DNA from: Pedobacter sp. BS3
GTDB taxonomy: Bacteria; Bacteroidota; Bacteroidia; Sphingobacteriales; Sphingobacteriaceae
Length of the DNA stretch: 64,000 bases
Assembly: GCF_008274585.1 (NCBI RefSeq)
Contig: NZ_VTRT01000007.1
Location: 62,001-126,000 of the forward strand
Reading direction: 5' to 3'
The notes under the pieces are model-generated. The model did no database searches. It saw nothing but the letters and a program-made list of their open reading frames with translations, and was not told where the DNA came from. This document shows positions 1-64,000 of the stretch, one piece after another (the stretch's first letter is position 1; each line of letters starts with the position of its first letter). A program made the position numbers and the translations under genes.

Positions 1-246
1 AACATTAACCGTGTTGAATACGTAGGAATTAACCTGGATGTGTTGCAAAGCTTGTCAGAAAAATTTAACTTACAGGCCATTGATTTCGATATCTTAAAAT
101 CTCACGGATTGGTTTCGAAAAATGATTTGGTGAAGATACTGGGAAGAGGCGAACTTAAAAGCAAACTGGAAGTTAAAGCCCATGCATTTTCAGCTGCCGC
201 ACAAAAATCAATCGAAGCGGCCGGTGGTGCAATTGTTAAATTGTAA
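1..246 (+). CDS. rplO: 50S ribosomal protein L15, C-terminal part (partial)
   Basis: The reading frame is open from the first base and ends at a TAA just before secY; about 81 residues are visible. The C-terminal block LKSKLEVKAHAFSAAAQKSI followed by an AGG turn is the L15 signature that docks on 23S rRNA. The gene begins upstream of the window. It is the usual neighbour before secY in the spc operon, and the next start codon follows after 3 bases, so translation is probably coupled. Confidence 0.95.
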   Translation, partial: NINRVEYVGINLDVLQSLSEKFNLQAIDFDILKSHGLVSKNDLVKILGRGELKSKLEVKAHAFSAAAQKSIEAAGGAIVKL

Positions 247-249
247 TTA

Positions 250-1587
250 ATGAAGAAGCTGTTCACAACGTTATCCAATATTTGGAAAATCGAGGATTTA
301 AGAGTGCGTATTTTAAACACACTCTTATTTCTTTTAATTTACAGGATAGGCTCATTCGTAGTGCTGCCTGGTGTAGATGCTAATGTGTTACACAATCAGA
401 AAGCCAAAGAAGGCTTACTCGGGTTGTTGAATATGTTTGCGGGTGGATCATTCTCCCGTGCATCTATTTTTGCACTGGGAGTAATGCCTTACATTTCGGC
501 ATCTATCGTAGTGCAGCTATTGGGAATAGCCGTTCCACAGTTCCAGAAAATGCAGAAAGAAGGTGAGAGCGGCCAAAAGAAGCTCAACCAGATTACGCGT
601 TATCTGACTGTAATTATTACAGCTTTACAGGCAGTAGCCTACGTACGCTCTCAAATTACACCTGATGCTAAAATAATGGGCGAGCCATTGTTTACTATAT
701 CATCAACGTTGATCTTAACAGCGGGTACATTGTTTGTAATGTGGCTGGGTGAGAAGATCACTGATAAAGGTATTGGCAATGGTATCTCACTGATCATCAT
801 GGTTGGTATTATTGCTTCATTGCCCAGTGGTTTGATCCAGGAATTTGCTTCGCGTATGGAAGGCAACGGAGGATTGATCCCATTCCTGGTAGAATTGATC
901 GCCTTATTCTTTGTGGTAATATTTACCATTTTAATTGTACAGGGAACACGTAAGATACCGGTACAGTATGCCAAAAAAATTGTTGGTAACAAACAGTATG
1001 GTGGCGTACGTCAGTATATACCTTTAAAAGTAAATGCTGCCGGTGTAATGCCTATCATCTTTGCACAGGCCATCATGTTTATCCCGGCTACACTGGCGCA
1101 ATTTTTCCCGTCTATGCAGGGATCATTCTTAACCCAGCTCAGCAATTACACTTCGGTAGCGTATAATGTTACGTTTGCTATCATGATCATAGCGTTCACG
1201 TTCTTTTATACAGCTATTACGGTAAACCCGGTTCAGATGTCTGATGACATGAAAAAGAATGGTGGTTTCATTCCGGGTATTAAACCAGGTAAAACCACCG
1301 GCGATTTCATTGATGCTGTTATCTCAAAAATAACATTACCAGGATCTATATTTCTGGCTATTATCGCCATACTGCCTTCGTTTGCAAGCAAGTTAGGTGT
1401 AAACAGCCAATTCGCACATTTCTACGGCGGCACTTCATTGCTGATCCTGGTTGGTGTGGTGTTAGATACGCTTCAGCAGATAGAAAGCCATTTACTGATG
1501 CGCCATTACGACGGGTTAATGAAATCGGGCAGGGTGAAAGGTCGTAGTACGCCTATGGCTGCCAACACTGCCGGTCCGGGAATCTAA
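250..1587 (+). CDS. secY: Protein translocase subunit SecY
   Basis: 445 residues with ten hydrophobic segments. It forms the channel of the SecYEG translocon, which passes unfolded preproteins through, or inserts proteins into, the inner membrane. The segment FAGGSFSRASIFALGVMPYI (TM2 region), the plug region near GLLGLLNMF and the conserved cytosolic loop around KGIGNGISLIIM are diagnostic. It starts 3 bases after rplO and is followed by map, the standard spc-operon order. Length matches the family. Nothing unusual was seen. Confidence 0.98.
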   Translation: MKKLFTTLSNIWKIEDLRVRILNTLLFLLIYRIGSFVVLPGVDANVLHNQKAKEGLLGLLNMFAGGSFSRASIFALGVMPYISASIVVQLLGIAVPQFQKMQKEGESGQKKLNQITRYLTVIITALQAVAYVRSQITPDAKIMGEPLFTISSTLILTAGTLFVMWLGEKITDKGIGNGISLIIMVGIIASLPSGLIQEFASRMEGNGGLIPFLVELIALFFVVIFTILIVQGTRKIPVQYAKKIVGNKQYGGVRQYIPLKVNAAGVMPIIFAQAIMFIPATLAQFFPSMQGSFLTQLSNYTSVAYNVTFAIMIIAFTFFYTAITVNPVQMSDDMKKNGGFIPGIKPGKTTGDFIDAVISKITLPGSIFLAIIAILPSFASKLGVNSQFAHFYGGTSLLILVGVVLDTLQQIESHLLMRHYDGLMKSGRVKGRSTPMAANTAGPGI

Positions 1588-1594
1588 AGATATA

Positions 1595-2380
1595 ATGGGT
1601 AAAATTCTTTATAAGTCTGCCGAAGAGATAGAGCTTATAAGACAGAGTTCTTTGCTGGTATCTGAAACACTTGCTGAAATAGCTAAAGTTATTGACGCAG
1701 GTGTTAAAACGATAACACTAAACAATCTGGCCGAAACGTATATCCGTGATCACGGTGGTATTCCGGCATTTTTAAACTATAACGGATTTCCGTATTCACT
1801 GTGCATTTCGTTAAACGATCAGGTAGTACACGGCTTTCCGGGAGATTACGAACTGAAAGACGGCGATATTGTATCGGTGGATTGCGGCGTAATACTCAAC
1901 AAGTTTGTGGGTGATTCTGCTTATACATTTGCCATAGGCGAAGTAGCACCTGAAACACTGCGGCTGATGGAAGTAACCAAAGAGTGTTTAACGCTTGGTG
2001 TTAATAAAGCTGTTGTGGGGATGCGTTTGGGTGATATCGGATATGCCGTGCAGGAACATGCCGAGAAGAACGGGTACGGCGTAGTACGGGAGCTTGTGGG
2101 TCATGGCGTTGGATTTCAGCTACATGAACGCCCCGAGGTTCCCAATTACGGTAAACGCGGTTCCGGTACCAAGCTGGAAGAAGGCATGGTGCTGGCCATA
2201 GAACCGATGATCAACATGAAGCGGGCAGGGGTTAAGTTCTGGAAAGACGGCTGGACGGTGAGCACAGTAGACGGATTGCCATCGGCACATTATGAGCATA
2301 CGGTGGCCATCAGGAAAGGAGCTCCGGACATTTTGTCGACCTTTTCGTGCATTGAAGAAGTTTTAAAAACAAAAAAGTAG
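1595..2380 (+). CDS. map: Type I methionine aminopeptidase
   Basis: 261 residues. It removes the initiator Met from nascent proteins using two divalent metal ions. The metal ligands are visible: Asp in VSVDCGV and in GDSAYTF, His in GHGVGFQLHERPE, Glu in AIEPMIN and Glu in YEHTVAI. The catalytic His is in DQVVHGFPG. The gene lies 7 bases after secY, and the secY-map-infA order is standard. It has no N-terminal zinc-finger extension, so it is the short type I form. Confidence 0.97.
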   Translation: MGKILYKSAEEIELIRQSSLLVSETLAEIAKVIDAGVKTITLNNLAETYIRDHGGIPAFLNYNGFPYSLCISLNDQVVHGFPGDYELKDGDIVSVDCGVILNKFVGDSAYTFAIGEVAPETLRLMEVTKECLTLGVNKAVVGMRLGDIGYAVQEHAEKNGYGVVRELVGHGVGFQLHERPEVPNYGKRGSGTKLEEGMVLAIEPMINMKRAGVKFWKDGWTVSTVDGLPSAHYEHTVAIRKGAPDILSTFSCIEEVLKTKK

Positions 2381-2399
2381 AAATTAAAATATTTTTATT

Positions 2400-2407
2400 T
2401 AATTTTG
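2400..2407 (+). promoter_or_regulatory. Bacteroidota-type -7 box (TAATTTTG) before infA
   Basis: The sequence TAATTTTG matches the Bacteroidota sigma-ABfr -7 consensus TAnnTTTG. It lies 46 bases before the infA start, in the only sizeable gap of this part of the operon. A clear -33 TTTG is not seen at the usual distance. It may be an internal promoter driving infA-rplQ. Confidence 0.4.
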
Positions 2408-2453
2408 CATCCCCGTTCATGGCGGGTTAATTAAGTAAAAATCAGTAAAATAT

Positions 2454-2672
2454 ATGGCTAAACAAGCCTCTATTGAACAAGACGGAGTCATTAAAGAAGC
2501 ATTATCTAATGCGATGTTTCGTGTAGAGCTGGAAAACGGGCACGAAATTATTGCACATATTTCGGGCAAAATGCGCATGCACTACATCAAAATTCTGCCT
2601 GGCGATAAAGTAAAATTAGAAATGTCTCCTTATGATTTAACTAAAGGTAGGATAACGTATAGATATAAATAA
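2454..2672 (+). CDS. infA: Translation initiation factor IF-1
   Basis: 72 residues, the exact family length. It is a single S1/OB-fold protein that binds the ribosomal A site during initiation. Recognisable blocks are [20 protein letters not shown], the [11 protein letters not shown] turn and the C-terminal [13 protein letters not shown]. Bacteroidota IF-1 starts MAKQ as here. It overlaps no neighbour; rpmJ starts one base after its stop. Confidence 0.97.
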
Positions 2673-2673
2673 G

Positions 2674-2790
2674 ATGAAAGTTAGAGCATCCATCAAAAAA
2701 CGTAGCGCTGATTGCAAAATTATTCGCCGCAAAGGGAAGTTGTATGTAATCAACAAGAAAAACCCTAAATACAAGCAACGTCAGGGATAA
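2674..2790 (+). CDS. rpmJ: 50S ribosomal protein L36
   Basis: 38 residues, the usual length for L36. It starts [20 protein letters not shown] and ends KYKQRQG. The zinc-ribbon Cys/His set of C+ type L36 is incomplete: only the Cys of SADCK is present, so this looks like a zinc-independent (C-) form. It begins one base after the infA stop codon, which supports the start and translational coupling. Confidence 0.95.
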
Positions 2791-2804
2791 CATCATTTTT
2801 GATT

Positions 2805-2837
2805 TCAGATCTACGAATTATAATTCCTAAGATCTGA
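2805..2837 (+). other. 33-bp near-palindrome between rpmJ and rpsM
   Basis: TCAGATCT at 2805-2812 and AGATCTGA at 2830-2837 are perfect inverted arms. The AT-rich centre GAATTATAATTC continues the palindrome. The transcript would fold into a long hairpin in the rpmJ-rpsM gap. No T-run follows, so it is more likely an mRNA processing or stability element than a terminator. Confidence 0.45.
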
Positions 2838-2867
2838 GATCGTGAATATAAATCGCTAAAAAAGAAT

Positions 2868-3245
2868 ATGGCAAGGATATCAGGTATTGATTTACCAAGA
2901 AACAAAAGAGGAGAAATCGGGCTTACCTACATTTATGGTATCGGCAGATCTACGGCTCAAAGCATTTTAGATCAGGCTGGTATTAGCTATGATGTAAAGG
3001 TACAAGACTGGACCGATGAGCAATTAGCATCAATCCGTAGTATTATTAACGACCAGATCAAGGTAGAAGGAGCTTTGCGTTCTGAAGTTCAGTTAAATAT
3101 TAAACGTTTGATGGATATCGGATGTTACCGCGGCTTGCGTCATCGTAAAGGATTACCTGTACGTGGTCAGCGCACCAAAAATAATACCCGTACCCGGAAA
3201 GGTAAACGTAAGACAGTTGCTAACAAGAAAAAAGCTACTAAATAG
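2868..3245 (+). CDS. rpsM: 30S ribosomal protein S13
   Basis: 125 residues. It is a small-subunit head protein contacting the P-site tRNA and bridging to the large subunit. [27 protein letters not shown] at the N terminus and the basic tail with [20 protein letters not shown] are diagnostic. It begins the alpha part of the operon (rpsM-rpsK-rpsD-rpoA-rplQ). Confidence 0.97.
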
Positions 3246-3287
3246 TAAATAAGGTATATTCAATACCAAAATCTGGATATAAGAAAA

Positions 3288-3677
3288 ATGGCTAAAACTA
3301 AAAAAGTAACTAAAAAACGTATCGTTGTTATTGAACCTGTTGGTCAGGCACACATTAATGCTACGTTTAATAATATCATTGTTACCCTTACCAATTCTCA
3401 GGGACAGACCATCTCCTGGTCATCTGCCGGTAAAATGGGTTTTAAGGGCTCTAAAAAGAATACTCCTTATGCCGCAAGCCAGGCTGCTTCTGATTGCGGT
3501 AAAGTGGCCTACGATTTAGGCTTACGTAAGGTTGAAGTATTTGTAAAAGGCCCTGGTGCCGGACGTGAGTCGGCTATCCGTACCTTACAAACTGCAGGAA
3601 TCGAGGTAACAACAATTAAAGATATCACACCATTGCCACATAATGGTTGTCGTCCGGCAAAACGGAGAAGAGTTTAA
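3288..3677 (+). CDS. rpsK: 30S ribosomal protein S11
   Basis: 129 residues. S11 lies in the platform of the 30S subunit near the E-site mRNA. Diagnostic blocks are [55 protein letters not shown] and the C-terminal [12 protein letters not shown]. Length and order match the family. The basic N terminus [11 protein letters not shown] is typical of Bacteroidota. Confidence 0.97.
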
Positions 3678-3744
3678 TTAATTAAATTTTTAAAGATAAG
3701 ATTCTATAGCTGCGGGCTATCAGATACTTTAAAAGCACACAAAA

Positions 3745-4353
3745 ATGGCAAGATATACTGGTCCAAAATCCAAAATTGCACGTAAATTCAGAGAGCCTAT
3801 CTTTGGCCCTGATAAGGCGTTAGAAAGAAAAAATTATCCTCCGGGCATGCACGGTACCGGCAAACGCAGAGGTAAACAATCTGAGTATGCTATACAGTTG
3901 CAGGAGAAGCAAAAAGTTAAATACACCTATGGTGTATTAGAGCGTCAGTTCCAAAACCTGTTCCACCGGGCTTCATCTAAAGAAGGTATTACCGGAGAGA
4001 ACTTATTGAAACTGTTGGAAGCTCGTTTAGACAATGCCGTATACCGTTTAGGAATTGCTCCTACCCGTTCTGCAGCACGTCAGTTAGTAAGCCACAAACA
4101 CATTACCGTTAACGGCGAAGTCGTTAATATTCCATCATATTCATTACGTGCCGGGGATGTGATCGCAGTGCGTGAGCGTTCAAAAACTCTTGAAGCTGTA
4201 ACAAATTCAGTAGCAGGGAGAAAAGTGAACAAGCACAGTTGGTTAGAATGGGATGCCGCTAACTTAACCGGCAAATTCCTGAATTATCCTAACCGTGATG
4301 AGATTCCTGAAAACATTAAGGAGAACCTCATCGTCGAGTTATACTCTAAATAA
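3745..4353 (+). CDS. rpsD: 30S ribosomal protein S4
   Basis: 202 residues. It is a primary 16S rRNA binder and, in many bacteria, the translational repressor of the alpha operon. An N-terminal domain starts [20 protein letters not shown]. The S4 RNA-binding fold is seen in [32 protein letters not shown]. The Cys residues of zinc-type S4 are absent, so this is the zinc-free form. Confidence 0.97.
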
Positions 4354-4363
4354 TAAAGACAAT

Positions 4364-4393
4364 AGCTGTTTGCCTCGGGGCAGACAGCTTTTA
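4364..4393 (+). other. Hairpin with T-run between rpsD and rpoA
   Basis: AGCTGTTTGCC pairs with GGCAGACAGCT around a TCGG loop, then TTTTA follows. The stem lies in the 66-base rpsD-rpoA gap. It resembles a weak intrinsic terminator or attenuator inside the operon, which could lower rpoA/rplQ expression relative to the ribosomal genes upstream. Confidence 0.5.
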
Positions 4394-4419
4394 CCTTTTA
4401 AACATTTAATAGAAAATAA

Positions 4420-5412
4420 ATGGCAATTTTAGCATTTCAGAAGCCTGATAAAGTTATCATGCAAAAATCTACGGATTTTGATGGTACATTTGAATTCCGT
4501 CCTTTGGAGCCAGGTTTTGGTGTTACCATCGGTAACGCTTTGCGCCGTATCTTACTGTCTTCGTTAGAAGGCTACGCAATAACTTCGGTTCGTATATCGG
4601 GTGTTTCTCATGAATTTTCAACCATCACTGGTGTTGTTGAAGACGTAACAGAGATTATCCTGAATTTAAAACAGGTTCGCTTTAAGAAAACCGGTGAGTC
4701 GGGAGATTCTGAAAAAATATTCGTTATCATTAACGGGCAAGAGCAGTTTAATGCCGGCGACATTACCAAATTCTCAAATAACTTTACCGTATTGAATCCG
4801 GATCTGGTGATCTGCAATATGGAACCTTCTGTAACCCTTGAAATCGAATTAACCGTAAATAAGGGTCGCGGATATATTCAGGCAGAAGAAAATAAATCTG
4901 CCGATAGCGTGGTTGGCGTTATCGCGATAGATTCTATTTACACGCCCATAAAGAACGTTAAGTATACTATCGAGAACTACCGGGTTGAGCAGAAAACCGA
5001 CTACGAAAAGTTGGTGCTTGATATTTCAACCGATGGTTCTATCCATCCGGAAGACGCGTTAAAAGAAGCTGCCAAGATACTGATCCATCACTTCATGCTG
5101 TTCTCTGATGAGAATATCATGTTAGAGGCACAGGCAAAAGAAGAAACCAAGGAAGTTGACGAGGAAATTCTGCACATGCGCAAAATCCTGAAAACAGAGC
5201 TGGTTGACCTTGACCTGTCTGTACGTGCATTAAACTGCTTAAAAGCAGCTGATATCCGTACGTTGGCCGAACTGGTTTCTTATGATGTGGCCGATATGCT
5301 GAAATTCAGAAACTTTGGTAAAAAATCGCTGACAGAAATCCAGGATCTGGTAAAATCTAAAGGTTTATCGTTTGGTATGAACCTTTCTAAATACAAATTA
5401 GACGAAGAGTAA
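4420..5412 (+). CDS. rpoA: RNA polymerase subunit alpha
   Basis: 330 residues. It dimerises through its N-terminal domain to nucleate core RNA polymerase assembly and contacts UP elements and activators through its C-terminal domain. [20 protein letters not shown] is the alpha-NTD core. The helix-hairpin-helix alpha-CTD is visible near residues 260-310 in [20 protein letters not shown] and [20 protein letters not shown]. Full length and standard position before rplQ. Confidence 0.98.
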
Positions 5413-5507
5413 GCTCAGCGTCGCAGAGAAAAGTAAATTAATTTTTCACAGTGTATAAATCCCTCAGATTAAGTTCAAAGAGACGGTATACACTTAACTA
5501 AACAACA

Positions 5508-6113
5508 ATGAGACACGGTAAAAAAGTAAACCACTTAGGCAGAACCGACAGTCATCGTAAGGCGATGCTGGCAAACATGGCATCATCACTTATTAAACAT
5601 AAACGCATTACCACTACTTTAGCAAAAGCTAAAGCGTTGCGTACGTATGTAGAGCCTTTAATTACAAAATCAAAGAACGATACCACTCACTCACGCCGTA
5701 CCGTTTTCAGCTATGTAAAAGATAAAGAAACGGTATCTATCCTGTTCCGTGAAGTGGCTGAGAAAGTAGCTACACGCCCGGGCGGTTATACCCGTATCCT
5801 GAAGTTACAAAACCGTTTGGGCGATAACGCTGAAATGGCGCTAATTGAGCTGGTTGATTTCAATGAAACTTATGCTGGTGGAAGTGCTAAACCAGAGAAA
5901 AAATCAACCCGTCGTCGTGGTTCGGGAAAATCTAAGAAAGCTGACGCTCCGGAAACGGTAGTTCCTGCTGCCGAAGCAGAAGAAGTTACCGAGGCGGTAG
6001 AAACAGCTGAAGCCGTAGAGGCAGCTCCTGAAGCTGATGCAACTACCGAAGCTGAAGACAATCAGCCCGTTGCTGACGATGTAAACGAAGAGAACGCAGA
6101 GAAAGGCGAATAA
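5508..6113 (+). CDS. rplQ: 50S ribosomal protein L17 with acidic C-terminal tail
   Basis: 201 residues. The first ~120 are canonical L17 ([20 protein letters not shown], then [16 protein letters not shown]). After a short basic stretch ([12 protein letters not shown]) the last ~70 residues are almost only Ala, Glu, Val, Thr and Asp. Such acidic tails occur in many Bacteroidota L17 proteins; their role is unknown to me. It is the last gene of the operon, followed by an intrinsic terminator. Confidence 0.96.
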
Positions 6114-6132
6114 CGTTTTAATAAACATAGAT

Positions 6133-6166
6133 AAAAATCCCGGTCTGAATAAGGCCGGGATTTTTT
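6133..6166 (+). terminator. Rho-independent terminator of the alpha operon
   Basis: AAAAATCCCGG at 6133-6143 is complementary to CCGGGATTTTT at 6155-6165, with T-run TTTTTT. It lies 19 bases after the rplQ stop codon. On the opposite strand it could also end the WYL gene message. Confidence 0.9.
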
Positions 6167-6196
6167 GGTTTCAGGTGAATAGAATAGCTGTAACCG

Positions 6197-7114
6197 TCAA
6201 TATTGCTGGTATGCTTTTTCATGCGCTTCTTTGAGCTGGATAGCAAGTAATTGAGGTTCTATTACTTTTACGTTGTTCCCGAATGAAAGCAGTTCCATTA
6301 AAAAGTCATGTGTCAGGCACAGTGTTAGCTTCACTTTCAATTCGTTGTCATTGTCGGACAAAACCTGCTGAGTGTGATGCAACGGCAATGTTTTAATGTA
6401 TTTACCTTGAAGCGGGTTGAACGAAAGAATAATATTGTGCGGTGAACTGTCATTTGGACTAATGATTCCGAAGCAATAACGGTAATGCTGTTCTATATTG
6501 AAATTATCGGGATAGCGATAGGTTTGTTTGGTAATTTCAAAATTGGCTAAACGGTCAAGTGCGAAACTTTTAATGTGATTATCCTTACCGTCCTTTGCTA
6601 TTAAATACCAGCGGTTTTTAAATTCTTTTAAGGCATACGGCTCAACAAATCGTTGGCTGGTTACATCTTCCCAAAACTTCTGGTACTCAAATTGTATCTT
6701 TAACCTGCTTTTTATGGCGTGAAGCAGCCCATACAGATTCTCTGTTCCCTGCGGTCTGCGTTGTTCCAGGTGTATAAAGGATGACAGGTCCTGTGCGAGA
6801 TTTAGGGAGTTAAACATATCAAAAGCTTCTATCATGCGCTGAAAGTTCATGTTTTCCGTCTCGCTTTGACTAATTGAATAACCTTTATGCGATTTTGAAT
6901 ATTCAATATCAATACCCCAAATAGTTCTGATCTCTTTTATATCCCGCTGTAACGTCCGCTTAGAAAAGCCAATAGTCAGCATATCATCCTGCATTTGCAG
7001 GTAATCAACCTGGTTATCAATATAACGCTGCAATTCCTCATAGGTTGAATAAGGCTTTGCTTTCAGCTTTTTAAGGATAAGCAGGTAACGGGATATATAG
7101 CCTCTTTTTGACAT
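6197..7114 (-). CDS. WYL-domain transcriptional regulator
   Basis: 305 residues from the ATG at 7114. A TTG 15 codons upstream is also open, but it lies before the probable -7 box and is rejected. The N-terminal ~80 residues form a winged-helix region (SKRTLQRDIKEIRTIWGIDI). Residues ~130-220 form the WYL ligand-binding fold, here seen as FEYQKF, YALKEFKNRWYLIAKD and IKSFALDRLANFEIT. A C-terminal WCX-like extension follows. WYL regulators often control defence, repair or stress genes, sensing nucleic acid or nucleotide ligands. It is divergent from the DUF4143 ATPase, whose promoter carries a strong palindrome it might bind (inference). Confidence 0.85.
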   Translation of the reverse strand: MSKRGYISRYLLILKKLKAKPYSTYEELQRYIDNQVDYLQMQDDMLTIGFSKRTLQRDIKEIRTIWGIDIEYSKSHKGYSISQSETENMNFQRMIEAFDMFNSLNLAQDLSSFIHLEQRRPQGTENLYGLLHAIKSRLKIQFEYQKFWEDVTSQRFVEPYALKEFKNRWYLIAKDGKDNHIKSFALDRLANFEITKQTYRYPDNFNIEQHYRYCFGIISPNDSSPHNIILSFNPLQGKYIKTLPLHHTQQVLSDNDNELKVKLTLCLTHDFLMELLSFGNNVKVIEPQLLAIQLKEAHEKAYQQY

Positions 7115-7134
7115 AATGTTTGAATCTTTTTTGT

Positions 7135-7142
7135 CAAATATA
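7135..7142 (-). promoter_or_regulatory. -7 box TATATTTG of the WYL gene
   Basis: On the minus strand, TATATTTG matches TAnnTTTG and lies 20 bases before the ATG at 7114. This supports that ATG over the TTG upstream. Confidence 0.5.
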
Positions 7143-7248
7143 AAATCTGGTGGCGACAAGATGTGTCGCTATAAGTTTTATTTTAATTGAAGGTAATGTT
7201 GTGTTTTTTGGGTTATATCCTAAAAAACTTTTTAAATTGAATAGATGT

Positions 7249-7308
7249 TTATGGTTATATCCATAAAAATTATTATAAAAAATAGTATCTTTGAGGATAT
7301 AACCATAA
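7249..7308 (+). promoter_or_regulatory. Promoter with 14-bp inverted operator before the DUF4143 ATPase
   Basis: TTATGGTTATATCC at 7249-7262 and GGATATAACCATAA at 7295-7308 are perfect inverted copies. A third half-copy, GGTTATATCC, lies at 7211-7220. A -7 box TATCTTTG (7286-7293) sits just before the right arm, so the arm covers the start of transcription, and the ATG follows at 7312. A dimeric repressor bound here would block initiation. The mRNA leader must be very short. Confidence 0.65.
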
Positions 7309-7311
7309 AAA

Positions 7312-8526
7312 ATGATTTTACGAGAAGTATATTTAGAGGCTGTAAGACCTTTTACAGATAAGCCGCAGATCAAAATTCTGACAGGAATTAGGCGTTCGGG
7401 CAAATCTACCGTATTGCAACTGCTGAAAGGAGAGCTTCTGGCGAAGAAAATAAAGCAAGGGCAAATAATTACTATCAATTTAGAGAGTCTGGAGTACGCT
7501 GATATATTGAATGCTTCTGCTTTGTATCAATATGTAAAAAGCAAAATCAAAACAAAGGATAAATATTATTTGCTTCTGGACGAGATACAGGAGGTAGAAA
7601 GCTGGGAAAAAGCAATCAATTCTTTTTTGGTAGATTTTGATGTCGATATTTATTTAACAGGCTCAAATTCGCATTTATTATCTTCTGAGCTGGCTACCTA
7701 CCTTGCGGGAAGATACGTAGAAATTCCGGTCTTTACCTTATCCTATAAAGAATTACTGGACTTTAGAAATTTTTATTTTTCGGCAGAACAGAACAACAAA
7801 AACCTCTTTCTGGAATATTTGCGAAAAGGCGGTTTTCCGGTTATTCATACGGCAGATTATACGGAGGAATCGGCTTATAAGGTGGTGTATGATATTTATT
7901 CATCTGTGATTTTAAGAGATACGGTGCAACGGTATAAAATCAGGGATATAGAATTGCTGGAACGGGTTATAAAATATGCCTTTGATAATGTAGGCAATAC
8001 TTTTTCCGGAAAAAATGTGGCCGATTATTTTAAAAGTCAGCACAGAAAAATTGACATTAACACCGTTTATAATTATCTGAATGCCTTGGAAGGTGCATTT
8101 ATATTGTACCGTGTGCCCCGGTACGATTTAAAGGGGAAAGAAATCCTGAAAACGCAGGAAAAATTCTATGCAAGCGACATTTCTATTATTTATGCCACTA
8201 TGGGAAACCGGGATAGAATGATAGCGGGAATATTGGAGAATATTGTTTTTCTGGAATTGAAAAGGAGGGCTTATAGCGTGTATGTAGGAAAACTGGACAA
8301 TGCGGAAATTGATTTTATTGCAGAAAAGCGGGGACAAAAAATATATGTGCAGGTTGCATACAAATTAGAAAGTGAGGTCGCTGTAAATCGTGAGTTTGGC
8401 AATCTTTTATCTATTCATGACCAATACCCCAAATATGTGGTAACCATGGATGAATTTTGGAAAGATGCTATAGAGGGTGTCCGACATTTTTACATTTCAG
8501 ATTTTCTGTTGGCGGATAGTTGGTAA
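7312..8526 (+). CDS. AAA_14/DUF4143 family ATPase
   Basis: 404 residues. An N-terminal AAA domain has Walker A GIRRSGKSTVLQLL near residues 25-38 and Walker B YYLLLDEIQEVESWE near 86-100, with sensor TGSNSHLLSSELATYLAGR. The C-terminal DUF4143 domain contains a PD-(D/E)XK-like patch (DNAEIDFIAEKRGQKIYVQVAY). The family is common in Bacteroidota; its exact role is unknown, with links to antitoxin-like or DNA-associated functions. It stands alone on its strand, with its own palindromic operator. Confidence 0.85.
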   Translation: MILREVYLEAVRPFTDKPQIKILTGIRRSGKSTVLQLLKGELLAKKIKQGQIITINLESLEYADILNASALYQYVKSKIKTKDKYYLLLDEIQEVESWEKAINSFLVDFDVDIYLTGSNSHLLSSELATYLAGRYVEIPVFTLSYKELLDFRNFYFSAEQNNKNLFLEYLRKGGFPVIHTADYTEESAYKVVYDIYSSVILRDTVQRYKIRDIELLERVIKYAFDNVGNTFSGKNVADYFKSQHRKIDINTVYNYLNALEGAFILYRVPRYDLKGKEILKTQEKFYASDISIIYATMGNRDRMIAGILENIVFLELKRRAYSVYVGKLDNAEIDFIAEKRGQKIYVQVAYKLESEVAVNREFGNLLSIHDQYPKYVVTMDEFWKDAIEGVRHFYISDFLLADSW

Positions 8527-8560
8527 TGAATAAGGCTCTCCTTCTTTGTCAGCTGTAAAC

Positions 8561-8902
8561 TTATTTCAAAGCTATATTAGCTTCCTGGTTCCTCTGTTGA
8601 CTGCGCCGGAAGTTGTATAATAACTTTTCGATATTTTCCCTGCCTACAGGATTCTGGCTGTGTACCTCAAATTTTGGTAGGGGAAGGTTCGTGTTCAGGC
8701 AATACTCAACTAGCCATTTGGCACAATCATAACCTGATTTTTCTTCACCTAAATCATGATCGAATGATATAAATTGTGGTAAACCGTTTTCTGAAATGAA
8801 TTTAACAAAAGCCTTATACGACCTAAGCTCAATAAAACCTTGAGGAATGGGCCGAAGGTCATCTAAATAAAGCCGGGTATTATTTAATGTCTGACTTTTC
8901 AA
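8561..8902 (-). CDS. cREC-type receiver-like protein
   Basis: 113 residues. It resembles the cyclic-phosphate processing receiver-like family (cREC_REC): LYLDDLRPIP near the N terminus, FISFDHDLG in the middle, YDCAKWLVEYC, and a C-terminal VHSQNPVGRENI. The family is predicted, not proven, to act on nucleic acid ends or cyclic phosphates in RNA repair. The start is a TTG at 8902; no in-frame ATG precedes the LDDLR motif. It lies 29 bases after the UDG-like gene, so it is probably the last gene of the leftward operon that starts at 11381. Confidence 0.7.
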   Translation of the reverse strand: MKSQTLNNTRLYLDDLRPIPQGFIELRSYKAFVKFISENGLPQFISFDHDLGEEKSGYDCAKWLVEYCLNTNLPLPKFEVHSQNPVGRENIEKLLYNFRRSQQRNQEANIALK

Positions 8903-8931
8903 ATGGAGTGATAAAAAGCAAAGTTTGCTAA

Positions 8932-9621
8932 CTATTTATTAAATAATTGAGCTAATGTATCTCCCATTTTCCTCCCTCTTTTATCGGAATAATAAGCGTA
9001 TGCACCATAATGAGGAATACAAAAAATATCTAGATCATTTAGGTTTCCCTTTTTTACTGTGTCGCTAACTTGTAAAATATTCTTTACACCATATTTTTTA
9101 AGCATTTTTTCATTAGTCAAAAAAAGTATGTTTTTGGGCTTAAGGATATCTATGAACTCCAAAGTTTTACTGATACAGAAATTACGCATTTCTATTGGTA
9201 TTGAGTTTAAATCTTTTTCGGTTTTTGTATTAAAATAAATCATATTCATCATTACCGCATTTTTTAGTACAGATTTAAGTCCGTTTTCTTCAGTAAAAAC
9301 CTTACTAAACGCCGCACGCATTGTATCAGCGCCTTTATTCTTATCTTCTATTTCCCAATAAGGTTTTTCTACCAATGTATTTACGCCATAATAAAGACTT
9401 TCATTTGTTCTTTTATCTTTTTTGTTCCTTTCAAGCCACTTAGAGTATTTTCCCTCTCCACCGGGATTAATACCAATTATCAATAAATCAGGGTTATATT
9501 TATTTATCGGGGTTTGAAAAACATAAAAATCTAAATCAATTTCTTTGGCATATTCATGACATTGGCTATTTACTTCTTCAAGCCACAAGTCTCTTTTTGG
9601 GATAAAATGTTTATTATTCAT
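8932..9621 (-). CDS. Uracil-DNA glycosylase superfamily protein
   Basis: 229 residues. The UDG fold is suggested by LLIIGINPGGEGK (motif 1 position, residues ~49-61), the central NMIYFNT and KPKNILFLTNE, and a C-terminal IPHYGAYAYY in the place of the HPS motif. The classical GQDPY is absent, so it belongs to a divergent family and substrate specificity cannot be told. Its ATG overlaps the exonuclease stop codon (ATGA), implying translational coupling. The gene is AT-rich compared with the neighbouring housekeeping genes. Confidence 0.6.
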   Translation of the reverse strand: MNNKHFIPKRDLWLEEVNSQCHEYAKEIDLDFYVFQTPINKYNPDLLIIGINPGGEGKYSKWLERNKKDKRTNESLYYGVNTLVEKPYWEIEDKNKGADTMRAAFSKVFTEENGLKSVLKNAVMMNMIYFNTKTEKDLNSIPIEMRNFCISKTLEFIDILKPKNILFLTNEKMLKKYGVKNILQVSDTVKKGNLNDLDIFCIPHYGAYAYYSDKRGRKMGDTLAQLFNK

Positions 9622-10103
9622 AATCTTTCTTTATTCTTTAAATGTATTAAAAATAATTCAGCACAAGCCATTGCATTGCTCAATGCGTCGTGGTGGTTAA
9701 ATGGTATATTATATTGTTTGCATAACGAAGCCAGGTCATTTCCGAAAATTCTATGGGTACAGTGTCCGACAAAAGGAAAGAATGCTAAATTATAATATTT
9801 CAGAGTTTGCCTTAAACAAGGAAAATTAAAGGCGAAGCCGTTATGAGCAACTATATGCTGGAATCGAATAAAAACTCCAATTTGTTCCCAAATTTCATCG
9901 AACGCCTGCGCATCTGCTGTTTGCTCGGAAGTAATTCCGTGGATATTTGAAAACTTATCGCGGTAGTAATTGTCAGGAGGCTGAATTAAACCAGATAGCT
10001 TTTGGGTTATAATTCCATTCTTCACCCGGACTAACCCAATCTGGCAGATACTCCAACGTTTACCATGTGCGGTTTCGAAATCAATAGCGGTAAAGCTTTT
10101 CAT
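9618..10103 (-). CDS. DnaQ-like 3'-5' exonuclease
   Basis: 161 residues, a single DEDDh-type exonuclease domain as in the DNA polymerase III epsilon family. ExoI is seen in FTAIDFETA (Asp, Glu), ExoII in HIVAHNGFAFNFPCL, and ExoIII in HHDALSNAMACAEL (His, Asp). It would degrade single-stranded DNA or RNA 3' ends with two metal ions. It starts 3 bases after the small zinc-finger gene and overlaps the UDG-like gene by 4 bases, so it is the core of a coupled operon. Confidence 0.8.
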   Translation of the reverse strand: MKSFTAIDFETAHGKRWSICQIGLVRVKNGIITQKLSGLIQPPDNYYRDKFSNIHGITSEQTADAQAFDEIWEQIGVFIRFQHIVAHNGFAFNFPCLRQTLKYYNLAFFPFVGHCTHRIFGNDLASLCKQYNIPFNHHDALSNAMACAELFLIHLKNKERL

Positions 10104-10106
10104 AAT

Positions 10107-10229
10107 TTACAATGCTGGTGCATGTTTCCCTTTATGCGCCCCATTGGGATGCTTGGAACAACTTGAATTGGTTAAGCTGGATACGTTAGTGTACTTTTGT
10201 CCACAATACTCACAATAATAATTTGCCAT
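10107..10229 (-). CDS. 40-aa zinc-finger-like protein
   Basis: ATG at 10229, stop at 10107. The product starts MANYYCEYCGQKYTNVSSLT and ends KGKHAPAL. C6-x2-C9 near the start, followed by C24 and H27, looks like a C2CH/C2H2-like zinc knuckle. Similar short proteins occur in Bacteroidota (family knowledge, not searched). It lies between the AAA gene and the exonuclease with gaps of 23 and 3 bases, which supports it as a real operon member and possible nucleic-acid adaptor. Confidence 0.7.
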   Translation of the reverse strand: MANYYCEYCGQKYTNVSSLTNSSCSKHPNGAHKGKHAPAL

Positions 10230-10252
10230 TTTTATTAATATTACAGGTTTAT

Positions 10253-11381
10253 TTAATTTTCGTTCGGTATTTTAAATCCAATTTGGTTAGCTTTCGCTAA
10301 TTGTAGAAAAGCCTTTTCATCCTGATTATAAATGGATGTTAGTGTCATAGGCTGATAGATATCTGAGCTAAAGCCCAATTTGGCTGAAAGTTGCCTGGCT
10401 TTTTTAATTTCAAGTTCCTTAAACTCGTATTTAGCAATTAACCTGCCTTTGCGCAATAACGCGTTATCAATTTTTGAAATGTCGGTATTAAAAGAGCAGA
10501 TTACCTGAATATTTAAACAGTCTGCCAATAGCCCGTCTGAAATATTCAACAAAGCAGAAACGGGCGAAGCCCCATTCTGCTCCCGGTCGACAACAATATT
10601 TTCCGCATCTTCAATTACAAGAACCGCATTGGTATGGTATATAAGAATGGAAATAAGATTTGGGCTTGCAAGAGCACTTGCCATATTGGGTGGCAAAAAG
10701 ATTACAGTTTTTTTTAGTGCAGTAATTAAATAACGTATATATGAAGTTTTTCCGGTGCCCGGTTTACCATGCAGTAGTACAAGTCCTTTGTCATTCTTCT
10801 TTGATAAACGCTTGAGTATGGTTTTATGAATGTCTATGAAATCATCATTATAATTATCTTCAATGCTTAGTTTGGGTTTAGTGATTGGTAGGTATCTGGT
10901 TTCAATGCCTTCTGGACCATTTATGAGTAATGCAATTTCGGGGTTACACTTTGGTTTTCGCTTTTTAAATTTGCGAAGGTCGTTAATAATCCTCTCGATT
11001 TTAGTCAGGTGTTCTTTGAAATAGAAAGCGAATTATTGAGGTGTTAACATAAAAACAGATAATCAAGTCTTCATATAAAAAATAAAAAACCTCATCGGGG
11101 TCTCCTTTCTTATGCTGATTGTCAAACTCCTTATTATAATAATGTCTTTTTATCTCTGATGAATAGTTGTCAATAAGCCAGCCATTGGCCTTTTTATAAT
11201 CAATATCTTCTTCGTAAATAGAATTAGGAATATTATTAAAATGTGCTATAAACAGAGTGAAACCATTGAGATACCTGTGTTTTTCTGAGAAAACCTCCGA
11301 AATCCTCATTTTAGAAGTTGTTTCGCTAAGATCAAAGGCCTTGTAGGCTTCATCGTTCAATGTAAGGTTAGTTGTTTGCAT
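10253..11381 (-). pseudogene. AAA ATPase split by a frameshift
   Basis: Two frames encode one protein. Frame 1 (11381 to stop at 11001) gives 126 residues starting MQTTNLTLNDEAYKAF. Frame 2 runs from about 11035 to 10253 and encodes EHLTKIERII, Walker A LVLLHGKPGTGKTSYIRYL near 10760, Walker B VLVIEDAENIVVD near 10610, and sensor/Arg-finger region DNALLRKGRLIAKYEF. Frame 2 has no ATG, GTG or TTG before Walker A and is closed upstream by a TAA, so it cannot start alone. A one-base insertion near 11015-11032 explains this; a programmed +1 shift or a sequencing error are alternatives. It is the first gene of the leftward operon with the zinc-finger, exonuclease and UDG-like genes. Confidence 0.7.
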
Positions 11382-11404
11382 ACTTCATGTCTCTAATTTC
11401 CATT

Positions 11405-11412
11405 CAAAAGTA
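11405..11412 (-). promoter_or_regulatory. -7 box TACTTTTG of the leftward AAA/exonuclease operon
   Basis: On the minus strand, TACTTTTG fits TAnnTTTG and lies 23 bases before the ATG at 11381. A TTTG (11427-11430, minus strand) is nearby but only 14 bases away, closer than the usual ~19-21. Confidence 0.4.
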
Positions 11413-11650
11413 GCAGCATGAAGCGCCAAAGAATGTCGCTCTGAAAATTTCTTTTTAAAAGGAGAGGATTAGTAACCTTTTCAAGATTTCAGCTTTTAAT
11501 TCCGAATGGCCGGCTTTTCGCCTTGCTCAACTTTTCGCCTTCTACCTTCTCCCCTCCCGCCTCTGCAATATGTCATCCTGTCACTTAATTAGAATTGCCT
11601 GAAAGGTAAAAGAGGCTCAAAAACTGTCAAATTTTAACATAATTACAGTA

Positions 11651-11666
11651 TTGGCACAAGGGTTGA
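11651..11666 (+). promoter_or_regulatory. Sigma-54-like -24/-12 element before dnaK
   Basis: TTGGCACAAGGGTTGA resembles TTGGCACNNNNNTTGC. The -24 part is perfect; the -12 GC is GA. It lies 57 bases upstream of the dnaK ATG. No CIRCE inverted repeat is visible, so heat induction, if any, would use another mechanism. Confidence 0.35.
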
Positions 11667-11722
11667 TGCAACATCAAAAGAATAATAATTAATAAGCGAA
11701 CTATAAGAAAGGAATATACAGC

Positions 11723-13645
11723 ATGTCAAAAATTATTGGTATAGACTTAGGAACAACAAACTCTTGCGTAGCGGTAATGGAAGGTAATGAGCCGGTAGTT
11801 ATCGCCAACAGCGAGGGTAAGCGTACAACCCCCTCTATTGTAGCGTTTGTAGAAGGTGGTGAACGTAAGGTTGGTGATCCTGCCAAACGTCAGGCAATTA
11901 CTAACCCTAAAAAAACCATCTACTCTATCAAACGCTTTATGGGAAACAGCTATGACGAATGTAAAAGGGAAATCGACCGTGTGCCTTATAAAGTGGTTAA
12001 AGGTGACAACAATACGCCTCGTGTAGAAATAGATGACCGTAAATATACTCCCCAGGAGATTTCGGCCATGATTCTTCAGAAGATGAAGAAAACAGCTGAA
12101 GATTTTTTGGGACAGGAAGTTTCGGAGGCGGTGATTACTGTACCTGCCTATTTTAACGATGCGCAGCGTCAGGCGACCAAGGAAGCCGGTGAAATTGCAG
12201 GATTGAGTGTAAAACGTATCATCAACGAACCTACAGCAGCAGCTTTGGCTTACGGACTTGACAAGGCCCACAAGGATATGAAGATCGTAGTGTTCGACTG
12301 CGGTGGTGGTACCCACGACGTTTCTGTGCTTGAGTTGGGTGATGGCGTTTTTGAAGTGAAGTCTACTGACGGTGATACCCACCTTGGTGGTGATGACTTT
12401 GACCAGGTGATCATTGACTGGTTAGCCGAAGAATTTAAGAATGAAAACGGCATGGACCTCACCAAGGATCCGATGGCTTTACAACGCTTAAAAGAAGCTG
12501 CCGAAAAAGCTAAAATCGAGCTGTCAAGCTCTACTGCTACAGAAATTAACCTGCCATATATAACCGCCGACCAAAGCGGTCCTAAACACCTTGTACGCAA
12601 TCTGTCACGTGCCAAATTTGAGCAATTAGCAGACAGCTTAATTAAGCGTACTATTGAACCCTGCCGTTCTGCCTTGAAAAATGCAGGATTGAAGGCTTCT
12701 GATATTGATGAAGTGATTCTGGTGGGTGGTTCTACCCGTATTCCGGCTATCCAGGAAGCCGTTAAGAGCTTCTTTGGTAAAGAACCGTCAAAAGGTGTAA
12801 ACCCCGACGAAGTGGTTGCTATTGGTGCGGCTATACAAGGTGGCGTATTAACCGGTGAGGTAAAAGATGTGTTATTATTAGACGTTACCCCGCTGTCGTT
12901 AGGTATTGAAACCATGGGCGGTGTAATGACCAAGCTCATCGAGGCTAACACAACCATCCCGACCAAAAAATCGGAAGTATTCTCCACCGCATCTGATAAT
13001 CAGCCTTCGGTTGAGATTCATATTCTGCAGGGTGAGCGTCCGATGGCTAATCAGAACCGTACTATTGGCCGTTTCCACTTAGACGGAATACCGCCTGCAC
13101 CTCGTGGTGTGCCTCAAATTGAAGTGACTTTTGATATTGACGCAAACGGTATCCTGCACGTATCTGCCAAAGATAAAGCGACCGGTAAGGAACAAAAAAT
13201 CCGTATCGAAGCGTCTTCCGGATTGACTGATGATGAAATCAAGAAGATGAAAGATGAAGCGGAAGCCAATGCCGAGGCCGACAGAAAAGCTAAAGAAGAG
13301 GTAGATAAGCTGAACAGTGCCGATGCGCTGATATTCTCAACTGAAAAACAGCTGAAGGAATATGGCGATAAAATTTCAGCCGATAAGAAAGCTCCGATTG
13401 AGGCTGCGCTTAAGAAGCTGAAAGATGCACATGCAGCTAAAAACTTCGCTGATATTGATGCTTCACAAACTGAGCTTAATAACGCCTGGGCTGCCGCTTC
13501 TGAAGAGATGTACAAAGCTACTCAGGAAAGTGCAGCGGGTGGTCAGCAAAGCGCCGCATCTGATGCCGGTAATGCTTCTGCAAACAACGGTGCCGATGAT
13601 GTAACCGATGTTGACTTCGAAGAAGTGAAAGACGATAAGAGCTAA
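11723..13645 (+). CDS. dnaK: Molecular chaperone DnaK (Hsp70)
   Basis: 640 residues. It is an ATP-driven chaperone that binds exposed hydrophobic peptides with DnaJ and GrpE. The ATPase domain has [17 protein letters not shown], the phosphate-2 loop [15 protein letters not shown] and [15 protein letters not shown]. The linker is [16 protein letters not shown]. The substrate-binding and lid domains follow, ending in an Ala/Ser-rich tail and [15 protein letters not shown]. No dnaJ or grpE is next to it. A strong terminator follows. Confidence 0.98.
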
Positions 13646-13667
13646 AGTCCGTTTGGCTTAAATAAAC

Positions 13668-13703
13668 AAAAAAGCTACTCAGAAATGGGTAGCTTTTTTG
13701 TTT
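13668..13703 (+). terminator. Rho-independent terminator after dnaK
   Basis: AAAAAAGCTACTC pairs almost perfectly with GGGTAGCTTTTTT around AGAAAT, followed by GTTTT. With A- and T-runs on both sides it can stop dnaK rightward and bcp leftward transcription. Confidence 0.9.
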
Positions 13704-13719
13704 TGAACTAATTTGAATA

Positions 13720-14184
13720 TTATGCTTTCAATAAATCCAGCACCTGTTGTGATGAATTGGTAGTGTCTACCTTATCGATAATTTTTTTGATAATGCCGTT
13801 TTTGTCAATGATAAAAGTTTTTCGGGCAGTACCCATATATTTTTTACCATACATGTTCTTTTCTACCCAAACGCCATATTGTTCAACAATATTTTTGTCG
13901 GTATCGGCAATAAGAGTAAATGGTAGCTGGTGCTTGCCAATAAATTTGGTATGCGATTTCTCATCGTCGGTACTTACGCCGATTACCTCAAAGCCCTGGT
14001 GTTGCAATTGCTGGTAATTATCCCTGAAGTTACATGCTTCGCTGGTACAGCCCGGCGTATCATCTTTAGGATAAAAATATAATATTATATCCTTGCCTTT
14101 AAAATCGCCAAGCGATACGGGTTTGCCATCCTGGTTGTTGGCGGTGAAATTAGGGGCTTTATCGCCTTCTTTTAATTGTGCCAT
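13720..14184 (-). CDS. bcp: Thioredoxin-dependent thiol peroxidase (BCP/PrxQ type)
   Basis: 154 residues. It reduces hydrogen peroxide and organic peroxides in the cytoplasm, with electrons from thioredoxin. The peroxidatic and resolving cysteines are five apart in DDTPGCTSEACNFRDNY. The AhpC/TSA fold is seen from DKAPNFTANNQDGK to FIIDKNGIIKKI. Length is typical. It is convergent with dnaK and has no partner gene. Confidence 0.95.
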   Translation of the reverse strand: MAQLKEGDKAPNFTANNQDGKPVSLGDFKGKDIILYFYPKDDTPGCTSEACNFRDNYQQLQHQGFEVIGVSTDDEKSHTKFIGKHQLPFTLIADTDKNIVEQYGVWVEKNMYGKKYMGTARKTFIIDKNGIIKKIIDKVDTTNSSQQVLDLLKA

Positions 14185-14370
14185 GGTGCTAAGTTAAAAG
14201 TAAAAAGTTGAAAGTGAAAACTCTAAAGTGCATGCGTACAAGCTGTTTGTAAATTCAAAAGTAAAAAGTGAAAATTCAAAAGGCCGTACACACAGGCCAT
14301 TATATAGCTTACAAATGTGTTACTTGTTTTTTGTCTGAATAGTCGGGATTTTCCCGAACATACGCATTAG

Positions 14371-14582
14371 CGTCAAGTTAAGAAGCTAAAAAGCCCCCTG
14401 CCGTCCTTCCGGACTTGATCCGGAATCTCCTTAATAGTAGCATAAACCCAGCATTAAGACCCTGAATCAAGTTCAGGGTGACGAGGGTTCTGGGCTTTTT
14501 AGCTCTGCCTGTACTTTTTCTTTTTTATTCAACTATTTAATTATCAATCAATTATGTGTAATCTCATAAAATTAACTTGACG
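14371..14582. repeat. Nested palindromic (MITE-like) element
   Basis: Inside the 451-base gap between bcp and the M23 gene. Outer arms CGTCAAGTTAA (14371-14381) and TTAACTTGACG (14572-14582) enclose inner arms AGCTAAAAAGCCC (14384-14396) and GGGCTTTTTAGCT (14492-14504). A centre with CCTGAATCAAGTTCAGG adds a further palindrome. It has no ORF. Flanking DNA is low-complexity (AAAGTAAAAAGTTGAAAG type). It looks like a non-autonomous repeat or folded intergenic element; function unknown. Confidence 0.55.
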
Positions 14583-14635
14583 CGTATGCGAACATACGGG
14601 ACTCAACTTTTCACTTTCGACTTTTCACTTTCACA

Positions 14636-16348
14636 CTATTTATAAAATGTTGCCGTGTAGGTTGTGCTGTTTTGCTTTAAATCGGTAACAACTAATTGGA
14701 ATGTATGTTTCCCGGGTTTAAGATTATCCTCAAAAGTGTGCCATAGAGTTGCTGTAGACGGATTAAATTCCATCAATACCCAGTTGCCGTCAATATAACC
14801 GTTGAATGTGCCTATACCGGTAAGGTTGTCGGAAATACGGAAAGATATCCGCTCTATGCCTGCAAGTGATTTTCCGTCGCTGATATTGAGCGGACGTATT
14901 ACCGGTGCAATGGTATCTACACCGACATAAAAATTACCAAAATTTCGTGTGGTAGTTTTTACATAGCCGTTGTCAAACTTTCCGCCCTGTGGTATGCCAC
15001 GCGTATCCATAATAATGGCCTTAGGCTGAAGCTCGGGACGAAGGGTTGAGTCGGGCTTTATCCATAGCTCGTATCCCTGATGTACCGGGATAAGCCGGGT
15101 ATGGATATGTTCTGTTTTTGAATATCCACGGATCGGCTTGGCACTTTCCGAATATTGAAAGCTGATATCACTGTACAGGTTCCCTTTTGGGATGAATACG
15201 CGTACATTTTCATTGCTGAACTCGTTATCCTGGTTGTACAAAAATGTTTTTACACCGGGCGTTTCTTTGGCTTCTAAAATAGCTTTGGGGTTATATTTTA
15301 ATTTAAAACTTAGTGTGCTGGTATTTCCCCGGGCATCTTTAACGATATATTGCAGGTTGTGCACCGAATCGTCGCTAAGCCGGATAATGCCACGATTTTG
15401 AACAATTTTATAAATGGTTAGTGGATTTCCGGGTTCCACAAAGCTCTTTTGTATGGTTCGGCCCATAGTGAGTAATGCCGGATAATCGATGTGCGAGTTG
15501 ACGGCCCGGCTGTTCTGGAAAAAGAATCCTTCTAATGCCGACAGGTAAATGGGCTGACCGTCTAATTGCAACTCGATAGAATATACGCCGTTCTTATTGC
15601 CTCCGGGGACATTCTGATCGTATGTCATTATACCGAAACCAACTTCATTACCTGCCTGTATAACCGGAGATTGGTTGATATGATAATTACCATTTGCGCC
15701 TACTATCTGGAAATATTGTTTTGGCGTATTCTGGCTAAAGGGCAGTCCGTTGAGGCGATACATATATAAACCATTAATAACCGGTTTTACATTGTCGGGT
15801 ACTTCCAGGCCAAATAATTGGGGGTTAATGGTTTCTTCAGTTTTAGTATCGCGTATCTCGAAATGAAGATGTGGCCCGGCAACAGCACCGGTACGCCCCG
15901 ACCAGGCAATAATCTCACCTTTTTTTACGGGAATCTCTATGGGCATTAACGGAAAATCAACATCAAACCGTTGCTGTCGGTACTGATACGCTTTTACTGC
16001 CTGACTAATGCGGGCGTTAAAACGTTGTAAATGCATATATACCGTGGTATAGCCATTGGGGTGATTGATATAGACGATGTTGCCTCCGCCGCCAATTTGT
16101 ACGCGTAGGCGGGAAATATAGCCGTCTTCGCGGGCATAAACGGGGTAACCTTCACGCTGGTTAGTGCGGTAATCCAGCCCGGAATGAAAATGTCCACCAC
16201 GGATCTCGCCGAATGAACCTGCCAGTGATGGCGGTAGGTCTAATGGTTTGGTGAAATAATCATGGGGATAATTTCGTGAAGTATATACATCTTGTGCTGT
16301 AAGCCGGAGAGTGATTGAAAGAAATAATAAAAGGTTAAATAGCTTCAT
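14636..16348 (-). CDS. Secreted M23 family metallopeptidase
   Basis: 570 residues with a signal peptide (MKLFNLLLFLSITLRLTAQ). The M23/LytM zinc peptidase domain occupies residues ~40-180: GGHFHSGLDYRT gives the first His and Asp, and GPHLHFEIRD the catalytic and zinc His pair. It would cleave peptidoglycan cross-bridges, or act as a LytM factor, in the periplasm. The remaining ~390 residues look like Ig-like beta domains and a Pro/Arg-rich surface region typical of Bacteroidota LytM proteins. Confidence 0.88.
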   Translation of the reverse strand: MKLFNLLLFLSITLRLTAQDVYTSRNYPHDYFTKPLDLPPSLAGSFGEIRGGHFHSGLDYRTNQREGYPVYAREDGYISRLRVQIGGGGNIVYINHPNGYTTVYMHLQRFNARISQAVKAYQYRQQRFDVDFPLMPIEIPVKKGEIIAWSGRTGAVAGPHLHFEIRDTKTEETINPQLFGLEVPDNVKPVINGLYMYRLNGLPFSQNTPKQYFQIVGANGNYHINQSPVIQAGNEVGFGIMTYDQNVPGGNKNGVYSIELQLDGQPIYLSALEGFFFQNSRAVNSHIDYPALLTMGRTIQKSFVEPGNPLTIYKIVQNRGIIRLSDDSVHNLQYIVKDARGNTSTLSFKLKYNPKAILEAKETPGVKTFLYNQDNEFSNENVRVFIPKGNLYSDISFQYSESAKPIRGYSKTEHIHTRLIPVHQGYELWIKPDSTLRPELQPKAIIMDTRGIPQGGKFDNGYVKTTTRNFGNFYVGVDTIAPVIRPLNISDGKSLAGIERISFRISDNLTGIGTFNGYIDGNWVLMEFNPSTATLWHTFEDNLKPGKHTFQLVVTDLKQNSTTYTATFYK

Positions 16349-16444
16349 TTATGGTAGGAAGTATAAAGTTGAAAGTAAAAAGTCAAAAGTTGAGTGTAGC
16401 GACATCACGACCCTTCGGGATTTATTCATCAGTGATATTCATTG

Positions 16445-17056
16445 TTATTTAATATAGAAGTCAAGTAGTTTTTCAGTTTCAAGATAAGCCTCCAGGTGAT
16501 CGCCGATGTGAATTTTACCAACACCTTTTGGTGTGCCGGTAAAAATGAGGTCGCCTTTTTTTAAGGTGATATATTGCGATACAAAAGCTATTATTTTCTC
16601 GAACGAGAAGATAAGGTCTTTGGTATTGCCTTGCTGGACAGAAATATTGTTTATTGAGAGGCCAAAGTTAAGATTATACAGGTTGCTGAAATTGTTCTTA
16701 GGCAGAAACCTGCTCACGGGGGCTGAATTATCAAATGCTTTGGCCAGTTCCCAGGGTAATCCTTTTTCTTTATGCTTTTGCTGAATGTCGCGGGCTGTAA
16801 AATCAATGCCCAGGCCGATTTCATCAAAGTAGTTCCCGGCAAATTTTTCCGAAATGTGCTTTCCTTCTTTGCAGATTTTGATAACAATTTCTACCTCGTG
16901 GTGGATGTTTTCTGAGAAATCCGGGTGATAGAACGGCTTGTTGTCGCGTAGCAGGGCGGTATCCGGCTTTAAAAAAATTACGGGAACTGTTGGAACAGGA
17001 TTATTAAGCTCATGGGCGTGCTCCGCGTAATTTCTGCCAATAGCAATGATTTTCAT
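16445..17056 (-). CDS. Fumarylacetoacetate hydrolase-fold protein (acylpyruvase/oxaloacetate tautomerase type)
   Basis: 203 residues, the size of the short FAHD/YcgM family. IIAIGRNYAEHAHELN at the N terminus, EVEIVIKICKEGK with metal-binding Glu residues, GIDFTARDIQ, and LIFTGTPKGVGKIHIGD near the end are diagnostic. The family hydrolyses acylpyruvates or tautomerises oxaloacetate with a divalent metal; which of these occurs here cannot be told. It stands alone between low-complexity spacers. Confidence 0.85.
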   Translation of the reverse strand: MKIIAIGRNYAEHAHELNNPVPTVPVIFLKPDTALLRDNKPFYHPDFSENIHHEVEIVIKICKEGKHISEKFAGNYFDEIGLGIDFTARDIQQKHKEKGLPWELAKAFDNSAPVSRFLPKNNFSNLYNLNFGLSINNISVQQGNTKDLIFSFEKIIAFVSQYITLKKGDLIFTGTPKGVGKIHIGDHLEAYLETEKLLDFYIK

Positions 17057-17448
17057 ACGGCAAAGTTATTCAGATTTTAGCATATAACAGTTAGCAACTG
17101 ACAAAGAACAACTGACAGTTGTTTCACTCTGGTGCAAGGTTGAGTGGCTTCATGTATGGGTTAGCAGCTTTGATAACTTTTTAAAAGTTGTCAAAGCTAT
17201 TAACACAGGCCTGGCTAAATTAAACCCGATTGACGTGTATACCGGCCTGTGGCTAATGCCGTGCGGCAGGTAAGCGGGCTGGAGTGCAGTATGAACAGAA
17301 AGCGGGACTATAGGTACATAGTTGCAGTAACTTTGCTTTTCTAAGCCCACCCCAGCCCTCCCAACCACGTGCCGCCTTAGCTTTAGCAGTGGCGCAAGGG
17401 AGGGAGGCGCTCCCTGGCTCTATGCACTTACTGCTATAATTGCTATAT
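17057..17448. other. Long intergenic spacer with hairpins
   Basis: No convincing gene. AGCTTTGATAACTTTT (17166-17181) folds onto TAAAAGTTGTCAAAGCT to form a strong hairpin ending at 17198, and ACAGGCC/GGCCTGT arms follow. A string close to GGTGCAAGGTTGAGTGGCT near 17132 recurs near 26546 and 26721, so it is a dispersed host repeat. Short ORFs here are translations of repeats. Confidence 0.6.
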
Positions 17449-17622
17449 CCATTGTCCATTGTCCATTATCAACTGTCCCTTGTCAACTGTCCATTATCAA
17501 CTGTCCATTATCAACTGTCCATTATCAACTGTCCCTTGTCAACTGTCCATTATCAACTGTCCATTATCAACTATCCATTATCAACTATCCATTATCAACT
17601 GTCCCTTATCAACTGTCCATTA
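17449..17622. repeat. 14-bp tandem repeat (CTGTCCATTATCAA type)
   Basis: About twelve imperfect copies of CTGTCCATTATCAA/CTGTCCCTTGTCAA run head to tail just upstream of the str operon promoter. A 65-aa ORF across it (repeating PLSTVHYQL) only reflects the repeat. Copy number may vary between strains. Confidence 0.85.
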
Positions 17623-17669
17623 CTAAAAGAACTATGAACCATTTGCCATTAAACTTTTTCCTTCAACTG

Positions 17670-17701
17670 TTTGAATATCAAAATTAAACTTCTTATCTTT
17701 G
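17670..17701 (+). promoter_or_regulatory. str operon promoter
   Basis: TTTG at 17670-17673, a 20-base spacer and TATCTTTG at 17694-17701 fit the Bacteroidota -33/-7 promoter very well. The rpsL ATG is 50 bases further on. Confidence 0.75.
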
Positions 17702-17751
17702 CGCCCTTAAATAGAATAAAAGCAAATAATTAAAAAGACAAAAAACAGTAA

Positions 17752-18159
17752 ATGCCTACTATTCAGCAATTAGTTAGGAAAGGTAGAGTAGCTCTGGAAG
17801 ACAAGAGTAAGTCGCCAGCGTTGGACAGCTGTCCACAGCGAAGAGGAGTGTGTACCCGTGTATACACCACTACCCCTAAGAAACCAAACTCAGCTATGCG
17901 TAAAGTTGCCCGTGTGCGTTTAACAAATGGCAAAGAAGTAAACGCGTATATCCCTGGCGAAGGGCACAACCTGCAGGAACACTCTATTGTGTTGATTCGT
18001 GGTGGTCGTGTGAAAGATTTACCGGGTGTGCGTTACCACATCATTCGCGGTGCATTAGATACTTCGGGTGTTAATGGCCGTAACCAGCGTCGTTCAAAAT
18101 ATGGTACCAAGCGTCCTAAACCGGGTCAGGCTGCGGCACCAACAGGTAAAAAGAAATAA
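17752..18159 (+). CDS. rpsL: 30S ribosomal protein S12
   Basis: 135 residues. It is a decoding-centre protein controlling fidelity. [11 protein letters not shown] at the start, [19 protein letters not shown] and [17 protein letters not shown] in the middle and the basic tail [13 protein letters not shown] are diagnostic. The Lys positions altered in streptomycin-resistant mutants (TPKKPNS and GRVKDLPG contexts) carry the sensitive residues. First gene of the str operon. Confidence 0.97.
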
Positions 18160-18177
18160 TAAGGGAGGGAACATACA

Positions 18178-18645
18178 ATGAGAAAGTCAAAACCAAAAAA
18201 GAGGATTATTCTTCCTGACCCTAAGTTCAATGACGTGATGGTAACACGTTTTGTGAACAATATGATGTACGATGGCAAAAAAAGTATTGCCTACTCTATA
18301 TTCTATGATGCGGTTGATCTGGTAGAGAAAAAAACCAGCGAAAGCGGCCTGGAATCATGGAGAAAAGCATTGAACAACATCATGCCATCGGTTGAGGTAA
18401 AATCACGTCGCGTAGGCGGTGCTAACTTCCAGGTGCCTACAGAAGTTCGTCCTGAGCGTAAAATTGCTTTGGGAATGAAATGGTTGATCCTGTACGCCCG
18501 CCGTCGCGGAGAGAAAACCATGATGGAAAAGCTGGCCGGCGAAATTATTTCGGCTGCCAAGGGTGAGGGTGCTGCGGTAAAGAAGAAAGAAGATACCCAT
18601 AAAATGGCCGAAGCGAACAAAGCATTCTCGCACTTCAGATTCTAA
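18178..18645 (+). CDS. rpsG: 30S ribosomal protein S7
   Basis: 155 residues. It nucleates assembly of the 30S head. [47 protein letters not shown] and [12 protein letters not shown] mark the family. It lies 18 bases after rpsL in the standard rpsL-rpsG-fusA order. Confidence 0.97.
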
Positions 18646-18656
18646 TAAAGATAAAG

Positions 18657-18770
18657 AGGATTACACGGATTTCGAAGATTACACAGATTAACTCATTAAA
18701 TAATCTGTGTAATCCTCAAAAATCAATGTAATCATATAATCCGTGTAATCCCCTAAATCAGTGTAATCAT
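18657..18770. repeat. GATTACAC palindromic repeat between rpsG and fusA
   Basis: Nested inverted copies: GGATTACACGGAT near 18658 faces ATCCGTGTAATCC near 18739, and GATTACACAGATTA (18677-18690) faces TAATCTGTGTAATC (18701-18714). Almost the whole rpsG-fusA gap is this element, so it is transcribed within the operon and would fold. The same family lies after fusA and inside the prophage. Confidence 0.8.
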
Positions 18771-18779
18771 ATAAAGATA

Positions 18780-20882
18780 ATGGCAAGAGACTTAAAATAT
18801 ACAAGAAATATCGGTATTGCAGCCCACATTGATGCCGGTAAAACTACTACAACCGAGCGTATTTTGTATTATGCCGGTGTAAACCACAAAATTGGTGAGG
18901 TGCACGAAGGTGCTTCTACCATGGACTGGATGGTGCAGGAGGCAGAACGTGGTATTACAATTACTTCGGCTGCTACTACCGTAAACTGGAAATATCGTGG
19001 TCACACCTATCATATCAATATTATTGATACTCCCGGACACGTGGACTTTACCGTTGAGGTAAACCGTTCGCTACGTGTATTGGATGGGTTGGTGTTCCTG
19101 TTTTCTGCGGTTGATGGTGTTGAGCCCCAGTCTGAAACAAACTGGCGTTTAGCGAACAACTATTCAGTGCCCCGTATCGGTTTTGTTAATAAAATGGACC
19201 GCTCTGGTGCAGATTTCCTGAAAGTTGTAAAACAGGTAAAAGATATGCTGGGCAGTCATGCTGTACCGCTGCAATTACCAATCGGATCAGAAGATAACTT
19301 TAAAGGAGTAGTTGACCTGATCAACAACCGTGGTATTGTTTGGAATGAGCACGATAAAGGAATGACCTTTACCGAGGTGCCGATTCCGGCTGATATGGCT
19401 GATGAGGTAACCGAATGGCGTGAAAAACTGCTGGAAGCTGTGGCCGAGTATGATGAATCGTTAATGGAGAAATTCTTTGACGATCCGGCTTCAATTACCG
19501 AGCGTGAAATTTTAGATGCTTTACGTAAAGCTACACTTGATGCCAAGATCGTACCGATGGTTTGCGGTTCATCTTTCAAAAACAAAGGTGTGCAAACCAT
19601 GCTCGACCTGGTGATGGAGCTACTGCCTTCGCCGGTAGACCAGGAAGCTGTTAAAGGTACTAATCCGAATACCGGTGAGGAAGTTTCCCGTAAACCGGAT
19701 GTAAATGAACCTTTTTCTGCCCTGGCGTTTAAAATTGCAACCGACCCGTTTGTTGGCCGTTTGTGCTTTATCCGCGTTTATTCAGGTAACCTGGAAGCCG
19801 GTTCGTATGTATATAATACCCGTTCAGACAGTAAAGAGCGTATCTCCCGTATATTCCAGATGCACGCTAACAAGCAAAACCCTATCCCTAACGTAGGTGC
19901 GGGTGATATTGCGGCGGTAGTAGGCTTTAAGGATATTAAAACAGGCGATACCCTGTGCGATGAGAAAAACCCTATCGTACTGGAATCCATGAACTTCCCC
20001 GAGCCGGTTATCGGTTTGGCTATTGAGCCTAAAACACAGGCCGATATGGATAAATTAGGTGTTGCCTTAGGTAAACTTGCCGAAGAAGATCCTACCTTCA
20101 AAGTACAAACTGACGAAGATACCGGCCAGACTGTAATTTCAGGAATGGGCGAGCTTCACCTGGATATCATTATGGATCGCCTGAAACGTGAGTTTAAAGT
20201 TGAAGTGAACCAGGGAGCACCTCAGGTAGCTTATAAAGAAGCTATTACCGGTACTGTTCAGCACCGTGAGGTGTACAAGAAACAAACCGGTGGTCGTGGT
20301 AAGTTTGCCGATATACAGGTAATTATTTCGCCTATCGACGAAGGAAAGCATGGCTTGCAATTTGAAAACGAAATTGTGGGTGGTGCTATTCCGCGTGAAT
20401 ATATTCCTTCGGTACAAAAAGGTTTTGAAGCTGCCATGTCTAACGGTGTGCTTGCCGGATATCCTGTTACCGATATGAAAGTGCGTTTAATTGACGGTTC
20501 TTTCCACCCGGTAGACTCGGATTCGCTTTCTTTCGAGATTGCAGCCCGTACCGCTTTCCGCGAAGCATTGCCAAAATGTAAGCCGGTGCTGATGGAGCCT
20601 ATCATGAAAATTGAGGTGCTTACTCCCGAAGAAAACATGGGTGATGTAATGGGTGACCTGAACCGTCGCCGCGGACAATTACAAGGTATGGATACCCGTG
20701 CCGGTTCGCAGGTGATCAAGGCTCTTGTTCCACTTTCTGAAATGTTTGGCTATGTAACCCAGTTACGTACTATCACTTCAGGGCGTGCTACTTCAACCAT
20801 GGAGTTTGACCACTATGCCGAAGCGCCACGTAACATACAGGACGAAGTAATTGCGAAAGCTAAAGGTAAAGTAAACGCGTAG
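18780..20882 (+). CDS. fusA: Translation elongation factor G
   Basis: 700 residues. It is a GTPase driving ribosomal translocation. G1 is [17 protein letters not shown]2 lies in the segment ending [11 protein letters not shown]3 is DTPGHVDFT and G4 is NKMDRSGAD. Domains II-V follow, with [21 protein letters not shown] and a C-terminal [14 protein letters not shown]. Full length. Confidence 0.98.
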
Positions 20883-20885
20883 CAG

Positions 20886-20995
20886 CGTAGATTACACGGA
20901 TTAAGGGGATTACACAGATATTATATTAATTAATTGTAAGTATAATCCTCTTTATACGTGTAATCCATAAAATCTGTGTAATCCACCTGTAATAA
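20886..20995. repeat. GATTACAC palindromic repeat between fusA and rpsJ
   Basis: GATTACACGGATT (20890-20902) and GGATTACACAGAT (20907-20919) face ATACGTGTAATCC (20954-20966) and ATCTGTGTAATCC (20972-20984). It is a second copy of the element seen before fusA, again filling an intra-operon gap. Confidence 0.8.
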
Positions 20996-21033
20996 CTAAT
21001 AGCTCTTATTGCAGGTTTAAATAAACAAAAACA

Positions 21034-21339
21034 ATGAGCCAAAGAATCAGAATCAAATTAAAATCGTACGATTACAACCTGGTAGATAAATCTGCCGAGA
21101 AGATCGTAAAAACTGTAAAGCCTACAGGTGCAGTAGTTAGCGGACCTATCCCGCTGCCAACAGAGAAAAAAGTGTTTACCGTATTACGTTCACCACACGT
21201 AAACAAAAAGGCACGTGAGCAATTTCAACTATGCTCATATAAACGTCTGTTAGATATCTATAGCTCTAACTCTAAAACAGTTGATGCCTTAATGAAACTT
21301 GAACTGCCAAGCGGAGTAGAAGTAGAAATTAAAGTGTGA
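21034..21339 (+). CDS. rpsJ: 30S ribosomal protein S10
   Basis: 101 residues. It is a 30S head protein, also the NusE partner of NusB in antitermination. [52 protein letters not shown] and [11 protein letters not shown] are diagnostic. In most Bacteroidota it is followed directly by rplC; here a terminator and a LacI gene follow instead. Confidence 0.97.
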
Positions 21340-21359
21340 TTTTTAAAAGGTGTAACAAT

Positions 21360-21393
21360 AAAGCCCATGCAGGATTTTCCTGTTATGGGCTTT
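21360..21393 (+). terminator. Rho-independent terminator after rpsJ
   Basis: AAAGCCCATGCAGGA pairs with TCCTGTTATGGGCTTT around a TTT loop, then GTTGTTTT. It lies 20 bases after the rpsJ stop and ends the str operon here. Confidence 0.85.
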
Positions 21394-21563
21394 GTTGTTT
21401 TGGGAAGTCTTTAGGCAAAAACCAGGAGCTTTAGAGCGGATGAACAAAGGTTCGTTTAATTGATAGTATGCGGCAACATACATATAACCGGTGTATTTAC
21501 AGTTCTTCGGAATTACCCTGCATGAAATAAGTTCCAATAGTCCGGATTTTTATTGAAAGCAGT

Positions 21564-22565
21564 TCACCTTGTCGATTGCCGTTCAATAATTTCAGATTCC
21601 ATCACAATACGACTTCCGGCCAGCGAGCCCTCAAATTTGTTGGCAATGATATTAAACAGGATGGTAGCTGCTTTTTTCCCCATCTCAAAAGCAGGCGGAG
21701 TAATGGTAGTGAGCGAAGGATTAAGCAGGGAGGCAATCTGCAATGTAGAATAACCAATCACTTTCATATCCTCCGGTATACGGATATTCAGGTCATGGCA
21801 GGCATAATAGCAGGCTGTAGCCAATTTTTCTACCGAAGCAAGAACAGCGTCAGGTTTCTCTTTACGGATAAATTCCCTGATCAATTGCTGGTCTTTGTCC
21901 GTGTCATCGGTACAATCCAGGATTAATTCAGGCAGACCATATCGTTGTATCGCACTGGTATAACCCTGTTTACGCCTGGAACTGATAGTCGCGTTTTTGG
22001 AGATCATAATATAAGCGATACGCCGGCATCCGCTTTTTATCAGGTTTTCTGTAGCCTTAAAGCTGCTTTCGGCATCGTTGGTGGTTACCTGTACATTGTT
22101 TAACGTTTCCTCCACCCGGTCAAAGAAAACCAGCGGAATGTTGCGTTTGTTCAGATCAAGCAGATGACTTTTGTCATCGCTCTGGCAGGATACCGACATC
22201 AGGATACCATCGGCCCGGCCGTTGGATACATGCCTGGCGAAAGCTATTTCCTTCGCCTGGTTTTCGTGGGTGAGATAAATCAATACATGATACCCCTTTT
22301 CGGCGGCTACCTGTTCAATGCCGTTAATAGCCAGCGAAAAAAAGTTGTTGGCAATTTCGGGGATAATAACGGCTATGGTCTTGGTTTTTTGTTCACGCAG
22401 GCTGCGTGCATTCGGGTTTGGCTGGTAATTTAGCTTCTGGGCCAGCTCAAAAACCTTTGCTTTGGTTTTAGCGCTGATCTCATAACTATCCTGCAACGCC
22501 CGCGACACGGTAGAAATAGAAAGATTAAGCTGTTTAGCCAGCTGCTTGATATTAACCTTTTCCAT
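21564..22565 (-). CDS. LacI family transcriptional regulator
   Basis: 333 residues from the ATG at 22565 (an ATG three codons earlier is possible). The N-terminal LacI helix-turn-helix and hinge are NIKQLAKQLNLSISTVSRAL and NYQPNPNARSLREQKT. The periplasmic-binding-protein-like effector domain follows (TIAVIIPEIANNFF, RADGILMSVSCQ, PLVFFDRVEE). It probably senses a sugar and represses transport or utilisation genes; no sugar genes are adjacent, so the target is unknown. Confidence 0.9.
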   Translation of the reverse strand: MEKVNIKQLAKQLNLSISTVSRALQDSYEISAKTKAKVFELAQKLNYQPNPNARSLREQKTKTIAVIIPEIANNFFSLAINGIEQVAAEKGYHVLIYLTHENQAKEIAFARHVSNGRADGILMSVSCQSDDKSHLLDLNKRNIPLVFFDRVEETLNNVQVTTNDAESSFKATENLIKSGCRRIAYIMISKNATISSRRKQGYTSAIQRYGLPELILDCTDDTDKDQQLIREFIRKEKPDAVLASVEKLATACYYACHDLNIRIPEDMKVIGYSTLQIASLLNPSLTTITPPAFEMGKKAATILFNIIANKFEGSLAGSRIVMESEIIERQSTR

Positions 22566-22574
22566 GATACACAA

Positions 22575-22811
22575 TCTGCAAAAGGCAAATATCCAAAATT
22601 ATCTTAATAGTTGGTTGGCGTTGGGTATTGAGACGGCGTAATTGCTAAATTGTTATATTGTTGTTTGTTATTTGTCCTTCGTTGTTCGCCTTACGCCTTA
22701 AACCTTCTGCCTTCTACCTTTTCCCGCTTCCGGTCTTTTCTGACCCCGAATAATCGGGATTTCGCTGCGCTCAACTTTACCGACTTCGGACTATTAGCTA
22801 CCAGCCATGAA
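22575..22811. other. Intergenic repeat-like DNA
   Basis: Pyrimidine-rich CTTCTGCCTTCTACCTTTTC stretch near 22690-22725, similar to 11500-11575, plus an AATAATCGGG motif. No gene seen; an ORF on the minus strand here is low-complexity and not supported. Confidence 0.5.
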
Positions 22812-23024
22812 CTATGAGCCACCTTTCTTTCCGCCCGGATGCACAGGTTGCTCGCTTTGTTCACGTTGCTTTGCAGGATCTTTAAAATGAGGTTCTTTCC
22901 CCCGATAGGCTTCATCCTTAGCCTTTTTTACAGCTTCATCATCATTCTGCGGATGTTTGATATTTTTCTGTTCCGAATCCTGTGGAATACGGTTTTCCGG
23001 TTTTTTACTCTGGTTGTTTATCAT
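22812..23024 (-). CDS. Small hydrophilic protein (hypothetical)
   Basis: 70 residues, very rich in Lys, Glu, Gln, Asp and Pro, with no hydrophobic segment: MINNQSKKPENRIPQDSEQK at the start and VHPGGKKGGS at the end. Probably disordered. I do not recognise a family, though similar short basic/acidic proteins occur in Sphingobacteriales. It is divergent from gap. Confidence 0.5.
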   Translation of the reverse strand: MINNQSKKPENRIPQDSEQKNIKHPQNDDEAVKKAKDEAYRGKEPHFKDPAKQREQSEQPVHPGGKKGGS

Positions 23025-23110
23025 GGTTATGTACTTGTTTCTTTTGTTTAAACCATGTAAATAATCAAAAGTTTGCTGTTAAATTTCTGACGTTGGCCTG
23101 CGTATTTTCT

Positions 23111-23118
23111 TAATTTTG
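23111..23118 (+). promoter_or_regulatory. -7 box TAATTTTG of gap
   Basis: TAATTTTG fits TAnnTTTG and lies 23 bases before the ATG at 23142. A GTG at 23118 that would extend the protein by eight residues overlaps this box and is therefore unlikely to be the start. Confidence 0.5.
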
Positions 23119-23141
23119 TGTTCATCATTACTCCTTTTTCA

Positions 23142-24146
23142 ATGAATATAGCAATAAATGGTTTTGGCCGGATCGGTCGGATTTGCCTGCGGATGCTGCT
23201 TCAAAAGGCAAATCTCCAGGTAGTGGCAATCAATGACCTGACCGATGCCCGTACGCTGGCGCATTTGTTTAAATACGATTCGGTGCATGGCCCCTTTGAC
23301 GGCCAGGTTAGCGCTTCGGACGATGCCTTATGTATTAATGGAAAGACTATTCGTATCCTTTCAGAAAAAGATCCGTCGCTGTTACCCTGGAAAGCGTTGG
23401 ATATTGACCTGGTGATTGAATCGACAGGTAAGTTTACCAGCAGGGCAGGAGCGATGAAGCATATCCAGGCAGGAGCCCGGCAGGTGATCATTTCGGCTCC
23501 GGCTACAGATAAAGACGTGCCCGCTTTGGTGCTGGGCGTAAATGATGATACATTCGACTTCAGCGCCCCGGTGCTATCCAACGCATCGTGCACAACAAAC
23601 AATGTGGCGCCGCTGGTAAAAGTGCTGGACGATAACTGGGGAATTGTTGACGGATACATCACTACGGTACATTCCATGACGGGCGATCAGAGCCTGCACG
23701 ACGCACCGCACCGCGATTTAAGGCGTGCCCGTGCCGCATCAGCTTCCATTATCCCAACAACCACCGGTGCTGCGAAGGCCATAACCAGCATTTTTCCGCA
23801 TCTGGATGGCAAGCTGGGCGGAGCCGGGATCCGCGTTCCGGTGCTTAACGGCTCGCTGACCGACTTTACCTGCATCCTGAAAAAGCAGCCCACGGTAGCT
23901 GAAATTAATGCGGCGTTTAAACAGGCATCAGAAACATCCCTTAAAGGGATATTGAAATACACCGAAGATCCAATTGTATCGGTTGATATCATCAACAGCC
24001 CGTACTCCTGCACATTCGATGCGTTACTGACCTCGGTAGTGGGCGATTTGGTTAAAGTGGTAGGCTGGTACGATAATGAATTCGGTTATTCAAACCGCCT
24101 GGCCGATCTGGCCGAACGCATTGTTTTGCAGCATGCTACTGCCTGA
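23142..24146 (+). CDS. gap: Glyceraldehyde-3-phosphate dehydrogenase, type I
   Basis: 334 residues from MNIAINGFGRIGR. It converts glyceraldehyde-3-phosphate to 1,3-bisphosphoglycerate with NAD(P) in glycolysis or gluconeogenesis. The catalytic Cys is in SNASCTTNNVAPL, the His in VHSMTGDQ, and the Rossmann motif is GFGRIGR. KVVGWYDNEFGYSNRL ends the fold. It leads a glycolytic cluster with pgk. Confidence 0.95.
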   Translation: MNIAINGFGRIGRICLRMLLQKANLQVVAINDLTDARTLAHLFKYDSVHGPFDGQVSASDDALCINGKTIRILSEKDPSLLPWKALDIDLVIESTGKFTSRAGAMKHIQAGARQVIISAPATDKDVPALVLGVNDDTFDFSAPVLSNASCTTNNVAPLVKVLDDNWGIVDGYITTVHSMTGDQSLHDAPHRDLRRARAASASIIPTTTGAAKAITSIFPHLDGKLGGAGIRVPVLNGSLTDFTCILKKQPTVAEINAAFKQASETSLKGILKYTEDPIVSVDIINSPYSCTFDALLTSVVGDLVKVVGWYDNEFGYSNRLADLAERIVLQHATA

Positions 24147-24151
24147 CCGGC

Positions 24152-24604
24152 ATGATAAGGTTTATTACCACCGCAGAAACACTGGCCATTCGCAGCGAAA
24201 TACTTCGTAATGGTGAGCTGCTGCCTGAACAATGCCGTTTTGAGGGAGATGATGAGCCCGGCGCTTTTCACCTCGGTTATTTCCAGAGTGGCCTTTTAGT
24301 AAGTATTGCCAGCTTTCATAACCAGCCTCATCCAGATTATGGGCCTGACGGTTTCCAGCTACGGGGCATGGCTACACTGACTGAATTTCAGGGAAAAGGT
24401 ATCGGAAAGCAGATAATTCAGTTTGCAATGATATATTTGCAGCAGCAAGGTGCAGCCTATGTTTGGTGCAATGCCCGCAAGGTGGCTTATAACTTTTATC
24501 TCGCACTGCAATTCAGCTTTATCTCCGGCGAATTCGAAATAAAAGGTATCGGCCTGCACAGAAAAATGCTTAGAAAAATAGATAAACAAAACCCCACAAT
24601 ATGA
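24152..24604 (+). CDS. GNAT family N-acetyltransferase
   Basis: 150 residues. The acetyl-CoA binding motif A is [22 protein letters not shown] (Q/RxxGxG/A type), with the B-motif region [16 protein letters not shown]. Substrate unknown. It starts 5 bases after gap and its stop overlaps the pgk start by 4 bases, so it is co-translated in the gap-pgk operon. Confidence 0.85.
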
Positions 24605-25791
24605 AAACAATTGATGATTTGAATTTTTCCGGTAAAAAAGCCTTAATACGGGTAGATTTTAACGTTCCATTGGATGAAAATTATAATATAACCGATGATA
24701 ACCGTATTCAGGGCGCTTTGCCAACCATAAAAAAGATATTAAAAGACGGCGGTTCCGTTATCCTGATGTCGCACCTTGGACGTCCTAAAGATGGCCCTAC
24801 GGAAAAATATTCGTTAAAGCACCTGGTAAAACATTTATCAGATGTGCTGCAAACCGATGTGCAGTTTGCCGACGATTGCATTGGTGAACAGGCAAAAGAA
24901 AAGGCGGCCGCTTTAAAACCCGGACAGGTGCTGCTGCTTGAAAACCTGCGCTTTTATAAAGAAGAAGAAAAAGGTGACGAGGCTTTCGCTGAAAAACTTT
25001 CCAAACTGGGTGATGTTTATGTGAACGATGCTTTCGGCACCGCTCACCGTGCCCATGCTTCAACGGCGGTAATCGCTAAATTCTTTCCCGGCGCAAAATA
25101 TTTCGGTTACCTGATGGCAGCCGAACTGAATAACGCTGAAAAAGTACTGAACAATGCCGAACGTCCGTTTTCCGCCATTATGGGAGGCGCTAAAGTGTCG
25201 GACAAAATATTGCTGATAGAGCGTTTGCTGGAAAAAGTAGATAACCTGCTCATTGGCGGCGGTATGGCCTATACCTTTGCCAAGGCGCAGGGCGGTAGCA
25301 TTGGTAATTCGCTGGTAGAAGCTGATAAGCTGGACTTGGCGCTTAACCTGATTCAAAAAGCAAAAGATAAAGGTGTAAACCTGGTTCTTCCCCAGGATTC
25401 TGTAATTGCGGATAAGTTTGCTGCCGATGCTGATACGGCTATTGCTAATAATGATGCTATTAAAGACGGCTGGATGGGACTGGATATCGGTCCCGATGCC
25501 ATTAAAAAATATAAAGACGTTATTGCCGGTTCAAAAACCATTCTCTGGAATGGCCCAATGGGTGTTTTCGAGATGGAAAAATTTGAAGCGGGTACCAAGG
25601 CTGTTGCCGAAGCTGTGGTAGAAGCTACTAAAAACGGAGCATTTTCACTGATAGGTGGTGGAGATTCGGCGGCTGCGGTTGCAAAATTCGGACTGGAAGA
25701 TGAGGTAAGCTATGTATCAACCGGTGGCGGCGCTTTGCTGGAATACATGGAAGGTAAAGAATTGCCGGGTGTAAAAGCTATTAATGAATAA
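24601..25791 (+). CDS. pgk: Phosphoglycerate kinase
   Basis: 396 residues. It transfers phosphate from 1,3-bisphosphoglycerate to [48 protein letters not shown] and the C-terminal nucleotide site [16 protein letters not shown] with [15 protein letters not shown] are diagnostic. The ATG overlaps the GNAT stop (ATGA). Confidence 0.97.
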
Positions 25792-25848
25792 TTCCGGCTT
25801 TTACATTCAGTTGAAATAGTATCGCATCAAAATCGCGATTTTTGCCGC

Positions 25849-26508
25849 ATGCAAGCATTTTTATTTGATTTAAATGGTACGGTGATCGATGATATGGCCT
25901 ATCACGGCGAAGTATGGCACGATATACTGACCCGGGATTTGGGCGCATCCATCACTCCCGAAGAAACCAAATTGCAGATGTATGGTAAAAATCGCGATTT
26001 GCTGATCCGGATATTCGGTGAAGGCCATTTTACCGAAGAGGAAATGAAGCAAATCTCTCATGAAAAAGAGAAACGTTACCAGTCCGTTTATGGCCCGCAT
26101 TTGAAATTGATAAACGGTTTAGATGAATTTCTTGCCGCGGCACATCGGCATCACATCAAAATGGCAATCGGTTCGGCGGCCATAACCTTTAATATCAATT
26201 TTGTTATAAACGGGTTGAACTTACATCAGTATTTTCCTGTAGTAGTTAGTGCCGATAATGTAACCAACAGTAAGCCTGATCCCGAAACCTTTGTGAAAGC
26301 TGCCAATTTATTAGGAGTAAATCCCGCGGATTGTGTGGTGTTTGAAGATAACCCTAAAGGAGTAGAAGCTGCTTTACGCGGAGGCATGAAAGCCGTTGTT
26401 ATCACTACCATGCACCAGCCGCATGAGTTTGAAGGTCTAACCAATATCCTGGCTTTTATTACGGATTATACCGATCCGTTTCTGAACAGCCTGTTACAGC
26501 AAAATTAA
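25849..26508 (+). CDS. HAD superfamily sugar-phosphatase/phosphoglucomutase-like protein
   Basis: 219 residues, HAD subfamily I with a helical cap. Motif I is FLFDLNGTVIDDMAYH: the nucleophile Asp is present but the usual second Asp is Asn. Motif II is AIGSAA, motif III the Lys of NSKPDPETF, and motif IV VVFEDNPKGVEAA. The Asn form occurs in related Bacteroidota proteins; it may favour slow turnover or a different acid/base residue. It is 57 bases after pgk. Confidence 0.85.
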   Translation: MQAFLFDLNGTVIDDMAYHGEVWHDILTRDLGASITPEETKLQMYGKNRDLLIRIFGEGHFTEEEMKQISHEKEKRYQSVYGPHLKLINGLDEFLAAAHRHHIKMAIGSAAITFNINFVINGLNLHQYFPVVVSADNVTNSKPDPETFVKAANLLGVNPADCVVFEDNPKGVEAALRGGMKAVVITTMHQPHEFEGLTNILAFITDYTDPFLNSLLQQN

Positions 26509-26948
26509 AGCAACACACAGGCGCTTTTCACGCAGATCCCGGGACTGGCGCAAGGTTAAGCGGCTGACTGTGCAAGGGGTTACCTTGTGCCGTATGCGCT
26601 ATAGCGGCACTTTTCACGCAAAGCCCGCAATGAGTTTACCCGAAGTTTTCCCGATCGGGCGAAGCTCCGGCTTCGTCCGGAAACCATATAGCCTCTGGCT
26701 GATTCATTTACCTGCAATCTGGCGCAAGGTTGAAAAGTAATCTTGTGCCAGATTTTGGATTAGAAACGATGTAGGATATTAGAAACAAATAATAACTACG
26801 AGATCTATTCACATCCTATTATTACTTTTTCAATAAACATTCTAAATTTGAGGCATTAGGTATCTAAGTATTTATTAAAAAGCTTTTATGAAAAGATAGT
26901 GATATAGAATAGATAAACATAATTAATATAAAGCGTTAGCTTTTATTC
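26509..26948. other. Intergenic spacer with dispersed repeats
   Basis: No gene seen. GGCGCAAGGTTAAGCGGCT near 26547 and GGCGCAAGGTTGAAAAGTA near 26721 belong to the repeat family also found near 17132, and CTTTTCACGCA occurs twice (near 26523 and 26609). From about 26760 the DNA becomes AT-rich towards the structured RNA. Confidence 0.5.
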
Positions 26949-27096
26949 TTGCTCTGGAAAACTAGGAATCTTCAAGAAATGCAAGGGATAAAAAGTTGAT
27001 GCTCACGGTAAAGCGTGGGCTTAACTTTGTCTTGTATTTCGGGTATCCTAGTACCTCCAGAGCAGACAACAGCTATAGTCCCACGCTTATTTTTTG
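26949..27096 (+). ncRNA. Candidate structured RNA (6S-like long hairpin)
   Basis: A long irregular hairpin with successive perfect stems: TGCTCTGG (26950) with CCAGAGCA (27057), ACTAGGA (26961) with TCCTAGT (27046), GAAATGCAAG (26976) with CTTGTATTTC (27031, one G-U), AAAGTT (26992) with AACTTT (27023), and an apical GCTCACG/CGTGGGC. Also, AGCGTGGG (27012) can pair with CCCACGCT (27080), which is followed by TATTTTTT, giving a terminator-like alternative fold. The rod shape with internal bulges resembles 6S RNA (possibly the 6S-Flavo class), but I cannot confirm a family. A cis-acting leader for the gene at 27139 is the alternative. Confidence 0.55.
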
Positions 27097-27138
27097 TCTT
27101 TGTATTTGGTGGCTAATACAAAAGTAATTTGAAATTTT

Positions 27139-27873
27139 ATGAAGAAAAATTTAGTCAAAAAAGCTCTCTGTTTTATTTATTGTAGTTTTTTGTTATCAAT
27201 AAGTTGTTCTAACATGTATGCAAAAGAGTTATATCGTATTAATACAGAAAGGTTAAACGTAAGAAAGCTTCCAAATCCAAATAGTAAAGTTTTTGGATAT
27301 ATTTCCAAAGGACAGATGGTAGAGGTATTAGGAAAATCTGGATTTTGGTATAAAATTCAAGTTGGGAAGGAGATTGGATATGTTGATATGCATTATTTAA
27401 TTAAATCGCCCAATATTGATAATTCAAATGAAGAAGAAATCACAATTCATAACTATAAGGTGATAGCCGGTGCATCTTTAATAATAATATTGACTTTTAT
27501 TATTGTTAAGCTATTTAGTTCAAAAAATAGAACAGAAATTATTCACGACCAGGGTTTACATCACCAACAAATTGTAATAAAGCAAAAGAGTGTCGGATTG
27601 GCCATAGTGCTCACGTTACTTTTTGGCCCAATAGGTATGCTTTACTCAACTGTTAGAGGAGCCATTATAATGATATTATTGCCTCTTGTTTTATTTTTAG
27701 TGAGTGTGATATTCTTTTCATTAAATTTTAAATTAATGGGAGCAGCACTCATTCTCAGCTTGATTATATTTCTAATTTTTTACTGGCTTATTTGTATAAT
27801 ATGGGCAGCATCGGCAGCTAATAGTAGCAACAAAATAATCATTAATACACCCATTATTCCTAATGAAAAATAA
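27139..27873 (+). CDS. SH3-domain membrane protein
   Basis: 244 residues. A signal peptide or lipobox-like start (LLSISCSNMYA) is followed by a bacterial SH3 domain at residues ~30-92 (RINTERLNVRKLPNPNSKVF, YISKGQMVEVL, GYVDMHYLIKS), one transmembrane segment near 108-127, and two or three more between ~150 and 230. SH3b domains usually bind peptidoglycan or proteins outside the membrane. It is AT-rich compared with its neighbours, suggesting transfer. It begins 43 bases after the candidate RNA. Confidence 0.7.
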   Translation: MKKNLVKKALCFIYCSFLLSISCSNMYAKELYRINTERLNVRKLPNPNSKVFGYISKGQMVEVLGKSGFWYKIQVGKEIGYVDMHYLIKSPNIDNSNEEEITIHNYKVIAGASLIIILTFIIVKLFSSKNRTEIIHDQGLHHQQIVIKQKSVGLAIVLTLLFGPIGMLYSTVRGAIIMILLPLVLFLVSVIFFSLNFKLMGAALILSLIIFLIFYWLICIIWAASAANSSNKIIINTPIIPNEK

Positions 27874-27982
27874 AAATTGGGTATTTAGTTGTATATTTCT
27901 ATTCATGCAGATATAAAAATAAATTACAATATTTGGTTCTGAATATTGTTGCAATATTCCTGCAATTAAAACCTTAAATCAA

Positions 27983-29137
27983 ATGAGATCATTCCTGCTT
28001 CTGCCGGTTTTCCTTAGTTTATGGATCAGTGCTAAAGCCAGCCTGGCAGCAGGAACAGACACGTTAAAAACTAAAACATACATGATTCCTGACAAAGCCA
28101 ATTTTGATACTACACTCAACGGAAAAGCCGTTCATTTATTTACGCTGGAAAATAAGAAGCACATGCAGGTGGCCATTACAAACTATGGCGGACGCGTGGT
28201 GAGCATACTTGTTTCTGGTAAAGATGGAAAGCCGGTTGACGTAGTGCTTGGGTACGATAAACTGGCAACATACCGCAAAAAAGGCGAGCCTTATTTTGGA
28301 GCGCTTATCGGCCGGTATGGTAACCGCATTGCTAAGGGGAAATTTACCATTGATGGTAAGGGGTATAATCTGGCAATTAATAATGGGGTTAATGCCCTGC
28401 ATGGTGGTCCCGCGGGTTTTCATGCCCAGGTATGGGATGCACGTCAGGTTAACAAAACCACCCTGCAATTATCCTATCGTTCTGTAGATGGCGAAGAAGG
28501 TTATCCGGGAAACCTGGATGTGAAAGTTACCTACACGTTAACGGATGATAATGCTCTTCGGATAGATTACCAGGCAACAACCGATAAAACCACGGTGGTA
28601 AACCTAACCAACCACACCTATTTTAACCTGAATGGTGAGGGTAACGGGAATATTTTAGGGCATACACTTATGCTGAATGCCGATAAATTTGCACCGGTAG
28701 ATAATACATTGATACCAACCGGCCAGTTAGCCGGTGTATCCGGAACACCTTTCGATTTCAGGAAAAGTTTCCGCATAGGTGCACGTATAAAAGGCGATGA
28801 TGAGCAGTTAAAGAACGGTAAAGGTTATGACCATAATTTTATACTGCGTAAAACCGGTAAAAAACCAGAGCTGGCTGCTGTAGCCGAAGGTGATAAAACG
28901 GGAATTACAATGAATGTATATACTACCGAGCCTGGCGTGCAATTTTATAGCGGCAATTTCTTAAATGGCAGGGCTTATAATGGAAAAGGAGGTGTAAACT
29001 ATCCTATACGTTCCGGTTTCTGTCTTGAAACGCAGCATTTTCCCGATTCGCCTAATAAACCACAATTCCCTTCAACAGAACTAAAACCAGGTGGGACTTA
29101 TAAAAGTACAACCATATATCAGTTCTCGGCAAAGTGA
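27983..29137 (+). CDS. galM: Aldose 1-epimerase (galactose mutarotase), secreted
   Basis: 384 residues with a signal peptide (MRSFLLLPVFLSLWISAKASLA), so a periplasmic form. It interconverts alpha and beta anomers of aldoses. Catalytic His is in TNHTYFNLNG and catalytic Glu in FCLETQHFPDSPN; GNRIAKGKF and NALHGGPAGFH are family blocks. The prophage begins only about 25 bases after its stop codon, so the gene is intact. Confidence 0.93.
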   Translation: MRSFLLLPVFLSLWISAKASLAAGTDTLKTKTYMIPDKANFDTTLNGKAVHLFTLENKKHMQVAITNYGGRVVSILVSGKDGKPVDVVLGYDKLATYRKKGEPYFGALIGRYGNRIAKGKFTIDGKGYNLAINNGVNALHGGPAGFHAQVWDARQVNKTTLQLSYRSVDGEEGYPGNLDVKVTYTLTDDNALRIDYQATTDKTTVVNLTNHTYFNLNGEGNGNILGHTLMLNADKFAPVDNTLIPTGQLAGVSGTPFDFRKSFRIGARIKGDDEQLKNGKGYDHNFILRKTGKKPELAAVAEGDKTGITMNVYTTEPGVQFYSGNFLNGRAYNGKGGVNYPIRSGFCLETQHFPDSPNKPQFPSTELKPGGTYKSTTIYQFSAK

Positions 29138-29173
29138 AGTCTTTTTAGTAATAAATCGAAGCTTAAGGGGGTA

Positions 29174-29283
29174 AAAACTAAATGTACCAAAACAGCAATA
29201 TAGAAAAGTCCGAAAATTGTACGATTTTGATACTGCTAAGCCACTTTTTGACGTACAACCTAAAAAAACCGCATGTGCCAACG
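29174..29283 (+). promoter_or_regulatory. Left-end transposase binding sites L1 and L2
   Basis: AAAACTAAATGTACCAAAA (29174-29192) and AAAACCGCATGTGCCAACG (29265-29283) are direct copies of one motif, 91 bp apart. The right end carries the same motif inverted. This matches the arrangement of MuA end sites. A weaker partial match (AAAAATGTACG) lies near 29363. Confidence 0.7.
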
Positions 29284-29376
29284 TGTTGGTATTTGTTGGA
29301 TTTCGGTTGGATTTGTTAAAGCTCTTTTAAAATGTTTTTAAAAGTATGTTGGATTACTTTTAAAAAATGTACGTTT

Positions 29377-30276
29377 TTAGCGCTGTAAATGGCGCATTTG
29401 CTCCATTAAGACGGTTACTTTAGCCTCTAAGTCGTTAAAACGCTGGTGTAGTTCACCCGGTTCCGGGAACTCGAATATAAAGGAGCCGCGAAGGTACCAT
29501 AACTCTGTTACATCTGACGGGTCTAAAATGATGTTTGGATAATCTCGCTTATTTTGGTTGTCTGATAATAAAATGAGCTTTCCAGTATCGGCAATGCGGT
29601 TTAAAACCCGTTTTGCTACTATTCCGTCCGTCTTTGTGACTATGATATAAATACGTCTATCCCTTATATCCTCTAACGTTTCTACCCATCTACCAACGGC
29701 AATACTACTATTATGCAGCGTTGGCGCCATGCTATGTCCCTTTATCTCGAACGCCCTGTGTAAGCCGCCTTTTAGCCCCGGCATACGTATTGTAGGCAGT
29801 TCCTCGATATATTCCGGGTCTGCGTACCCGTTTAAATAACCGGCTGCTGCTTTAAAGGGAACAAGCGATATAACATCGTCCTGGTTTTCGTTTACAGTGA
29901 TAACCTTTGGAGCGCCAAAATTATGAGTTGGGGGGACAGTTGGGGGGACAGTTTTACCCAAAGTTGGGGGGACATTAAATGCAATTTCCGGCTCTGAAAC
30001 TATACTTAACTCGTCTGATAGCGTAGGGGTATCGTAACTTTTTATAGGAGTTGTATTAGTGCTATATACTTCTATCTCTCTATTGTCATCGAATAAGGAA
30101 TTAATATCAACCCCCTGTTTATACAAAAAAAGTATATACTCGTTTGGTATAAATTTTTTATTTCCCTTTTCAAGTAGACTAATATCCTTTTGCTGTATTC
30201 CGCTTAATGCAGACGCCTCGCTTTGGGATAAACCCAACAGCATCCGGATAGCCTTTAGTTTCTCGTAAATAAGCAT
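29377..30276 (-). CDS. Phage repressor: HTH + S24 peptidase-like
   Basis: 299 residues. An XRE helix-turn-helix lies at ~5-55 (GLSQSEASALSGIQQKDISLLEKGNKKF). A linker with a VPPT repeat (NVPPTLGKTVPPTVPPT) follows, then a LexA/CI-type S24 domain at ~150-260 with catalytic Ser in KGHSMAPTL and Lys in IVAKRVLNR. The last ~35 residues look coiled-coil. It should hold the lytic promoters off and be inactivated by RecA-stimulated self-cleavage, unlike the Mu c repressor, which lacks an S24 domain. The gene faces left, away from the early operon. The linker DNA has three GGGGGG runs. Confidence 0.85.
   Translation of the reverse strand: MLIYEKLKAIRMLLGLSQSEASALSGIQQKDISLLEKGNKKFIPNEYILFLYKQGVDINSLFDDNREIEVYSTNTTPIKSYDTPTLSDELSIVSEPEIAFNVPPTLGKTVPPTVPPTHNFGAPKVITVNENQDDVISLVPFKAAAGYLNGYADPEYIEELPTIRMPGLKGGLHRAFEIKGHSMAPTLHNSSIAVGRWVETLEDIRDRRIYIIVTKTDGIVAKRVLNRIADTGKLILLSDNQNKRDYPNIILDPSDVTELWYLRGSFIFEFPEPGELHQRFNDLEAKVTVLMEQMRHLQR
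30120..30136 (-). promoter_or_regulatory. Intragenic copy of the repressor operator
   Basis: TATACAAAAAAAGTATA is the exact reverse complement of the operator core at 30278 and 30308. It lies inside the repressor coding region about 140 bp from its start and could support looping or autoregulation. Confidence 0.55.
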
Positions 30277-30324
30277 TTATACTTTTTTTGTATATTTTAT
30301 TTGGCTTTATACTTTTTTTGTATA
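30276..30324. promoter_or_regulatory. Repressor operators between repressor and early genes
   Basis: TTTATACTTTTTTTGTATA occurs at 30276-30294 and 30306-30324, exactly 30 bp apart (about three helical turns). The core TATAC-T7-GTATA is a palindrome with an asymmetric T-tract. The first copy touches the repressor start codon; the second lies 38 bases before the Cro-like gene, so both divergent promoters would be covered. Confidence 0.75.
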
Positions 30325-30362
30325 ATATTTGTGTCGCAAAGCAACACAATTAGCACGAAGAT

Positions 30363-30602
30363 ATGAAAAATAAAAACCAGATGTGCCAAAAAGAATACGA
30401 CAGGCTTTTATCTACCGGGGAACTTGCCGGGATAATTGATTGCAGCGAAACCCTGATTAGACAGGTTAGAACCGGCGTAAGAAATACCAACAAAGGCAAG
30501 GGAAAGCTAATAAAAATAGCGGACGAACTGAACGTACAGGCCGCAAGTATAGCTAAGACCACTTTAATAGAAGCAATAGAGAAATTAATCCCTTTAAAAT
30601 AA
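30363..30602 (+). CDS. Small HTH protein (Cro/Ner-like)
   Basis: 79 residues. STGELAGIIDCSETLIRQVRTG and GKGKLIKIADELNVQAAS suggest a lambda-repressor-type helix-turn-helix. Position and orientation (first rightward gene, opposite the repressor) match Cro or Ner, which down-regulates the early promoter. A copy of the transposase-site motif (AAAACCAGATGTGCCAAAA, 30373-30391) lies within its first codons. Confidence 0.65.
   Translation: MKNKNQMCQKEYDRLLSTGELAGIIDCSETLIRQVRTGVRNTNKGKGKLIKIADELNVQAASIAKTTLIEAIEKLIPLK
30373..30391 (+). promoter_or_regulatory. Internal copy of transposase-site motif near the operator
   Basis: AAAACCAGATGTGCCAAAA agrees with the end motif at all core positions. 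It lies 49 bp from the second repressor operator, the location where Mu has its internal activation sequence bound by both repressor and MuA. Because it codes for KNQMCQK its conservation could partly be coding. Confidence 0.5.
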
Positions 30603-30606
30603 CATT

Positions 30607-30885
30607 ATGAAAAAATCAGCTTACCGGGTAATTCAACGGAATTTTATTACCCCTGCTTATCGCGATTATCTAATTGCTGAAAAACGTCTAATACTTCCTG
30701 AAGGTCTTGATTTAGACGAACTATGTCGCCCTCAAGGAGTACGCTTCTATTTTCAAGGACTTGATTTATATCGTCCACAAGAACCCTTTGTAACAATTCT
30801 ACCCGAGCGTTTAAAAGGACAAACATCGCTTCCAGACGGTCGAACCTTCGGTTCAGATGTTCCCCTAAGACCTCAAATTTATTAA
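30607..30885 (+). CDS. Hypothetical phage early protein (conflicts with minus-strand ORF)
   Basis: 92 residues, MKKSAYRVIQRNFITPAYRD at the start, no recognised domain. It begins 4 bases after the Cro-like stop, as expected in the early operon. A minus-strand ORF covers the same DNA and has better-looking coiled-coil content, so one of the two may be spurious. Confidence 0.35.
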   Translation: MKKSAYRVIQRNFITPAYRDYLIAEKRLILPEGLDLDELCRPQGVRFYFQGLDLYRPQEPFVTILPERLKGQTSLPDGRTFGSDVPLRPQIY

Positions 30886-30895
30886 TTTCTGACAT
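30647..30895 (-). CDS. Hypothetical coiled-coil protein (conflicts with plus-strand ORF)
   Basis: 82 residues. FEVLGEHLNRRFDRLEAMFV continues as regularly spaced Leu/Val heptads to the end, giving a convincing amphipathic coiled coil. No family recognised. It runs against the early operon, so it would be expressed only from a separate leftward promoter. Confidence 0.4.
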   Translation of the reverse strand: MSEINKFEVLGEHLNRRFDRLEAMFVLLNARVELLQRVLVDDINQVLENRSVLLEGDIVRLNQDLQEVLDVFQQLDNRDKQG

Positions 30896-30985
30896 ACTGC
30901 ATTTTTTTAAGTGAGATTATAAATGTAGCAAAATTCCCGAAAGCGTTACCCTGCCATCGCCGCAGGGCGGGAACTTAAAACGAAA

Positions 30986-33049
30986 ATGGAATACCTCAAC
31001 GATACTATACTTTGTCTTACGTACGCCGAGCTTGTGCCGGGTATTATGCTGCCTGACACCTACAAAAAGAATAAAAAGCGGGGTAATATAGTTGTTCATG
31101 GCTTTGGCGGCAACGGGCGCAAGGTGTTTATTGAGTACGAAAGCCTGCCTGATAAATACAAAGATGCCGTTAAAAAGAAATACGGGAACCCGTACGAATA
31201 CCTCGCAAAACAGCCAATCTTAGACTTGATAGATTGGGATTTAGAAGCCCAAAAATTCTACACCGATTACGTATTACCGAACGGCCAGCCGTTACCGGCT
31301 ACCGCTACCGACGCTAAGGGTAAGCCTCAAATAAACTACGTTGAACGATACACCAAAGCGGCAAGCTGGCTGAACATGATTAGTCACCTTACAACCGACA
31401 AACGGGCGTTAAAACGTGCCTTAAACCTGTCGGTTATGGACTTTTGGGACACTGTTTGCGACCTTATTGTTAAGCAGGATGTTGCCATACCGGCAAACGC
31501 AAAACGCCTAAAGGAAAAGGTAAAGAAATACGCATCTGCCGCCGATTTAACCGAGAAATACGGCATGTTGGTAGAGGTTAACCGCTTCGGGAACCAACGA
31601 GCCGCCAAGATAGCCGACGAGGAAAGCGAGGCTGTATTATTCAAGCTGTTGAGCGACCCCCGCCAGCACGACGACACTGTAATAGCTGCCGGGTACAATT
31701 TTTGGGCAAAACAGCACGGAAAACCAACCGTTACCCCCGGAACCATAGGCTATTTCCGCCGGAAAAACGAGCATATTATAGCGCCTGTACGTGATGGCAA
31801 AAAAGCTACTTATACTAAGTATACCAAAGAAATACAACGCAAGCGGGCAGACGCTCCATTATTACAAATAAACGCCGACGACAATTGTTTAGACCTGTTT
31901 TTTGAGGTTGAACGCTGGAACGACGGTAAACGCTCGGTTAGCAAGTATTATCGGCCGATGCTGTACGTCATTATTGACACATACAACGACTATATTTTAG
32001 GCTATGCCATCGGCGACAAAGTAACCCATGAGCTTATTTATTCAGCCTTCCGCAATGCTTTAAACCACATAGCCGAACTAACCGGCAGTTACTACCTGCC
32101 GCACCAGCTACAAACTGACCGCTGGGGACTGGATGTTAAAATGAAAAACGAGCTTGGCGAATTTTACAAGCGCATTGCCAAGTTTACCCCGCAAGCGCAC
32201 GGCGTGCCGCAAGGTAAGTACATAGAGCGCAGTTTTGGCGTAGAATGGCATCAGGTTTTAAAGGTTCTGCCAAGTAATAACTATGCCGGTAAGAACTTCA
32301 AGGCCAAAGAGACGCTAAGCGCCGAGTATATTGTAGAAGCCAGCAAAAACTACCCCAATATCGAGCAAATGCCTGCCATTGTTGAGGGCTTTATTAACGT
32401 GATGCGCAAAAAGGCTAACCCGAAAACGGGCGTAAGCCGTCAAGTAGAATGGTTAGAAGCGTTTAAGGCCAGCGAAAAGAGCCAAAAGCGGCAGATAGAT
32501 GCGGGGGTAAAACTACAACTAACCGGCGTTAAACGCCTGGGTGACGGTCTTAAAATCACTTCTGCCGGGCTGAAACCCGTACTAAACGGGCAAAAAATCA
32601 GCCTCGACGTGCCGGATATGGTAATATACGAGCATAACGGTAAAAAAGCCGACATCTATTACGACCCGGAAAACCTTAACGAGGTATTGGTAACCGGCGA
32701 CGGCTTCCGCTTTGTGGCCGGGCAATACCGCAAAGTCCCTGCCGCCTTAGCCAACTATGAGCAGGGCGACGGCGAACGCTTACACCAGCTATTTGAGGGT
32801 AAAAAACGCATTACCGAGCTAATGAGTAACACCATACACGAGCGTATGAAAGCGCTTGGCGATGTTAACCCGCAAAGCCTGTTACAAGCCGGGGTATTGC
32901 TTAAAGACGTAAAGAACGGCGCCGAGGCAGAATACCTCGAAAGCCTTTACACCCAACCGGCTAAAGCTATACCGGCAGCGCCTAAACAAATAGCGGAAAC
33001 CAAGCCGGAAACCACAACTGACGAAATAGATATATACGATTTATACTAA
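30986..33049 (+). CDS. Mu-like transposase (MuA family)
   Basis: 687 residues, similar in size to MuA (663). The N-terminal part looks like helix-turn-helix end-binding domains. The DDE catalytic core lies at ~300-430: first Asp in MLYVIIDTYNDYI, second in HQLQTDRWGLD, Glu in GKYIERSFGVEWHQ. A Mu-transposase C-terminal beta-barrel and a disordered C-terminal tail, expected to contact MuB, follow. It cuts and joins the prophage ends for integration and replicative transposition. Confidence 0.9.
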   Translation: MEYLNDTILCLTYAELVPGIMLPDTYKKNKKRGNIVVHGFGGNGRKVFIEYESLPDKYKDAVKKKYGNPYEYLAKQPILDLIDWDLEAQKFYTDYVLPNGQPLPATATDAKGKPQINYVERYTKAASWLNMISHLTTDKRALKRALNLSVMDFWDTVCDLIVKQDVAIPANAKRLKEKVKKYASAADLTEKYGMLVEVNRFGNQRAAKIADEESEAVLFKLLSDPRQHDDTVIAAGYNFWAKQHGKPTVTPGTIGYFRRKNEHIIAPVRDGKKATYTKYTKEIQRKRADAPLLQINADDNCLDLFFEVERWNDGKRSVSKYYRPMLYVIIDTYNDYILGYAIGDKVTHELIYSAFRNALNHIAELTGSYYLPHQLQTDRWGLDVKMKNELGEFYKRIAKFTPQAHGVPQGKYIERSFGVEWHQVLKVLPSNNYAGKNFKAKETLSAEYIVEASKNYPNIEQMPAIVEGFINVMRKKANPKTGVSRQVEWLEAFKASEKSQKRQIDAGVKLQLTGVKRLGDGLKITSAGLKPVLNGQKISLDVPDMVIYEHNGKKADIYYDPENLNEVLVTGDGFRFVAGQYRKVPAALANYEQGDGERLHQLFEGKKRITELMSNTIHERMKALGDVNPQSLLQAGVLLKDVKNGAEAEYLESLYTQPAKAIPAAPKQIAETKPETTTDEIDIYDLY

Positions 33050-33055
33050 CAAAAA

Positions 33056-33080
33056 GCCGCCCCGGTGCGAACGGGACGGC
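33056..33080 (+). other. Intercistronic hairpin between MuA-like and MuB-like genes
   Basis: GCCGCCCCG pairs with CGGGACGGC (one C-A mismatch) around a GTGCGAA loop. No T-run follows. It may stabilise or separate the two messages. Confidence 0.45.
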
Positions 33081-33102
33081 GAACATTAAAAAGTAGTGCA
33101 TT

Positions 33103-33951
33103 ATGAACACTGAAACAAAACAACAAATTAAAGCCGATTTAGCCAACTATGTTTCAAAAATCGGCAGTGCAAACAAGGCCAGAGTACGCCTCGGTGTAAG
33201 CGGGGCTACCATTAGTAACATACTAAACGGCAAATGGGAAAACATGGCCGATAGTCTTTGGCTGGGTATTCATAAACAGGTGCTGCAAAGTGACTGGATA
33301 CACAGCGATACCTCGGTAAGTAAAAAGCTAATGCGCCTTTATGCTGATGCTAAAGAGAACGCCGAGGTAAGAGGTGCGACAGCCAATGCCGGACGTGGCA
33401 AAACGCATACTGCGAAACTATTTGTTTCGGAAAATGATAACAGCTTTTTGGTAAGCTGCGACCAGACTATGAAAATCGGCGATTTTCTGGCCGAAATGTT
33501 ACGGGCAATAGGCAAACAAAAAGCCGGGTTAAGTAATTACGAAGCGCTAAATTTTCTTTGCGAGGAGCTTTTAGGACTTAAAAATCCATTCTTTATTATT
33601 GATGAATTTGATAAGCTAAAAGACATTGTAAAGTTTCTGTTTATCAGCATTTATAACCGTACCGAGGGCTGTGTGTCATTCTTTATACAAGGCGCTCCCT
33701 ATCTTAAAAAAAGCCTTGATACTTTAGCTAAAAAGGATAAACAGGGCGCTAAAGAGATAATAGACCGCCTAAATGGCAAAATAATAGACCTTGGCGATAA
33801 TACTGCCGCTGACTTGGCTGGCATTGCCCTGATAAACGGTATAAATGACCCAGAGCGATGCACCTATTTAGTTAACGATTCCGATTACTCATTAAGGCGC
33901 TTAAAATCATCCGTAAAGGTTGAATTAAGGCGTAGAAAGGAGGCGGTGTAA
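33103..33951 (+). CDS. MuB-like AAA+ ATPase
   Basis: 282 residues. An N-terminal HTH lies at ~10-60 (KIGSANKARVRLGVSGATISNILNGKW), as in MuB. Walker A is GATANAGRGKTHTAKLF near residue 88, Walker B NPFFIIDEFDKLKD near 164. The protein should coat target DNA, activate the transposase and give target immunity. It is followed with a 1-base overlap by the next gene (TAATG). Confidence 0.88.
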   Translation: MNTETKQQIKADLANYVSKIGSANKARVRLGVSGATISNILNGKWENMADSLWLGIHKQVLQSDWIHSDTSVSKKLMRLYADAKENAEVRGATANAGRGKTHTAKLFVSENDNSFLVSCDQTMKIGDFLAEMLRAIGKQKAGLSNYEALNFLCEELLGLKNPFFIIDEFDKLKDIVKFLFISIYNRTEGCVSFFIQGAPYLKKSLDTLAKKDKQGAKEIIDRLNGKIIDLGDNTAADLAGIALINGINDPERCTYLVNDSDYSLRRLKSSVKVELRRRKEAV

Positions 33952-34178
33952 TGGCACGTTTTGAAGTTGAAGTTTGCAGGGTACACAAATCCAGCCCCTT
34001 TAATTGCTCTTTATTTTATAACGAAATAGGAGCCCAAACACCTGAATCAGCAGTTGAAAGTATTATGCCGGATATCGACAAAAAGTATGGCAAGAACTTT
34101 ATAGTTCACGTCTATAACCTCGACACGGCTGAGGCTTTTGAGTTTGAAATATCTAAGCATAAAGCAACTAACCAATGA
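33951..34178 (+). CDS. Hypothetical phage early protein
   Basis: 75 residues, MARFEVEVCRVHKSSPFNCS at the start, alternating beta-like pattern, no recognised domain. It overlaps the MuB-like stop by one base and the next start by 4 bases, so it is a translated operon member. Confidence 0.7.
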   Translation: MARFEVEVCRVHKSSPFNCSLFYNEIGAQTPESAVESIMPDIDKKYGKNFIVHVYNLDTAEAFEFEISKHKATNQ

Positions 34179-34561
34179 AAGTCCAAAAGTTTCTCACAGA
34201 GGCCAATAAACAGCAGGTAATGCGCCTGCTGGGCTGGACAATAGACCAGTACGCCGAATATCAAGAAAGCAAAGGCTTGGAATACATCCGCAAGCTGATA
34301 GCTGCCGACGATTGGAGCGTGAACAATGTAGCCAAAGCGCCGCTATTCTGGCGCTGGTGGGTAAACCACTGGAACGCCCGCGACACTGAATTTATCGGCT
34401 GGGCTACCGGCTACAAAAACCGCCCGTTTTTGCTTCGCCAATACGAGAGCCTTAACGACGTGGACGGTTTCGAGTTCTGGCCGCACCGGGTAATTATGGA
34501 ACAATCATACGCCTACATGATAGGCGACTTAAACCGGCAGGCAGTGGAGGCAGGCGTATGA
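34175..34561 (+). CDS. Hypothetical phage early protein, Trp-rich
   Basis: 128 residues. It contains a notable aromatic block, APLFWRWWVNHWNARDTEFIGW. No family recognised. It overlaps both neighbours by 4 bases (ATGA). Confidence 0.7.
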   Translation: MKVQKFLTEANKQQVMRLLGWTIDQYAEYQESKGLEYIRKLIAADDWSVNNVAKAPLFWRWWVNHWNARDTEFIGWATGYKNRPFLLRQYESLNDVDGFEFWPHRVIMEQSYAYMIGDLNRQAVEAGV

Positions 34562-34833
34562 TAAATCTGATTCATATTGAAAAGGCCGTTTCTAACGCTT
34601 TTAAACTGCCTTTAAAACGCTTTAAAACCGAGCATCGGTATCTATGCTACTACATAGCGGTACAGTACGGCATACGGCCAAGTGTGGTCGCTTCATACTT
34701 CCGAAAAAGCCGGGCTAATGTTCATTACGGTTGCGGTATAGCAACCGATATGCTTAGCTACGATAAGCGTTACAAAGCCTGCTATACCGAGGCTAAAAAC
34801 GAGTTAGATAACCATTTAAAACTAAGCGCATGA
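34558..34833 (+). CDS. DnaA domain IV-like small protein (first copy)
   Basis: 91 residues. EKAVSNAFKLPLKRFKTEHRYLCYYIAVQYGIRPSVVASYFRKSRANVHYG follows the helix-turn-helix pattern of DnaA domain IV (basic loop, hydrophobic helix, then the DHxTV-like segment replaced by ANVHYG). The ATPase part of DnaA is absent. It may bind DnaA-box-like DNA or modulate host initiation. It overlaps the next gene by 4 bases. Confidence 0.55.
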   Translation: MINLIHIEKAVSNAFKLPLKRFKTEHRYLCYYIAVQYGIRPSVVASYFRKSRANVHYGCGIATDMLSYDKRYKACYTEAKNELDNHLKLSA

Positions 34834-34955
34834 AAACACTTACATGGGAACTGATAGGCCAGATTTGCGCCGGTGCATTTGTCCTGTTTTGTGCAGGCTC
34901 TATCTATTGTGCTTACCTATTTAAAGAGTACATACGGAAAGGGGGCAAACTATGA
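34830..34955 (+). CDS. 41-aa single-pass membrane protein
   Basis: Starts MKTLTWELIGQICAGAFVLF and ends EYIRKGGKL. One transmembrane helix (IGQICAGAFVLFCAGSIYCAYLF) with three Cys, then a basic cytosolic tail. The ATG overlaps the stop of the gene before and its stop overlaps the ATG of the gene after, which strongly supports translation. Function unknown. Confidence 0.7.
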   Translation: MKTLTWELIGQICAGAFVLFCAGSIYCAYLFKEYIRKGGKL

Positions 34956-35236
34956 CCTGTCAAACCATTTTAGAAACTGCCGCCCGGTTAAGCGGGGTAA
35001 CCGTTGCCGACATACAGGGAAACAAGAGAAGTTACGGCACGATAAACTATGCCCGCAAGGCGGCAGCACTGCTAATGAGCCGGTTTTTGGATATGGAGCC
35101 TAAAGACATATCGCGGCAGCTAAACCGGCATCGTACTAACGCCTACCACACGTTACGAGATGCCGAGGACTTACTATTTACCAACCGCGTTTTTAAGCGC
35201 TTGTACCGGCAATGCAGGGAGGCATTAGGCGTATGA
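34952..35236 (+). CDS. DnaA domain IV-like small protein (second copy)
   Basis: 94 residues. VTVADIQGNKRSYGTINYARKAAALLMSRFLDMEPKDISRQLNRHRTNAYHTLRDAE matches the DnaA C-terminal DNA-binding domain better than the first copy: the basic loop, the R-xx-AMYL-like helix (ARKAAALLMSRF) and the recognition segment RHRTNAYHTL. No AAA+ domain. Possible role in steering host replication factors to the phage. Confidence 0.65.
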   Translation: MTCQTILETAARLSGVTVADIQGNKRSYGTINYARKAAALLMSRFLDMEPKDISRQLNRHRTNAYHTLRDAEDLLFTNRVFKRLYRQCREALGV

Positions 35237-35628
35237 AACTGAAACTAACACCTTATCAGCTTGGCGCTATATGCGATTTTTTAGGCCACCTGTACTACGA
35301 TGGCTTTTACCCTAAAAACGACGGCGAAGAAATGATAAGGCAAATTATAGCCATAATCCTGCAAAAAATGATTAGGCGCATAGGCGGTAAAACCGGCAAC
35401 ATCACGCTAAAGCCCTTTGAGGCGCTGGCCTTATACCTGTTTTTGAAATGGGACAACCTAACCTACCTCCCCGGCTTATGGCAGTACGAAATAAATACAG
35501 CAAACGCAATTATAGCACAAATAGACCAATGGAAGAAAGACCAAAGACACCAGAACAGCAAGCTCGTGAATACGAGGACTGGCTTAGAGACCACCCGGAC
35601 GCCCATCACGTTACCCGGCACGAAATAA
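35233..35628 (+). CDS. Hypothetical phage early protein
   Basis: 131 residues from the ATG at 35233, which overlaps the preceding stop (ATGA); an ATG seven codons earlier is less likely. KLTPYQLGAICDFLGHLYYDGF at the start, helical, no family recognised. Its 3' end overlaps the next small gene by 100 bases in another frame. Confidence 0.65.
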   Translation: MKLKLTPYQLGAICDFLGHLYYDGFYPKNDGEEMIRQIIAIILQKMIRRIGGKTGNITLKPFEALALYLFLKWDNLTYLPGLWQYEINTANAIIAQIDQWKKDQRHQNSKLVNTRTGLETTRTPITLPGTK

Positions 35629-35696
35629 TGGAACGACTACAGATTTTAACTAAACAAATAGAAGAAAATGGAAACACAAGCAAAACAACTAAGTGA
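35529..35696 (+). CDS. 55-aa hypothetical protein
   Basis: MEERPKTPEQQAREYEDWLR then HPDAHHVTRHEIMERLQ; charged and helical. An earlier in-frame ATG at 35448 lies deep in the previous gene and is less likely. It overlaps the DUF3164 gene start by 29 bases. Moderate support from composition only. Confidence 0.45.
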   Translation: MEERPKTPEQQAREYEDWLRDHPDAHHVTRHEIMERLQILTKQIEENGNTSKTTK

Positions 35697-36315
35697 ACTT
35701 ACCAGCGCTGAATTAAAAGCGCTATTAGCTAAAAAAGAAGCTGACGAGGCTGCCGAACGAAAACAGAAACGCGAACAATACGAGGTGTTACGCGACGAAA
35801 CTGTAACCAACATAGTAAATAAGGCAGCCGCTTTAAAAGATGCTTTAAAAGACTTTAAAGCGGCGGTTTGGAGCGACTTAGAAACCTTGTATAAACTTTT
35901 ACAGGAACATAGCCAGCGCCATGCCGATGGTAAAGGTTCATTTACATTAGAGACCTCGTGCAGCAACTTTAAGGTACAATACAAGCGGCAAGATAACACA
36001 CGATTTGACGAGCGTGCGACCCAGGCGGAGCGGCATATCCTTGATTTTCTAACATCGCAATTTGGCGACGATAGCGCTACTTCTAAACTGGTTAGAAAGC
36101 TGTTGGAGCGAAAAAAAGGCCAGTTGGATAAAGACCAGGTGTTGCACCTGATTAGCATGAAAGACGAGTTTGATAACGAAAACTGGCGCAAAGGTATCGA
36201 GCTTTTGCAGGAAAGTATTGTACCCGGTGAAACCCGGTATTATGCGCAATTTTTTGTAAAGAGCCAAGACGGCGAAAACTGGATGCCAATAGTATTGGAC
36301 TTTGCAAAATTATAA
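35668..36315 (+). CDS. DUF3164 family phage protein
   Basis: 215 residues. A helical N terminus is followed by the DUF3164 core: LQEHSQRHADGKGSFTLETSCSNFKVQYKRQDNTRFDERATQAERHILDFL. DUF3164 is typical of Mu-like phages and lies in the early region; its function is unknown. Confidence 0.75.
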   Translation: METQAKQLSELTSAELKALLAKKEADEAAERKQKREQYEVLRDETVTNIVNKAAALKDALKDFKAAVWSDLETLYKLLQEHSQRHADGKGSFTLETSCSNFKVQYKRQDNTRFDERATQAERHILDFLTSQFGDDSATSKLVRKLLERKKGQLDKDQVLHLISMKDEFDNENWRKGIELLQESIVPGETRYYAQFFVKSQDGENWMPIVLDFAKL

Positions 36316-36359
36316 CCCGGCTTGGAGCATTGGCCGGGGTTCGCTTCCCCGGCCGGGTT
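36314..36359. other. GC-rich double hairpin after the DUF3164 gene
   Basis: GGCCGGGG (36332) pairs with CCCCGGCC (36347), and an outer AACCCGGC (36314) with GCCGGGTT (36352) is an alternative arm. No T-run. Probably an mRNA stabiliser or intra-operon boundary. Confidence 0.45.
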
Positions 36360-36381
36360 CAGAACATTAAAACAATAAATT

Positions 36382-36936
36382 ATGAACACAAAACCACTAA
36401 ACGTACACGACTACCATCTTGGCCAGTTTGAGACTTATACCGGCATTCAGGTTGATTTAAACAATCCGACGCCCGACATGATTTGCGATAAGGACATAAT
36501 CCACGCATTAAGCCAAATACCGCGTTTCGGCGGGCATTGTAAAAAACGTCTATCCGTTGCTTGGCATAGCATACTCGTAGCGGCATTAGCGCCGTATATG
36601 ATGCGCTTTGAAGCCCTGTTGCACGATGCTCCCGAAACCTATTGTAGCGATGTAATTAAACCCCTTAAAAATATTCTTGGTGAAAAGTACGAAACTGTTG
36701 AGGGGAATTTTGAGTGGGTTATAATTGACAAATACGGCCTGTATTCACACTGGTTAGACCGCATAAAAAAATACGACCGGCAGGCGCTCGAACTGGAACA
36801 TAAAGCCTTTAAACAAGGCAGCTTTAAACATCGCCTTAAAATCCGCCTGATTATCTGCCGGGCGTTCGGCTGGGAGTTCTTTTTTTATACTCCGAAGTAC
36901 GCATTTAAAACCCTTTTAAACCGCTTTAAAAACTAA
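36382..36936 (+). CDS. HD-domain phosphohydrolase (YfbR-like)
   Basis: 184 residues. The metal-binding HD signature is seen as VAWHSILVA, EALLHDAPETYCSDVIKPLK. Such phage proteins resemble 5'-deoxynucleotidases and adjust nucleotide pools; the exact substrate is inferred. It follows the GC-rich hairpin, and the next gene starts 8 bases later. Confidence 0.75.
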   Translation: MNTKPLNVHDYHLGQFETYTGIQVDLNNPTPDMICDKDIIHALSQIPRFGGHCKKRLSVAWHSILVAALAPYMMRFEALLHDAPETYCSDVIKPLKNILGEKYETVEGNFEWVIIDKYGLYSHWLDRIKKYDRQALELEHKAFKQGSFKHRLKIRLIICRAFGWEFFFYTPKYAFKTLLNRFKN

Positions 36937-36944
36937 TAAACACC

Positions 36945-37349
36945 ATGAAAAAACTATTTTTATTAGCCGCCATTGCGGCGGCTACAGCCTGCAAAAAAGA
37001 CAACGAACCAACACCGGAACCAAGCCCGGCACAAACCGTAACCTATGCGGTAGAATGCACCTACTGCCTTGTGTATGTAGAAGATAACTATTGGAACCAC
37101 ACCAGCGAAACCGAGCGGGGTAAAAACCAGCACTTTGTGGTTAGTGGTAAATGGCATTACAGTTTTGAAAACAAAGGGCTGGATAGCGTTAAAATGGATA
37201 TATCTGTTAGCGCCCTGCAATACGCCCAACCGGTTAAAGCCAGTATTACAACCAGCGATAACCGCCGAGCCGAGTTTAATAATTACCTGGGCTTTGAGCT
37301 TACCGGGCTTTACCCGTACGACACCACTTTAGCCCTTAACCTGAAATAA
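36945..37349 (+). CDS. Prophage-encoded lipoprotein
   Basis: 134 residues. Signal peptide type II: MKKLFLLAAIAAATACKKDN, Cys at 16, followed by KKDNE, a charged stretch like the Bacteroidota lipoprotein export signal, and a Pro-rich spacer. Surface exposure is therefore plausible. Beta-rich remainder with no recognised domain. A role in superinfection exclusion is speculation. Confidence 0.65.
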   Translation: MKKLFLLAAIAAATACKKDNEPTPEPSPAQTVTYAVECTYCLVYVEDNYWNHTSETERGKNQHFVVSGKWHYSFENKGLDSVKMDISVSALQYAQPVKASITTSDNRRAEFNNYLGFELTGLYPYDTTLALNLK

Positions 37350-37350
37350 C

Positions 37351-37626
37351 ATGCAACGCAACACTATTACCACCGCCGGGGCGCTGAAAGTTGGCGACCG
37401 GTTTTATAAGCTAAGCGACAAAAAGAAAAAGCCTTTTGAAATAGTACAGGGCGACACTAAAGTAACGCATTTTCGTACGTATAAGCTGTTTTGTTGCGCT
37501 TGTGATATTCTAGATAATAAATACATGTCCGAAGCCCTTAAACGCCGCCAATACAGCGCATTAGTAAAAGATACGCAGGTGGTGTATCTGCGTAGCACCA
37601 ACGACGAACCCGTACCGGCATTTTAG
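37351..37626 (+). CDS. Hypothetical phage early protein
   Basis: 91 residues. GALKVGDRFYKLSDKKKKPF and TQVVYLRS suggest a small beta-barrel. Two Cys close together (LFCCACDIL). No family recognised. It starts one base after the lipoprotein stop. Confidence 0.6.
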   Translation: MQRNTITTAGALKVGDRFYKLSDKKKKPFEIVQGDTKVTHFRTYKLFCCACDILDNKYMSEALKRRQYSALVKDTQVVYLRSTNDEPVPAF

Positions 37627-37654
37627 CCGGTACTAACACAATAGAATTAAGCCA

Positions 37655-38467
37655 ATGAAAGTATTAGGAACATATCAATTCCAGCAAAAAAAGTTTAAGC
37701 TAATGGGCTTAACCGGCGAGTTTGCGCCGCATTTGGGCAATATTCCTTTTGCCTTTCAAATGATTGTGTTTGGCAATAGCGGCAACGGCAAAACAGAGTA
37801 TTGTATCAGGCTGGCTAAAACACTTGCCAGTTACGGTAAAGTAGCTTGGATAAGCTACGAGCAGGGACACGGTTTTGACCTACAGCAAGCCATTAACCGC
37901 AACCGTATGGACGAGGTTAACGGCCAGTTTTACGTAATAGACCCAAACGAAAGCCGAGACCATAGCAAAACCTATATCGAGGAACTTTACGAGTACCTCG
38001 ATAAGCGTAATAGTCCCGACTTTATATTTGTAGACAGTGTGGACTATACCCGGTTTACGTGGGATGATTATATTTTGTTAAAAAACACCTTTAAGCGTAA
38101 GACCTTTATTTTTATCAGTCATGCAGCTGGTAAGCGCCCTAAAAGCAGTATTGGCGAACGTATTTTATACGACGGCGGTATAGGCGTATTTATTGATAAA
38201 TATATAGGCTTTGTGATAAAAAACCGTTTTGGCGGCTTTGAGGACTTTTTAGTGTGGGAAGCTAAAGCCCGCGAAGTTAACCCTGCCTACTTCTTAGCCA
38301 GGTTAAAAGGCCAAAACAAGCCCAAACAAGGGGATTTATTCGATAAAAACACCGCCGAAACCCCCGAAAAAATGCACGTACCCCCCCCTGAAACTATGGG
38401 GGTACGTGCAGAAAACACGCCTAAACCAAAGGCTAAAAAAGCACCTAAAACCCCCGTAGAGCAATGA
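37655..38467 (+). CDS. RecA-like P-loop ATPase
   Basis: 270 residues. Walker A is VFGNSGNGKTEYCIRLAKTL near residue 38, Walker B DFIFVDSVDYTRF near 125, and the RecA/RadA-type core carries VAWISYEQGHGFDLQQAI. The C-terminal ~50 residues are Pro/Lys-rich and disordered, with a PPPETMG segment. Likely a DNA replication or recombination ATPase of the phage. The stop overlaps the next start by 4 bases. Confidence 0.7.
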   Translation: MKVLGTYQFQQKKFKLMGLTGEFAPHLGNIPFAFQMIVFGNSGNGKTEYCIRLAKTLASYGKVAWISYEQGHGFDLQQAINRNRMDEVNGQFYVIDPNESRDHSKTYIEELYEYLDKRNSPDFIFVDSVDYTRFTWDDYILLKNTFKRKTFIFISHAAGKRPKSSIGERILYDGGIGVFIDKYIGFVIKNRFGGFEDFLVWEAKAREVNPAYFLARLKGQNKPKQGDLFDKNTAETPEKMHVPPPETMGVRAENTPKPKAKKAPKTPVEQ

Positions 38468-38892
38468 AAAAGTACATTTTAACCTCGAAAAGTTTTACCG
38501 GCGCTGTTGAATTTGGATTTAACAGTACCGGAACCCTTGTATTTTACAACAATGCCGCCGACATGAGCGACAAACAAACGGACTGGCTGTTAGCACACCT
38601 GCCGCCTAATGAAGTCTACCTAAACCAGCTAAAAGTTAAGATAAGCGGCGAACTAAAAGAAGTACCGCCCGATTTGAGTTTTGATACCTTTTGGACGGCG
38701 TACGACAAAAAAATACATGCCATACGCTGTAAACCCCTTTGGAATAAATTAAAAGATACCGATAAAATGCGGGCAATAATGCAAATAAAACCCTACGACG
38801 CCTATTGCGCCCGTACCGGCATCGCTAAAGCCAACCCCGAAAACTATCTAAAAAAACAGTATTACGAAACTGATTGGAATAGGGAGAAATAA
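38464..38892 (+). CDS. Hypothetical protein with replication-factor-like C terminus
   Basis: 142 residues. The C-terminal half, FDTFWTAYDKKIHAIRCKPLWNKLKDTDK to NPENYLKKQYYETDW, follows the FWxxYDKK...W..L....P..YL...W pattern seen in phage replication/DnaT-like proteins. The stop codon TAA (38890-38892) is also the first base triplet of the first attC-like site, marking the cassette insertion boundary. Confidence 0.6.
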   Translation: MKKYILTSKSFTGAVEFGFNSTGTLVFYNNAADMSDKQTDWLLAHLPPNEVYLNQLKVKISGELKEVPPDLSFDTFWTAYDKKIHAIRCKPLWNKLKDTDKMRAIMQIKPYDAYCARTGIAKANPENYLKKQYYETDWNREK

Positions 38893-39019
38893 CGTTGAAG
38901 CATTGAAGCAGTAGGGGCAATAGCGTTCCGTCTGCTGAAACTATTAATAAAGCTAAATTAATAACAAAATGGTGAGATTAAGAACGTCCAGCCCCTATTG
39001 CTGCAATGCAATGTTAGCG
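38890..39019 (+). repeat. attC-like site A (left boundary of cassette 1)
   Basis: The 5' arm TAACGTTGAAGCATTGAAGC...GGGGC (38890-38918) pairs with GCCCCTATTGCTGCAATGC...GTTAGCG (38991-39019). The arms match at 17 of 19 inner positions, leave a few unpaired bases next to the core and end in TAAC/GTTA, the pattern of integron attC sites (R''-L''...L'-R'). The recombination point would be G39013|T39014. Confidence 0.65.
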
Positions 39020-39054
39020 GTTCGTTTTTCGTCCACCGGACAAAAACAACCGCT

Positions 39055-39465
39055 ATGCCGATAAACTATAAAGAGTATCATCCAAAGTGGAAGTTGATAA
39101 GCAAACTCATTCGTGTAAACCGTGCAAAAGGTAAATGCGAATGGTGTGGAATAAAAAACGGTTCAGTTGTCAAACGTAACGCTGATGGCACATTTAGAGA
39201 GCCTTGTCAAACAGATTGGGATATGATACACAGCCGAATTAAGCATAGTCATAGTAACATGACTGAAAGCCTAAAGTATCATGGATTTTCAAAGATTGTT
39301 TTAACTGTTGCTCATATTGACCATGATAAGACCAATAACCGATTTAATAACCTTGCTGCTTTGTGTCAAAAGTGTCATTTATCGCATGATTTAAAGCAGC
39401 ATGTTGATAATAGAAAATACGGTCGTAATTGGAAGGGTGAACATCAGTTACGGATGTCGCTTTAA
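39055..39465 (+). CDS. HNH-type endonuclease in an integron-like cassette
   Basis: 136 residues from ATG 39055; an upstream start at 38998 would lie inside the attC-like arm. A treble-clef zinc site is formed by CEWCGIKNG and ALCQKCHLSHD; the HNH motif is VAHIDHDKTNNRFNNLAALC (His, Asn, His of the second CxxC-H). Likely a DNA endonuclease acting in host or phage conflict. It occupies cassette 1 (39014-39562), with 10 bases between its stop and the next attC-like site. Confidence 0.75.
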   Translation: MPINYKEYHPKWKLISKLIRVNRAKGKCEWCGIKNGSVVKRNADGTFREPCQTDWDMIHSRIKHSHSNMTESLKYHGFSKIVLTVAHIDHDKTNNRFNNLAALCQKCHLSHDLKQHVDNRKYGRNWKGEHQLRMSL

Positions 39466-39474
39466 AATGACCGC

Positions 39475-39569
39475 TAACGTTGGAGCAGCTTTACGCTGTG
39501 CCAACTTTGTAAACTAAAATTATTATTAACAGCCGTCCACTGGCATAGCGTAAAACTGCTTGTTATATG
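39475..39569 (+). repeat. attC-like site B (between cassettes)
   Basis: TAACGTTGGAGCAGCTTTAC...GTGCCA (39475-39503) pairs with TGGCATAGCGTAAAACTGCT...GTTATATG (39541-39569). The inner arms differ at only two positions over 20 bases, with extrahelical bases beside the core and a 37-base central loop. The core pair TAAC/GTTA is conserved. Predicted recombination point G39562|T39563. Confidence 0.7.
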
Positions 39570-39597
39570 CAGTGGCGGTTACAAAACTTAAAGAAAT

Positions 39598-39777
39598 ATG
39601 GCAAAAAGAAAATATACCCGATGGGGTGAAGAAGCAAAAAGATATGAATGCACGAAGAAAAAGTGTAAATGGCAGGGAAGAGATGAGGAAAAAGCTCATA
39701 AACGTATTAATGAGTATCAAACCGACCACGTATGCCCTAAATGTGGAAACAATGAATTTCATGGACTACTCGAATAG
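39598..39777 (+). CDS. 59-aa zinc-ribbon protein in an integron-like cassette
   Basis: Starts MAKRKYTRWGEEAKRYECTK and ends CGNNEFHGLLE. Four Cys in two pairs (C18-x4-C23 and C46-x2-C49) form a zinc ribbon; the product is strongly basic at the start, so nucleic acid binding is likely. A different frame here is open longer (39560-39790) but has no domain features. It is the only gene of cassette 2 (39563-39830); its stop is 10 bases before attC-like site C. Confidence 0.75.
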   Translation: MAKRKYTRWGEEAKRYECTKKKCKWQGRDEEKAHKRINEYQTDHVCPKCGNNEFHGLLE

Positions 39778-39787
39778 CCATTGCATA

Positions 39788-39837
39788 TAACGCAAAGATT
39801 TGCGCCCGTTTTAATGGCGCAAATTGACCGTTATAAG
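39788..39837 (+). repeat. attC-like site C (right boundary of cassette 2)
   Basis: TAACGCAAAGATTTGCGCC (39788-39806) and GGCGCAAATTGACCGTTATA (39816-39835) form a short stem (GGCGCAAAT with ATTTGCGCC, perfect), a mismatched bulge and terminal TAACG/CGTTA core. It is the compact form of the same design. Recombination point G39830|T39831. Confidence 0.65.
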
Positions 39838-39862
39838 GGGTTTAATTAAAAAAAACGAAAAA

Positions 39863-40288
39863 ATGATACACAGCACTAAAAAGCAAAATGCCATGATAGG
39901 CTATTTGCTTAACCGGTTAAAGGTAGATAGCGAAACGAAAGAAGAATTGATTTACACCTATTCTGACGGGCGTACAACGCACATAAGCCAGTTAACCGGC
40001 ACCGAGGCCGCCGCCGTTATACAAATGCTTGTAAACGGCGCAAAACTGCCTGAAACGGCTGCCAGCAGAATGCGCCGCAAAATACTAAGCCTTGCCCACG
40101 AGCTGGGCTGGAAAACTACCGAGAAAAATGCCGCAGGAAAGTATAAGGTAGACATAAAGCGGGTAAACAACTGGTGTAAGCAATACGGCTATTTGCATAA
40201 ACCATTAGACGAATACACCGCCGACGAGTTGCCCCGGCTTGTTACCCAGTTTGAAAATATGTACAGGAAACATTTAAACGCAATGTAA
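39863..40288 (+). CDS. GemA-like (Mu gp16/DUF1018) phage regulatory protein
   Basis: 141 residues from ATG 39863; the longer form from 39824 would start inside the attC-like site. The C-terminal half with RMRRKILSLAHELGWKTTE and VDIKRVNNWCKQYGYLHKPL fits the GemA/DUF1018 pattern, which in Mu affects host gyrase and gene expression. The N-terminal part is KKQNAMIGYLLNRLKVDSET. Identification is moderate. Confidence 0.55.
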   Translation: MIHSTKKQNAMIGYLLNRLKVDSETKEELIYTYSDGRTTHISQLTGTEAAAVIQMLVNGAKLPETAASRMRRKILSLAHELGWKTTEKNAAGKYKVDIKRVNNWCKQYGYLHKPLDEYTADELPRLVTQFENMYRKHLNAM

Positions 40289-40306
40289 AAACCAGATGTA
40301 CCAAAA
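40288..40306 (+). promoter_or_regulatory. Second internal copy of the transposase-site motif
   Basis: AAAACCAGATGTACCAAAA begins on the last base of the GemA-like stop codon, is non-coding, and is almost identical to the copy at 30373. It lies just before the structured leader of the antirepressor-like gene. Confidence 0.55.
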
Positions 40307-40343
40307 ATTTGCAACTGTAAAATAAAATAGCCTACTTTGCCTT

Positions 40344-40522
40344 TGACTTACAATTAGCAGTCAAGGGCTATAACACTTGACATATTTTTTAACAATAACA
40401 GAAGCCCTGTTATATGGTGGTGCAAAGGAAACAATGCACTGGTTACACGCCCTGCGTGCTAATTGTAAGTCACACCTAAGTAACAGGGCTTCTGCGTGTA
40501 ATTTTCTTTTCATGACTTACAA
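40344..40522 (+). promoter_or_regulatory. Structured leader with interlocking repeats before the antirepressor-like gene
   Basis: Four arms alternate: A TGACTTACAATTAGCA (40344-40359), B CAGAAGCCCTGTTA (40399-40412), A' (40457-40472, exact complement of A), B' TAACAGGGCTTCTG (40481-40494). A-A' (16 bp) and B-B' (14 bp) would form a pseudoknot. The first 10 bases of A recur at 40513-40522 over the start codon, so A' can alternatively pair with the ribosome-loading region. Small hairpins GTGCA/TGCAC and CACGC/GCGTG lie in the loops. This looks like a translational switch, but it could also be a DNA recombination or replication structure. Confidence 0.6.
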
Positions 40523-41018
40523 AGAAAATCAGCAGGTGCTTAACCTGCAAGTTACCGATGGTTTGGCGGTAGCGGTTATTCAAAACCCAAGCCATGAATT
40601 TTTAATGCCCGTTAAAGATGTGGCTACCGGTTACGGCGTTTCTGCCGGTACGGTTAGAGACCATTTATCTAAAAACCTCAATGAGTTTGTTTATGGAAAG
40701 CACTATGTAAAGGGTGTCGATATTTTCGACACCCTTGGTAAAAACGCCCAGCCCCACGCTGTGTACTGGACAAAAGCGGGCATAGTGCGTTTGGGCTTTT
40801 TTATTAAGAGCGAGCGGGCAAAGCAGTTTAGGAACTGGGCTGAAAACCTGATATTGCAGGTAAGCGCCCCGCAGGTACAGCTACCGCCAGTAAAAAGGCG
40901 TAACCATAATCGGTTAAGCCCCGAACGGTTGTTAGATATTATGGCCGACGTGTGTTTGATAGAGGATACCGGGTTGCGTTTGCGTATAGCTAATAAACTG
41001 AAAGGGGGTGCGGAATGA
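40512..41018 (+). CDS. Antirepressor/Bro-N-like phage protein
   Basis: 168 residues from ATG 40512; a TTG-initiated extension to 40377 would run through the structured leader and is rejected. MPVKDVATGYGVSAGTVRDHL followed by GKHYVKGVDIF and YWTKAGIVRLGFFIKSERAKQFRNWAE is the pattern of phage antirepressor/Bro-type N-terminal domains. The C terminus is basic (VKRRNHNRLSPERL). It may interfere with the S24 repressor or bind DNA. It overlaps the next start by 4 bases. Confidence 0.65.
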   Translation: MTYKENQQVLNLQVTDGLAVAVIQNPSHEFLMPVKDVATGYGVSAGTVRDHLSKNLNEFVYGKHYVKGVDIFDTLGKNAQPHAVYWTKAGIVRLGFFIKSERAKQFRNWAENLILQVSAPQVQLPPVKRRNHNRLSPERLLDIMADVCLIEDTGLRLRIANKLKGGAE

Positions 41019-41263
41019 AACAGCATAAAAAACTTGACCTGCATACCCTTGTAGTAGTCATGATGAGCCTTAATGGCTGGAACCTGATGCCCAGGAAACA
41101 CAACGAACTGTTGATGCATCGCATAATTACCAATAATAAGTTTGCCAGTCGGCAGGCATACCAGGAGTATCAGTTTGAACTGGTGGAAAGCATCGGCCGT
41201 ACATTTGAGGCAGGGCCGCTGCGCTGCGTGCATATGGATATACATATTGACGATGTTTTTTAA
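41015..41263 (+). CDS. Hypothetical phage protein
   Basis: 82 residues, MKQHKKLDLHTLVVVMMSLN at the start, helical middle, acidic end. No family recognised. It is coupled to the gene before by ATGA and followed by a strong terminator, so it ends the early/middle transcription unit. Confidence 0.6.
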   Translation: MKQHKKLDLHTLVVVMMSLNGWNLMPRKHNELLMHRIITNNKFASRQAYQEYQFELVESIGRTFEAGPLRCVHMDIHIDDVF

Positions 41264-41277
41264 ATAATTAACTTTAC

Positions 41278-41306
41278 GCCCCGGCAATACCGCCGGGGCT
41301 TTTTTA
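41278..41306 (+). terminator. Rho-independent terminator closing the early region
   Basis: GCCCCGGC and GCCGGGGC around AATACC, followed by TTTTTT. It lies 14 bases after the preceding stop codon. Confidence 0.9.
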
Positions 41307-41316
41307 TTTATAAACC

Positions 41317-41766
41317 ATGAAAAAAACACTACTTATTTTAACCGCTGCTATCCTGTTAAGTGCCTGCAAAAAGAGCGACGATAAACCTAAAACCGGAAGT
41401 ATAGAGGTTAAGTTATCGTATTTTTACAACGACTTTCAGGGTTACAAGGCCGATGTTGGCGCCCGTATTTACCTGTTTAAGCAAACTGGCAAAAGTTATG
41501 ATAAAAGCTATGTAAACTACTCAATAGGCGCACTACAGGTTTCTGGAAGTGATGAAATTGTATATTATGATTACAGGGCTGAGGCCGATGTAACCGGTAC
41601 GGCTAAAATTGATAATGTGCCTTATGGTAAATACCTGTTAGTTGCAGCAAGTAAAGGCCGGTTTGTGTATTCTGTTAAACCCATAGAAGTAAACAGCGTA
41701 AGCCAAAATTTTGTAAAAAACTTTGGTTACCTGCATGAGTTTGACGATAACGGCGAAAGCTGGTAA
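41317..41766 (+). CDS. Prophage-encoded lipoprotein
   Basis: 149 residues. Lipobox in LTAAILLSACKKSDDKPK: Cys 17 followed by KKSDD, again a charged export-signal-like stretch. The mature part looks like a small beta-sandwich (GSIEVKLSYFYNDF, GTAKIDNVPYGKYLLVAASKG), similar to carboxypeptidase-regulatory-like or Ig-like folds. It sits downstream of the early terminator with no obvious partner and may be a lysogenic conversion gene. Confidence 0.65.
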   Translation: MKKTLLILTAAILLSACKKSDDKPKTGSIEVKLSYFYNDFQGYKADVGARIYLFKQTGKSYDKSYVNYSIGALQVSGSDEIVYYDYRAEADVTGTAKIDNVPYGKYLLVAASKGRFVYSVKPIEVNSVSQNFVKNFGYLHEFDDNGESW

Positions 41767-41830
41767 AAAAACGTTTCAAAATTCAATTTTATTAGCAAGG
41801 GTTTGGCTGCTATTTTTGTACGACAGTACT

Positions 41831-42142
41831 ATGATACGAGGCAGCCAAACCCTTACCGCAATCTTTCCCGCCGCATTTACCCCCGACAGCAGCCGCAAGG
41901 GTAAAAAGAGCGTGTTTACTGCCGAGCGTGATACCTGCCTTGCTTATCGTTTTTACTATTACTACCACATTGCCCGCAAACGCTTTGATGATGCCATTGC
42001 CATAATGGAGAAAGAGTTTTTTATTGCCGGTACAACCATCATAGCCCGGCTTACCGAAAACGATGCCTTGTTAAAAGACATAAAGCAAAACAACCCAGAC
42101 CGGGCGGCGCTCCGTAAACGTTACCCGCATTTTAATTGGTAG
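41831..42142 (+). CDS. Hypothetical phage protein
   Basis: 103 residues from ATG 41831; the 36 residues upstream in frame overlap the lipoprotein gene and lack protein-like composition. Starts MIRGSQTLTAIFPAAFTPDS, then Tyr-rich RFYYYYHIARKRFDDAIAIM and IIARLTEND. No family recognised. It converges on the leftward head operon. Confidence 0.6.
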   Translation: MIRGSQTLTAIFPAAFTPDSSRKGKKSVFTAERDTCLAYRFYYYYHIARKRFDDAIAIMEKEFFIAGTTIIARLTENDALLKDIKQNNPDRAALRKRYPHFNW

Positions 42143-42152
42143 CCCCTCCCGG

Positions 42153-42170
42153 CCTCCCCAAAGGGGAGGG
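42153..42170. terminator. Hairpin between convergent operons
   Basis: CCTCCCC-AAA-GGGGAGG lies exactly between the stop at 42142 and the leftward stop at 42171. There is no long T-run, so termination efficiency is uncertain. Confidence 0.45.
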
Positions 42171-42602
42171 TTAAATATCCTTTACATACGTACCGGTAAA
42201 GGTAAAGCGCACAATATCCATATCCGGGCGTTGCTCGTCTACCGTTGCGGTACATTCTAACGGCGAAGTTTTCCCGCCACAATTCCAGCCCTGAAATAGC
42301 GTTTCGGCAGCTTCTACCGTATCGTAATATTTTACCGCTTGCGCCCGGCGGGTTTCGCTGGCTATGTTGCTGGCATCGTTTAGGCGCTCAAAGGCAAAAC
42401 GAAGCGTTACCGTTACATTGCATAGCTGTGTATGGGTGTCTAAATTCTTACGCTTTGGCAGGCTAACAGAAATAAGGCAGCACGGGAATTTTACAGCCGG
42501 TTTACCCTCGTATTTGTCAATTTGCCCCCGGTCACGGTCGGCGTATTGGATAGTTGGTAATTCGCCCAGCTTATCGAGCGTGTTTAAATAAATTGTTTTC
42601 AT
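42171..42602 (-). CDS. Probable tail completion/terminator protein
   Basis: 143 residues. ISVSLPKRKNLDTHTQLCNVTVTLRFAFERL and the ending VRFTFTGTYVKDI are an alternating beta pattern typical of tail terminator (gp37/gpU-like) proteins. Position after the virion morphogenesis gene in the leftward head block agrees. No direct family match claimed. Confidence 0.45.
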   Translation of the reverse strand: MKTIYLNTLDKLGELPTIQYADRDRGQIDKYEGKPAVKFPCCLISVSLPKRKNLDTHTQLCNVTVTLRFAFERLNDASNIASETRRAQAVKYYDTVEAAETLFQGWNCGGKTSPLECTATVDEQRPDMDIVRFTFTGTYVKDI

Positions 42603-42611
42603 TGTTTTATG

Positions 42612-42662
42612 TGATTACACGGATTGATAGGATTACACTGATATAATGGATTGCACGGATTT
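42612..42662. repeat. GATTACAC-family repeat inside the prophage
   Basis: TGATTACACGGATT, GGATTACACTGAT and GGATTGCACGGATT in direct order between two head genes. The same family fills gaps in the host str operon, so the element has moved between host and phage or arose by recombination. Confidence 0.65.
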
Positions 42663-43165
42663 TAGGGTTTTATAAGTGTTTTAAAACGGTTTTTAACGGC
42701 ATTTAAAAGCGGATGGCTTTTGCCCATAAACTGCCGCCGGGGCATGGTAAAATCTATCCGGCGGCTATGGCCTTGTATCTGTACCCGCTGCCCTTTGCCC
42801 ATAAAATTATTATTGTGGTGCGGGCGTACGTATTGCACCGCCCGTACGCGTAAACCCTCGTTATGCACACGGGCGTACGGTACTTTAGCGCTACCGGCGT
42901 TTATACGTACTAACGTTGGCGATATAACAGACGGCCTAATAGTACTCATCAGGCCGCCCGGCGAACGGTTCAATAAGCTGCCCCGCTTAGGCTCACGTTT
43001 GGGGTTACCGTACGGCTGCCAGGGTACGCCGTCCCAATCTTTATAGATGAACCGCTCTTTAAAATATTCGGTAGCGGTTTCGGCTAAAATGTTAGGGAAC
43101 TGCTGTTGCAGCTTGTCATTAAGGTTGTTAAAGAAGCTATTTAGCTTACTATCAAAATCGTTCAT
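42662..43165 (-). CDS. Phage virion morphogenesis protein (Mu gpG-like)
   Basis: 167 residues. The phage virion morphogenesis/tail completion family is indicated by FKERFIYKDWDGVPWQPYGNP, LLNRSPGGLMSTIRPSV and VPYARVHNEGL, with a C terminus ending KSHPLLNAVKNRFKTLI. It acts in head-to-tail joining. It follows the portal fusion on the minus strand with a 119-base gap. Confidence 0.75.
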   Translation of the reverse strand: MNDFDSKLNSFFNNLNDKLQQQFPNILAETATEYFKERFIYKDWDGVPWQPYGNPKREPKRGSLLNRSPGGLMSTIRPSVISPTLVRINAGSAKVPYARVHNEGLRVRAVQYVRPHHNNNFMGKGQRVQIQGHSRRIDFTMPRRQFMGKSHPLLNAVKNRFKTLIKP

Positions 43166-43188
43166 TTTTAGTTTTTTAAATAAAACTA

Positions 43189-43292
43189 TACCTTTGTACC
43201 GTTAGCCGTACAAAGGAGTACTTAATACCGCTGCTGAAAAATTGCAGGGAGGCGCAATAAGGCAATGTTAAATTTAACGTTGCCTTATTTTT
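43189..43292 (+). ncRNA. Candidate antisense/intergenic small RNA
   Basis: On the plus strand a -7-like TACCTTTG (43189-43196), overlapping the perfect inverted pair CCTTTGTAC/GTACAAAGG (43191-43199, 43208-43216), is followed 60-90 bases later by a strong terminator: AAGGCAATGTTAAATTTAACGTTGCCTT core (43259-43286) and TATTTTTTT. This would give a ~85-nt RNA whose 3' end is antisense to the end of the portal fusion gene. No -33 TTTG is seen, so expression is uncertain. Confidence 0.35.
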
Positions 43293-45987
43293 TTACAGGC
43301 AATCCCCGCCTATGCCTGTATAAATCGTTTTCGTTTTCCTTGTTTAAGCTTGACGTATCTTTTATTACTACATTATACCATGTGTTTATACTTAAATTCC
43401 CCTCCTGGTCTATGTTGCAGATAACTTTTACAATTGTGTTTTTGTAGTATTTTATATACACGTAGCTATCAAACTGGCTGCTGCTATCGTTATTAATCCA
43501 AACCTCGTCGGGGTTCTTTATGGCATCTTCTAATCCCGGCAGGTATTTATACCTGTCTTTATAGTTTTCATTGTTGGGGTTTGTGTGTCCGTAAAGCCGG
43601 TTCTTTTCTATTACAACGTCCCTGTTGTTATAGTCTGTTAAAACCATTTTGCGGCTGCTAATTTTGTATTTTTCGTAAAATTGGGTAATAATATCCCGAC
43701 TATCCGCCCCGGTATATGTTTCGGTAGCCTTAGCCTGCCGGTCTAAAATTGGCTGCATACCCCAATCGTCGTAGTACATTTGCCCAACATTATTTAACAC
43801 CTTATCCGGTGTGCTGCTATACTGCTGGCTTTCTAAAAATACCTCTTTAGCGTTCGCCCTGTTAATGCCAAAGCCACTATTTACAGACCGCTCCCATTCT
43901 TTTGTATCAAAAAAATCAGATGCACGCTTGCGGCTGGTTTTTATTTCAGCTTCGGTTACTTCGCTTTCCAATACCGGGACAATGTAACACCTGCACCCCC
44001 AACCATTCGGCGGAAATAGCTTATTCCAAATAGGGTCATCCCACGGCAGCGTAATGCCGTGTAATTCCTGGTGTTCAACCCGTACTTTGTTATCAAGCTG
44101 GGTCATGTACCGCCAGTACTTAAATACTTTGGTTTGCCCCAATAGCCGGTAATATGTGGCAGCACTTTCGCCAACAGCATTGGCCGTTTGCCATTCGGTT
44201 AGTAAGTGCTGTTTATCCTTTACACCGTACAGCTTTTTTACCAGCCGGTAGAACTCGTCAAAATTGGACGTTTTACGGTATAACGCGTTTACCTCGGCGC
44301 TTTGTGCGGCTGCTTTTATAGCGCTAAACTGAAATAAATTTAGCTCCCATGCTGTTTGTATTTTGGGGTCGGTATAGCCGTATTCAAAGCCCAAGTCCGT
44401 TAGCTTAACTTGTTTGGGCTTTTCCTGCCAGCCTTTAACGAATGCCCCTAATAATGCCTCTGCATTACGAAAAAATAAATCGGGGTACATGAAATTTTTG
44501 CCTTTAGCCTGCCATACGGTTAGGGCAAAAGCCTTTATATCCATATCGGGTATGCTGGCTAACTTAATCGTGTGGGCTTCGCCACACTGGCACGCCCCGG
44601 CTATCGGCATTGCTGCTAATACCGGGGCTGGTTGAAAAAGCCGTAACAGACGCCGCCAGATACCCGGCTTTATGCTTAGTTCCTCTTTGTCGTCGCCGGG
44701 CTTTTGTGCAGTTTTTTTGCCCGAACGCCGGGGGGTACGTGCAATTTCTTCGGGGGTATTTTCGGGCAAATCTTCGTTTTCGCTATCGTCAAGGGCTTTT
44801 TTTAGCTCGTCGTAGTTATCGGGCTTTCTTACGCCGTATTCCTCGTAAAAAAAGTCGTCGTCTATCGGCACTTTTAAATCGTTACGCATTGATTTATGTA
44901 CCTCGTAAGCCTCTTTGTTTAGCTTCTTTGTTTTCTTAAGTACAAAGGTTCCGCCCTTTGTGTCGAACCCGTGCGCTTTCAGAACTTTTATAAAACGGCT
45001 GTTCAGGTAACGGCGGACAAAAGTTAAATCCGTTTCGTTTTTCTTCTCGTCCTGTTCCTGATGAATTTCCGCCTGCGCATAACCGGACGACTTACTGCTG
45101 TCGGTTGTTTCGGTAGAGCCTAAAAGTACCTTGCTTATGTAGGCGTCCATTTTATCGGCAAACTTTGCCTGCAGGTCGCCGTTGGCATTTCCGGTATTGT
45201 TTTTAATATCGACTTTAGTGCCAGCAGGGCGGATAATTACACCGCCCCCGCCCATGTCTAAAATAGCTTTAGAAAGCTTTTGGCGCTGGCCTTCATCGAA
45301 GCCGTCCCATTCCGCGTCGATAATTCCCCGGCCGAATATTTCTATAAACTCCGCCCAATCGCTTATGTCGCCCCGCTTTAAAATGGCGTACATGCTGGCG
45401 GAAAGGAACAGCCCCAAATCGTCCGGCTTACCAAATTCCATAATGGTTTTTGCATAAATACCCTCACGGATGTTTATTCCCTCGTCGCCGTGCTGGTCAA
45501 ACGCAATAACGCCCCGTTCCGGGCGCATGTGTTTTTTCGGGATGGAATAAACGGCAAATTCGTTTTGCTCATTGTCGTTTTTAAAAAACGTCGGTTCAAC
45601 CATGCTGTAACCCCAAGCCTTACTGTTCATAATTTCAGTAAGCAAGTCGTCAAAACCGATGCAGTCAATCAGCTGGTTTATTTCCTCAACCGGGTTGCCG
45701 TCTTTGTCGGTAAACTGCCATTCGGCCGAGGTAACCGCATCTATGCGTTTCTGCCAAACGGCAATTACCTGCCCGTCGGTAGTGCTTATGTCGTGATATA
45801 GGTTGTAGAGTGCAACCCGGCGAGGGATTAAACTTTCTGCTGCCTTGGATGCGTTCCGCCAGTCGTCGAGGTCAACGCTTCTGCGGGTGTACGGCATTAC
45901 CGTAATTTTCTGCACAACGGCAGGCTGGGCGTTGCCGTCTGCTGTTTTTTGGGGCTTAAAGCCAATGGTTGTTTCTGTGTAGCTCAT
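43285..45987 (-). CDS. Fusion: Mu-like portal (DUF935) + head morphogenesis (F/gp30) + PBECR-like nuclease domain
   Basis: 900 residues. Residues 1 to ~430 are a DUF935/gp29-type portal (IPRRVALYNLYHDISTTDG, NSKAWGYSMVEPTFF, GVIIRPAGTKVDIK, KVLLGSTETTDSSKSSGYAQ). After an acidic linker, residues ~480-740 are Mu F/SPP1 gp7-like, ending in HQELHGITLPWDDPIWNKLFPPNGWGCRC. The last ~130 residues (TQFYEKYKISSRK, YKYLPGLEDAIKNPDEVW, HRRGLPVKK) resemble phage-attached PBECR RelE/barnase-like toxins. Portal and F are separate genes in Mu. The toxin-like tail may enter the cell with DNA or protect the prophage (inference). Confidence 0.75.
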   Translation of the reverse strand: MSYTETTIGFKPQKTADGNAQPAVVQKITVMPYTRRSVDLDDWRNASKAAESLIPRRVALYNLYHDISTTDGQVIAVWQKRIDAVTSAEWQFTDKDGNPVEEINQLIDCIGFDDLLTEIMNSKAWGYSMVEPTFFKNDNEQNEFAVYSIPKKHMRPERGVIAFDQHGDEGINIREGIYAKTIMEFGKPDDLGLFLSASMYAILKRGDISDWAEFIEIFGRGIIDAEWDGFDEGQRQKLSKAILDMGGGGVIIRPAGTKVDIKNNTGNANGDLQAKFADKMDAYISKVLLGSTETTDSSKSSGYAQAEIHQEQDEKKNETDLTFVRRYLNSRFIKVLKAHGFDTKGGTFVLKKTKKLNKEAYEVHKSMRNDLKVPIDDDFFYEEYGVRKPDNYDELKKALDDSENEDLPENTPEEIARTPRRSGKKTAQKPGDDKEELSIKPGIWRRLLRLFQPAPVLAAMPIAGACQCGEAHTIKLASIPDMDIKAFALTVWQAKGKNFMYPDLFFRNAEALLGAFVKGWQEKPKQVKLTDLGFEYGYTDPKIQTAWELNLFQFSAIKAAAQSAEVNALYRKTSNFDEFYRLVKKLYGVKDKQHLLTEWQTANAVGESAATYYRLLGQTKVFKYWRYMTQLDNKVRVEHQELHGITLPWDDPIWNKLFPPNGWGCRCYIVPVLESEVTEAEIKTSRKRASDFFDTKEWERSVNSGFGINRANAKEVFLESQQYSSTPDKVLNNVGQMYYDDWGMQPILDRQAKATETYTGADSRDIITQFYEKYKISSRKMVLTDYNNRDVVIEKNRLYGHTNPNNENYKDRYKYLPGLEDAIKNPDEVWINNDSSSQFDSYVYIKYYKNTIVKVICNIDQEGNLSINTWYNVVIKDTSSLNKENENDLYRHRRGLPVKK

Positions 45988-45999
45988 AACTGAAAGTCT

Positions 46000-46410
46000 T
46001 TAGAAATAGTTCCCGCGTTTTGGACGGCTGGTGATAATGAACGGCGGTAAATCTTGCTCGCTTTCCGGCAGCGGCCAGCCCGCCGGGCTGATTTTACCCG
46101 CCTGTATTTTTTCCAGCCATTTAATGGCCAGTTGGTAGCGTTCTTTAGCAGCTTCGTATTCCACGCCGGGATTGGCAACGTTAATAAAATGCCACTTGGC
46201 GACGTCTTTCATAAAAAGCAACAGTGAGGCGTCCCGGTCGCCGCCTTCGGCAGCAAACAGGGCGTTAGTATCGAAGCGACTAAGGTAGCCGGTTGCTTCG
46301 CTAACGGCGGCCGCAATGGCCGAGTTAAGTAGCTGGACATCATTATCGCTAATAGCATCTATTGCCCCTTCGTAGATGTGCGTAAATAAATCTTCTTTGG
46401 TTAGAAACAT
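46000..46410 (-). CDS. Mu gp36-like head protein (DUF1320)
   Basis: 136 residues. MFLTKEDLFTHIYEGAIDAI, AAVSEATGYLSRFD and KDVAKWHFINVANPGVEYEAAKERYQLAIKWLEKI are characteristic of DUF1320. It probably acts as a head-tail adaptor. It lies between terminase (2-base gap) and portal (12-base gap) in the leftward operon. Confidence 0.8.
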   Translation of the reverse strand: MFLTKEDLFTHIYEGAIDAISDNDVQLLNSAIAAAVSEATGYLSRFDTNALFAAEGGDRDASLLLFMKDVAKWHFINVANPGVEYEAAKERYQLAIKWLEKIQAGKISPAGWPLPESEQDLPPFIITSRPKRGNYF

Positions 46411-46412
46411 GG

Positions 46413-47921
46413 TTATATGCGTTTAGAACCGCGTTTTGCGGTGTTTATGGTTTGAATGTTATCGATGTTATTTGCGGTGCGTTCGTCGAGCTTATAGATT
46501 GCACCCTCTACGGCATCGGGTCCGTCGTCATGCGCCCGGCTGGTTGGGCTAAGGGCTAAAAATTGCCCCTGCATGTTTTTCATGTGCTCGGTGTCCTTTT
46601 CGTCGATGTTGAATACAAGTTCACCGTTTCGGTTAAGGGGTTCTAACCGGCTTTCAATCCGATGGTATTTGTCGGGCTTGTCCCGGTCGTCTGGCTTGGG
46701 GTGTAAGCTAAGGTTATGGCGTTTGTTGGCTGCCGCAATTTCCTGCTTTATAGGTTCGTCTATCCACGGCCACTCGATGTCGAAATAGACGGGAACAAGT
46801 CCGTTAACAAACTTTAAAATTTCGTAGTTCCAGTCCAGCATCTCGCTGGTTGTGGTTTGGGCGCAAAAAACCTTAATAACGTGGTACTCGTTTTTCCAGC
46901 GTCCTACCAAAACGGTTGCCTTAAAGTCGCCTTTCTTTTTGTAGCTGGGGTCTGTATAGGCAACTAAAAACCGGTATTCGCGTAAAGGCCGGATTTTGCC
47001 ATAATTGAGCTTTTTAAATACGCGACCCTCGGTTATCGGATTGTTATAGTATTCGCCCTGTATAGCCTTATAGCTAAGGTTACGTAAGGCAATGTCTATC
47101 ATCTCCTCGGTGTTTTTTTGCGGCCATGTGGATTTGCCGTTTTTGTCGCGGATGTTGACTATTTTGTAATAGTCGGCGGCAGCCATTGCCCGGCTCATGC
47201 AGCAATCCTCGGCGATAATGTTGCCGTTGAAAATTACCAGTAAAGGCACTGATATAGACCGGGTAGGAATTAAAGCACGCTCTAACCAATCATATTTTTG
47301 TGCGACCGTTTCGGGGTTACGACAATCCTCGTCGGTATCGAAGTCGTCTACTATAATACCGTCCGGCCTAACCTCGTCGTTACGGCTACCGCGTGGCGAC
47401 TGGCCTGCACCAATTGCCCTAAATGCTACTCCTTTAAGCGTGATAAATTCGCCATCGCTCCAACTGCCGTAACTGCGTTGTATACCATAGTCGTTAATTA
47501 TACGCTCGTTTTTCTCTAAAATGGCTTTGTACGGGCGTAACAGCCTTACGGCATTATCATAGCTGTTTGACGCTAAAAACCAATTACGTTTTTTACCGGT
47601 AAGCGAAAGTTTTAACGCTTCCATCATGGTACGACCAGATTTGGAAAGCTCCCGGCTCCACGGTCTGGCCTCAAACCATTCCGGGTTTTTCATTATGCGC
47701 CGGGTGCTGGCCTTGTGAAAGTCTGCCGGTTCGGCGGTATAGAAATTGGCAAAATAGTATTTAAACCAAGTCTCGTCGTCGGCTTCAAGCCGTTCAATAC
47801 GCTTTCGCTTGGCTAATTCGCTTTCGTCACGGTCTACCGGGTTATCCCGGTTCATATCCATAACGAATTTATCCCAATCAAACAGGGCTTGCCGTTCCGC
47901 GTGTGTTAAGCCCGTTTTCAT
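46413..47921 (-). CDS. Terminase large subunit (Mu gp28-like)
   Basis: 502 residues from ATG 47921, which overlaps the gp27-like stop by 4 bases; an upstream GTG/TTG form is not needed. ATPase-like segments include NWFLASNSYDNAVRLLRPYK and IIVDDFDTDEDCRNPE (Walker B-like); the nuclease domain has VAYTDPSYKKKGDF and FDIEWPWIDEP, ending with AHDDGPDAVEGAIYKL. It cuts and pumps phage DNA, with flanking host DNA, into the head. Confidence 0.85.
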   Translation of the reverse strand: MKTGLTHAERQALFDWDKFVMDMNRDNPVDRDESELAKRKRIERLEADDETWFKYYFANFYTAEPADFHKASTRRIMKNPEWFEARPWSRELSKSGRTMMEALKLSLTGKKRNWFLASNSYDNAVRLLRPYKAILEKNERIINDYGIQRSYGSWSDGEFITLKGVAFRAIGAGQSPRGSRNDEVRPDGIIVDDFDTDEDCRNPETVAQKYDWLERALIPTRSISVPLLVIFNGNIIAEDCCMSRAMAAADYYKIVNIRDKNGKSTWPQKNTEEMIDIALRNLSYKAIQGEYYNNPITEGRVFKKLNYGKIRPLREYRFLVAYTDPSYKKKGDFKATVLVGRWKNEYHVIKVFCAQTTTSEMLDWNYEILKFVNGLVPVYFDIEWPWIDEPIKQEIAAANKRHNLSLHPKPDDRDKPDKYHRIESRLEPLNRNGELVFNIDEKDTEHMKNMQGQFLALSPTSRAHDDGPDAVEGAIYKLDERTANNIDNIQTINTAKRGSKRI

Positions 47922-48379
47922 CGCAATAAGGTTTTGATAAATACGTCCGCCCATTGGGTTATTATCCGGGCATCGTTCAGGTTTTCGGGGCGTACAAATT
48001 GTATTAGCTTGGTAAGGGCGTGTATTATTTCCTCGCGGCTGGCGTTGGTTTCAAGCTCCTTTATATCCTTAATCAGCTTGCGCCGTACATCGCCTAATTT
48101 GCTATCGGCAAAGCGCCGCCCTTCCGGCTGGTTTTTAATAAACTCTTGTATTTCGGTAAGCTCGTCCAGTAGGTCGCTCATACGTTCCTCACGGGTTAGC
48201 AGAAAGTTTTTTTTCAGGCTTTCCCACTTACCCTCGATAACCCATTTGCTTATGGTGTTTTCGCTTACCCCGACACGCTGGGCAAGTTCTTTTTGCAGCG
48301 TCAAACCCTCGCGGGTATACAAAATTTTAGCATGGCTTTTAACCCGCTCCAATTCCTCTTTTGTGAGCCGTTTTTTCAT
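47918..48379 (-). CDS. Mu gp27-like small terminase/DUF1804-type protein
   Basis: 153 residues from MKKRLTKEELERVKSHAKIL. The helix-turn-helix GLTLQKELAQRVGVSENTISKWVIEGKWESLK lies at ~22-60, followed by an oligomerisation helix. It is directly upstream of and overlapping the large subunit, as expected for the DNA-recognition subunit. Confidence 0.75.
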   Translation of the reverse strand: MKKRLTKEELERVKSHAKILYTREGLTLQKELAQRVGVSENTISKWVIEGKWESLKKNFLLTREERMSDLLDELTEIQEFIKNQPEGRRFADSKLGDVRRKLIKDIKELETNASREEIIHALTKLIQFVRPENLNDARIITQWADVFIKTLLR

Positions 48380-48445
48380 GTTTTTTTTGGTAGATGTAGC
48401 CCAAAATTGCACTTATAAAGAGGGGGGTAAAAACGCAGAAATTAT

Positions 48446-48490
48446 ATCATAGCAATAATTGCTATGATAACTAAAAACCAGTGCTATGAT
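48446..48490. promoter_or_regulatory. Palindromic operator between divergent late operons
   Basis: ATCATAGCAAT-A-ATTGCTATGAT (48446-48468) is a perfect 23-bp palindrome, and the half-site TGCTATGAT recurs at 48482-48490. It lies between the leftward head operon and the rightward protease-capsid-tail operon, the place for a late-gene activator (Mor/C-like role) that would switch on both directions together. Confidence 0.7.
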
Positions 48491-48561
48491 ACAAATAGCG
48501 CATTTTTTAAGCCGTTTTAACCGCTTTACGTTTGTGCCAGCAATCAGCGAAAAAGCGACAA

Positions 48562-49614
48562 ATGAAAAGGGCAAGCAAGCGTATTATTATCACATCGGAA
48601 CAGGTTAATTATTACGGTTTCCGGGTGCTTACAGATGGCATAGAATTAAGTCAGTATAAAAAAAACCCGGTTATGCTGTGGATGCACACCCGTGCATTTT
48701 CTCCAAGCGAAAACGGCATACTTCCCCTTGGTAATGTGATTGAGCTAAAACGGGAAACGCATCCCGAATATGGAAAGGTTATAACCGGCCTGCCTGTGTT
48801 TGACGACACTGATGCATTTGCCATGCGTATTTACAAAAAGTACGAAAACGGCACTATTCGTATGGCTTCGTCCGGGCTTCGTCCTGTAGATTGGAGTGAG
48901 GAACCCGAATACCTTGTTCCCGGCCAGCGGGGCGCAACCCTTGTAAAATCTATCCTTGAAGAAATAAGCCTGTGCGACATCGGCGGTAATGACGATGCCC
49001 TGCAGGTTGCTCTTTACAACGACAACCGCGAATTAATTCAGCTTTCGCTGTCCGGCGAAAACGCCGCAATCCCGCTTATTAAACACCCTTTAATAGAAAC
49101 AGAAATGAACAAAATCGAACTAACCGCCGCCAAAGCCGCGGCGCTGTTGGGCGTGAAGGAGTTAACCACGGCCGACGAATTTGAAACAAAGATTGCCGAG
49201 GTGGTGCAGTTGTCAGCCCGGCAGAAAACCCAAATTGAAACCCTTAGCCGCGAAAAGCAGGAAGCTTTAGACAAGCTTGCCGAAGCTGAACAAATCCAGC
49301 TGACTGCTAAAGTGGAAAGTTTGGTACAGGGTGCTGTAGATGCCCGCAAAATTACGGCCGACGAAAAGCCGATGTACGTGGAGCTTGCTAAAGCTAATTA
49401 CGACAGTGTTGAAAAACTGCTGAGTGTAAAAGCAGGCACGCCGACCGTGCAGACCCAGCTGTCAGCAGGCAGTGCACAGACTGCTGGAAAATACACCGGC
49501 AAAACTTGGGACGACCTTGATAAATCCGGCCAGCTTATCCAGTTGAAGTCGGCGGACATTAACCTGTTTAAGCAGCTCTTTAAAGACAAGTACGGCAAAG
49601 ATTACGCCGGTTAA
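48562..49614 (+). CDS. Head maturation protease with scaffold domain (Mu I/Z-like)
   Basis: 350 residues from ATG 48562. The protease half has NPVMLWMHTRAFS with the probable catalytic His and RMASSGLRPVDW with Ser; ISLCDIGGNDDALQVAL closes the domain. After ~residue 180 a coiled-coil scaffold region begins at MNKIELTAAKAAALLGVKEL (ATG at 49105) and ends FKDKYGKDYAG. An internal start there could give a separate scaffold, as gpZ from gene I in Mu. Confidence 0.75.
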   Translation: MKRASKRIIITSEQVNYYGFRVLTDGIELSQYKKNPVMLWMHTRAFSPSENGILPLGNVIELKRETHPEYGKVITGLPVFDDTDAFAMRIYKKYENGTIRMASSGLRPVDWSEEPEYLVPGQRGATLVKSILEEISLCDIGGNDDALQVALYNDNRELIQLSLSGENAAIPLIKHPLIETEMNKIELTAAKAAALLGVKELTTADEFETKIAEVVQLSARQKTQIETLSREKQEALDKLAEAEQIQLTAKVESLVQGAVDARKITADEKPMYVELAKANYDSVEKLLSVKAGTPTVQTQLSAGSAQTAGKYTGKTWDDLDKSGQLIQLKSADINLFKQLFKDKYGKDYAG

Positions 49615-49675
49615 CTGACCCTACCAAAACACTTATTAAAAACATCTTAAAAAACACCTTTTAGATCATCTACCT

Positions 49676-50779
49676 ATGAAAACTATTAAGTTAAAACCGG
49701 CAAACCTGTTGTATAACATCTTCGTGTTTATGCTTGTGTTTGCCTTTCTGGGCGTAAATATCGCCTATTCTGTACCGGCTGGCCTTGCAACTGGCGTAGC
49801 GCTGGGTTTTATCACTTCGCCTCAGGTTGTACTTTGGGCGGCCATCCAAAAGGACATTTGGCAAAACCATATAGAGGAAAACCTCTATAAAGACAATGCT
49901 TTTTTAAGCACGTTTGTACAAGTCGATAAAAGCTACATTGACGGTCGAAATGTACACATACCGCAAGCGGGTGCGGCCAGCGCTGTCAAGAAAAACCGTA
50001 CCACCTTACCGGCAGAGGTTAAACAGCGTACCGACACGCCAACCAGCTACCAGATTAACGAGTTTACCAGCGACCCGATTTTAATTCCCAACGCCGATAC
50101 GCACGAGCTTAGCTATGACAAGCGTAACAGCGTATTGCGTGAAGATAGCGCAAAGCTGGCCGAGGAAGTAGCCGAGGACGTTTTGTTAAGTATGGTTAAA
50201 GCGGCTATTGGTACTACTACTGCTTTGCCTGCCGGTAATATTTTAAGCACTACCGGCGATGCTGTAGCAGCAACCGCCCCCGGTGCTACCGGCAACCGTA
50301 AGGCCTATAAGCTGGGCGATTTGCAACGGGCACAAAGTTTCTTTATCCGCAAGAAACTTTGGACAGAGGGGCGCATGTACGCTATTATTACCGGCGAAGC
50401 TGCTGCCCAAATGTTCCCGGCAGAAAGCCAGGTAACTGCCACTTATATGGCTGCTGTTAGCGAGGCCGAGCGCAGGGGTGGTATTATGTACAGCGCTTAC
50501 GGGTTTAAGATTATGGTGCGCAGTACCGTATTTGTGTTGGATAATACCGGAGCGTTTAAACCGCTTAGCGCCGAGGGTGCTGCAACTGACAATGAGGGTA
50601 TTGTGTTCTACAATGGCAATTGCATGGAGTTTGCTATGGGCGATGTTAAGTTTTTTGAAAAAACCGATGACCCAACCTATTACGGCGACGTGTATAGCTT
50701 CTTAGTGCGTTGCGGCGCACGTGCAAGGCGTGAAAATTTCGACGGGGTGATGGTGATTAAACAAGCTGCCACCGCCTAA
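49676..50779 (+). CDS. Major capsid protein
   Basis: 367 residues. The HK97-fold-type body starts near IQKDIWQNHIEENLYKDNAF and includes NVHIPQAG, AEDVLLSMVKAAIG, ITGEAAAQMFPAES, YSAYGFKIMVRSTV and FYNGNCMEFAMGDVKFFE. Position after the protease/scaffold agrees. The first ~55 residues are unusual: two hydrophobic stretches (LLYNIFVFMLVFAFLGVNIA and LATGVALGFI), probably a propeptide removed by the protease. Confidence 0.75.
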   Translation: MKTIKLKPANLLYNIFVFMLVFAFLGVNIAYSVPAGLATGVALGFITSPQVVLWAAIQKDIWQNHIEENLYKDNAFLSTFVQVDKSYIDGRNVHIPQAGAASAVKKNRTTLPAEVKQRTDTPTSYQINEFTSDPILIPNADTHELSYDKRNSVLREDSAKLAEEVAEDVLLSMVKAAIGTTTALPAGNILSTTGDAVAATAPGATGNRKAYKLGDLQRAQSFFIRKKLWTEGRMYAIITGEAAAQMFPAESQVTATYMAAVSEAERRGGIMYSAYGFKIMVRSTVFVLDNTGAFKPLSAEGAATDNEGIVFYNGNCMEFAMGDVKFFEKTDDPTYYGDVYSFLVRCGARARRENFDGVMVIKQAATA

Positions 50780-50843
50780 CAATAAACAGGTTAATTAACA
50801 ATAGCGGGGAGGCCGAGTGCCACCCGCTTAACCTTTAAACAAC

Positions 50844-51356
50844 GTGAAAAATTATTTTGTCCGCTTGCTTCAAACGTTTGACTATTCCAGCATATTGGAA
50901 TTTGTACAAAGCCTTGCACCAAGCAGCAAGTATAAGCTAACAACGGCCAGCCTGTTTATAAGCACAACAGCGCCGGTAATAGACCGCTTATTTGGGTTAG
51001 ACACCTACGCTTTTTGCGCCTTAATTGTGGTATTTCTGGCCGAGCTTGTAAGTGGTATTTGGGCTTCGCATATACGTGGGGAGGTGTTAAGCAGTATGAA
51101 GCTAAGCCGCTTTACGTTTAAATGTGCCTATTACCTGATATTGATTGCCGTGCCTTACCTGCTAAGCACCAGCTTTACCGCACACGGTAAAGACGTAGCG
51201 GCGGCATTGTTTGACTGGCTGCACATATTTTTTGTGGCGCAAATAACACTCGAAAACATGGTTTCGATACTCGAAAACCTAAGCGTAATAAGCGGTAAAG
51301 ACAAAACGCACTGGATAAGCAAGATACAGGACAAAATTAACTCCCTATTAAACTAA
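50844..51356 (+). CDS. Phage holin
   Basis: 170 residues with three or four hydrophobic segments (TASLFISTTAPVI, TYAFCALIVVFLAELVSGIW, YYLILIAVPYLL, DWLHIFFVAQITLENMV). The phage_holin_4-like pattern and its position directly before the endolysin gene support a pore-forming holin controlling lysis timing. Confidence 0.75.
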   Translation: MKNYFVRLLQTFDYSSILEFVQSLAPSSKYKLTTASLFISTTAPVIDRLFGLDTYAFCALIVVFLAELVSGIWASHIRGEVLSSMKLSRFTFKCAYYLILIAVPYLLSTSFTAHGKDVAAALFDWLHIFFVAQITLENMVSILENLSVISGKDKTHWISKIQDKINSLLN

Positions 51357-51360
51357 CGCT

Positions 51361-51807
51361 ATGAAAATAGACATTGCAGGTAAAACCTTTCTGTTTAACG
51401 AGGAGGGGTTACGTTTAAAAGCCTATAAAGATAGTGCAGGAGTGTGGACTATAGGCATAGGCTGCACTTATTACCCTGATGGCCGAAAGGTAAAAGAGGG
51501 CGATACCATAAGTAAAGAACAAGCTTATAACTTGTTTGATAATGTGGTAAGAAATTACGAGGCTGCCGTTAACAACGGTGTAAGATTGCCTTTAACACAA
51601 AACCAGTTTAATGCACTGGTAAGTTTTTGCTATAACGTTGGTGTGGCTGGCTTTAGCAATTCAACGCTATTGCAGCGAATTAACAGCCGGGCAAATGAGG
51701 AGCAAATACGGCAGCAATTTAACCGCTGGATTACCGCCGGAGGCCAAGTAAGTAAAACCCTTGTGGAGCGCCGTAAGCGTGAAGCAAACCTATTCTTTAA
51801 GCCATGA
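51361..51807 (+). CDS. Endolysin, T4-type lysozyme (GH24)
   Basis: 148 residues. The catalytic E-8-D-5-T arrangement is visible in NEEGLRLKAYKDSAGVWTIGIGCT. KEQAYNLFDN, LTQNQFNALVSFCYNVG and VERRKREANLFF complete the fold. No signal peptide, so it needs the holin. It begins 4 bases after the holin stop and overlaps the spanin gene by 4 bases. Confidence 0.92.
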   Translation: MKIDIAGKTFLFNEEGLRLKAYKDSAGVWTIGIGCTYYPDGRKVKEGDTISKEQAYNLFDNVVRNYEAAVNNGVRLPLTQNQFNALVSFCYNVGVAGFSNSTLLQRINSRANEEQIRQQFNRWITAGGQVSKTLVERRKREANLFFKP

Positions 51808-52307
51808 GACCGATACAAGTGCAATTAATAAAGCTGTTGGTTTTTGCGGCTATGTTAATACTGGCCTTAGCCGGTTGCGGCGTACGCAAAAAGGCGGTTA
51901 AAACCGTGTTGCAGACCGTAACGCTGAACGATAGCTTAAGCAACCGACATACCGTTAGCAGCCTGCAAACCGACTACTACGGCGACAGCCTTACCGGTGT
52001 GTTTGCCGTTGCCGACAGTACCGGAACCGACAGCGGGGAGTTTACCAGCAACGGTATTAAGGTAAAGCTAAAGGTTACTGGCGGTAAGCCGGGTACTAAG
52101 GTTAACTATACCGCCGAGGCCGTGCCGGTTGCCCGGTCAAAGCTCACGGTTAGCAGCGAAGAAAATACCCAGGTGCGGCGTGCGCAAAGCGTAAGCCAAA
52201 CCACCGAAAAACAACTATCTGTAAAACGCCCGCCGGTATGGGTGTGGCTGGCCGCCGTAGTGGCTGCCGCCCTGCTAATCTGGTGGGTAATTGAAAAACT
52301 ACTATGA
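51804..52307 (+). CDS. Unimolecular spanin (u-spanin)-like protein
   Basis: 167 residues. The N terminus is a lipoprotein signal (LLVFAAMLILALAGCGVRKK, Cys in the lipobox); the C terminus is a single transmembrane helix (VWVWLAAVVAAALLIWWVIEKLL); the middle is beta-rich and Ser/Thr-rich. That topology, outer-membrane lipid anchor plus inner-membrane helix in one chain, is the definition of a u-spanin such as T1 gp11, which fuses the membranes at the end of lysis. It lies directly after endolysin. Confidence 0.75.
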   Translation: MRPIQVQLIKLLVFAAMLILALAGCGVRKKAVKTVLQTVTLNDSLSNRHTVSSLQTDYYGDSLTGVFAVADSTGTDSGEFTSNGIKVKLKVTGGKPGTKVNYTAEAVPVARSKLTVSSEENTQVRRAQSVSQTTEKQLSVKRPPVWVWLAAVVAAALLIWWVIEKLL

Positions 52308-52792
52308 AAAACGAGTTCTTAGAACGGCTAAAAGATTTTTTTGCCAAAAACGAGGGCGAAGACAAGGTCTACGCCACCAGCGACGGTAATTTATTCCGTG
52401 CAAAACATTACGCCGAAAGTTGGGCGTCTGGTCTGAAAGATAAGGCGGTTACCACCTACTATAAGGCAATTGTAGAAAAATTCGGCGATAAGCTCGCCGA
52501 CACACCCGGCGAAGCCGACCCGGCCAATGGTGACAAAAAACCGGCTGATAATACCGACCCTGCATCTACCGAAAACGCAGACAAGTCCAAACCTGCCGAT
52601 AATACCGGCGAAGCCGACGGCGACAAAGACAAATCCGAAAAATCAGCCGACGACGAGCGGGCGGCACTGGTGAAACGCTACATTGAATTGTACGACAGCA
52701 AGCCAAGCAATTTTATGAAAACGGAAAACATCGCCGCCAAAATTGCCGAAAAGGAAGCCGAGTTAAAGGCAGCCGAAAAGGCAAGCAAGTAA
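52304..52792 (+). CDS. Hypothetical phage protein with acidic linker
   Basis: 162 residues. An N-terminal ~60-residue helical domain (FLERLKDFFAKNEGEDKVYAT), a long Asp/Pro/Lys/Ala linker, then a C-terminal helical part (RYIELYDSKPSNFMKTENIA). The N domain resembles DNA-end or tail-accessory helical proteins but is not assigned. It overlaps the spanin stop by 4 bases and is followed by a terminator. Confidence 0.6.
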   Translation: MKNEFLERLKDFFAKNEGEDKVYATSDGNLFRAKHYAESWASGLKDKAVTTYYKAIVEKFGDKLADTPGEADPANGDKKPADNTDPASTENADKSKPADNTGEADGDKDKSEKSADDERAALVKRYIELYDSKPSNFMKTENIAAKIAEKEAELKAAEKASK

Positions 52793-52798
52793 TTAACA

Positions 52799-52822
52799 AA
52801 AACCCCGCGAAAGTGGGGTTTT
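52799..52822 (+). terminator. Hairpin terminator before tail genes
   Basis: AAAACCCC and GGGGTTTT around GCGAAAGT. It separates the lysis block from the tail block. Confidence 0.75.
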
Positions 52823-52856
52823 AACAGATTTTAAAACCATTTAAAAGCAATTTAAA

Positions 52857-53357
52857 ATGTATTCATTCGGAATGAAGTCGATTAAAATCGGCGAAATTGC
52901 AGTAGATGGCGGAGCCGCTACTGTATTAACCGTACCGGGTCAGGTTAGGGAAAATACCATTAAGGTAACGCCCGCCGCTCCAACCGATACGGAATTTTAT
53001 GCCGAGGGCGAAAGTACCCCGGCCATTGTACAAACTAAAAAGGGTATTACCGCCCTTGACTTTGACCTGTTAACGTTTGACCCGGAAATTATTGCCGACC
53101 TAACCGGCGGTACAACTACCGGCGAAGCGCCAAACATACTATACCACGAGGCGGCAGGTGTTGTAACCGTTGAGCGTACCATAGAGATTACAGACTTGCA
53201 AGACAATGTTTGGCTGTTTCCACGGGTAAAAATTACCGCGTCATTAGTAGGTACGTTTACCACTACTGATGTGAACATTGTACGTATTAACGGTAAAGTG
53301 TTACTGCCAACCAAAGCGGGCGTAGCTCCATTAACATACGGTAAACCAGCGGCATAA
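52857..53357 (+). CDS. Probable tail tube protein
   Basis: 166 residues, almost all beta: IGEIAVDGGAATVLTVPGQV, EGESTPAIVQTKKGITALDF and VTVERTIEITDLQDNVWLFPRVKITASLVG. The pattern and the position before the tail assembly chaperones and tape measure indicate the major tail (tube) protein. Assignment is by context rather than a family motif. Confidence 0.6.
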   Translation: MYSFGMKSIKIGEIAVDGGAATVLTVPGQVRENTIKVTPAAPTDTEFYAEGESTPAIVQTKKGITALDFDLLTFDPEIIADLTGGTTTGEAPNILYHEAAGVVTVERTIEITDLQDNVWLFPRVKITASLVGTFTTTDVNIVRINGKVLLPTKAGVAPLTYGKPAA

Positions 53358-53358
53358 T

Positions 53359-53835
53359 ATGGAGACGGAAATTAAAGCCGCCGAAACGCTGTTAAACCAA
53401 GGGCAGCCGATACCCATCGGCGCCCCTTGGTTATTTAGGCTATTCGGTAAAAAGCACCTGATTGTACGCGTAAAGCAGCCCAGCGCCGGAACGATGTTAC
53501 GCGTAACCCGCCTACGTTTAAGCATGGGGGTAACGGACGATTTTTTAGCCAATATAACCGTTGATGACGCCTTAAAGCTACAGGTAAAGCATACCGGTAC
53601 GGTTAGCAAAATGACCGCTTTGCTTTTGCTTGGCGGCAAAAAACGGGGCTGGCTGTTTGGCCGCCTGCTGGCTAAATACCTACAGGAAGCCATGCCCTTT
53701 AACGCTATGCTGCACATTATGCAGGTTGTGGTACTTGGCGGCGGTATAGCGGATTTTATCGATTTTATCAGGTTGACACGGACAATGAGATTGACCGAAC
53801 CGACCATGAGCCAACAGACGCAAAAGAGGAGTTAA
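53359..53835 (+). CDS. Tail assembly chaperone, G form
   Basis: 158 residues in the zero frame. IPIGAPWLFRLFGKKHLIVRV, AGTMLRVTRLRLS and GGKKRGWLFGRLLAKYL form a helical chaperone; the last ~25 residues (RLTRTMRLTEPTMSQQTQKR) look out of phase with real coding, because the -1 frame is open from 53703 on. The shorter product is the G-type chaperone that coats the tape measure. Confidence 0.7.
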   Translation: METEIKAAETLLNQGQPIPIGAPWLFRLFGKKHLIVRVKQPSAGTMLRVTRLRLSMGVTDDFLANITVDDALKLQVKHTGTVSKMTALLLLGGKKRGWLFGRLLAKYLQEAMPFNAMLHIMQVVVLGGGIADFIDFIRLTRTMRLTEPTMSQQTQKRS

Positions 53836-54035
53836 AAGCCGTAGGCTTACATAGCCTCTTTGGACTTATTTACCTGATAGCCGAGAAAACCGGCTGGGAT
53901 TACGAAAAAATTTTGTGGCGTATGCCCTGGGTAACCTTGCGCATGATGCTGGCCGACGCCCCCGGCATGAAGTGGGTAAAAAAAGAACCGCAAACCGTGC
54001 AAGGTGATGAGCTTGCCAAAATATTAGGTTTATGA
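53703..54035 (+). CDS. T extension of tail assembly chaperone (made by -1 frameshift)
   Basis: In the -1 frame relative to the G gene: YQVDTDNEIDRTDHEPTDAK then VGLHSLFGLIYLIAEKTGWD and MMLADAPGMKW, ending with TGA at 54033-54035 that overlaps the tape-measure ATG. No good start codon of its own. The likely slip is at 53748-53770, where GATTTTATC is tandemly duplicated; AAAAG at 53822 near the G stop is a second candidate. A G/GT pair made by -1 slippage is conserved in long-tailed phages. Confidence 0.75.
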   Translation, partial: RYAAHYAGCGTWRRYSGFYRFYQVDTDNEIDRTDHEPTDAKEELKAVGLHSLFGLIYLIAEKTGWDYEKILWRMPWVTLRMMLADAPGMKWVKKEPQTVQGDELAKILGL

Positions 54036-57000
54036 GTGCCGATTTAGAATTAGGTGTAGACTTTAAACTAAACACCCCGGAAGCAACCGCCGAGGCTGCC
54101 AAAATACGCGACCAGATTAAGGGCGTGGGTTTTGATGCCGAGGCGGCCGCCCGGAAGGCTGTGTCTGGTTTTAATGGCCTGCAAAATTCAATTAACCAAA
54201 TTACCCGGGAATTACCCGCCTTTACCTATTCGGCGCAAACCAGGTTTATGGCAATCGCTAACAACATCCCGATTTTAATTGACCAGATAAGCCGCCTGCG
54301 TAAAGAAAACGCCGACCTTGCCGCCAATGGGCAAAAGGGTATACCGGTATGGAAGCAACTGGCAAGCGGCCTGTTTAGTTGGGGCACGGCCTTATCGTTG
54401 GGTATTACCCTAATGACGGTTTACGGCAAAGAGATAGGGGATTTCTTTGTATCGCTGTTTAAGGGCAAGGAGGCTATAGACAAGGCAAAACTTAGTTTTG
54501 AGGCTCTTAGCGATAGTATGAAGAATACCAAGTTTAAAAGCGCTATAACTGATGTGCAGGCCATGAAAACTAATATAGATTTGGCTAAGCAGGGATTTTT
54601 AGATAAAAAGAAAGTGTTAGAGGAGTATAATAACACACTTGGCAAATCGCTGGGCTTGGTTGATAACCTTTCGAAAGCTGAAAAGAACATAGCGGATAAA
54701 GCGCCTGCATTTATTGAAATGACTTTAAAAAAGGCTATTGCCGAAAAGGCGGCGGCTAAATATGCAGATGCCTTGATAGAAGCCCGTATGGCAAAGAATA
54801 AAAGCGATAGCGATGCCCTAACAACTTGGGATAAAGTTATGGATGTTCTTAATAGAAATGCCGGGGCTGTTGGTGGCCCCGGGTCTATCGCCCCCGTGGA
54901 TGTTGACAATATTAATAAACAAGCCGATATAATACGAAAGAAACAGGCAGATAAACGGCGAAAAGATGAAGAAACTGAAAAAAACAAAGTCGCCGATTTT
55001 TACAAATCAATTTCGGAAGAATATGAAAAAGGCGCTTCTGAAATTGCTAAGGCTTTTAACATTAATCCATTCGGTGACAATAAAAATACCGGCATACAGC
55101 AACAGCAATTAGATACCCTGCTTTCTGGCCGTAAAAGTGTGCTGGATAAAATTGCCGCTTTAGATGCCGAATACGCCCGTAAAAGCTACACAAAAGACGA
55201 GGAGGAGTTACAAGCGCTTAAAGAGAAGTTTGCCCGCGTAAGGCAGATTATAGCCGACGAAAACGAAAAGCTAAAAAAATACAACGCCGACCCAAAGAAC
55301 AAAAACAAGGCAGCGTTAATCGATGCCAGCGTATTAGACCCCGTAGAGCAAAGCGCTACCGGCGATTTACTTTACCGCCAAGATACCGAAAAACTAAAAA
55401 CCGAGCTTGAACGGCAAAAACAATTATTTGCCGACTTTGAGAAGTACCGGGCGGACTTTGGCGAAGAAAAAGCAAAAGAGCGGTACGGCAGTGAAAAGGC
55501 GCAGTTTGATAAATACAGCGATTATTTAAAAAGTAAGCTGGCTTTGACTATGGGCGGCATTATCGGCCTGCCGTCCGGCGCCCAGACCGAGCGCCTCAAC
55601 CTGTTAGGAGCCGGTGTAACCAGCGCCTTAAAGGACGAGCAAAAAGAACACGACGCCCTTGTTAAAGAGTTTCAGACTTACGCCGAAAAACGCTTGCTTT
55701 TACAGCAGGAGTATTTACGCAAAGCTGCCGAACTGCGGGCGTCCGGCAAGGATGAGGAGGCAGACAATGCAATAAACAAAGGCGACGAAGCTGTAACGAA
55801 GTTAGACGAGGAAAACATAGCCAAATGGGCAAGCTACAAACGCCTGTTTGATAACGTTGCTAAGCTATCTAAAAAACAGACCTTAGACGCAATAGACGGC
55901 TTTAAAAAGGAATTACAAGCCGCCGATATAACCGGCAAAGCCCGTACCGATATGCTTAAAAAGCTTGACGGCTTGACCGAGGGCTTAAGCAAAAAAAGCG
56001 GTAAGGGTTTAGACGGTCTGGTAAACGATTTTCAGGCCCTTGCCTCAACCTTTGGTAGCATAGACGAACGCACCGGGCACATTGCCGAAACGCTGGCTAA
56101 TGCAGTTAAAAGCTACGTTGACGTTCAGAAAAATATAGACAAACTGAATGATAGCAGTACCGATACCGTGGGCAAAATTTCTGCCGGTTTGGGTGTGCTG
56201 GGTGCTGGCGTGGGTATTATTAAGGGTATTGTCGGTTTATTCGACCGGTCAGAAGCACGGGCAGCCCAGGAATCTTATGAGCGGGAAATGCAATTAAAGC
56301 AGGTCGAGGCTGTAACCAAAGCCCTGCAAAGGCAAATCGACGCGGCAAACGAGGCGTACGGAACCGAAAAGCTGGAAAAGTACGCAAGCGCTTTACAAAG
56401 CCTGCAAGACGAAAGCGATAAGGCAAAAAAGCAATTGCAGGGCTTATACCGGATTACCGGCGAAGATAAAGTTGTTGATAATATTATTGCAAAATATAAC
56501 AGCGGTGAATGGTCTCTAAAAGTGATTAAGAATCAGGCCGGGGTGGTTGGTGGTGACTGGAAAAAAGCATTTGATATAATTAACTCCGGTACTACGGCAT
56601 GGACGGACGACTTGGAAGCCCTGCAAAAGCTAATCGATACTGGCAAGCTCGACGAAAAGACGGCCAAAATTGCACAGTCGTACATCAACATGCAAAAGCA
56701 GATCAGCGAGGCTAACAATGCTATCAAAGAACAACTAACAGGCGTAGGCTTTGATGAACTGGCCGATAGCATTATCGACATGTTCGCAAAAGGCACAATA
56801 GCCGCCGAGGACTTTGCCGGTAATTTCGAGGAGCTTATTAAAAAGTCCATTATTAACAGCTTTAAAACAACAGCTATTAAAGCCCAACTACAGGATTTTT
56901 ACAATCAATTTTCTGCCTTTGCTGACAGTGATAGCCAGCTAACTGAGCAGGAAATAGCTGCTTTAAAAACGCAATACGATAAAATTATAGCAGACGGCAC

Positions 57001-57382
57001 GGCCAAGTTTAACCAACTGCAACAGGTAACAGGCGTAAGTTTTACCAGTACCAGCACGGCAACAGATAACACGCTTTCCGGCGCTATTAAAGGTATTACC
57101 GCCGAGCAAGCCGATTTACTTGCCGGGCAGTTTGGCGGCCAGCGTATCGCCACATTAGAGGGTAACGAAATTGCCCGTAATGGCTTCGCAGCCATGAGCC
57201 AAACCGGCGGCGAGCAACTGGCGGTAATGCGTATGCAATACGCCACACAGCAGGAAATAGCGGCCAATACCTTACGTACCGCAAATAATACCGATAGGCT
57301 ATACGCTATTGAGATTTCGCTGTCCAGCATCGATAAAAAAATTAACAATTCCGGCAACGTAAGCCGGGCAATGGGAGGTTAA
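54032..57382 (+). CDS. Tape measure protein
   Basis: 1116 residues. Mostly long helices (Lys/Glu/Ala-rich), with a hydrophobic segment near residues 108-130 (SGLFSWGTALSLGITLMTVYG) and another near 715-740 (KISAGLGVLGAGVGIIKGIVGLF), as in tape measures that insert into the host membrane. The size predicts a tail of about 165 nm by the usual ~0.15 nm per residue. The C terminus (SLSSIDKKINNSGNVSRAMGG) is typical. Confidence 0.85.
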   Translation: MSADLELGVDFKLNTPEATAEAAKIRDQIKGVGFDAEAAARKAVSGFNGLQNSINQITRELPAFTYSAQTRFMAIANNIPILIDQISRLRKENADLAANGQKGIPVWKQLASGLFSWGTALSLGITLMTVYGKEIGDFFVSLFKGKEAIDKAKLSFEALSDSMKNTKFKSAITDVQAMKTNIDLAKQGFLDKKKVLEEYNNTLGKSLGLVDNLSKAEKNIADKAPAFIEMTLKKAIAEKAAAKYADALIEARMAKNKSDSDALTTWDKVMDVLNRNAGAVGGPGSIAPVDVDNINKQADIIRKKQADKRRKDEETEKNKVADFYKSISEEYEKGASEIAKAFNINPFGDNKNTGIQQQQLDTLLSGRKSVLDKIAALDAEYARKSYTKDEEELQALKEKFARVRQIIADENEKLKKYNADPKNKNKAALIDASVLDPVEQSATGDLLYRQDTEKLKTELERQKQLFADFEKYRADFGEEKAKERYGSEKAQFDKYSDYLKSKLALTMGGIIGLPSGAQTERLNLLGAGVTSALKDEQKEHDALVKEFQTYAEKRLLLQQEYLRKAAELRASGKDEEADNAINKGDEAVTKLDEENIAKWASYKRLFDNVAKLSKKQTLDAIDGFKKELQAADITGKARTDMLKKLDGLTEGLSKKSGKGLDGLVNDFQALASTFGSIDERTGHIAETLANAVKSYVDVQKNIDKLNDSSTDTVGKISAGLGVLGAGVGIIKGIVGLFDRSEARAAQESYEREMQLKQVEAVTKALQRQIDAANEAYGTEKLEKYASALQSLQDESDKAKKQLQGLYRITGEDKVVDNIIAKYNSGEWSLKVIKNQAGVVGGDWKKAFDIINSGTTAWTDDLEALQKLIDTGKLDEKTAKIAQSYINMQKQISEANNAIKEQLTGVGFDELADSIIDMFAKGTIAAEDFAGNFEELIKKSIINSFKTTAIKAQLQDFYNQFSAFADSDSQLTEQEIAALKTQYDKIIADGTAKFNQLQQVTGVSFTSTSTATDNTLSGAIKGITAEQADLLAGQFGGQRIATLEGNEIARNGFAAMSQTGGEQLAVMRMQYATQQEIAANTLRTANNTDRLYAIEISLSSIDKKINNSGNVSRAMGG

Positions 57383-57385
57383 TAA

Positions 57386-57802
57386 ATGGCACATCTATTT
57401 AAAATAAACAACGTTGATGCGGCTACCTATGGCCTGATGTTTTTGCAGGGTACATATAAGGAGCTTTTAAAACTGGCTAAACGTAAACCCGGCGTAGAAA
57501 CCAATTGGAACGACGAAAACGGTACAGAACGTGACGATGAGCAAACCGTGTTTGAAAGCCGGATTTTAAACATCCCGGTACTTTTAAAAGGCAACGACAC
57601 GGCCGACTATATAGCAAAGCTGCAAGCCTTTAAGGAATTGATAGAAACCGCCGGATACTTCAACTTTAAGGCTTACGGCATCAACAGGCAATATACGCTA
57701 CTGTACAGCGATGTAAGCAACTGGCAGGATTACGGAAGTATAGCATCCTTTAACCTGGTACTAATCGACGATTACCCCGCCACCATAACACCTATTGACT
57801 AA
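57386..57802 (+). CDS. Distal tail (Dit-like) protein
   Basis: 138 residues. MAHLFKINNVDAATYGLMFL, RILNIPVLLKGNDTADYIAKLQAFKELIETAGYFNFKAY and LLYSDVSNWQDYGSIASFNLVLIDDYP: beta-rich with a strand order like small Dit/DUF6046-type proteins. Between tape measure and tail tip, as expected. Its stop overlaps the tail tip start by one base. Confidence 0.6.
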   Translation: MAHLFKINNVDAATYGLMFLQGTYKELLKLAKRKPGVETNWNDENGTERDDEQTVFESRILNIPVLLKGNDTADYIAKLQAFKELIETAGYFNFKAYGINRQYTLLYSDVSNWQDYGSIASFNLVLIDDYPATITPID

Positions 57803-60800
57803 TGGCAACTACCTATAACATATATCGTCCCGGTGCGCCCGCCACACTCGTTAAAGCTGTAAAGCCAACCGGCCAGCAGCAACGCGAAGCAATGGGCGTT
57901 GACATAGTCGACATGCAGTTTACGTTATCCGAATATGTAGACTTTCGCATAAACGATTATGTTACCGTTTATGGGCGTACATACAAATTAAACCTATCGC
58001 CAAGCGTAGAGAAAAAAGGCAACCGACGGTTTGAATATACCTTGCAGTTTGAGGCCGAATTTTACGATTTGGCTAAAGTGCAATTGCAGTTCCTTAACCC
58101 GGACAACGACTTGTTAGAGCCGGTGTTTAGCTTAATGGGCAATGCCGCTACCATTGTCGGTCTGATAGTTGAAAATATAAACCGGGCTTACCCCGGCGCA
58201 AATTGGACGGTTGGCGTAGTAGACGAAACCGATTATCAAAACTTTACCTATTCGGCGCAAAACTGCTTGCAGGCGCTGCACGATTTAGCCAGCACGTTTA
58301 GTACAGAATTTTGGATAGAGAACAAAACTATCCATTTGCAACGCCGTGAACAGGCCAGCGAATTAACATTTGAATACGGCAAAGGCAACGGCCTGTACAA
58401 TATCAAGCGGCAGAATAAAACCAATGCTAATATTGTTACCCGGCTTTACGTGCGTGGCGGTAGTACCAATTTGCCGCCCAATTACGGCGCTAACAGCTTA
58501 TTGCTGCCGGACGGTGCTACCTATATACAAGATAACGGCAAAGTAGCCCTTTACGGTCTTATTGAAGCTACGCAAATATTTCCCGACATATTCCCGCAAC
58601 GTGTTGGAACTATTACCGGCGTTGTGGCCGGGGCTGGCAACTGGAAGTATTTTAGCGATAGCGAAATGGATTTCGATATTAACGCCCAGCTTGCGCCGGG
58701 GCTTGACGCTAAAGTGACTTTTCAAACCGGGCAATTAGCCGGTTATACCTTTACTATATCTAACTACAACGCCGCTACAAAGCAGTTTACCATAAACAAA
58801 AACACGGACGAAACGGCAATCGACGTGCCGTCAGACCTGTTACGTCCGGCGGTTGGCGATAAGTATATTATTGTCGATATTATTATGCCCGAAAGCTACG
58901 TAATAGAGGCGCAAAACAAGTTAGCTGCCGCCGGTAATGCCTACTATAATCAAAACAGCGAACCGGCGTTTTTACTCGAATATGCCGCCACTTGCGATCG
59001 TCTGTTTATCAAACAAAATGCTGTTGATGTTCAATTAGGCAATACGGCAACGCTGTATGATGGCGATATGGGGCTAAACGTGGAGCTTCGTATAGCGAAG
59101 TACACCCGCGACCTGCAAGACGAAAATAATTACACCGAGGTAGTTTGGAGCGATACCATAGGCGCAAACGAAATTGTTCGCCAATACCAGCAGCAACAAA
59201 AAACGCTGCAACTGCTTGAAAGTAGCGGCCTGCTGGATATAAATCAGCTTCGTAAAAACTTATTCCTTAACCGCCTGAGCGAACAGGACGGGTATTTGTT
59301 ACTTTCCGGCACAAAGGTAAAGGCGGGCATTGCCGATTATGCCCCCGAAGCTGGGCATAGCTTATTAAGCGATTACGCCGCCGACAGTGACAAATGGGAC
59401 GGCAACCAATTTGCCGACTACCTAAACCAGCCGGTTAAAACCGATAGCGACGTGCGTGTAAAATCGCTTACCTCAACCGAATTTGTAAGCGGCTTAGCCG
59501 GTAGCGGGTTTAAAGTAGACGAAGCCGGTAACGCTACATTCGACAGCCTTACGGTTCGTAAACAGTTCAATGTTTACGAATTAGTAGTTAATAAGATACG
59601 CAGCACAAACGGGGCTATTGCCGTAACAGATACCGGTAAAATAATCGAGTGCAATTATCTGTTTAGTAACTATTATGCCCTAAAATTTGATGATGGTTTT
59701 ACACTCTCATTTGACGATGTTGTAAGATGTCAGGTGTTTAACGGCACTTCGCAAAAATATTATTGGGGTAGAATTGTCGATTTAGAAGCCGGGTATTATT
59801 GGTTGGAATTAAATGAGGGCGACACCCCGGCGGTTGGTGATGAACTGGTACGCTTCGGAAATAGTTATGATACCGACCGGCAAGGCTTATTGTATCTTAC
59901 TGCCAGCGATACCAATGCGCCTTACTTAGATGTGTTAGACGGTGTTACCAGTAGCAACCTAACCGGTAAAACAAAGGTACGCTTAGGGCGCTTAGATGGC
60001 ATTACCGACGCCGACTTTGGCGCCCTTAGCGGTTATGGATTGTACGGCGAAAATGTCTACCTGAAAGACGGGCATTTTAAAGGCGTGGTGGAAGTTACGG
60101 GCGGGAATGCGGAAACTACTGCCGGGGCGCAAAGTAAAGCCGATGCCGCCCAAAGCGCAGCTATTTCAACCGCTGCTGCCGATGCTACCGGCAAGGCCAA
60201 CGCGGCGCAAAGTAACGCCATAGATGCCGCCGCAAGTGATGCCACCAGTAAAGCCAGCGCCGCACAAACCGCCGCCATTCTGGCCGCCGCGGCTGATGCG
60301 CAAAGCCGCGTCGATGCCGTGCAGGTTGGCGGTAGGAATTTAATTCGCAATTCGATTTTTGCAAACGGTATAGAAAATGTATTCCCAAACAAAGACGTAA
60401 CAATAAGCAATATTGACGGGGTGCTTCATGTGATTAGTAATCAAAATAGTTCAACGCCCGGCTTTTACATGTATTTTACAACGCCGTTAATACCAGGACA
60501 AACCTACACGCTAAGTCTAAAAATAAAATCAACGGTGTCTATTTTGTTAGCATTCTCACCGTCGGCGCCGATATGTCAGCTAAACGTATCTACCGAATAC
60601 AGCATAGTAACTACACAAATTGTACCTACCAATGCCGATACATGGGTATATGTTCTTTTTACTACCCCGGATATAGGCGATTATATAGATATTGATTGGG
60701 TTAAGTTTGAAAAAGGTAACAAAGCTACCGACTGGACGCCCGCCCCCGAAGATATAGATGCCGGTATAACAAACGCACAAGCCGCCGCCGATGCTGCTGC

Positions 60801-62208
60801 CGCCGCAAATACGGCTTTAGTGGCCAGCCTTAGAAGTTTGGCTTACGAGGACGTTGTAGAAGTGGCAAAATTGGGCAATACGGTCATAGACGGCGGCAAG
60901 GTAAAAACCACGCTTTTAGACGTCGACTGGATACAAGCCAGCGTAGTAACATCTACTTACATCAACGCCCTTGCACTGGATGCAACCGCAATCAAGTCCG
61001 GCACGATAGACGCCGCCCGGCTCAACGCTTCGCAAATAGTTTCAGATGGCGGCGGGGCTACAACGGGTTATGTAGATACGGCGGTAGATAATGTGCAGGT
61101 TGGGGGTAGGAATTACCTTAAAAACAGCCGTTTTCTAAGTGGGTTTACAGGGTGGAATAGTAACTCTGGAAAAGAAATGTTGGAAATAATACCTGGCGGA
61201 GTGCGAGTTACATTAACAGATACCGTTAATGGTGGCGGAATATACAACACTGTTTTGACAATGCCAGCAGGTCAGACAGTGTTTTCGGCTAAGGTTGTTA
61301 ATTACGGCTGTAGCCGGGTGTTTCTTTACAACAATGTCACGCTTAGTAGTGCTGACTTAGTGGGTGATTCCGGAATAATTAGTTTACCGTTTATCAACGA
61401 TGGGAGCTCTTTATTCCTTGTTCTGGCGCAAGGTGATGCCGGTGATTATTTCGAAATAGAATGGACAAAAGCGGAAAGTGGCAACAAAGCAACCGACTGG
61501 ACACCAGCCCCCGAAGATGTAGCGGCAGATATAACCAGCGCACAAGCTGCCGCCGATGCCGCCGCCGCCGCAAATACGGCTTTAGTGGCCAGCTTAAAAA
61601 GTTTGGCTTACGAGGACGTTGTAGAGCTTGGCAAGTTAGGAACTACCATAATAGACGGCGGATACATTAAAAGCAGTCTGTTAGATGCCGATTATATCAA
61701 ATCCAACATCATTAACGCAGCCTACATTCAGGCGCTCGATATAGTCGCTACCACGGTAGCGGCAACCACGGGACATATAGGCGTTTTAGAAATTGGCACG
61801 AATGATTTGCACATGGGCGATGATAGTGCCTGGACTGCTGGCACAAATTACATAACACTGGCCGAAAGCTATTTTCTATACAGAGTTAACGGTGAAACAG
61901 CACCCAACAAACGCGAAATAGCATTTGATTTGTATAGCAACTACGGCGGTAGCAGCGATACAATCACGTTCCGGATTGAAAACACAACAGAAAACACCGG
62001 AATATTTGCCGGACAAAATATAGCGCTATACCTAAAGGCTGCTAACAGTACTAAGTCAAACGGTAATGTGTCTTTATATATCGAAAGCGGCGGCATTATA
62101 TGGAATGCCGCTGCTATACAACACATAAACGATGCCGGGGTAAGTACAAGCGACGTACAATACGTTTGCCGCCATAACACTACAGGAAAACTTTATAGAC
62201 GTTCATAA
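57802..62208 (+). CDS. Tail tip/host-recognition protein
   Basis: 1468 residues. The N-terminal ~450 residues resemble tail-associated (Tal/gp27-like) hub proteins (DFRINDYVTVYGRTYKLN, YTLQFEAEFYDL, NRLYVRG-type region). The centre carries tail-fibre beta repeats. Two copies of a carbohydrate-binding-like module begin GGRNLIRNSIF and GGRNYLKNSRF, each ending NKATDWTPAPED and an Ala-rich coiled coil plus SLAYEDVVELGKLGTTIIDGG. The C-terminal ~130 residues (HIGVLEIGTNDLHMGDDSAW to GKLYRRS) are the probable receptor-binding end. Confidence 0.8.
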   Translation: MATTYNIYRPGAPATLVKAVKPTGQQQREAMGVDIVDMQFTLSEYVDFRINDYVTVYGRTYKLNLSPSVEKKGNRRFEYTLQFEAEFYDLAKVQLQFLNPDNDLLEPVFSLMGNAATIVGLIVENINRAYPGANWTVGVVDETDYQNFTYSAQNCLQALHDLASTFSTEFWIENKTIHLQRREQASELTFEYGKGNGLYNIKRQNKTNANIVTRLYVRGGSTNLPPNYGANSLLLPDGATYIQDNGKVALYGLIEATQIFPDIFPQRVGTITGVVAGAGNWKYFSDSEMDFDINAQLAPGLDAKVTFQTGQLAGYTFTISNYNAATKQFTINKNTDETAIDVPSDLLRPAVGDKYIIVDIIMPESYVIEAQNKLAAAGNAYYNQNSEPAFLLEYAATCDRLFIKQNAVDVQLGNTATLYDGDMGLNVELRIAKYTRDLQDENNYTEVVWSDTIGANEIVRQYQQQQKTLQLLESSGLLDINQLRKNLFLNRLSEQDGYLLLSGTKVKAGIADYAPEAGHSLLSDYAADSDKWDGNQFADYLNQPVKTDSDVRVKSLTSTEFVSGLAGSGFKVDEAGNATFDSLTVRKQFNVYELVVNKIRSTNGAIAVTDTGKIIECNYLFSNYYALKFDDGFTLSFDDVVRCQVFNGTSQKYYWGRIVDLEAGYYWLELNEGDTPAVGDELVRFGNSYDTDRQGLLYLTASDTNAPYLDVLDGVTSSNLTGKTKVRLGRLDGITDADFGALSGYGLYGENVYLKDGHFKGVVEVTGGNAETTAGAQSKADAAQSAAISTAAADATGKANAAQSNAIDAAASDATSKASAAQTAAILAAAADAQSRVDAVQVGGRNLIRNSIFANGIENVFPNKDVTISNIDGVLHVISNQNSSTPGFYMYFTTPLIPGQTYTLSLKIKSTVSILLAFSPSAPICQLNVSTEYSIVTTQIVPTNADTWVYVLFTTPDIGDYIDIDWVKFEKGNKATDWTPAPEDIDAGITNAQAAADAAAAANTALVASLRSLAYEDVVEVAKLGNTVIDGGKVKTTLLDVDWIQASVVTSTYINALALDATAIKSGTIDAARLNASQIVSDGGGATTGYVDTAVDNVQVGGRNYLKNSRFLSGFTGWNSNSGKEMLEIIPGGVRVTLTDTVNGGGIYNTVLTMPAGQTVFSAKVVNYGCSRVFLYNNVTLSSADLVGDSGIISLPFINDGSSLFLVLAQGDAGDYFEIEWTKAESGNKATDWTPAPEDVAADITSAQAAADAAAAANTALVASLKSLAYEDVVELGKLGTTIIDGGYIKSSLLDADYIKSNIINAAYIQALDIVATTVAATTGHIGVLEIGTNDLHMGDDSAWTAGTNYITLAESYFLYRVNGETAPNKREIAFDLYSNYGGSSDTITFRIENTTENTGIFAGQNIALYLKAANSTKSNGNVSLYIESGGIIWNAAAIQHINDAGVSTSDVQYVCRHNTTGKLYRRS
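60718..61662 (+). repeat. 180-bp duplication in the tail tip gene (60718-60897 and 61483-61662)
   Basis: Both copies encode NKATDWTPAPED, an Ala-rich linker, TALVASL(R/K)SLAYEDVVE and the IDGG turn, with high nucleotide identity (for example GCAAATACGGCTTTAGTGGC in both). They lie 765 bp apart, so homologous recombination could delete or duplicate one binding module. Confidence 0.8.
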
Positions 62209-62540
62209 TGGAAACAAAAAAAATAGCAATTAACCTCAACGAGGTTGAGGTTAAAGACCTAAACGGGCAGCTTTTCAAAATAGAAGATTTAGCTAAAAAT
62301 ACAGCCAATAAAATATTTATGGCAGCTTCTACCATAGAGGTAAGCGACATTGCCCGCACGTTGCACAAAGGTGAAACCGCCAACGTAACCGAGCAGGAGT
62401 TAGAAGAAATTTTAACGATTGTGCAGTTAGCGGCCTATTACAAGCCGTGGGTGCAAACCCAAATCACAGAATATTTATCAAAAAAATATCAACAAATCAA
62501 AAAACAGGAGGAAACAAAAAATGGCAAGGACAAACACTAA
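62208..62540 (+). CDS. Hypothetical phage tail-region protein
   Basis: 110 residues. IAINLNEVEVKDLNGQLFKI at the start, then a helical body (LAKNTANKIFMAASTIEVSDIARTL, EQELEEILTIVQLAAYY). No family recognised. Starts on the last base of the tail-tip stop (ATAATG) and overlaps the next gene by 20 bases. Confidence 0.65.
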   Translation: METKKIAINLNEVEVKDLNGQLFKIEDLAKNTANKIFMAASTIEVSDIARTLHKGETANVTEQELEEILTIVQLAAYYKPWVQTQITEYLSKKYQQIKKQEETKNGKDKH

Positions 62541-62805
62541 AATCGTAAGCAAATATTACGATAACATGCAGCAAGATAGCTGGAATTTAGGTTTTGAGTA
62601 CGAAAGCGAAAACGGCAACCCGCCCTCGGCAATTAAGGCACAGGGCGCCAAGCAGCAACAAACGGTATTTATCAATAAGGCAAACAACCAGGTGCAAGTA
62701 ATCTTTTCAAACGGAGAATACGATGCCGATTTAGTGGCCGCCGTTGCAGCCGAGTTTACAGCCATTGCCGCACAATTCGCACCCGAACCGGTAGAGGGGG
62801 AATAA
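62521..62805 (+). CDS. Hypothetical phage tail-region protein
   Basis: 94 residues. SWNLGFEYESENGNPPSAIK and VFINKANNQVQVIFSNGEYDADLVAAVAAEFTAIA suggest a small alpha/beta fold. No Cys, so it is not a Com-type zinc-finger activator despite preceding the Mom-like gene. Last gene before the structured leader. Confidence 0.6.
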   Translation: MARTNTKIVSKYYDNMQQDSWNLGFEYESENGNPPSAIKAQGAKQQQTVFINKANNQVQVIFSNGEYDADLVAAVAAEFTAIAAQFAPEPVEGE

Positions 62806-62820
62806 AAAAAGCCCCTGACT

Positions 62821-62932
62821 TTGTTTGCCTATGTTTCTGACGCAGTAGGCAAACAATAAAGGTACGGACATACCAAGCCAAGGGCTAAGGCCTTTGTGTT
62901 AGGTATGTCCGTACCTTTTTTATTGCGTCAGA
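62821..62932 (+). promoter_or_regulatory. Structured leader with terminator and pseudoknot before the Mom-like gene
   Basis: Hairpin a/a' TTGTTTGCCTA (62821) with TAGGCAAACAA (62846) carries TCTGACGCA (62836-62844) in its loop, which is the exact complement of TGCGTCAGA (62924-62932). Between them stands a 17-bp perfect stem, AAAGGTACGGACATACC (62858) with GGTATGTCCGTACCTTT (62902), followed by a T-run: a strong intrinsic terminator. Loop-to-downstream pairing across the terminator looks like an attenuator or antiterminator controlling the gene at 62953. Confidence 0.7.
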
Positions 62933-62952
62933 GCCACAAATATAAAATACCT

Positions 62953-63687
62953 ATGGAAGATTTAATAATAAAGAAAAGTACGTCTGGTTTGGGCGAATTG
63001 CTTATAAAGCCAGTTGCTAAACAGTTAGCAAAAGAATTGACAATAAAAAATCATTACAGTCATAAATGGAATGACGGCAGCTTTGGGGTCTATAATTTCG
63101 GGATATTTAAAGCCGACCAACCGGATGACTGCTTAGGCGTTGCCGTTTATGGTTATATGAAAAACGTCAAAGCCCGGATATTTGAACACCCAAACCCGGC
63201 GGCGTGGATGTGTGAGTTAAACAGAATGTGGATAGCCGATGTATTGGGCAAAAATGCCGAAACTGTTTTAATATCGGCATCTATTAAGCTATTGCGCCGG
63301 ATAAATAAAAATATAGTTGCGGTACAGAGCTTCGCCGATGGCCGGTTAGGCGCCGGAACAATCTACAAGGCGGCAAACTTTCAGTATTACGGCTACCACT
63401 GGACAAAGTTTGTTGTCAATCAGCGCACCGAGCAAATATTAACCAATACAACCTCGGCTACTGGTTACCTGCGTTCAAACATAGCCTATATAATAGGCGA
63501 CTTAAAAACGTTTCAAGTTAAAACATACCGATATATTTACCCACTATGTAAACGGTTTAAGTTCAGCAAAAAGCCGCAACCTTACCCGCAATATGAAAAG
63601 GGTATGCACCCGACAGAATGGAATAGGGACATAGTTAAAGTAAAACAAAATATTATAGCGCTGTTGGATAAAGTACCTTATAAGTAA
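62953..63687 (+). CDS. Mom-like adenine modification protein
   Basis: 244 residues from ATG 62953; the longer frame from 62896 starts within the terminator loop. LAKELTIKNHYSHKWNDGSFGVYNFGIF, VAVYGYMKN, ELNRMWIADVLGKNAETVLIS and AVQSFADGRLGAGTIYKAANFQYYGY match the Mom family, a GNAT-fold enzyme which in Mu converts adenine to N6-carbamoylmethyladenine to evade host restriction. As in Mu it is the last gene at the right end and lies behind an elaborate control region. Confidence 0.75.
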   Translation: MEDLIIKKSTSGLGELLIKPVAKQLAKELTIKNHYSHKWNDGSFGVYNFGIFKADQPDDCLGVAVYGYMKNVKARIFEHPNPAAWMCELNRMWIADVLGKNAETVLISASIKLLRRINKNIVAVQSFADGRLGAGTIYKAANFQYYGYHWTKFVVNQRTEQILTNTTSATGYLRSNIAYIIGDLKTFQVKTYRYIYPLCKRFKFSKKPQPYPQYEKGMHPTEWNRDIVKVKQNIIALLDKVPYK

Positions 63688-63876
63688 TCCCCGGAAATGC
63701 TTATTTGAATAGGTCAGAAAAAAGATAGTTGCTTACAGGGCTTAAAAATGTGCTTAGGTGTTCAAATTTTCAGCATCTGCCATTTTTAAACCCTTTTTTA
63801 TTTGCTATTTGGGATAGTTCGCACTTTAATTAAAGTACTTTTAAAGCCATTTGAAAAGGGTATTAAAACCGTTTAA
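63688..63876. other. Prophage right-end non-coding region
   Basis: No gene seen. AT-rich, with TTTAAA/TTTGAA/TATTAA/TTTAAA blocks spaced about 10-12 bp near 63838-63880, which would curve the DNA next to the transposase sites. Confidence 0.5.
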
Positions 63877-63929
63877 AATTGGTACATTCGGTTTTGATAT
63901 TTTGTTAAATTTTTGGCACATGTAGTTTT
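63877..63929 (-). promoter_or_regulatory. Right-end transposase binding sites R1 and R2
   Basis: On the minus strand, AAAACTACATGTGCCAAAA (R1, 63911-63929) and AAAACCGAATGTACCAATT (R2, 63877-63895), 34 bp apart. R1 matches L1 at 17 of 19 positions. Orientation is inverted relative to the left end, as required for a Mu-type transpososome. Confidence 0.7.
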
Positions 63930-63943
63930 GCCGATTTTAAGCT

Positions 63944-64000
63944 GTTTCACCCATCAGAACAGGAATTATTATGGAGATTTTAATTACTTAAAAAATTTAA
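63944..64000. other. Host DNA right of the prophage
   Basis: 57 bases of AT-rich sequence, too short to assign. It should be the original downstream flank of galM. Confidence 0.5.

Follow-up and report, generated by a model that had tools for sequence, protein, structure and literature searches.

In phage P1, the antisense RNA C4 represses translation of the antirepressor, as stated in excerpts of two papers (PMC12197685, PMC8546580). For P1 and P7 it is further described, in an excerpt of a third (PMC5320573), that the 5' end of C4 is processed by RNase P and that an element called a' gives the RNA its specificity. The P1 record (AF234172) lists in this order the c4 promoters, a1, b1, the C4 RNA, a2, b2, icd and ant, with a1 at 48255-48261 and the C4 RNA at 48343-48419. 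Here a1 and b1 are labelled 'putative', and a2 and b2 'repression of icd ant translation'. The C4-like sRNAs of Acinetobacter baumannii also combine a constant core with a variable a' and are apparently processed from longer transcripts, but they occur in many copies in one genome and their targets are given as unknown (excerpt of PMC5320573). The sar RNA of phage P22 likewise acts as an antisense RNA and prevents an antirepressor mRNA from being translated, although the excerpt of PMC12197685 describing it mentions neither a C4 fold nor an a1 site. Both the names 'c4 antisense RNA' and 'c4-a1b1' appear in Weinberg 2010 (PMC2864571). Among the matches listed in the openly licensed literature there are general C4 papers only, and no report of C4 in phages of Bacteroidota.

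We analyzed a stretch of 64,000 nucleotides from Pedobacter sp. BS3 (hereafter: the window), in which a leader with several complementary arms precedes a gene for a Bro-N antirepressor-like protein of 168 aa (ant, 40512-41018, forward strand). The protein scores 26.5 bits against the Pfam family Bro-N (PF02498), which is barely above the cut-off of 25.6, and two of its homologues remain under that cut-off with 14.1 and 14.3 bits. Its best PHROG match is to a group of unknown function (E 1.3e-13), two weaker matches are named anti-repressor (E 1.4e-4 and 4.6e-4), and an NCBIfam search yielded nothing useful. Judged from these matches, Ant is antirepressor-like and its antirepressor role putative. 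At the left end of the prophage (29377-30276, reverse strand) we find a probable prophage repressor, which matches peptidase S24 (31.6 bits, cut-off 23.3) and weakly HTH_3 (18.9 bits, under the cut-off of 23) in Pfam; we infer that this S24-type protein is a possible partner of Ant. The prophage also holds a Mu-type portal fused to F-like and PBECR2 domains, DUF3164 and a Mu-type tail gene, and is a Mu-like prophage of Bacteroidota type. The Mu portal family is present in 17 of the 18 records with an Ant homologue, the remaining record being a fragment of 5.3 kb; six of these 18 are bacterial genomes, where portal and ant do not necessarily belong to one prophage.

Two further observations concern the gene content of this prophage. 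Portal, F-like domain and PBECR2 nuclease-like domain occupy one frame of 900 aa (43285-45987). There are also two small proteins with lipoprotein-like N-termini (36945-37349 and 41317-41766), one of them located shortly 3' of ant and the small frame following it.

The first-pass annotation of the leader had proposed four arms in the crossed order A-B-A'-B', with the first ten bases of A repeated over the start codon of ant. Positions and perfect pairing are borne out: A (40344-40359) forms 16 pairs with A' (40457-40472), and B (40399-40412) forms 14 pairs with B' (40481-40494), all on the forward strand. The start-codon copy is confirmed at 40513-40522, where, with the ATG at 40512, it covers the UG of the AUG and the codons following it, and offers 10 nt complementary to A'. 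Each arm occurs once on the forward strand of the window, and the 10-mer TGACTTACAA has 40344 and 40513 as its only forward-strand positions. The pairing of A with A' extends into an imperfect inverted repeat of 31 nt (81%), which includes AGGGC at 40364-40368 (forward strand), able to pair with GCCCT at 40449-40453. As seen by eye in the folds, several relatives have GGGGC/GCCCC-type pairs at this b1-like position. That such complementarity exceeds chance had also been claimed, and rightly so: the longest perfect inverted repeat within 40300-40560 is 16, against a maximum of 14 (reached twice) in 5000 dinucleotide shuffles. The fold of this region lies 4.5 sd below that of shuffled sequences, with none of 200 shuffles as low. 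Since the order of the elements is that of the P1 record, we take A as a1, A' as a', B:B' as the basal stem of C4 and the start-codon copy as a2.

The start codon itself sits in the 11-nt loop of a perfect inverted repeat of 9 bp (ATTTTCTTT/AAAGAAAAT, 40501-40529), and a comparable repeat of 8 bp surrounds the start in one homologous locus (L005). This structure may also influence access to the AUG.

A search of the leader against Rfam with cmscan returns the family c4-2 (RF02944) at 40403-40492 with 40.6 bits (E 7.8e-7), 0.4 bits below the curated cut-off of 41; the alignment retains the UAUGG and CCUAA stretches. Three of the ten homologous loci scanned pass the cut-off (L051 with 53.5, L050 with 44.6 and L069 with 41.8 bits), and their matches are found in the same place before the gene as in the window. 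No match to RF02944 was obtained in L005-L007 at E up to 0.1. The P1 C4 model (RF01695), which scores phage P1 itself at 68.8 bits, has no match in the window's genome at E up to 0.001, and the other Rfam matches near 41142-41318 are all under their cut-offs. Across the phylum, c4-2 matches are present in 10 of 395 genomes; nine of these come from one genus and contain two to six matches each. The family reportedly stems from a 2017 paper, and the clan given for it (CL00128) presumably includes the P1 C4 RNA as well. Based on the matches in the window and in the homologous leaders, we interpret B:B' as the stem at the base of a C4-type RNA, with a core at 40399-40494 (forward strand).

As only two of 100 close-relative genomes contain a match to Ant (the window's own and, weakly, G057), homologues were taken from scans of viral and genome contigs. 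A phage collection gave eight weak matches, none covering 80% of Ant. In total 42 distinct loci were obtained, 12 from viral and 30 from genome contigs. Seven were left out beforehand: L004, with an Ant 100% identical to that of the window and the same leader; L041, with no upstream sequence; and L068, L074, L075, L076 and L077, which have no N-terminal match or are distant. The other 35 and the window together make 36 loci, for which the start codons were picked by hand before any triplet was computed. A strict triplet was defined as exact and at least 6 nt long, with a2 positioned at the start codon and the other two sites upstream of it, a' at a distance of 30-65 nt and a1 at 125-195 nt. 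It is found, in one register, in 23 of the 36 loci, compared to 86 of 10800 shuffles (0.8%) and two of 362 control starts, for which ATG frames of 80 codons or more were taken from both strands of these loci. The codes differ widely between loci (for example TGACTTACAA, TGTCTTACAA, TGAATTACAA, TGCAAACAAGA, TGATCGTCA and GAGAACA), and some loci have one in common (L044 and L045; L051 and L069). Arms diverging without compensation, the outcome that the first-pass annotation had named as speaking against its reading, are thus the opposite of what is seen: A, A' and the start-codon copy change together in these 23 loci, and the pairing of A' with either A or the start codon looks selected. As this concerted change of the three sites recurs in many related phages, we regard the module as a genuine regulatory RNA belonging to a known class.

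The 13 loci lacking a strict triplet are of different sorts. Little upstream sequence is available for L043 and L063, and by eye shifted, split or wobble-paired versions are recognized in L042, L058 and L061. No version was seen by eye in L057, L064, L065, L067, L070, L072 and L073. The last one, L071, from an uncultured Roseivirga, carries upstream of its Ant homologue a C4-like module (2420-2650), which has a separate triplet (TCTCACTATAA) and precedes another gene, of 125 aa; this module accounts for one of the two control matches.

The leader of L048 is the same as that of L006, so 22 distinct triplet loci remain. Their a2 matches the a' of the same locus with a median of 8 nt against 5 nt for the a' of other loci, the own a' being best or joint best in 21 of 22. 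The medians for a1 are 10 and 5 nt (own best or joint best in 19 of 22). When a' is swapped among loci, none of 10000 permutations reaches the observed sums, for a1 as well as for a2, with the proviso that permutations and shuffles ignore the relatedness of the loci. By eye, the Ant residues directly after the start (40512-40523 in the window, and in homologues) change along with the antisense code, which may mean that the code limits what the protein can have at its N-terminus.

Covariation was assessed on 18 chosen sequences that align, namely 11 of the 22 ant loci and seven of 30 c4-2 loci. In this alignment, from which the consensus structure was also derived, 96.6% of the cells are paired in the basal stem and the inner GGUG/CACC stem, and 11 of the 12 pairs in these two helices have double changes. 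For the B:B' helix the values are 98.1% and eight of eight modelled pairs. None of 500 shuffles reaches any of the five measures, and slid controls are far lower. A model built from the 18 sequences (R1) matched only L050 and L054 among 25 further sources, which leaves layout and single-sequence folding as the basis of the C4 fold in nine distinct triplet loci. The same model was considered as one uniting all loci with P1 and was rejected, as P1 is not matched. Taken on its sequence features, the leader segment from B to B' appears to be a C4-type antisense RNA, and the module appears to be of a known kind with some new features.

Directly before A lies a possible promoter (40309-40339, forward strand), composed of TTG at 40309-40311 and a degenerate -7 box CTACTTTG at 40332-40339. 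The exact motif TAnnTTTG, which we take to be the -7 box of Bacteroidota, is located 2-5 nt before a1 in 17 of the 22 distinct loci, against 10 of 4400 placements elsewhere. The best box has one mismatch in L054 and L069, and two in the window, L005 and L051. This promoter model predicts transcription to begin at or near the first base of A, which would put a1 at the very 5' end of the RNA. A transcription start after A' (40472), which had been raised as an argument against the switch, is considered unlikely given the exact box before A in most loci, though less firmly for the window with its two mismatches.

Using equal windows of 18 nt, the a1:a' duplex is stronger than a2:a' in all 22 loci; earlier energies had compared a 30-nt a1 to an 18-nt a2 window and were repeated with 18 nt each. 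The longest exact run is longer for a1:a' in 15 loci, equal in three and shorter in four. When the C4 segment is folded alone, an inner hairpin (40441-40464, forward strand) is predicted to hold the 5' half of a', while the ten bases at its 3' end (40463-40472) form a predicted single-stranded seed with an unpaired probability of 0.78. Over the 22 loci the a2-matching part of a' has a median unpaired probability of 0.77 versus 0.18 for the preceding 8 nt, with L006, L049 and L060 as exceptions. In L060, which has two placements of a1, the nested-fold comparison is based on the one from the triplet test and the permutation, promoter and 18-nt duplex tests on the other.

The first-pass annotation had further proposed a mutually exclusive choice of A' between A and the start region, and a pseudoknot when both helices form. 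Such an either-or choice is plausible. The linkers between the arms are 39, 44 and 8 nt and may let both helices form together, so that A:A' and B:B' need not exclude each other. The best nested folds of the window, obtained with programs used without pseudoknot scoring, are close (-58.1 kcal/mol with A:A' and -54.2 kcal/mol with the C4 stem). Across 23 loci the energy gap between the best nested fold containing a1:a' and the one containing the C4 stem ranges from -10.2 to +8.4 kcal/mol; these loci include L040, for which the stem in this comparison is probably wrong and another was used for the seed and 18-nt duplex tests. Since the minimum-energy folds of 40300-40560 and 40344-40523 contain the C4 stem, the balance between A:A' and the C4 stem depends on the ends chosen.

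Taken together, we consider it probable that this leader functions as a C4-type antisense module within a Mu-like Bacteroidota prophage, in which released C4 silences ant and a1 sequesters a'. The anatomy, the family match, the covariation and the calculated order of affinities were obtained directly. A promoter just upstream of A would give one transcript with a1, C4 (with a' inside), a2 over the AUG, and ant. The C4 part is predicted to fold into a stem-loop core that keeps the 3' part of a' single-stranded. By analogy with P1, C4 that has been released from the leader would use this seed to pair with a2 of ant mRNAs and prevent initiation, so that a lysogen would silence both its own ant and the ant of an incoming phage that shares the code. 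An unprocessed leader would not silence itself because the stronger a1:a' duplex would occupy a', whereas C4 supplied from outside would bind to a1, leaving the nascent a' free and reinforcing silence. Ant would in turn lift the S24-type repressor. It is thus expression, processing, action in trans, the role of a1 and this last step that we infer.

Other readings of the same elements need to be weighed. The first-pass annotation had read the leader as a post-transcriptional switch in cis; its choice of A' between two partners is plausible, but the C4-type antisense RNA in B...B' was missed. Such a switch, toggling between A:A' with the AUG free and A':start with the AUG covered and involving no diffusible RNA, would agree with the conserved triplet and with the range of nested-fold differences given above. 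However, the middle segment is matched by a recognized family of small RNAs, its own stem covaries, and the same layout acts in trans in P1 (P1 record; excerpt of PMC8546580), which makes cis action as the sole explanation quite unlikely. Probably, then, the leader is not only a cis switch, as B...B' would be a C4-type RNA. Alternatively, B:B' might be the terminator of a transcription attenuator, where a1:a' forms first and delays B:B', so that transcription reads into ant. The arms a1 and a' are transcribed ahead of B', and at least 5 T start at or within two bases of the stem end in nine of the 22 loci (L006, L007, L040, L045, L046, L053, L055, L059 and L060), yet such a run is absent from the window and 12 other loci, and we find attenuation an unlikely account of the leader. 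A terminator role could nonetheless coexist with the antisense role.

At the level of DNA, the perfect repeats A, A' and the start-codon copy might be regarded as operator half-sites of a repressor, the more so as A is found at the probable promoter. This explanation is very improbable: the variable sequences track each other within each locus, and the words of at least 7 bases common to 40251-40345 and the region before the S24 gene all consist of A+T. It might also be argued that a1 is a relic of target duplication without a function. The c4-2 loci often have near-identical copies of a1 and a2 of up to 21 nt, and in seven of the 22 ant loci a1 does not match a' over a longer exact run than a2 does; on the other hand, the a1:a' duplex is calculated to be the stronger one throughout although the sequences differ between loci, and in the other 15 its run is the longer one. 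A relic is therefore improbable in our estimate.

Within the preferred reading of a C4-type antisense module, the role of a1 may extend further. Tentatively, and aware that it may well be wrong, we propose a self-exempting antisense code, in which the stronger a1 spares a new transcript and resident C4 flips later leaders off, resulting in a bistable switch. If this holds, an immunity code of about 6-11 nt is written three times in each of these Mu-like Bacteroidota phages (in a1, in a' and in the start codon with the first codons). An incoming phage could express ant because the stronger a1 would keep its new transcript from silencing itself, while the existing C4 of a lysogen would take both a1 and a2 and turn later leaders to 'off'. 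The specificity could then drift into new immunity groups, and it would constrain the first residues of Ant.

The c4-2 family shares with the window the sequence and structure match, including the UAUGG...CCUAA motif. Its loci (L008-L037) also show a2:a' matching above permutation as a set (median own match 7 nt versus 5 nt, 0 of 10000 permutations), based on 27 of 30 loci after leaving out L014 and L033 (gene not adjacent) and L031 (no gene), and most have an upstream copy of a1. Their a1/a'/a2 codes vary, several loci having one in common. They differ in that they mostly precede a protein of 77-79 aa without a family, with a2 mostly just before the ATG. These proteins of about 77 aa are mostly paralogous, and the one that was searched has no Pfam or NCBIfam match. 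By eye, several c4-2 loci have an ATG after the a1 copy that could start a leader peptide.

With the C4 system of P1 and P7 (immI) the leader has in common the order of promoter, a1, C4, a2 and antirepressor gene, an antisense segment located within the leader that precedes its target, and sites upstream (a1) and downstream (a2) of C4 that are both complementary to a'. Differences are seen in the pairing itself: P1 has split a and b matches of 7-8 nt (exact runs of 7 nt for a1, b1 and a2, and 8 nt for b2), whereas a1:a' in the window is 16 nt and unbroken. P1 also has b1 and b2; in the window the 31-nt repeat contains the b1-like AGGGC/GCCCT, and reading of the sequence revealed no b2. The P1 target is the region before icd, which precedes ant, whereas a2 here consists of the AUG and the following codons of the Bro-N gene itself. 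Calculated P1 duplexes (in unequal windows) are -24.2 kcal/mol for a1b1 and -37.7 kcal/mol for a2b2, opposite to the ant loci, so a dominating a1 is no rule of the C4 family.

Summarizing, P1-type antisense immunity would be carried into a Mu-like Bacteroidota phage lineage, where the start codon is the target and one code is present in three copies. The many natural code variants allow for testing the role of the upstream a1, only 'putative' in the P1 record, and, if the proposal is true, immunity groups of such phages could become predictable from sequence. The architecture is that of C4 and as such already known; within these comparisons, it differs from P1 in the start-codon and coding target, the long unbroken a1:a' of the window, the calculated dominance of a1 and the Mu-like Bacteroidota setting.
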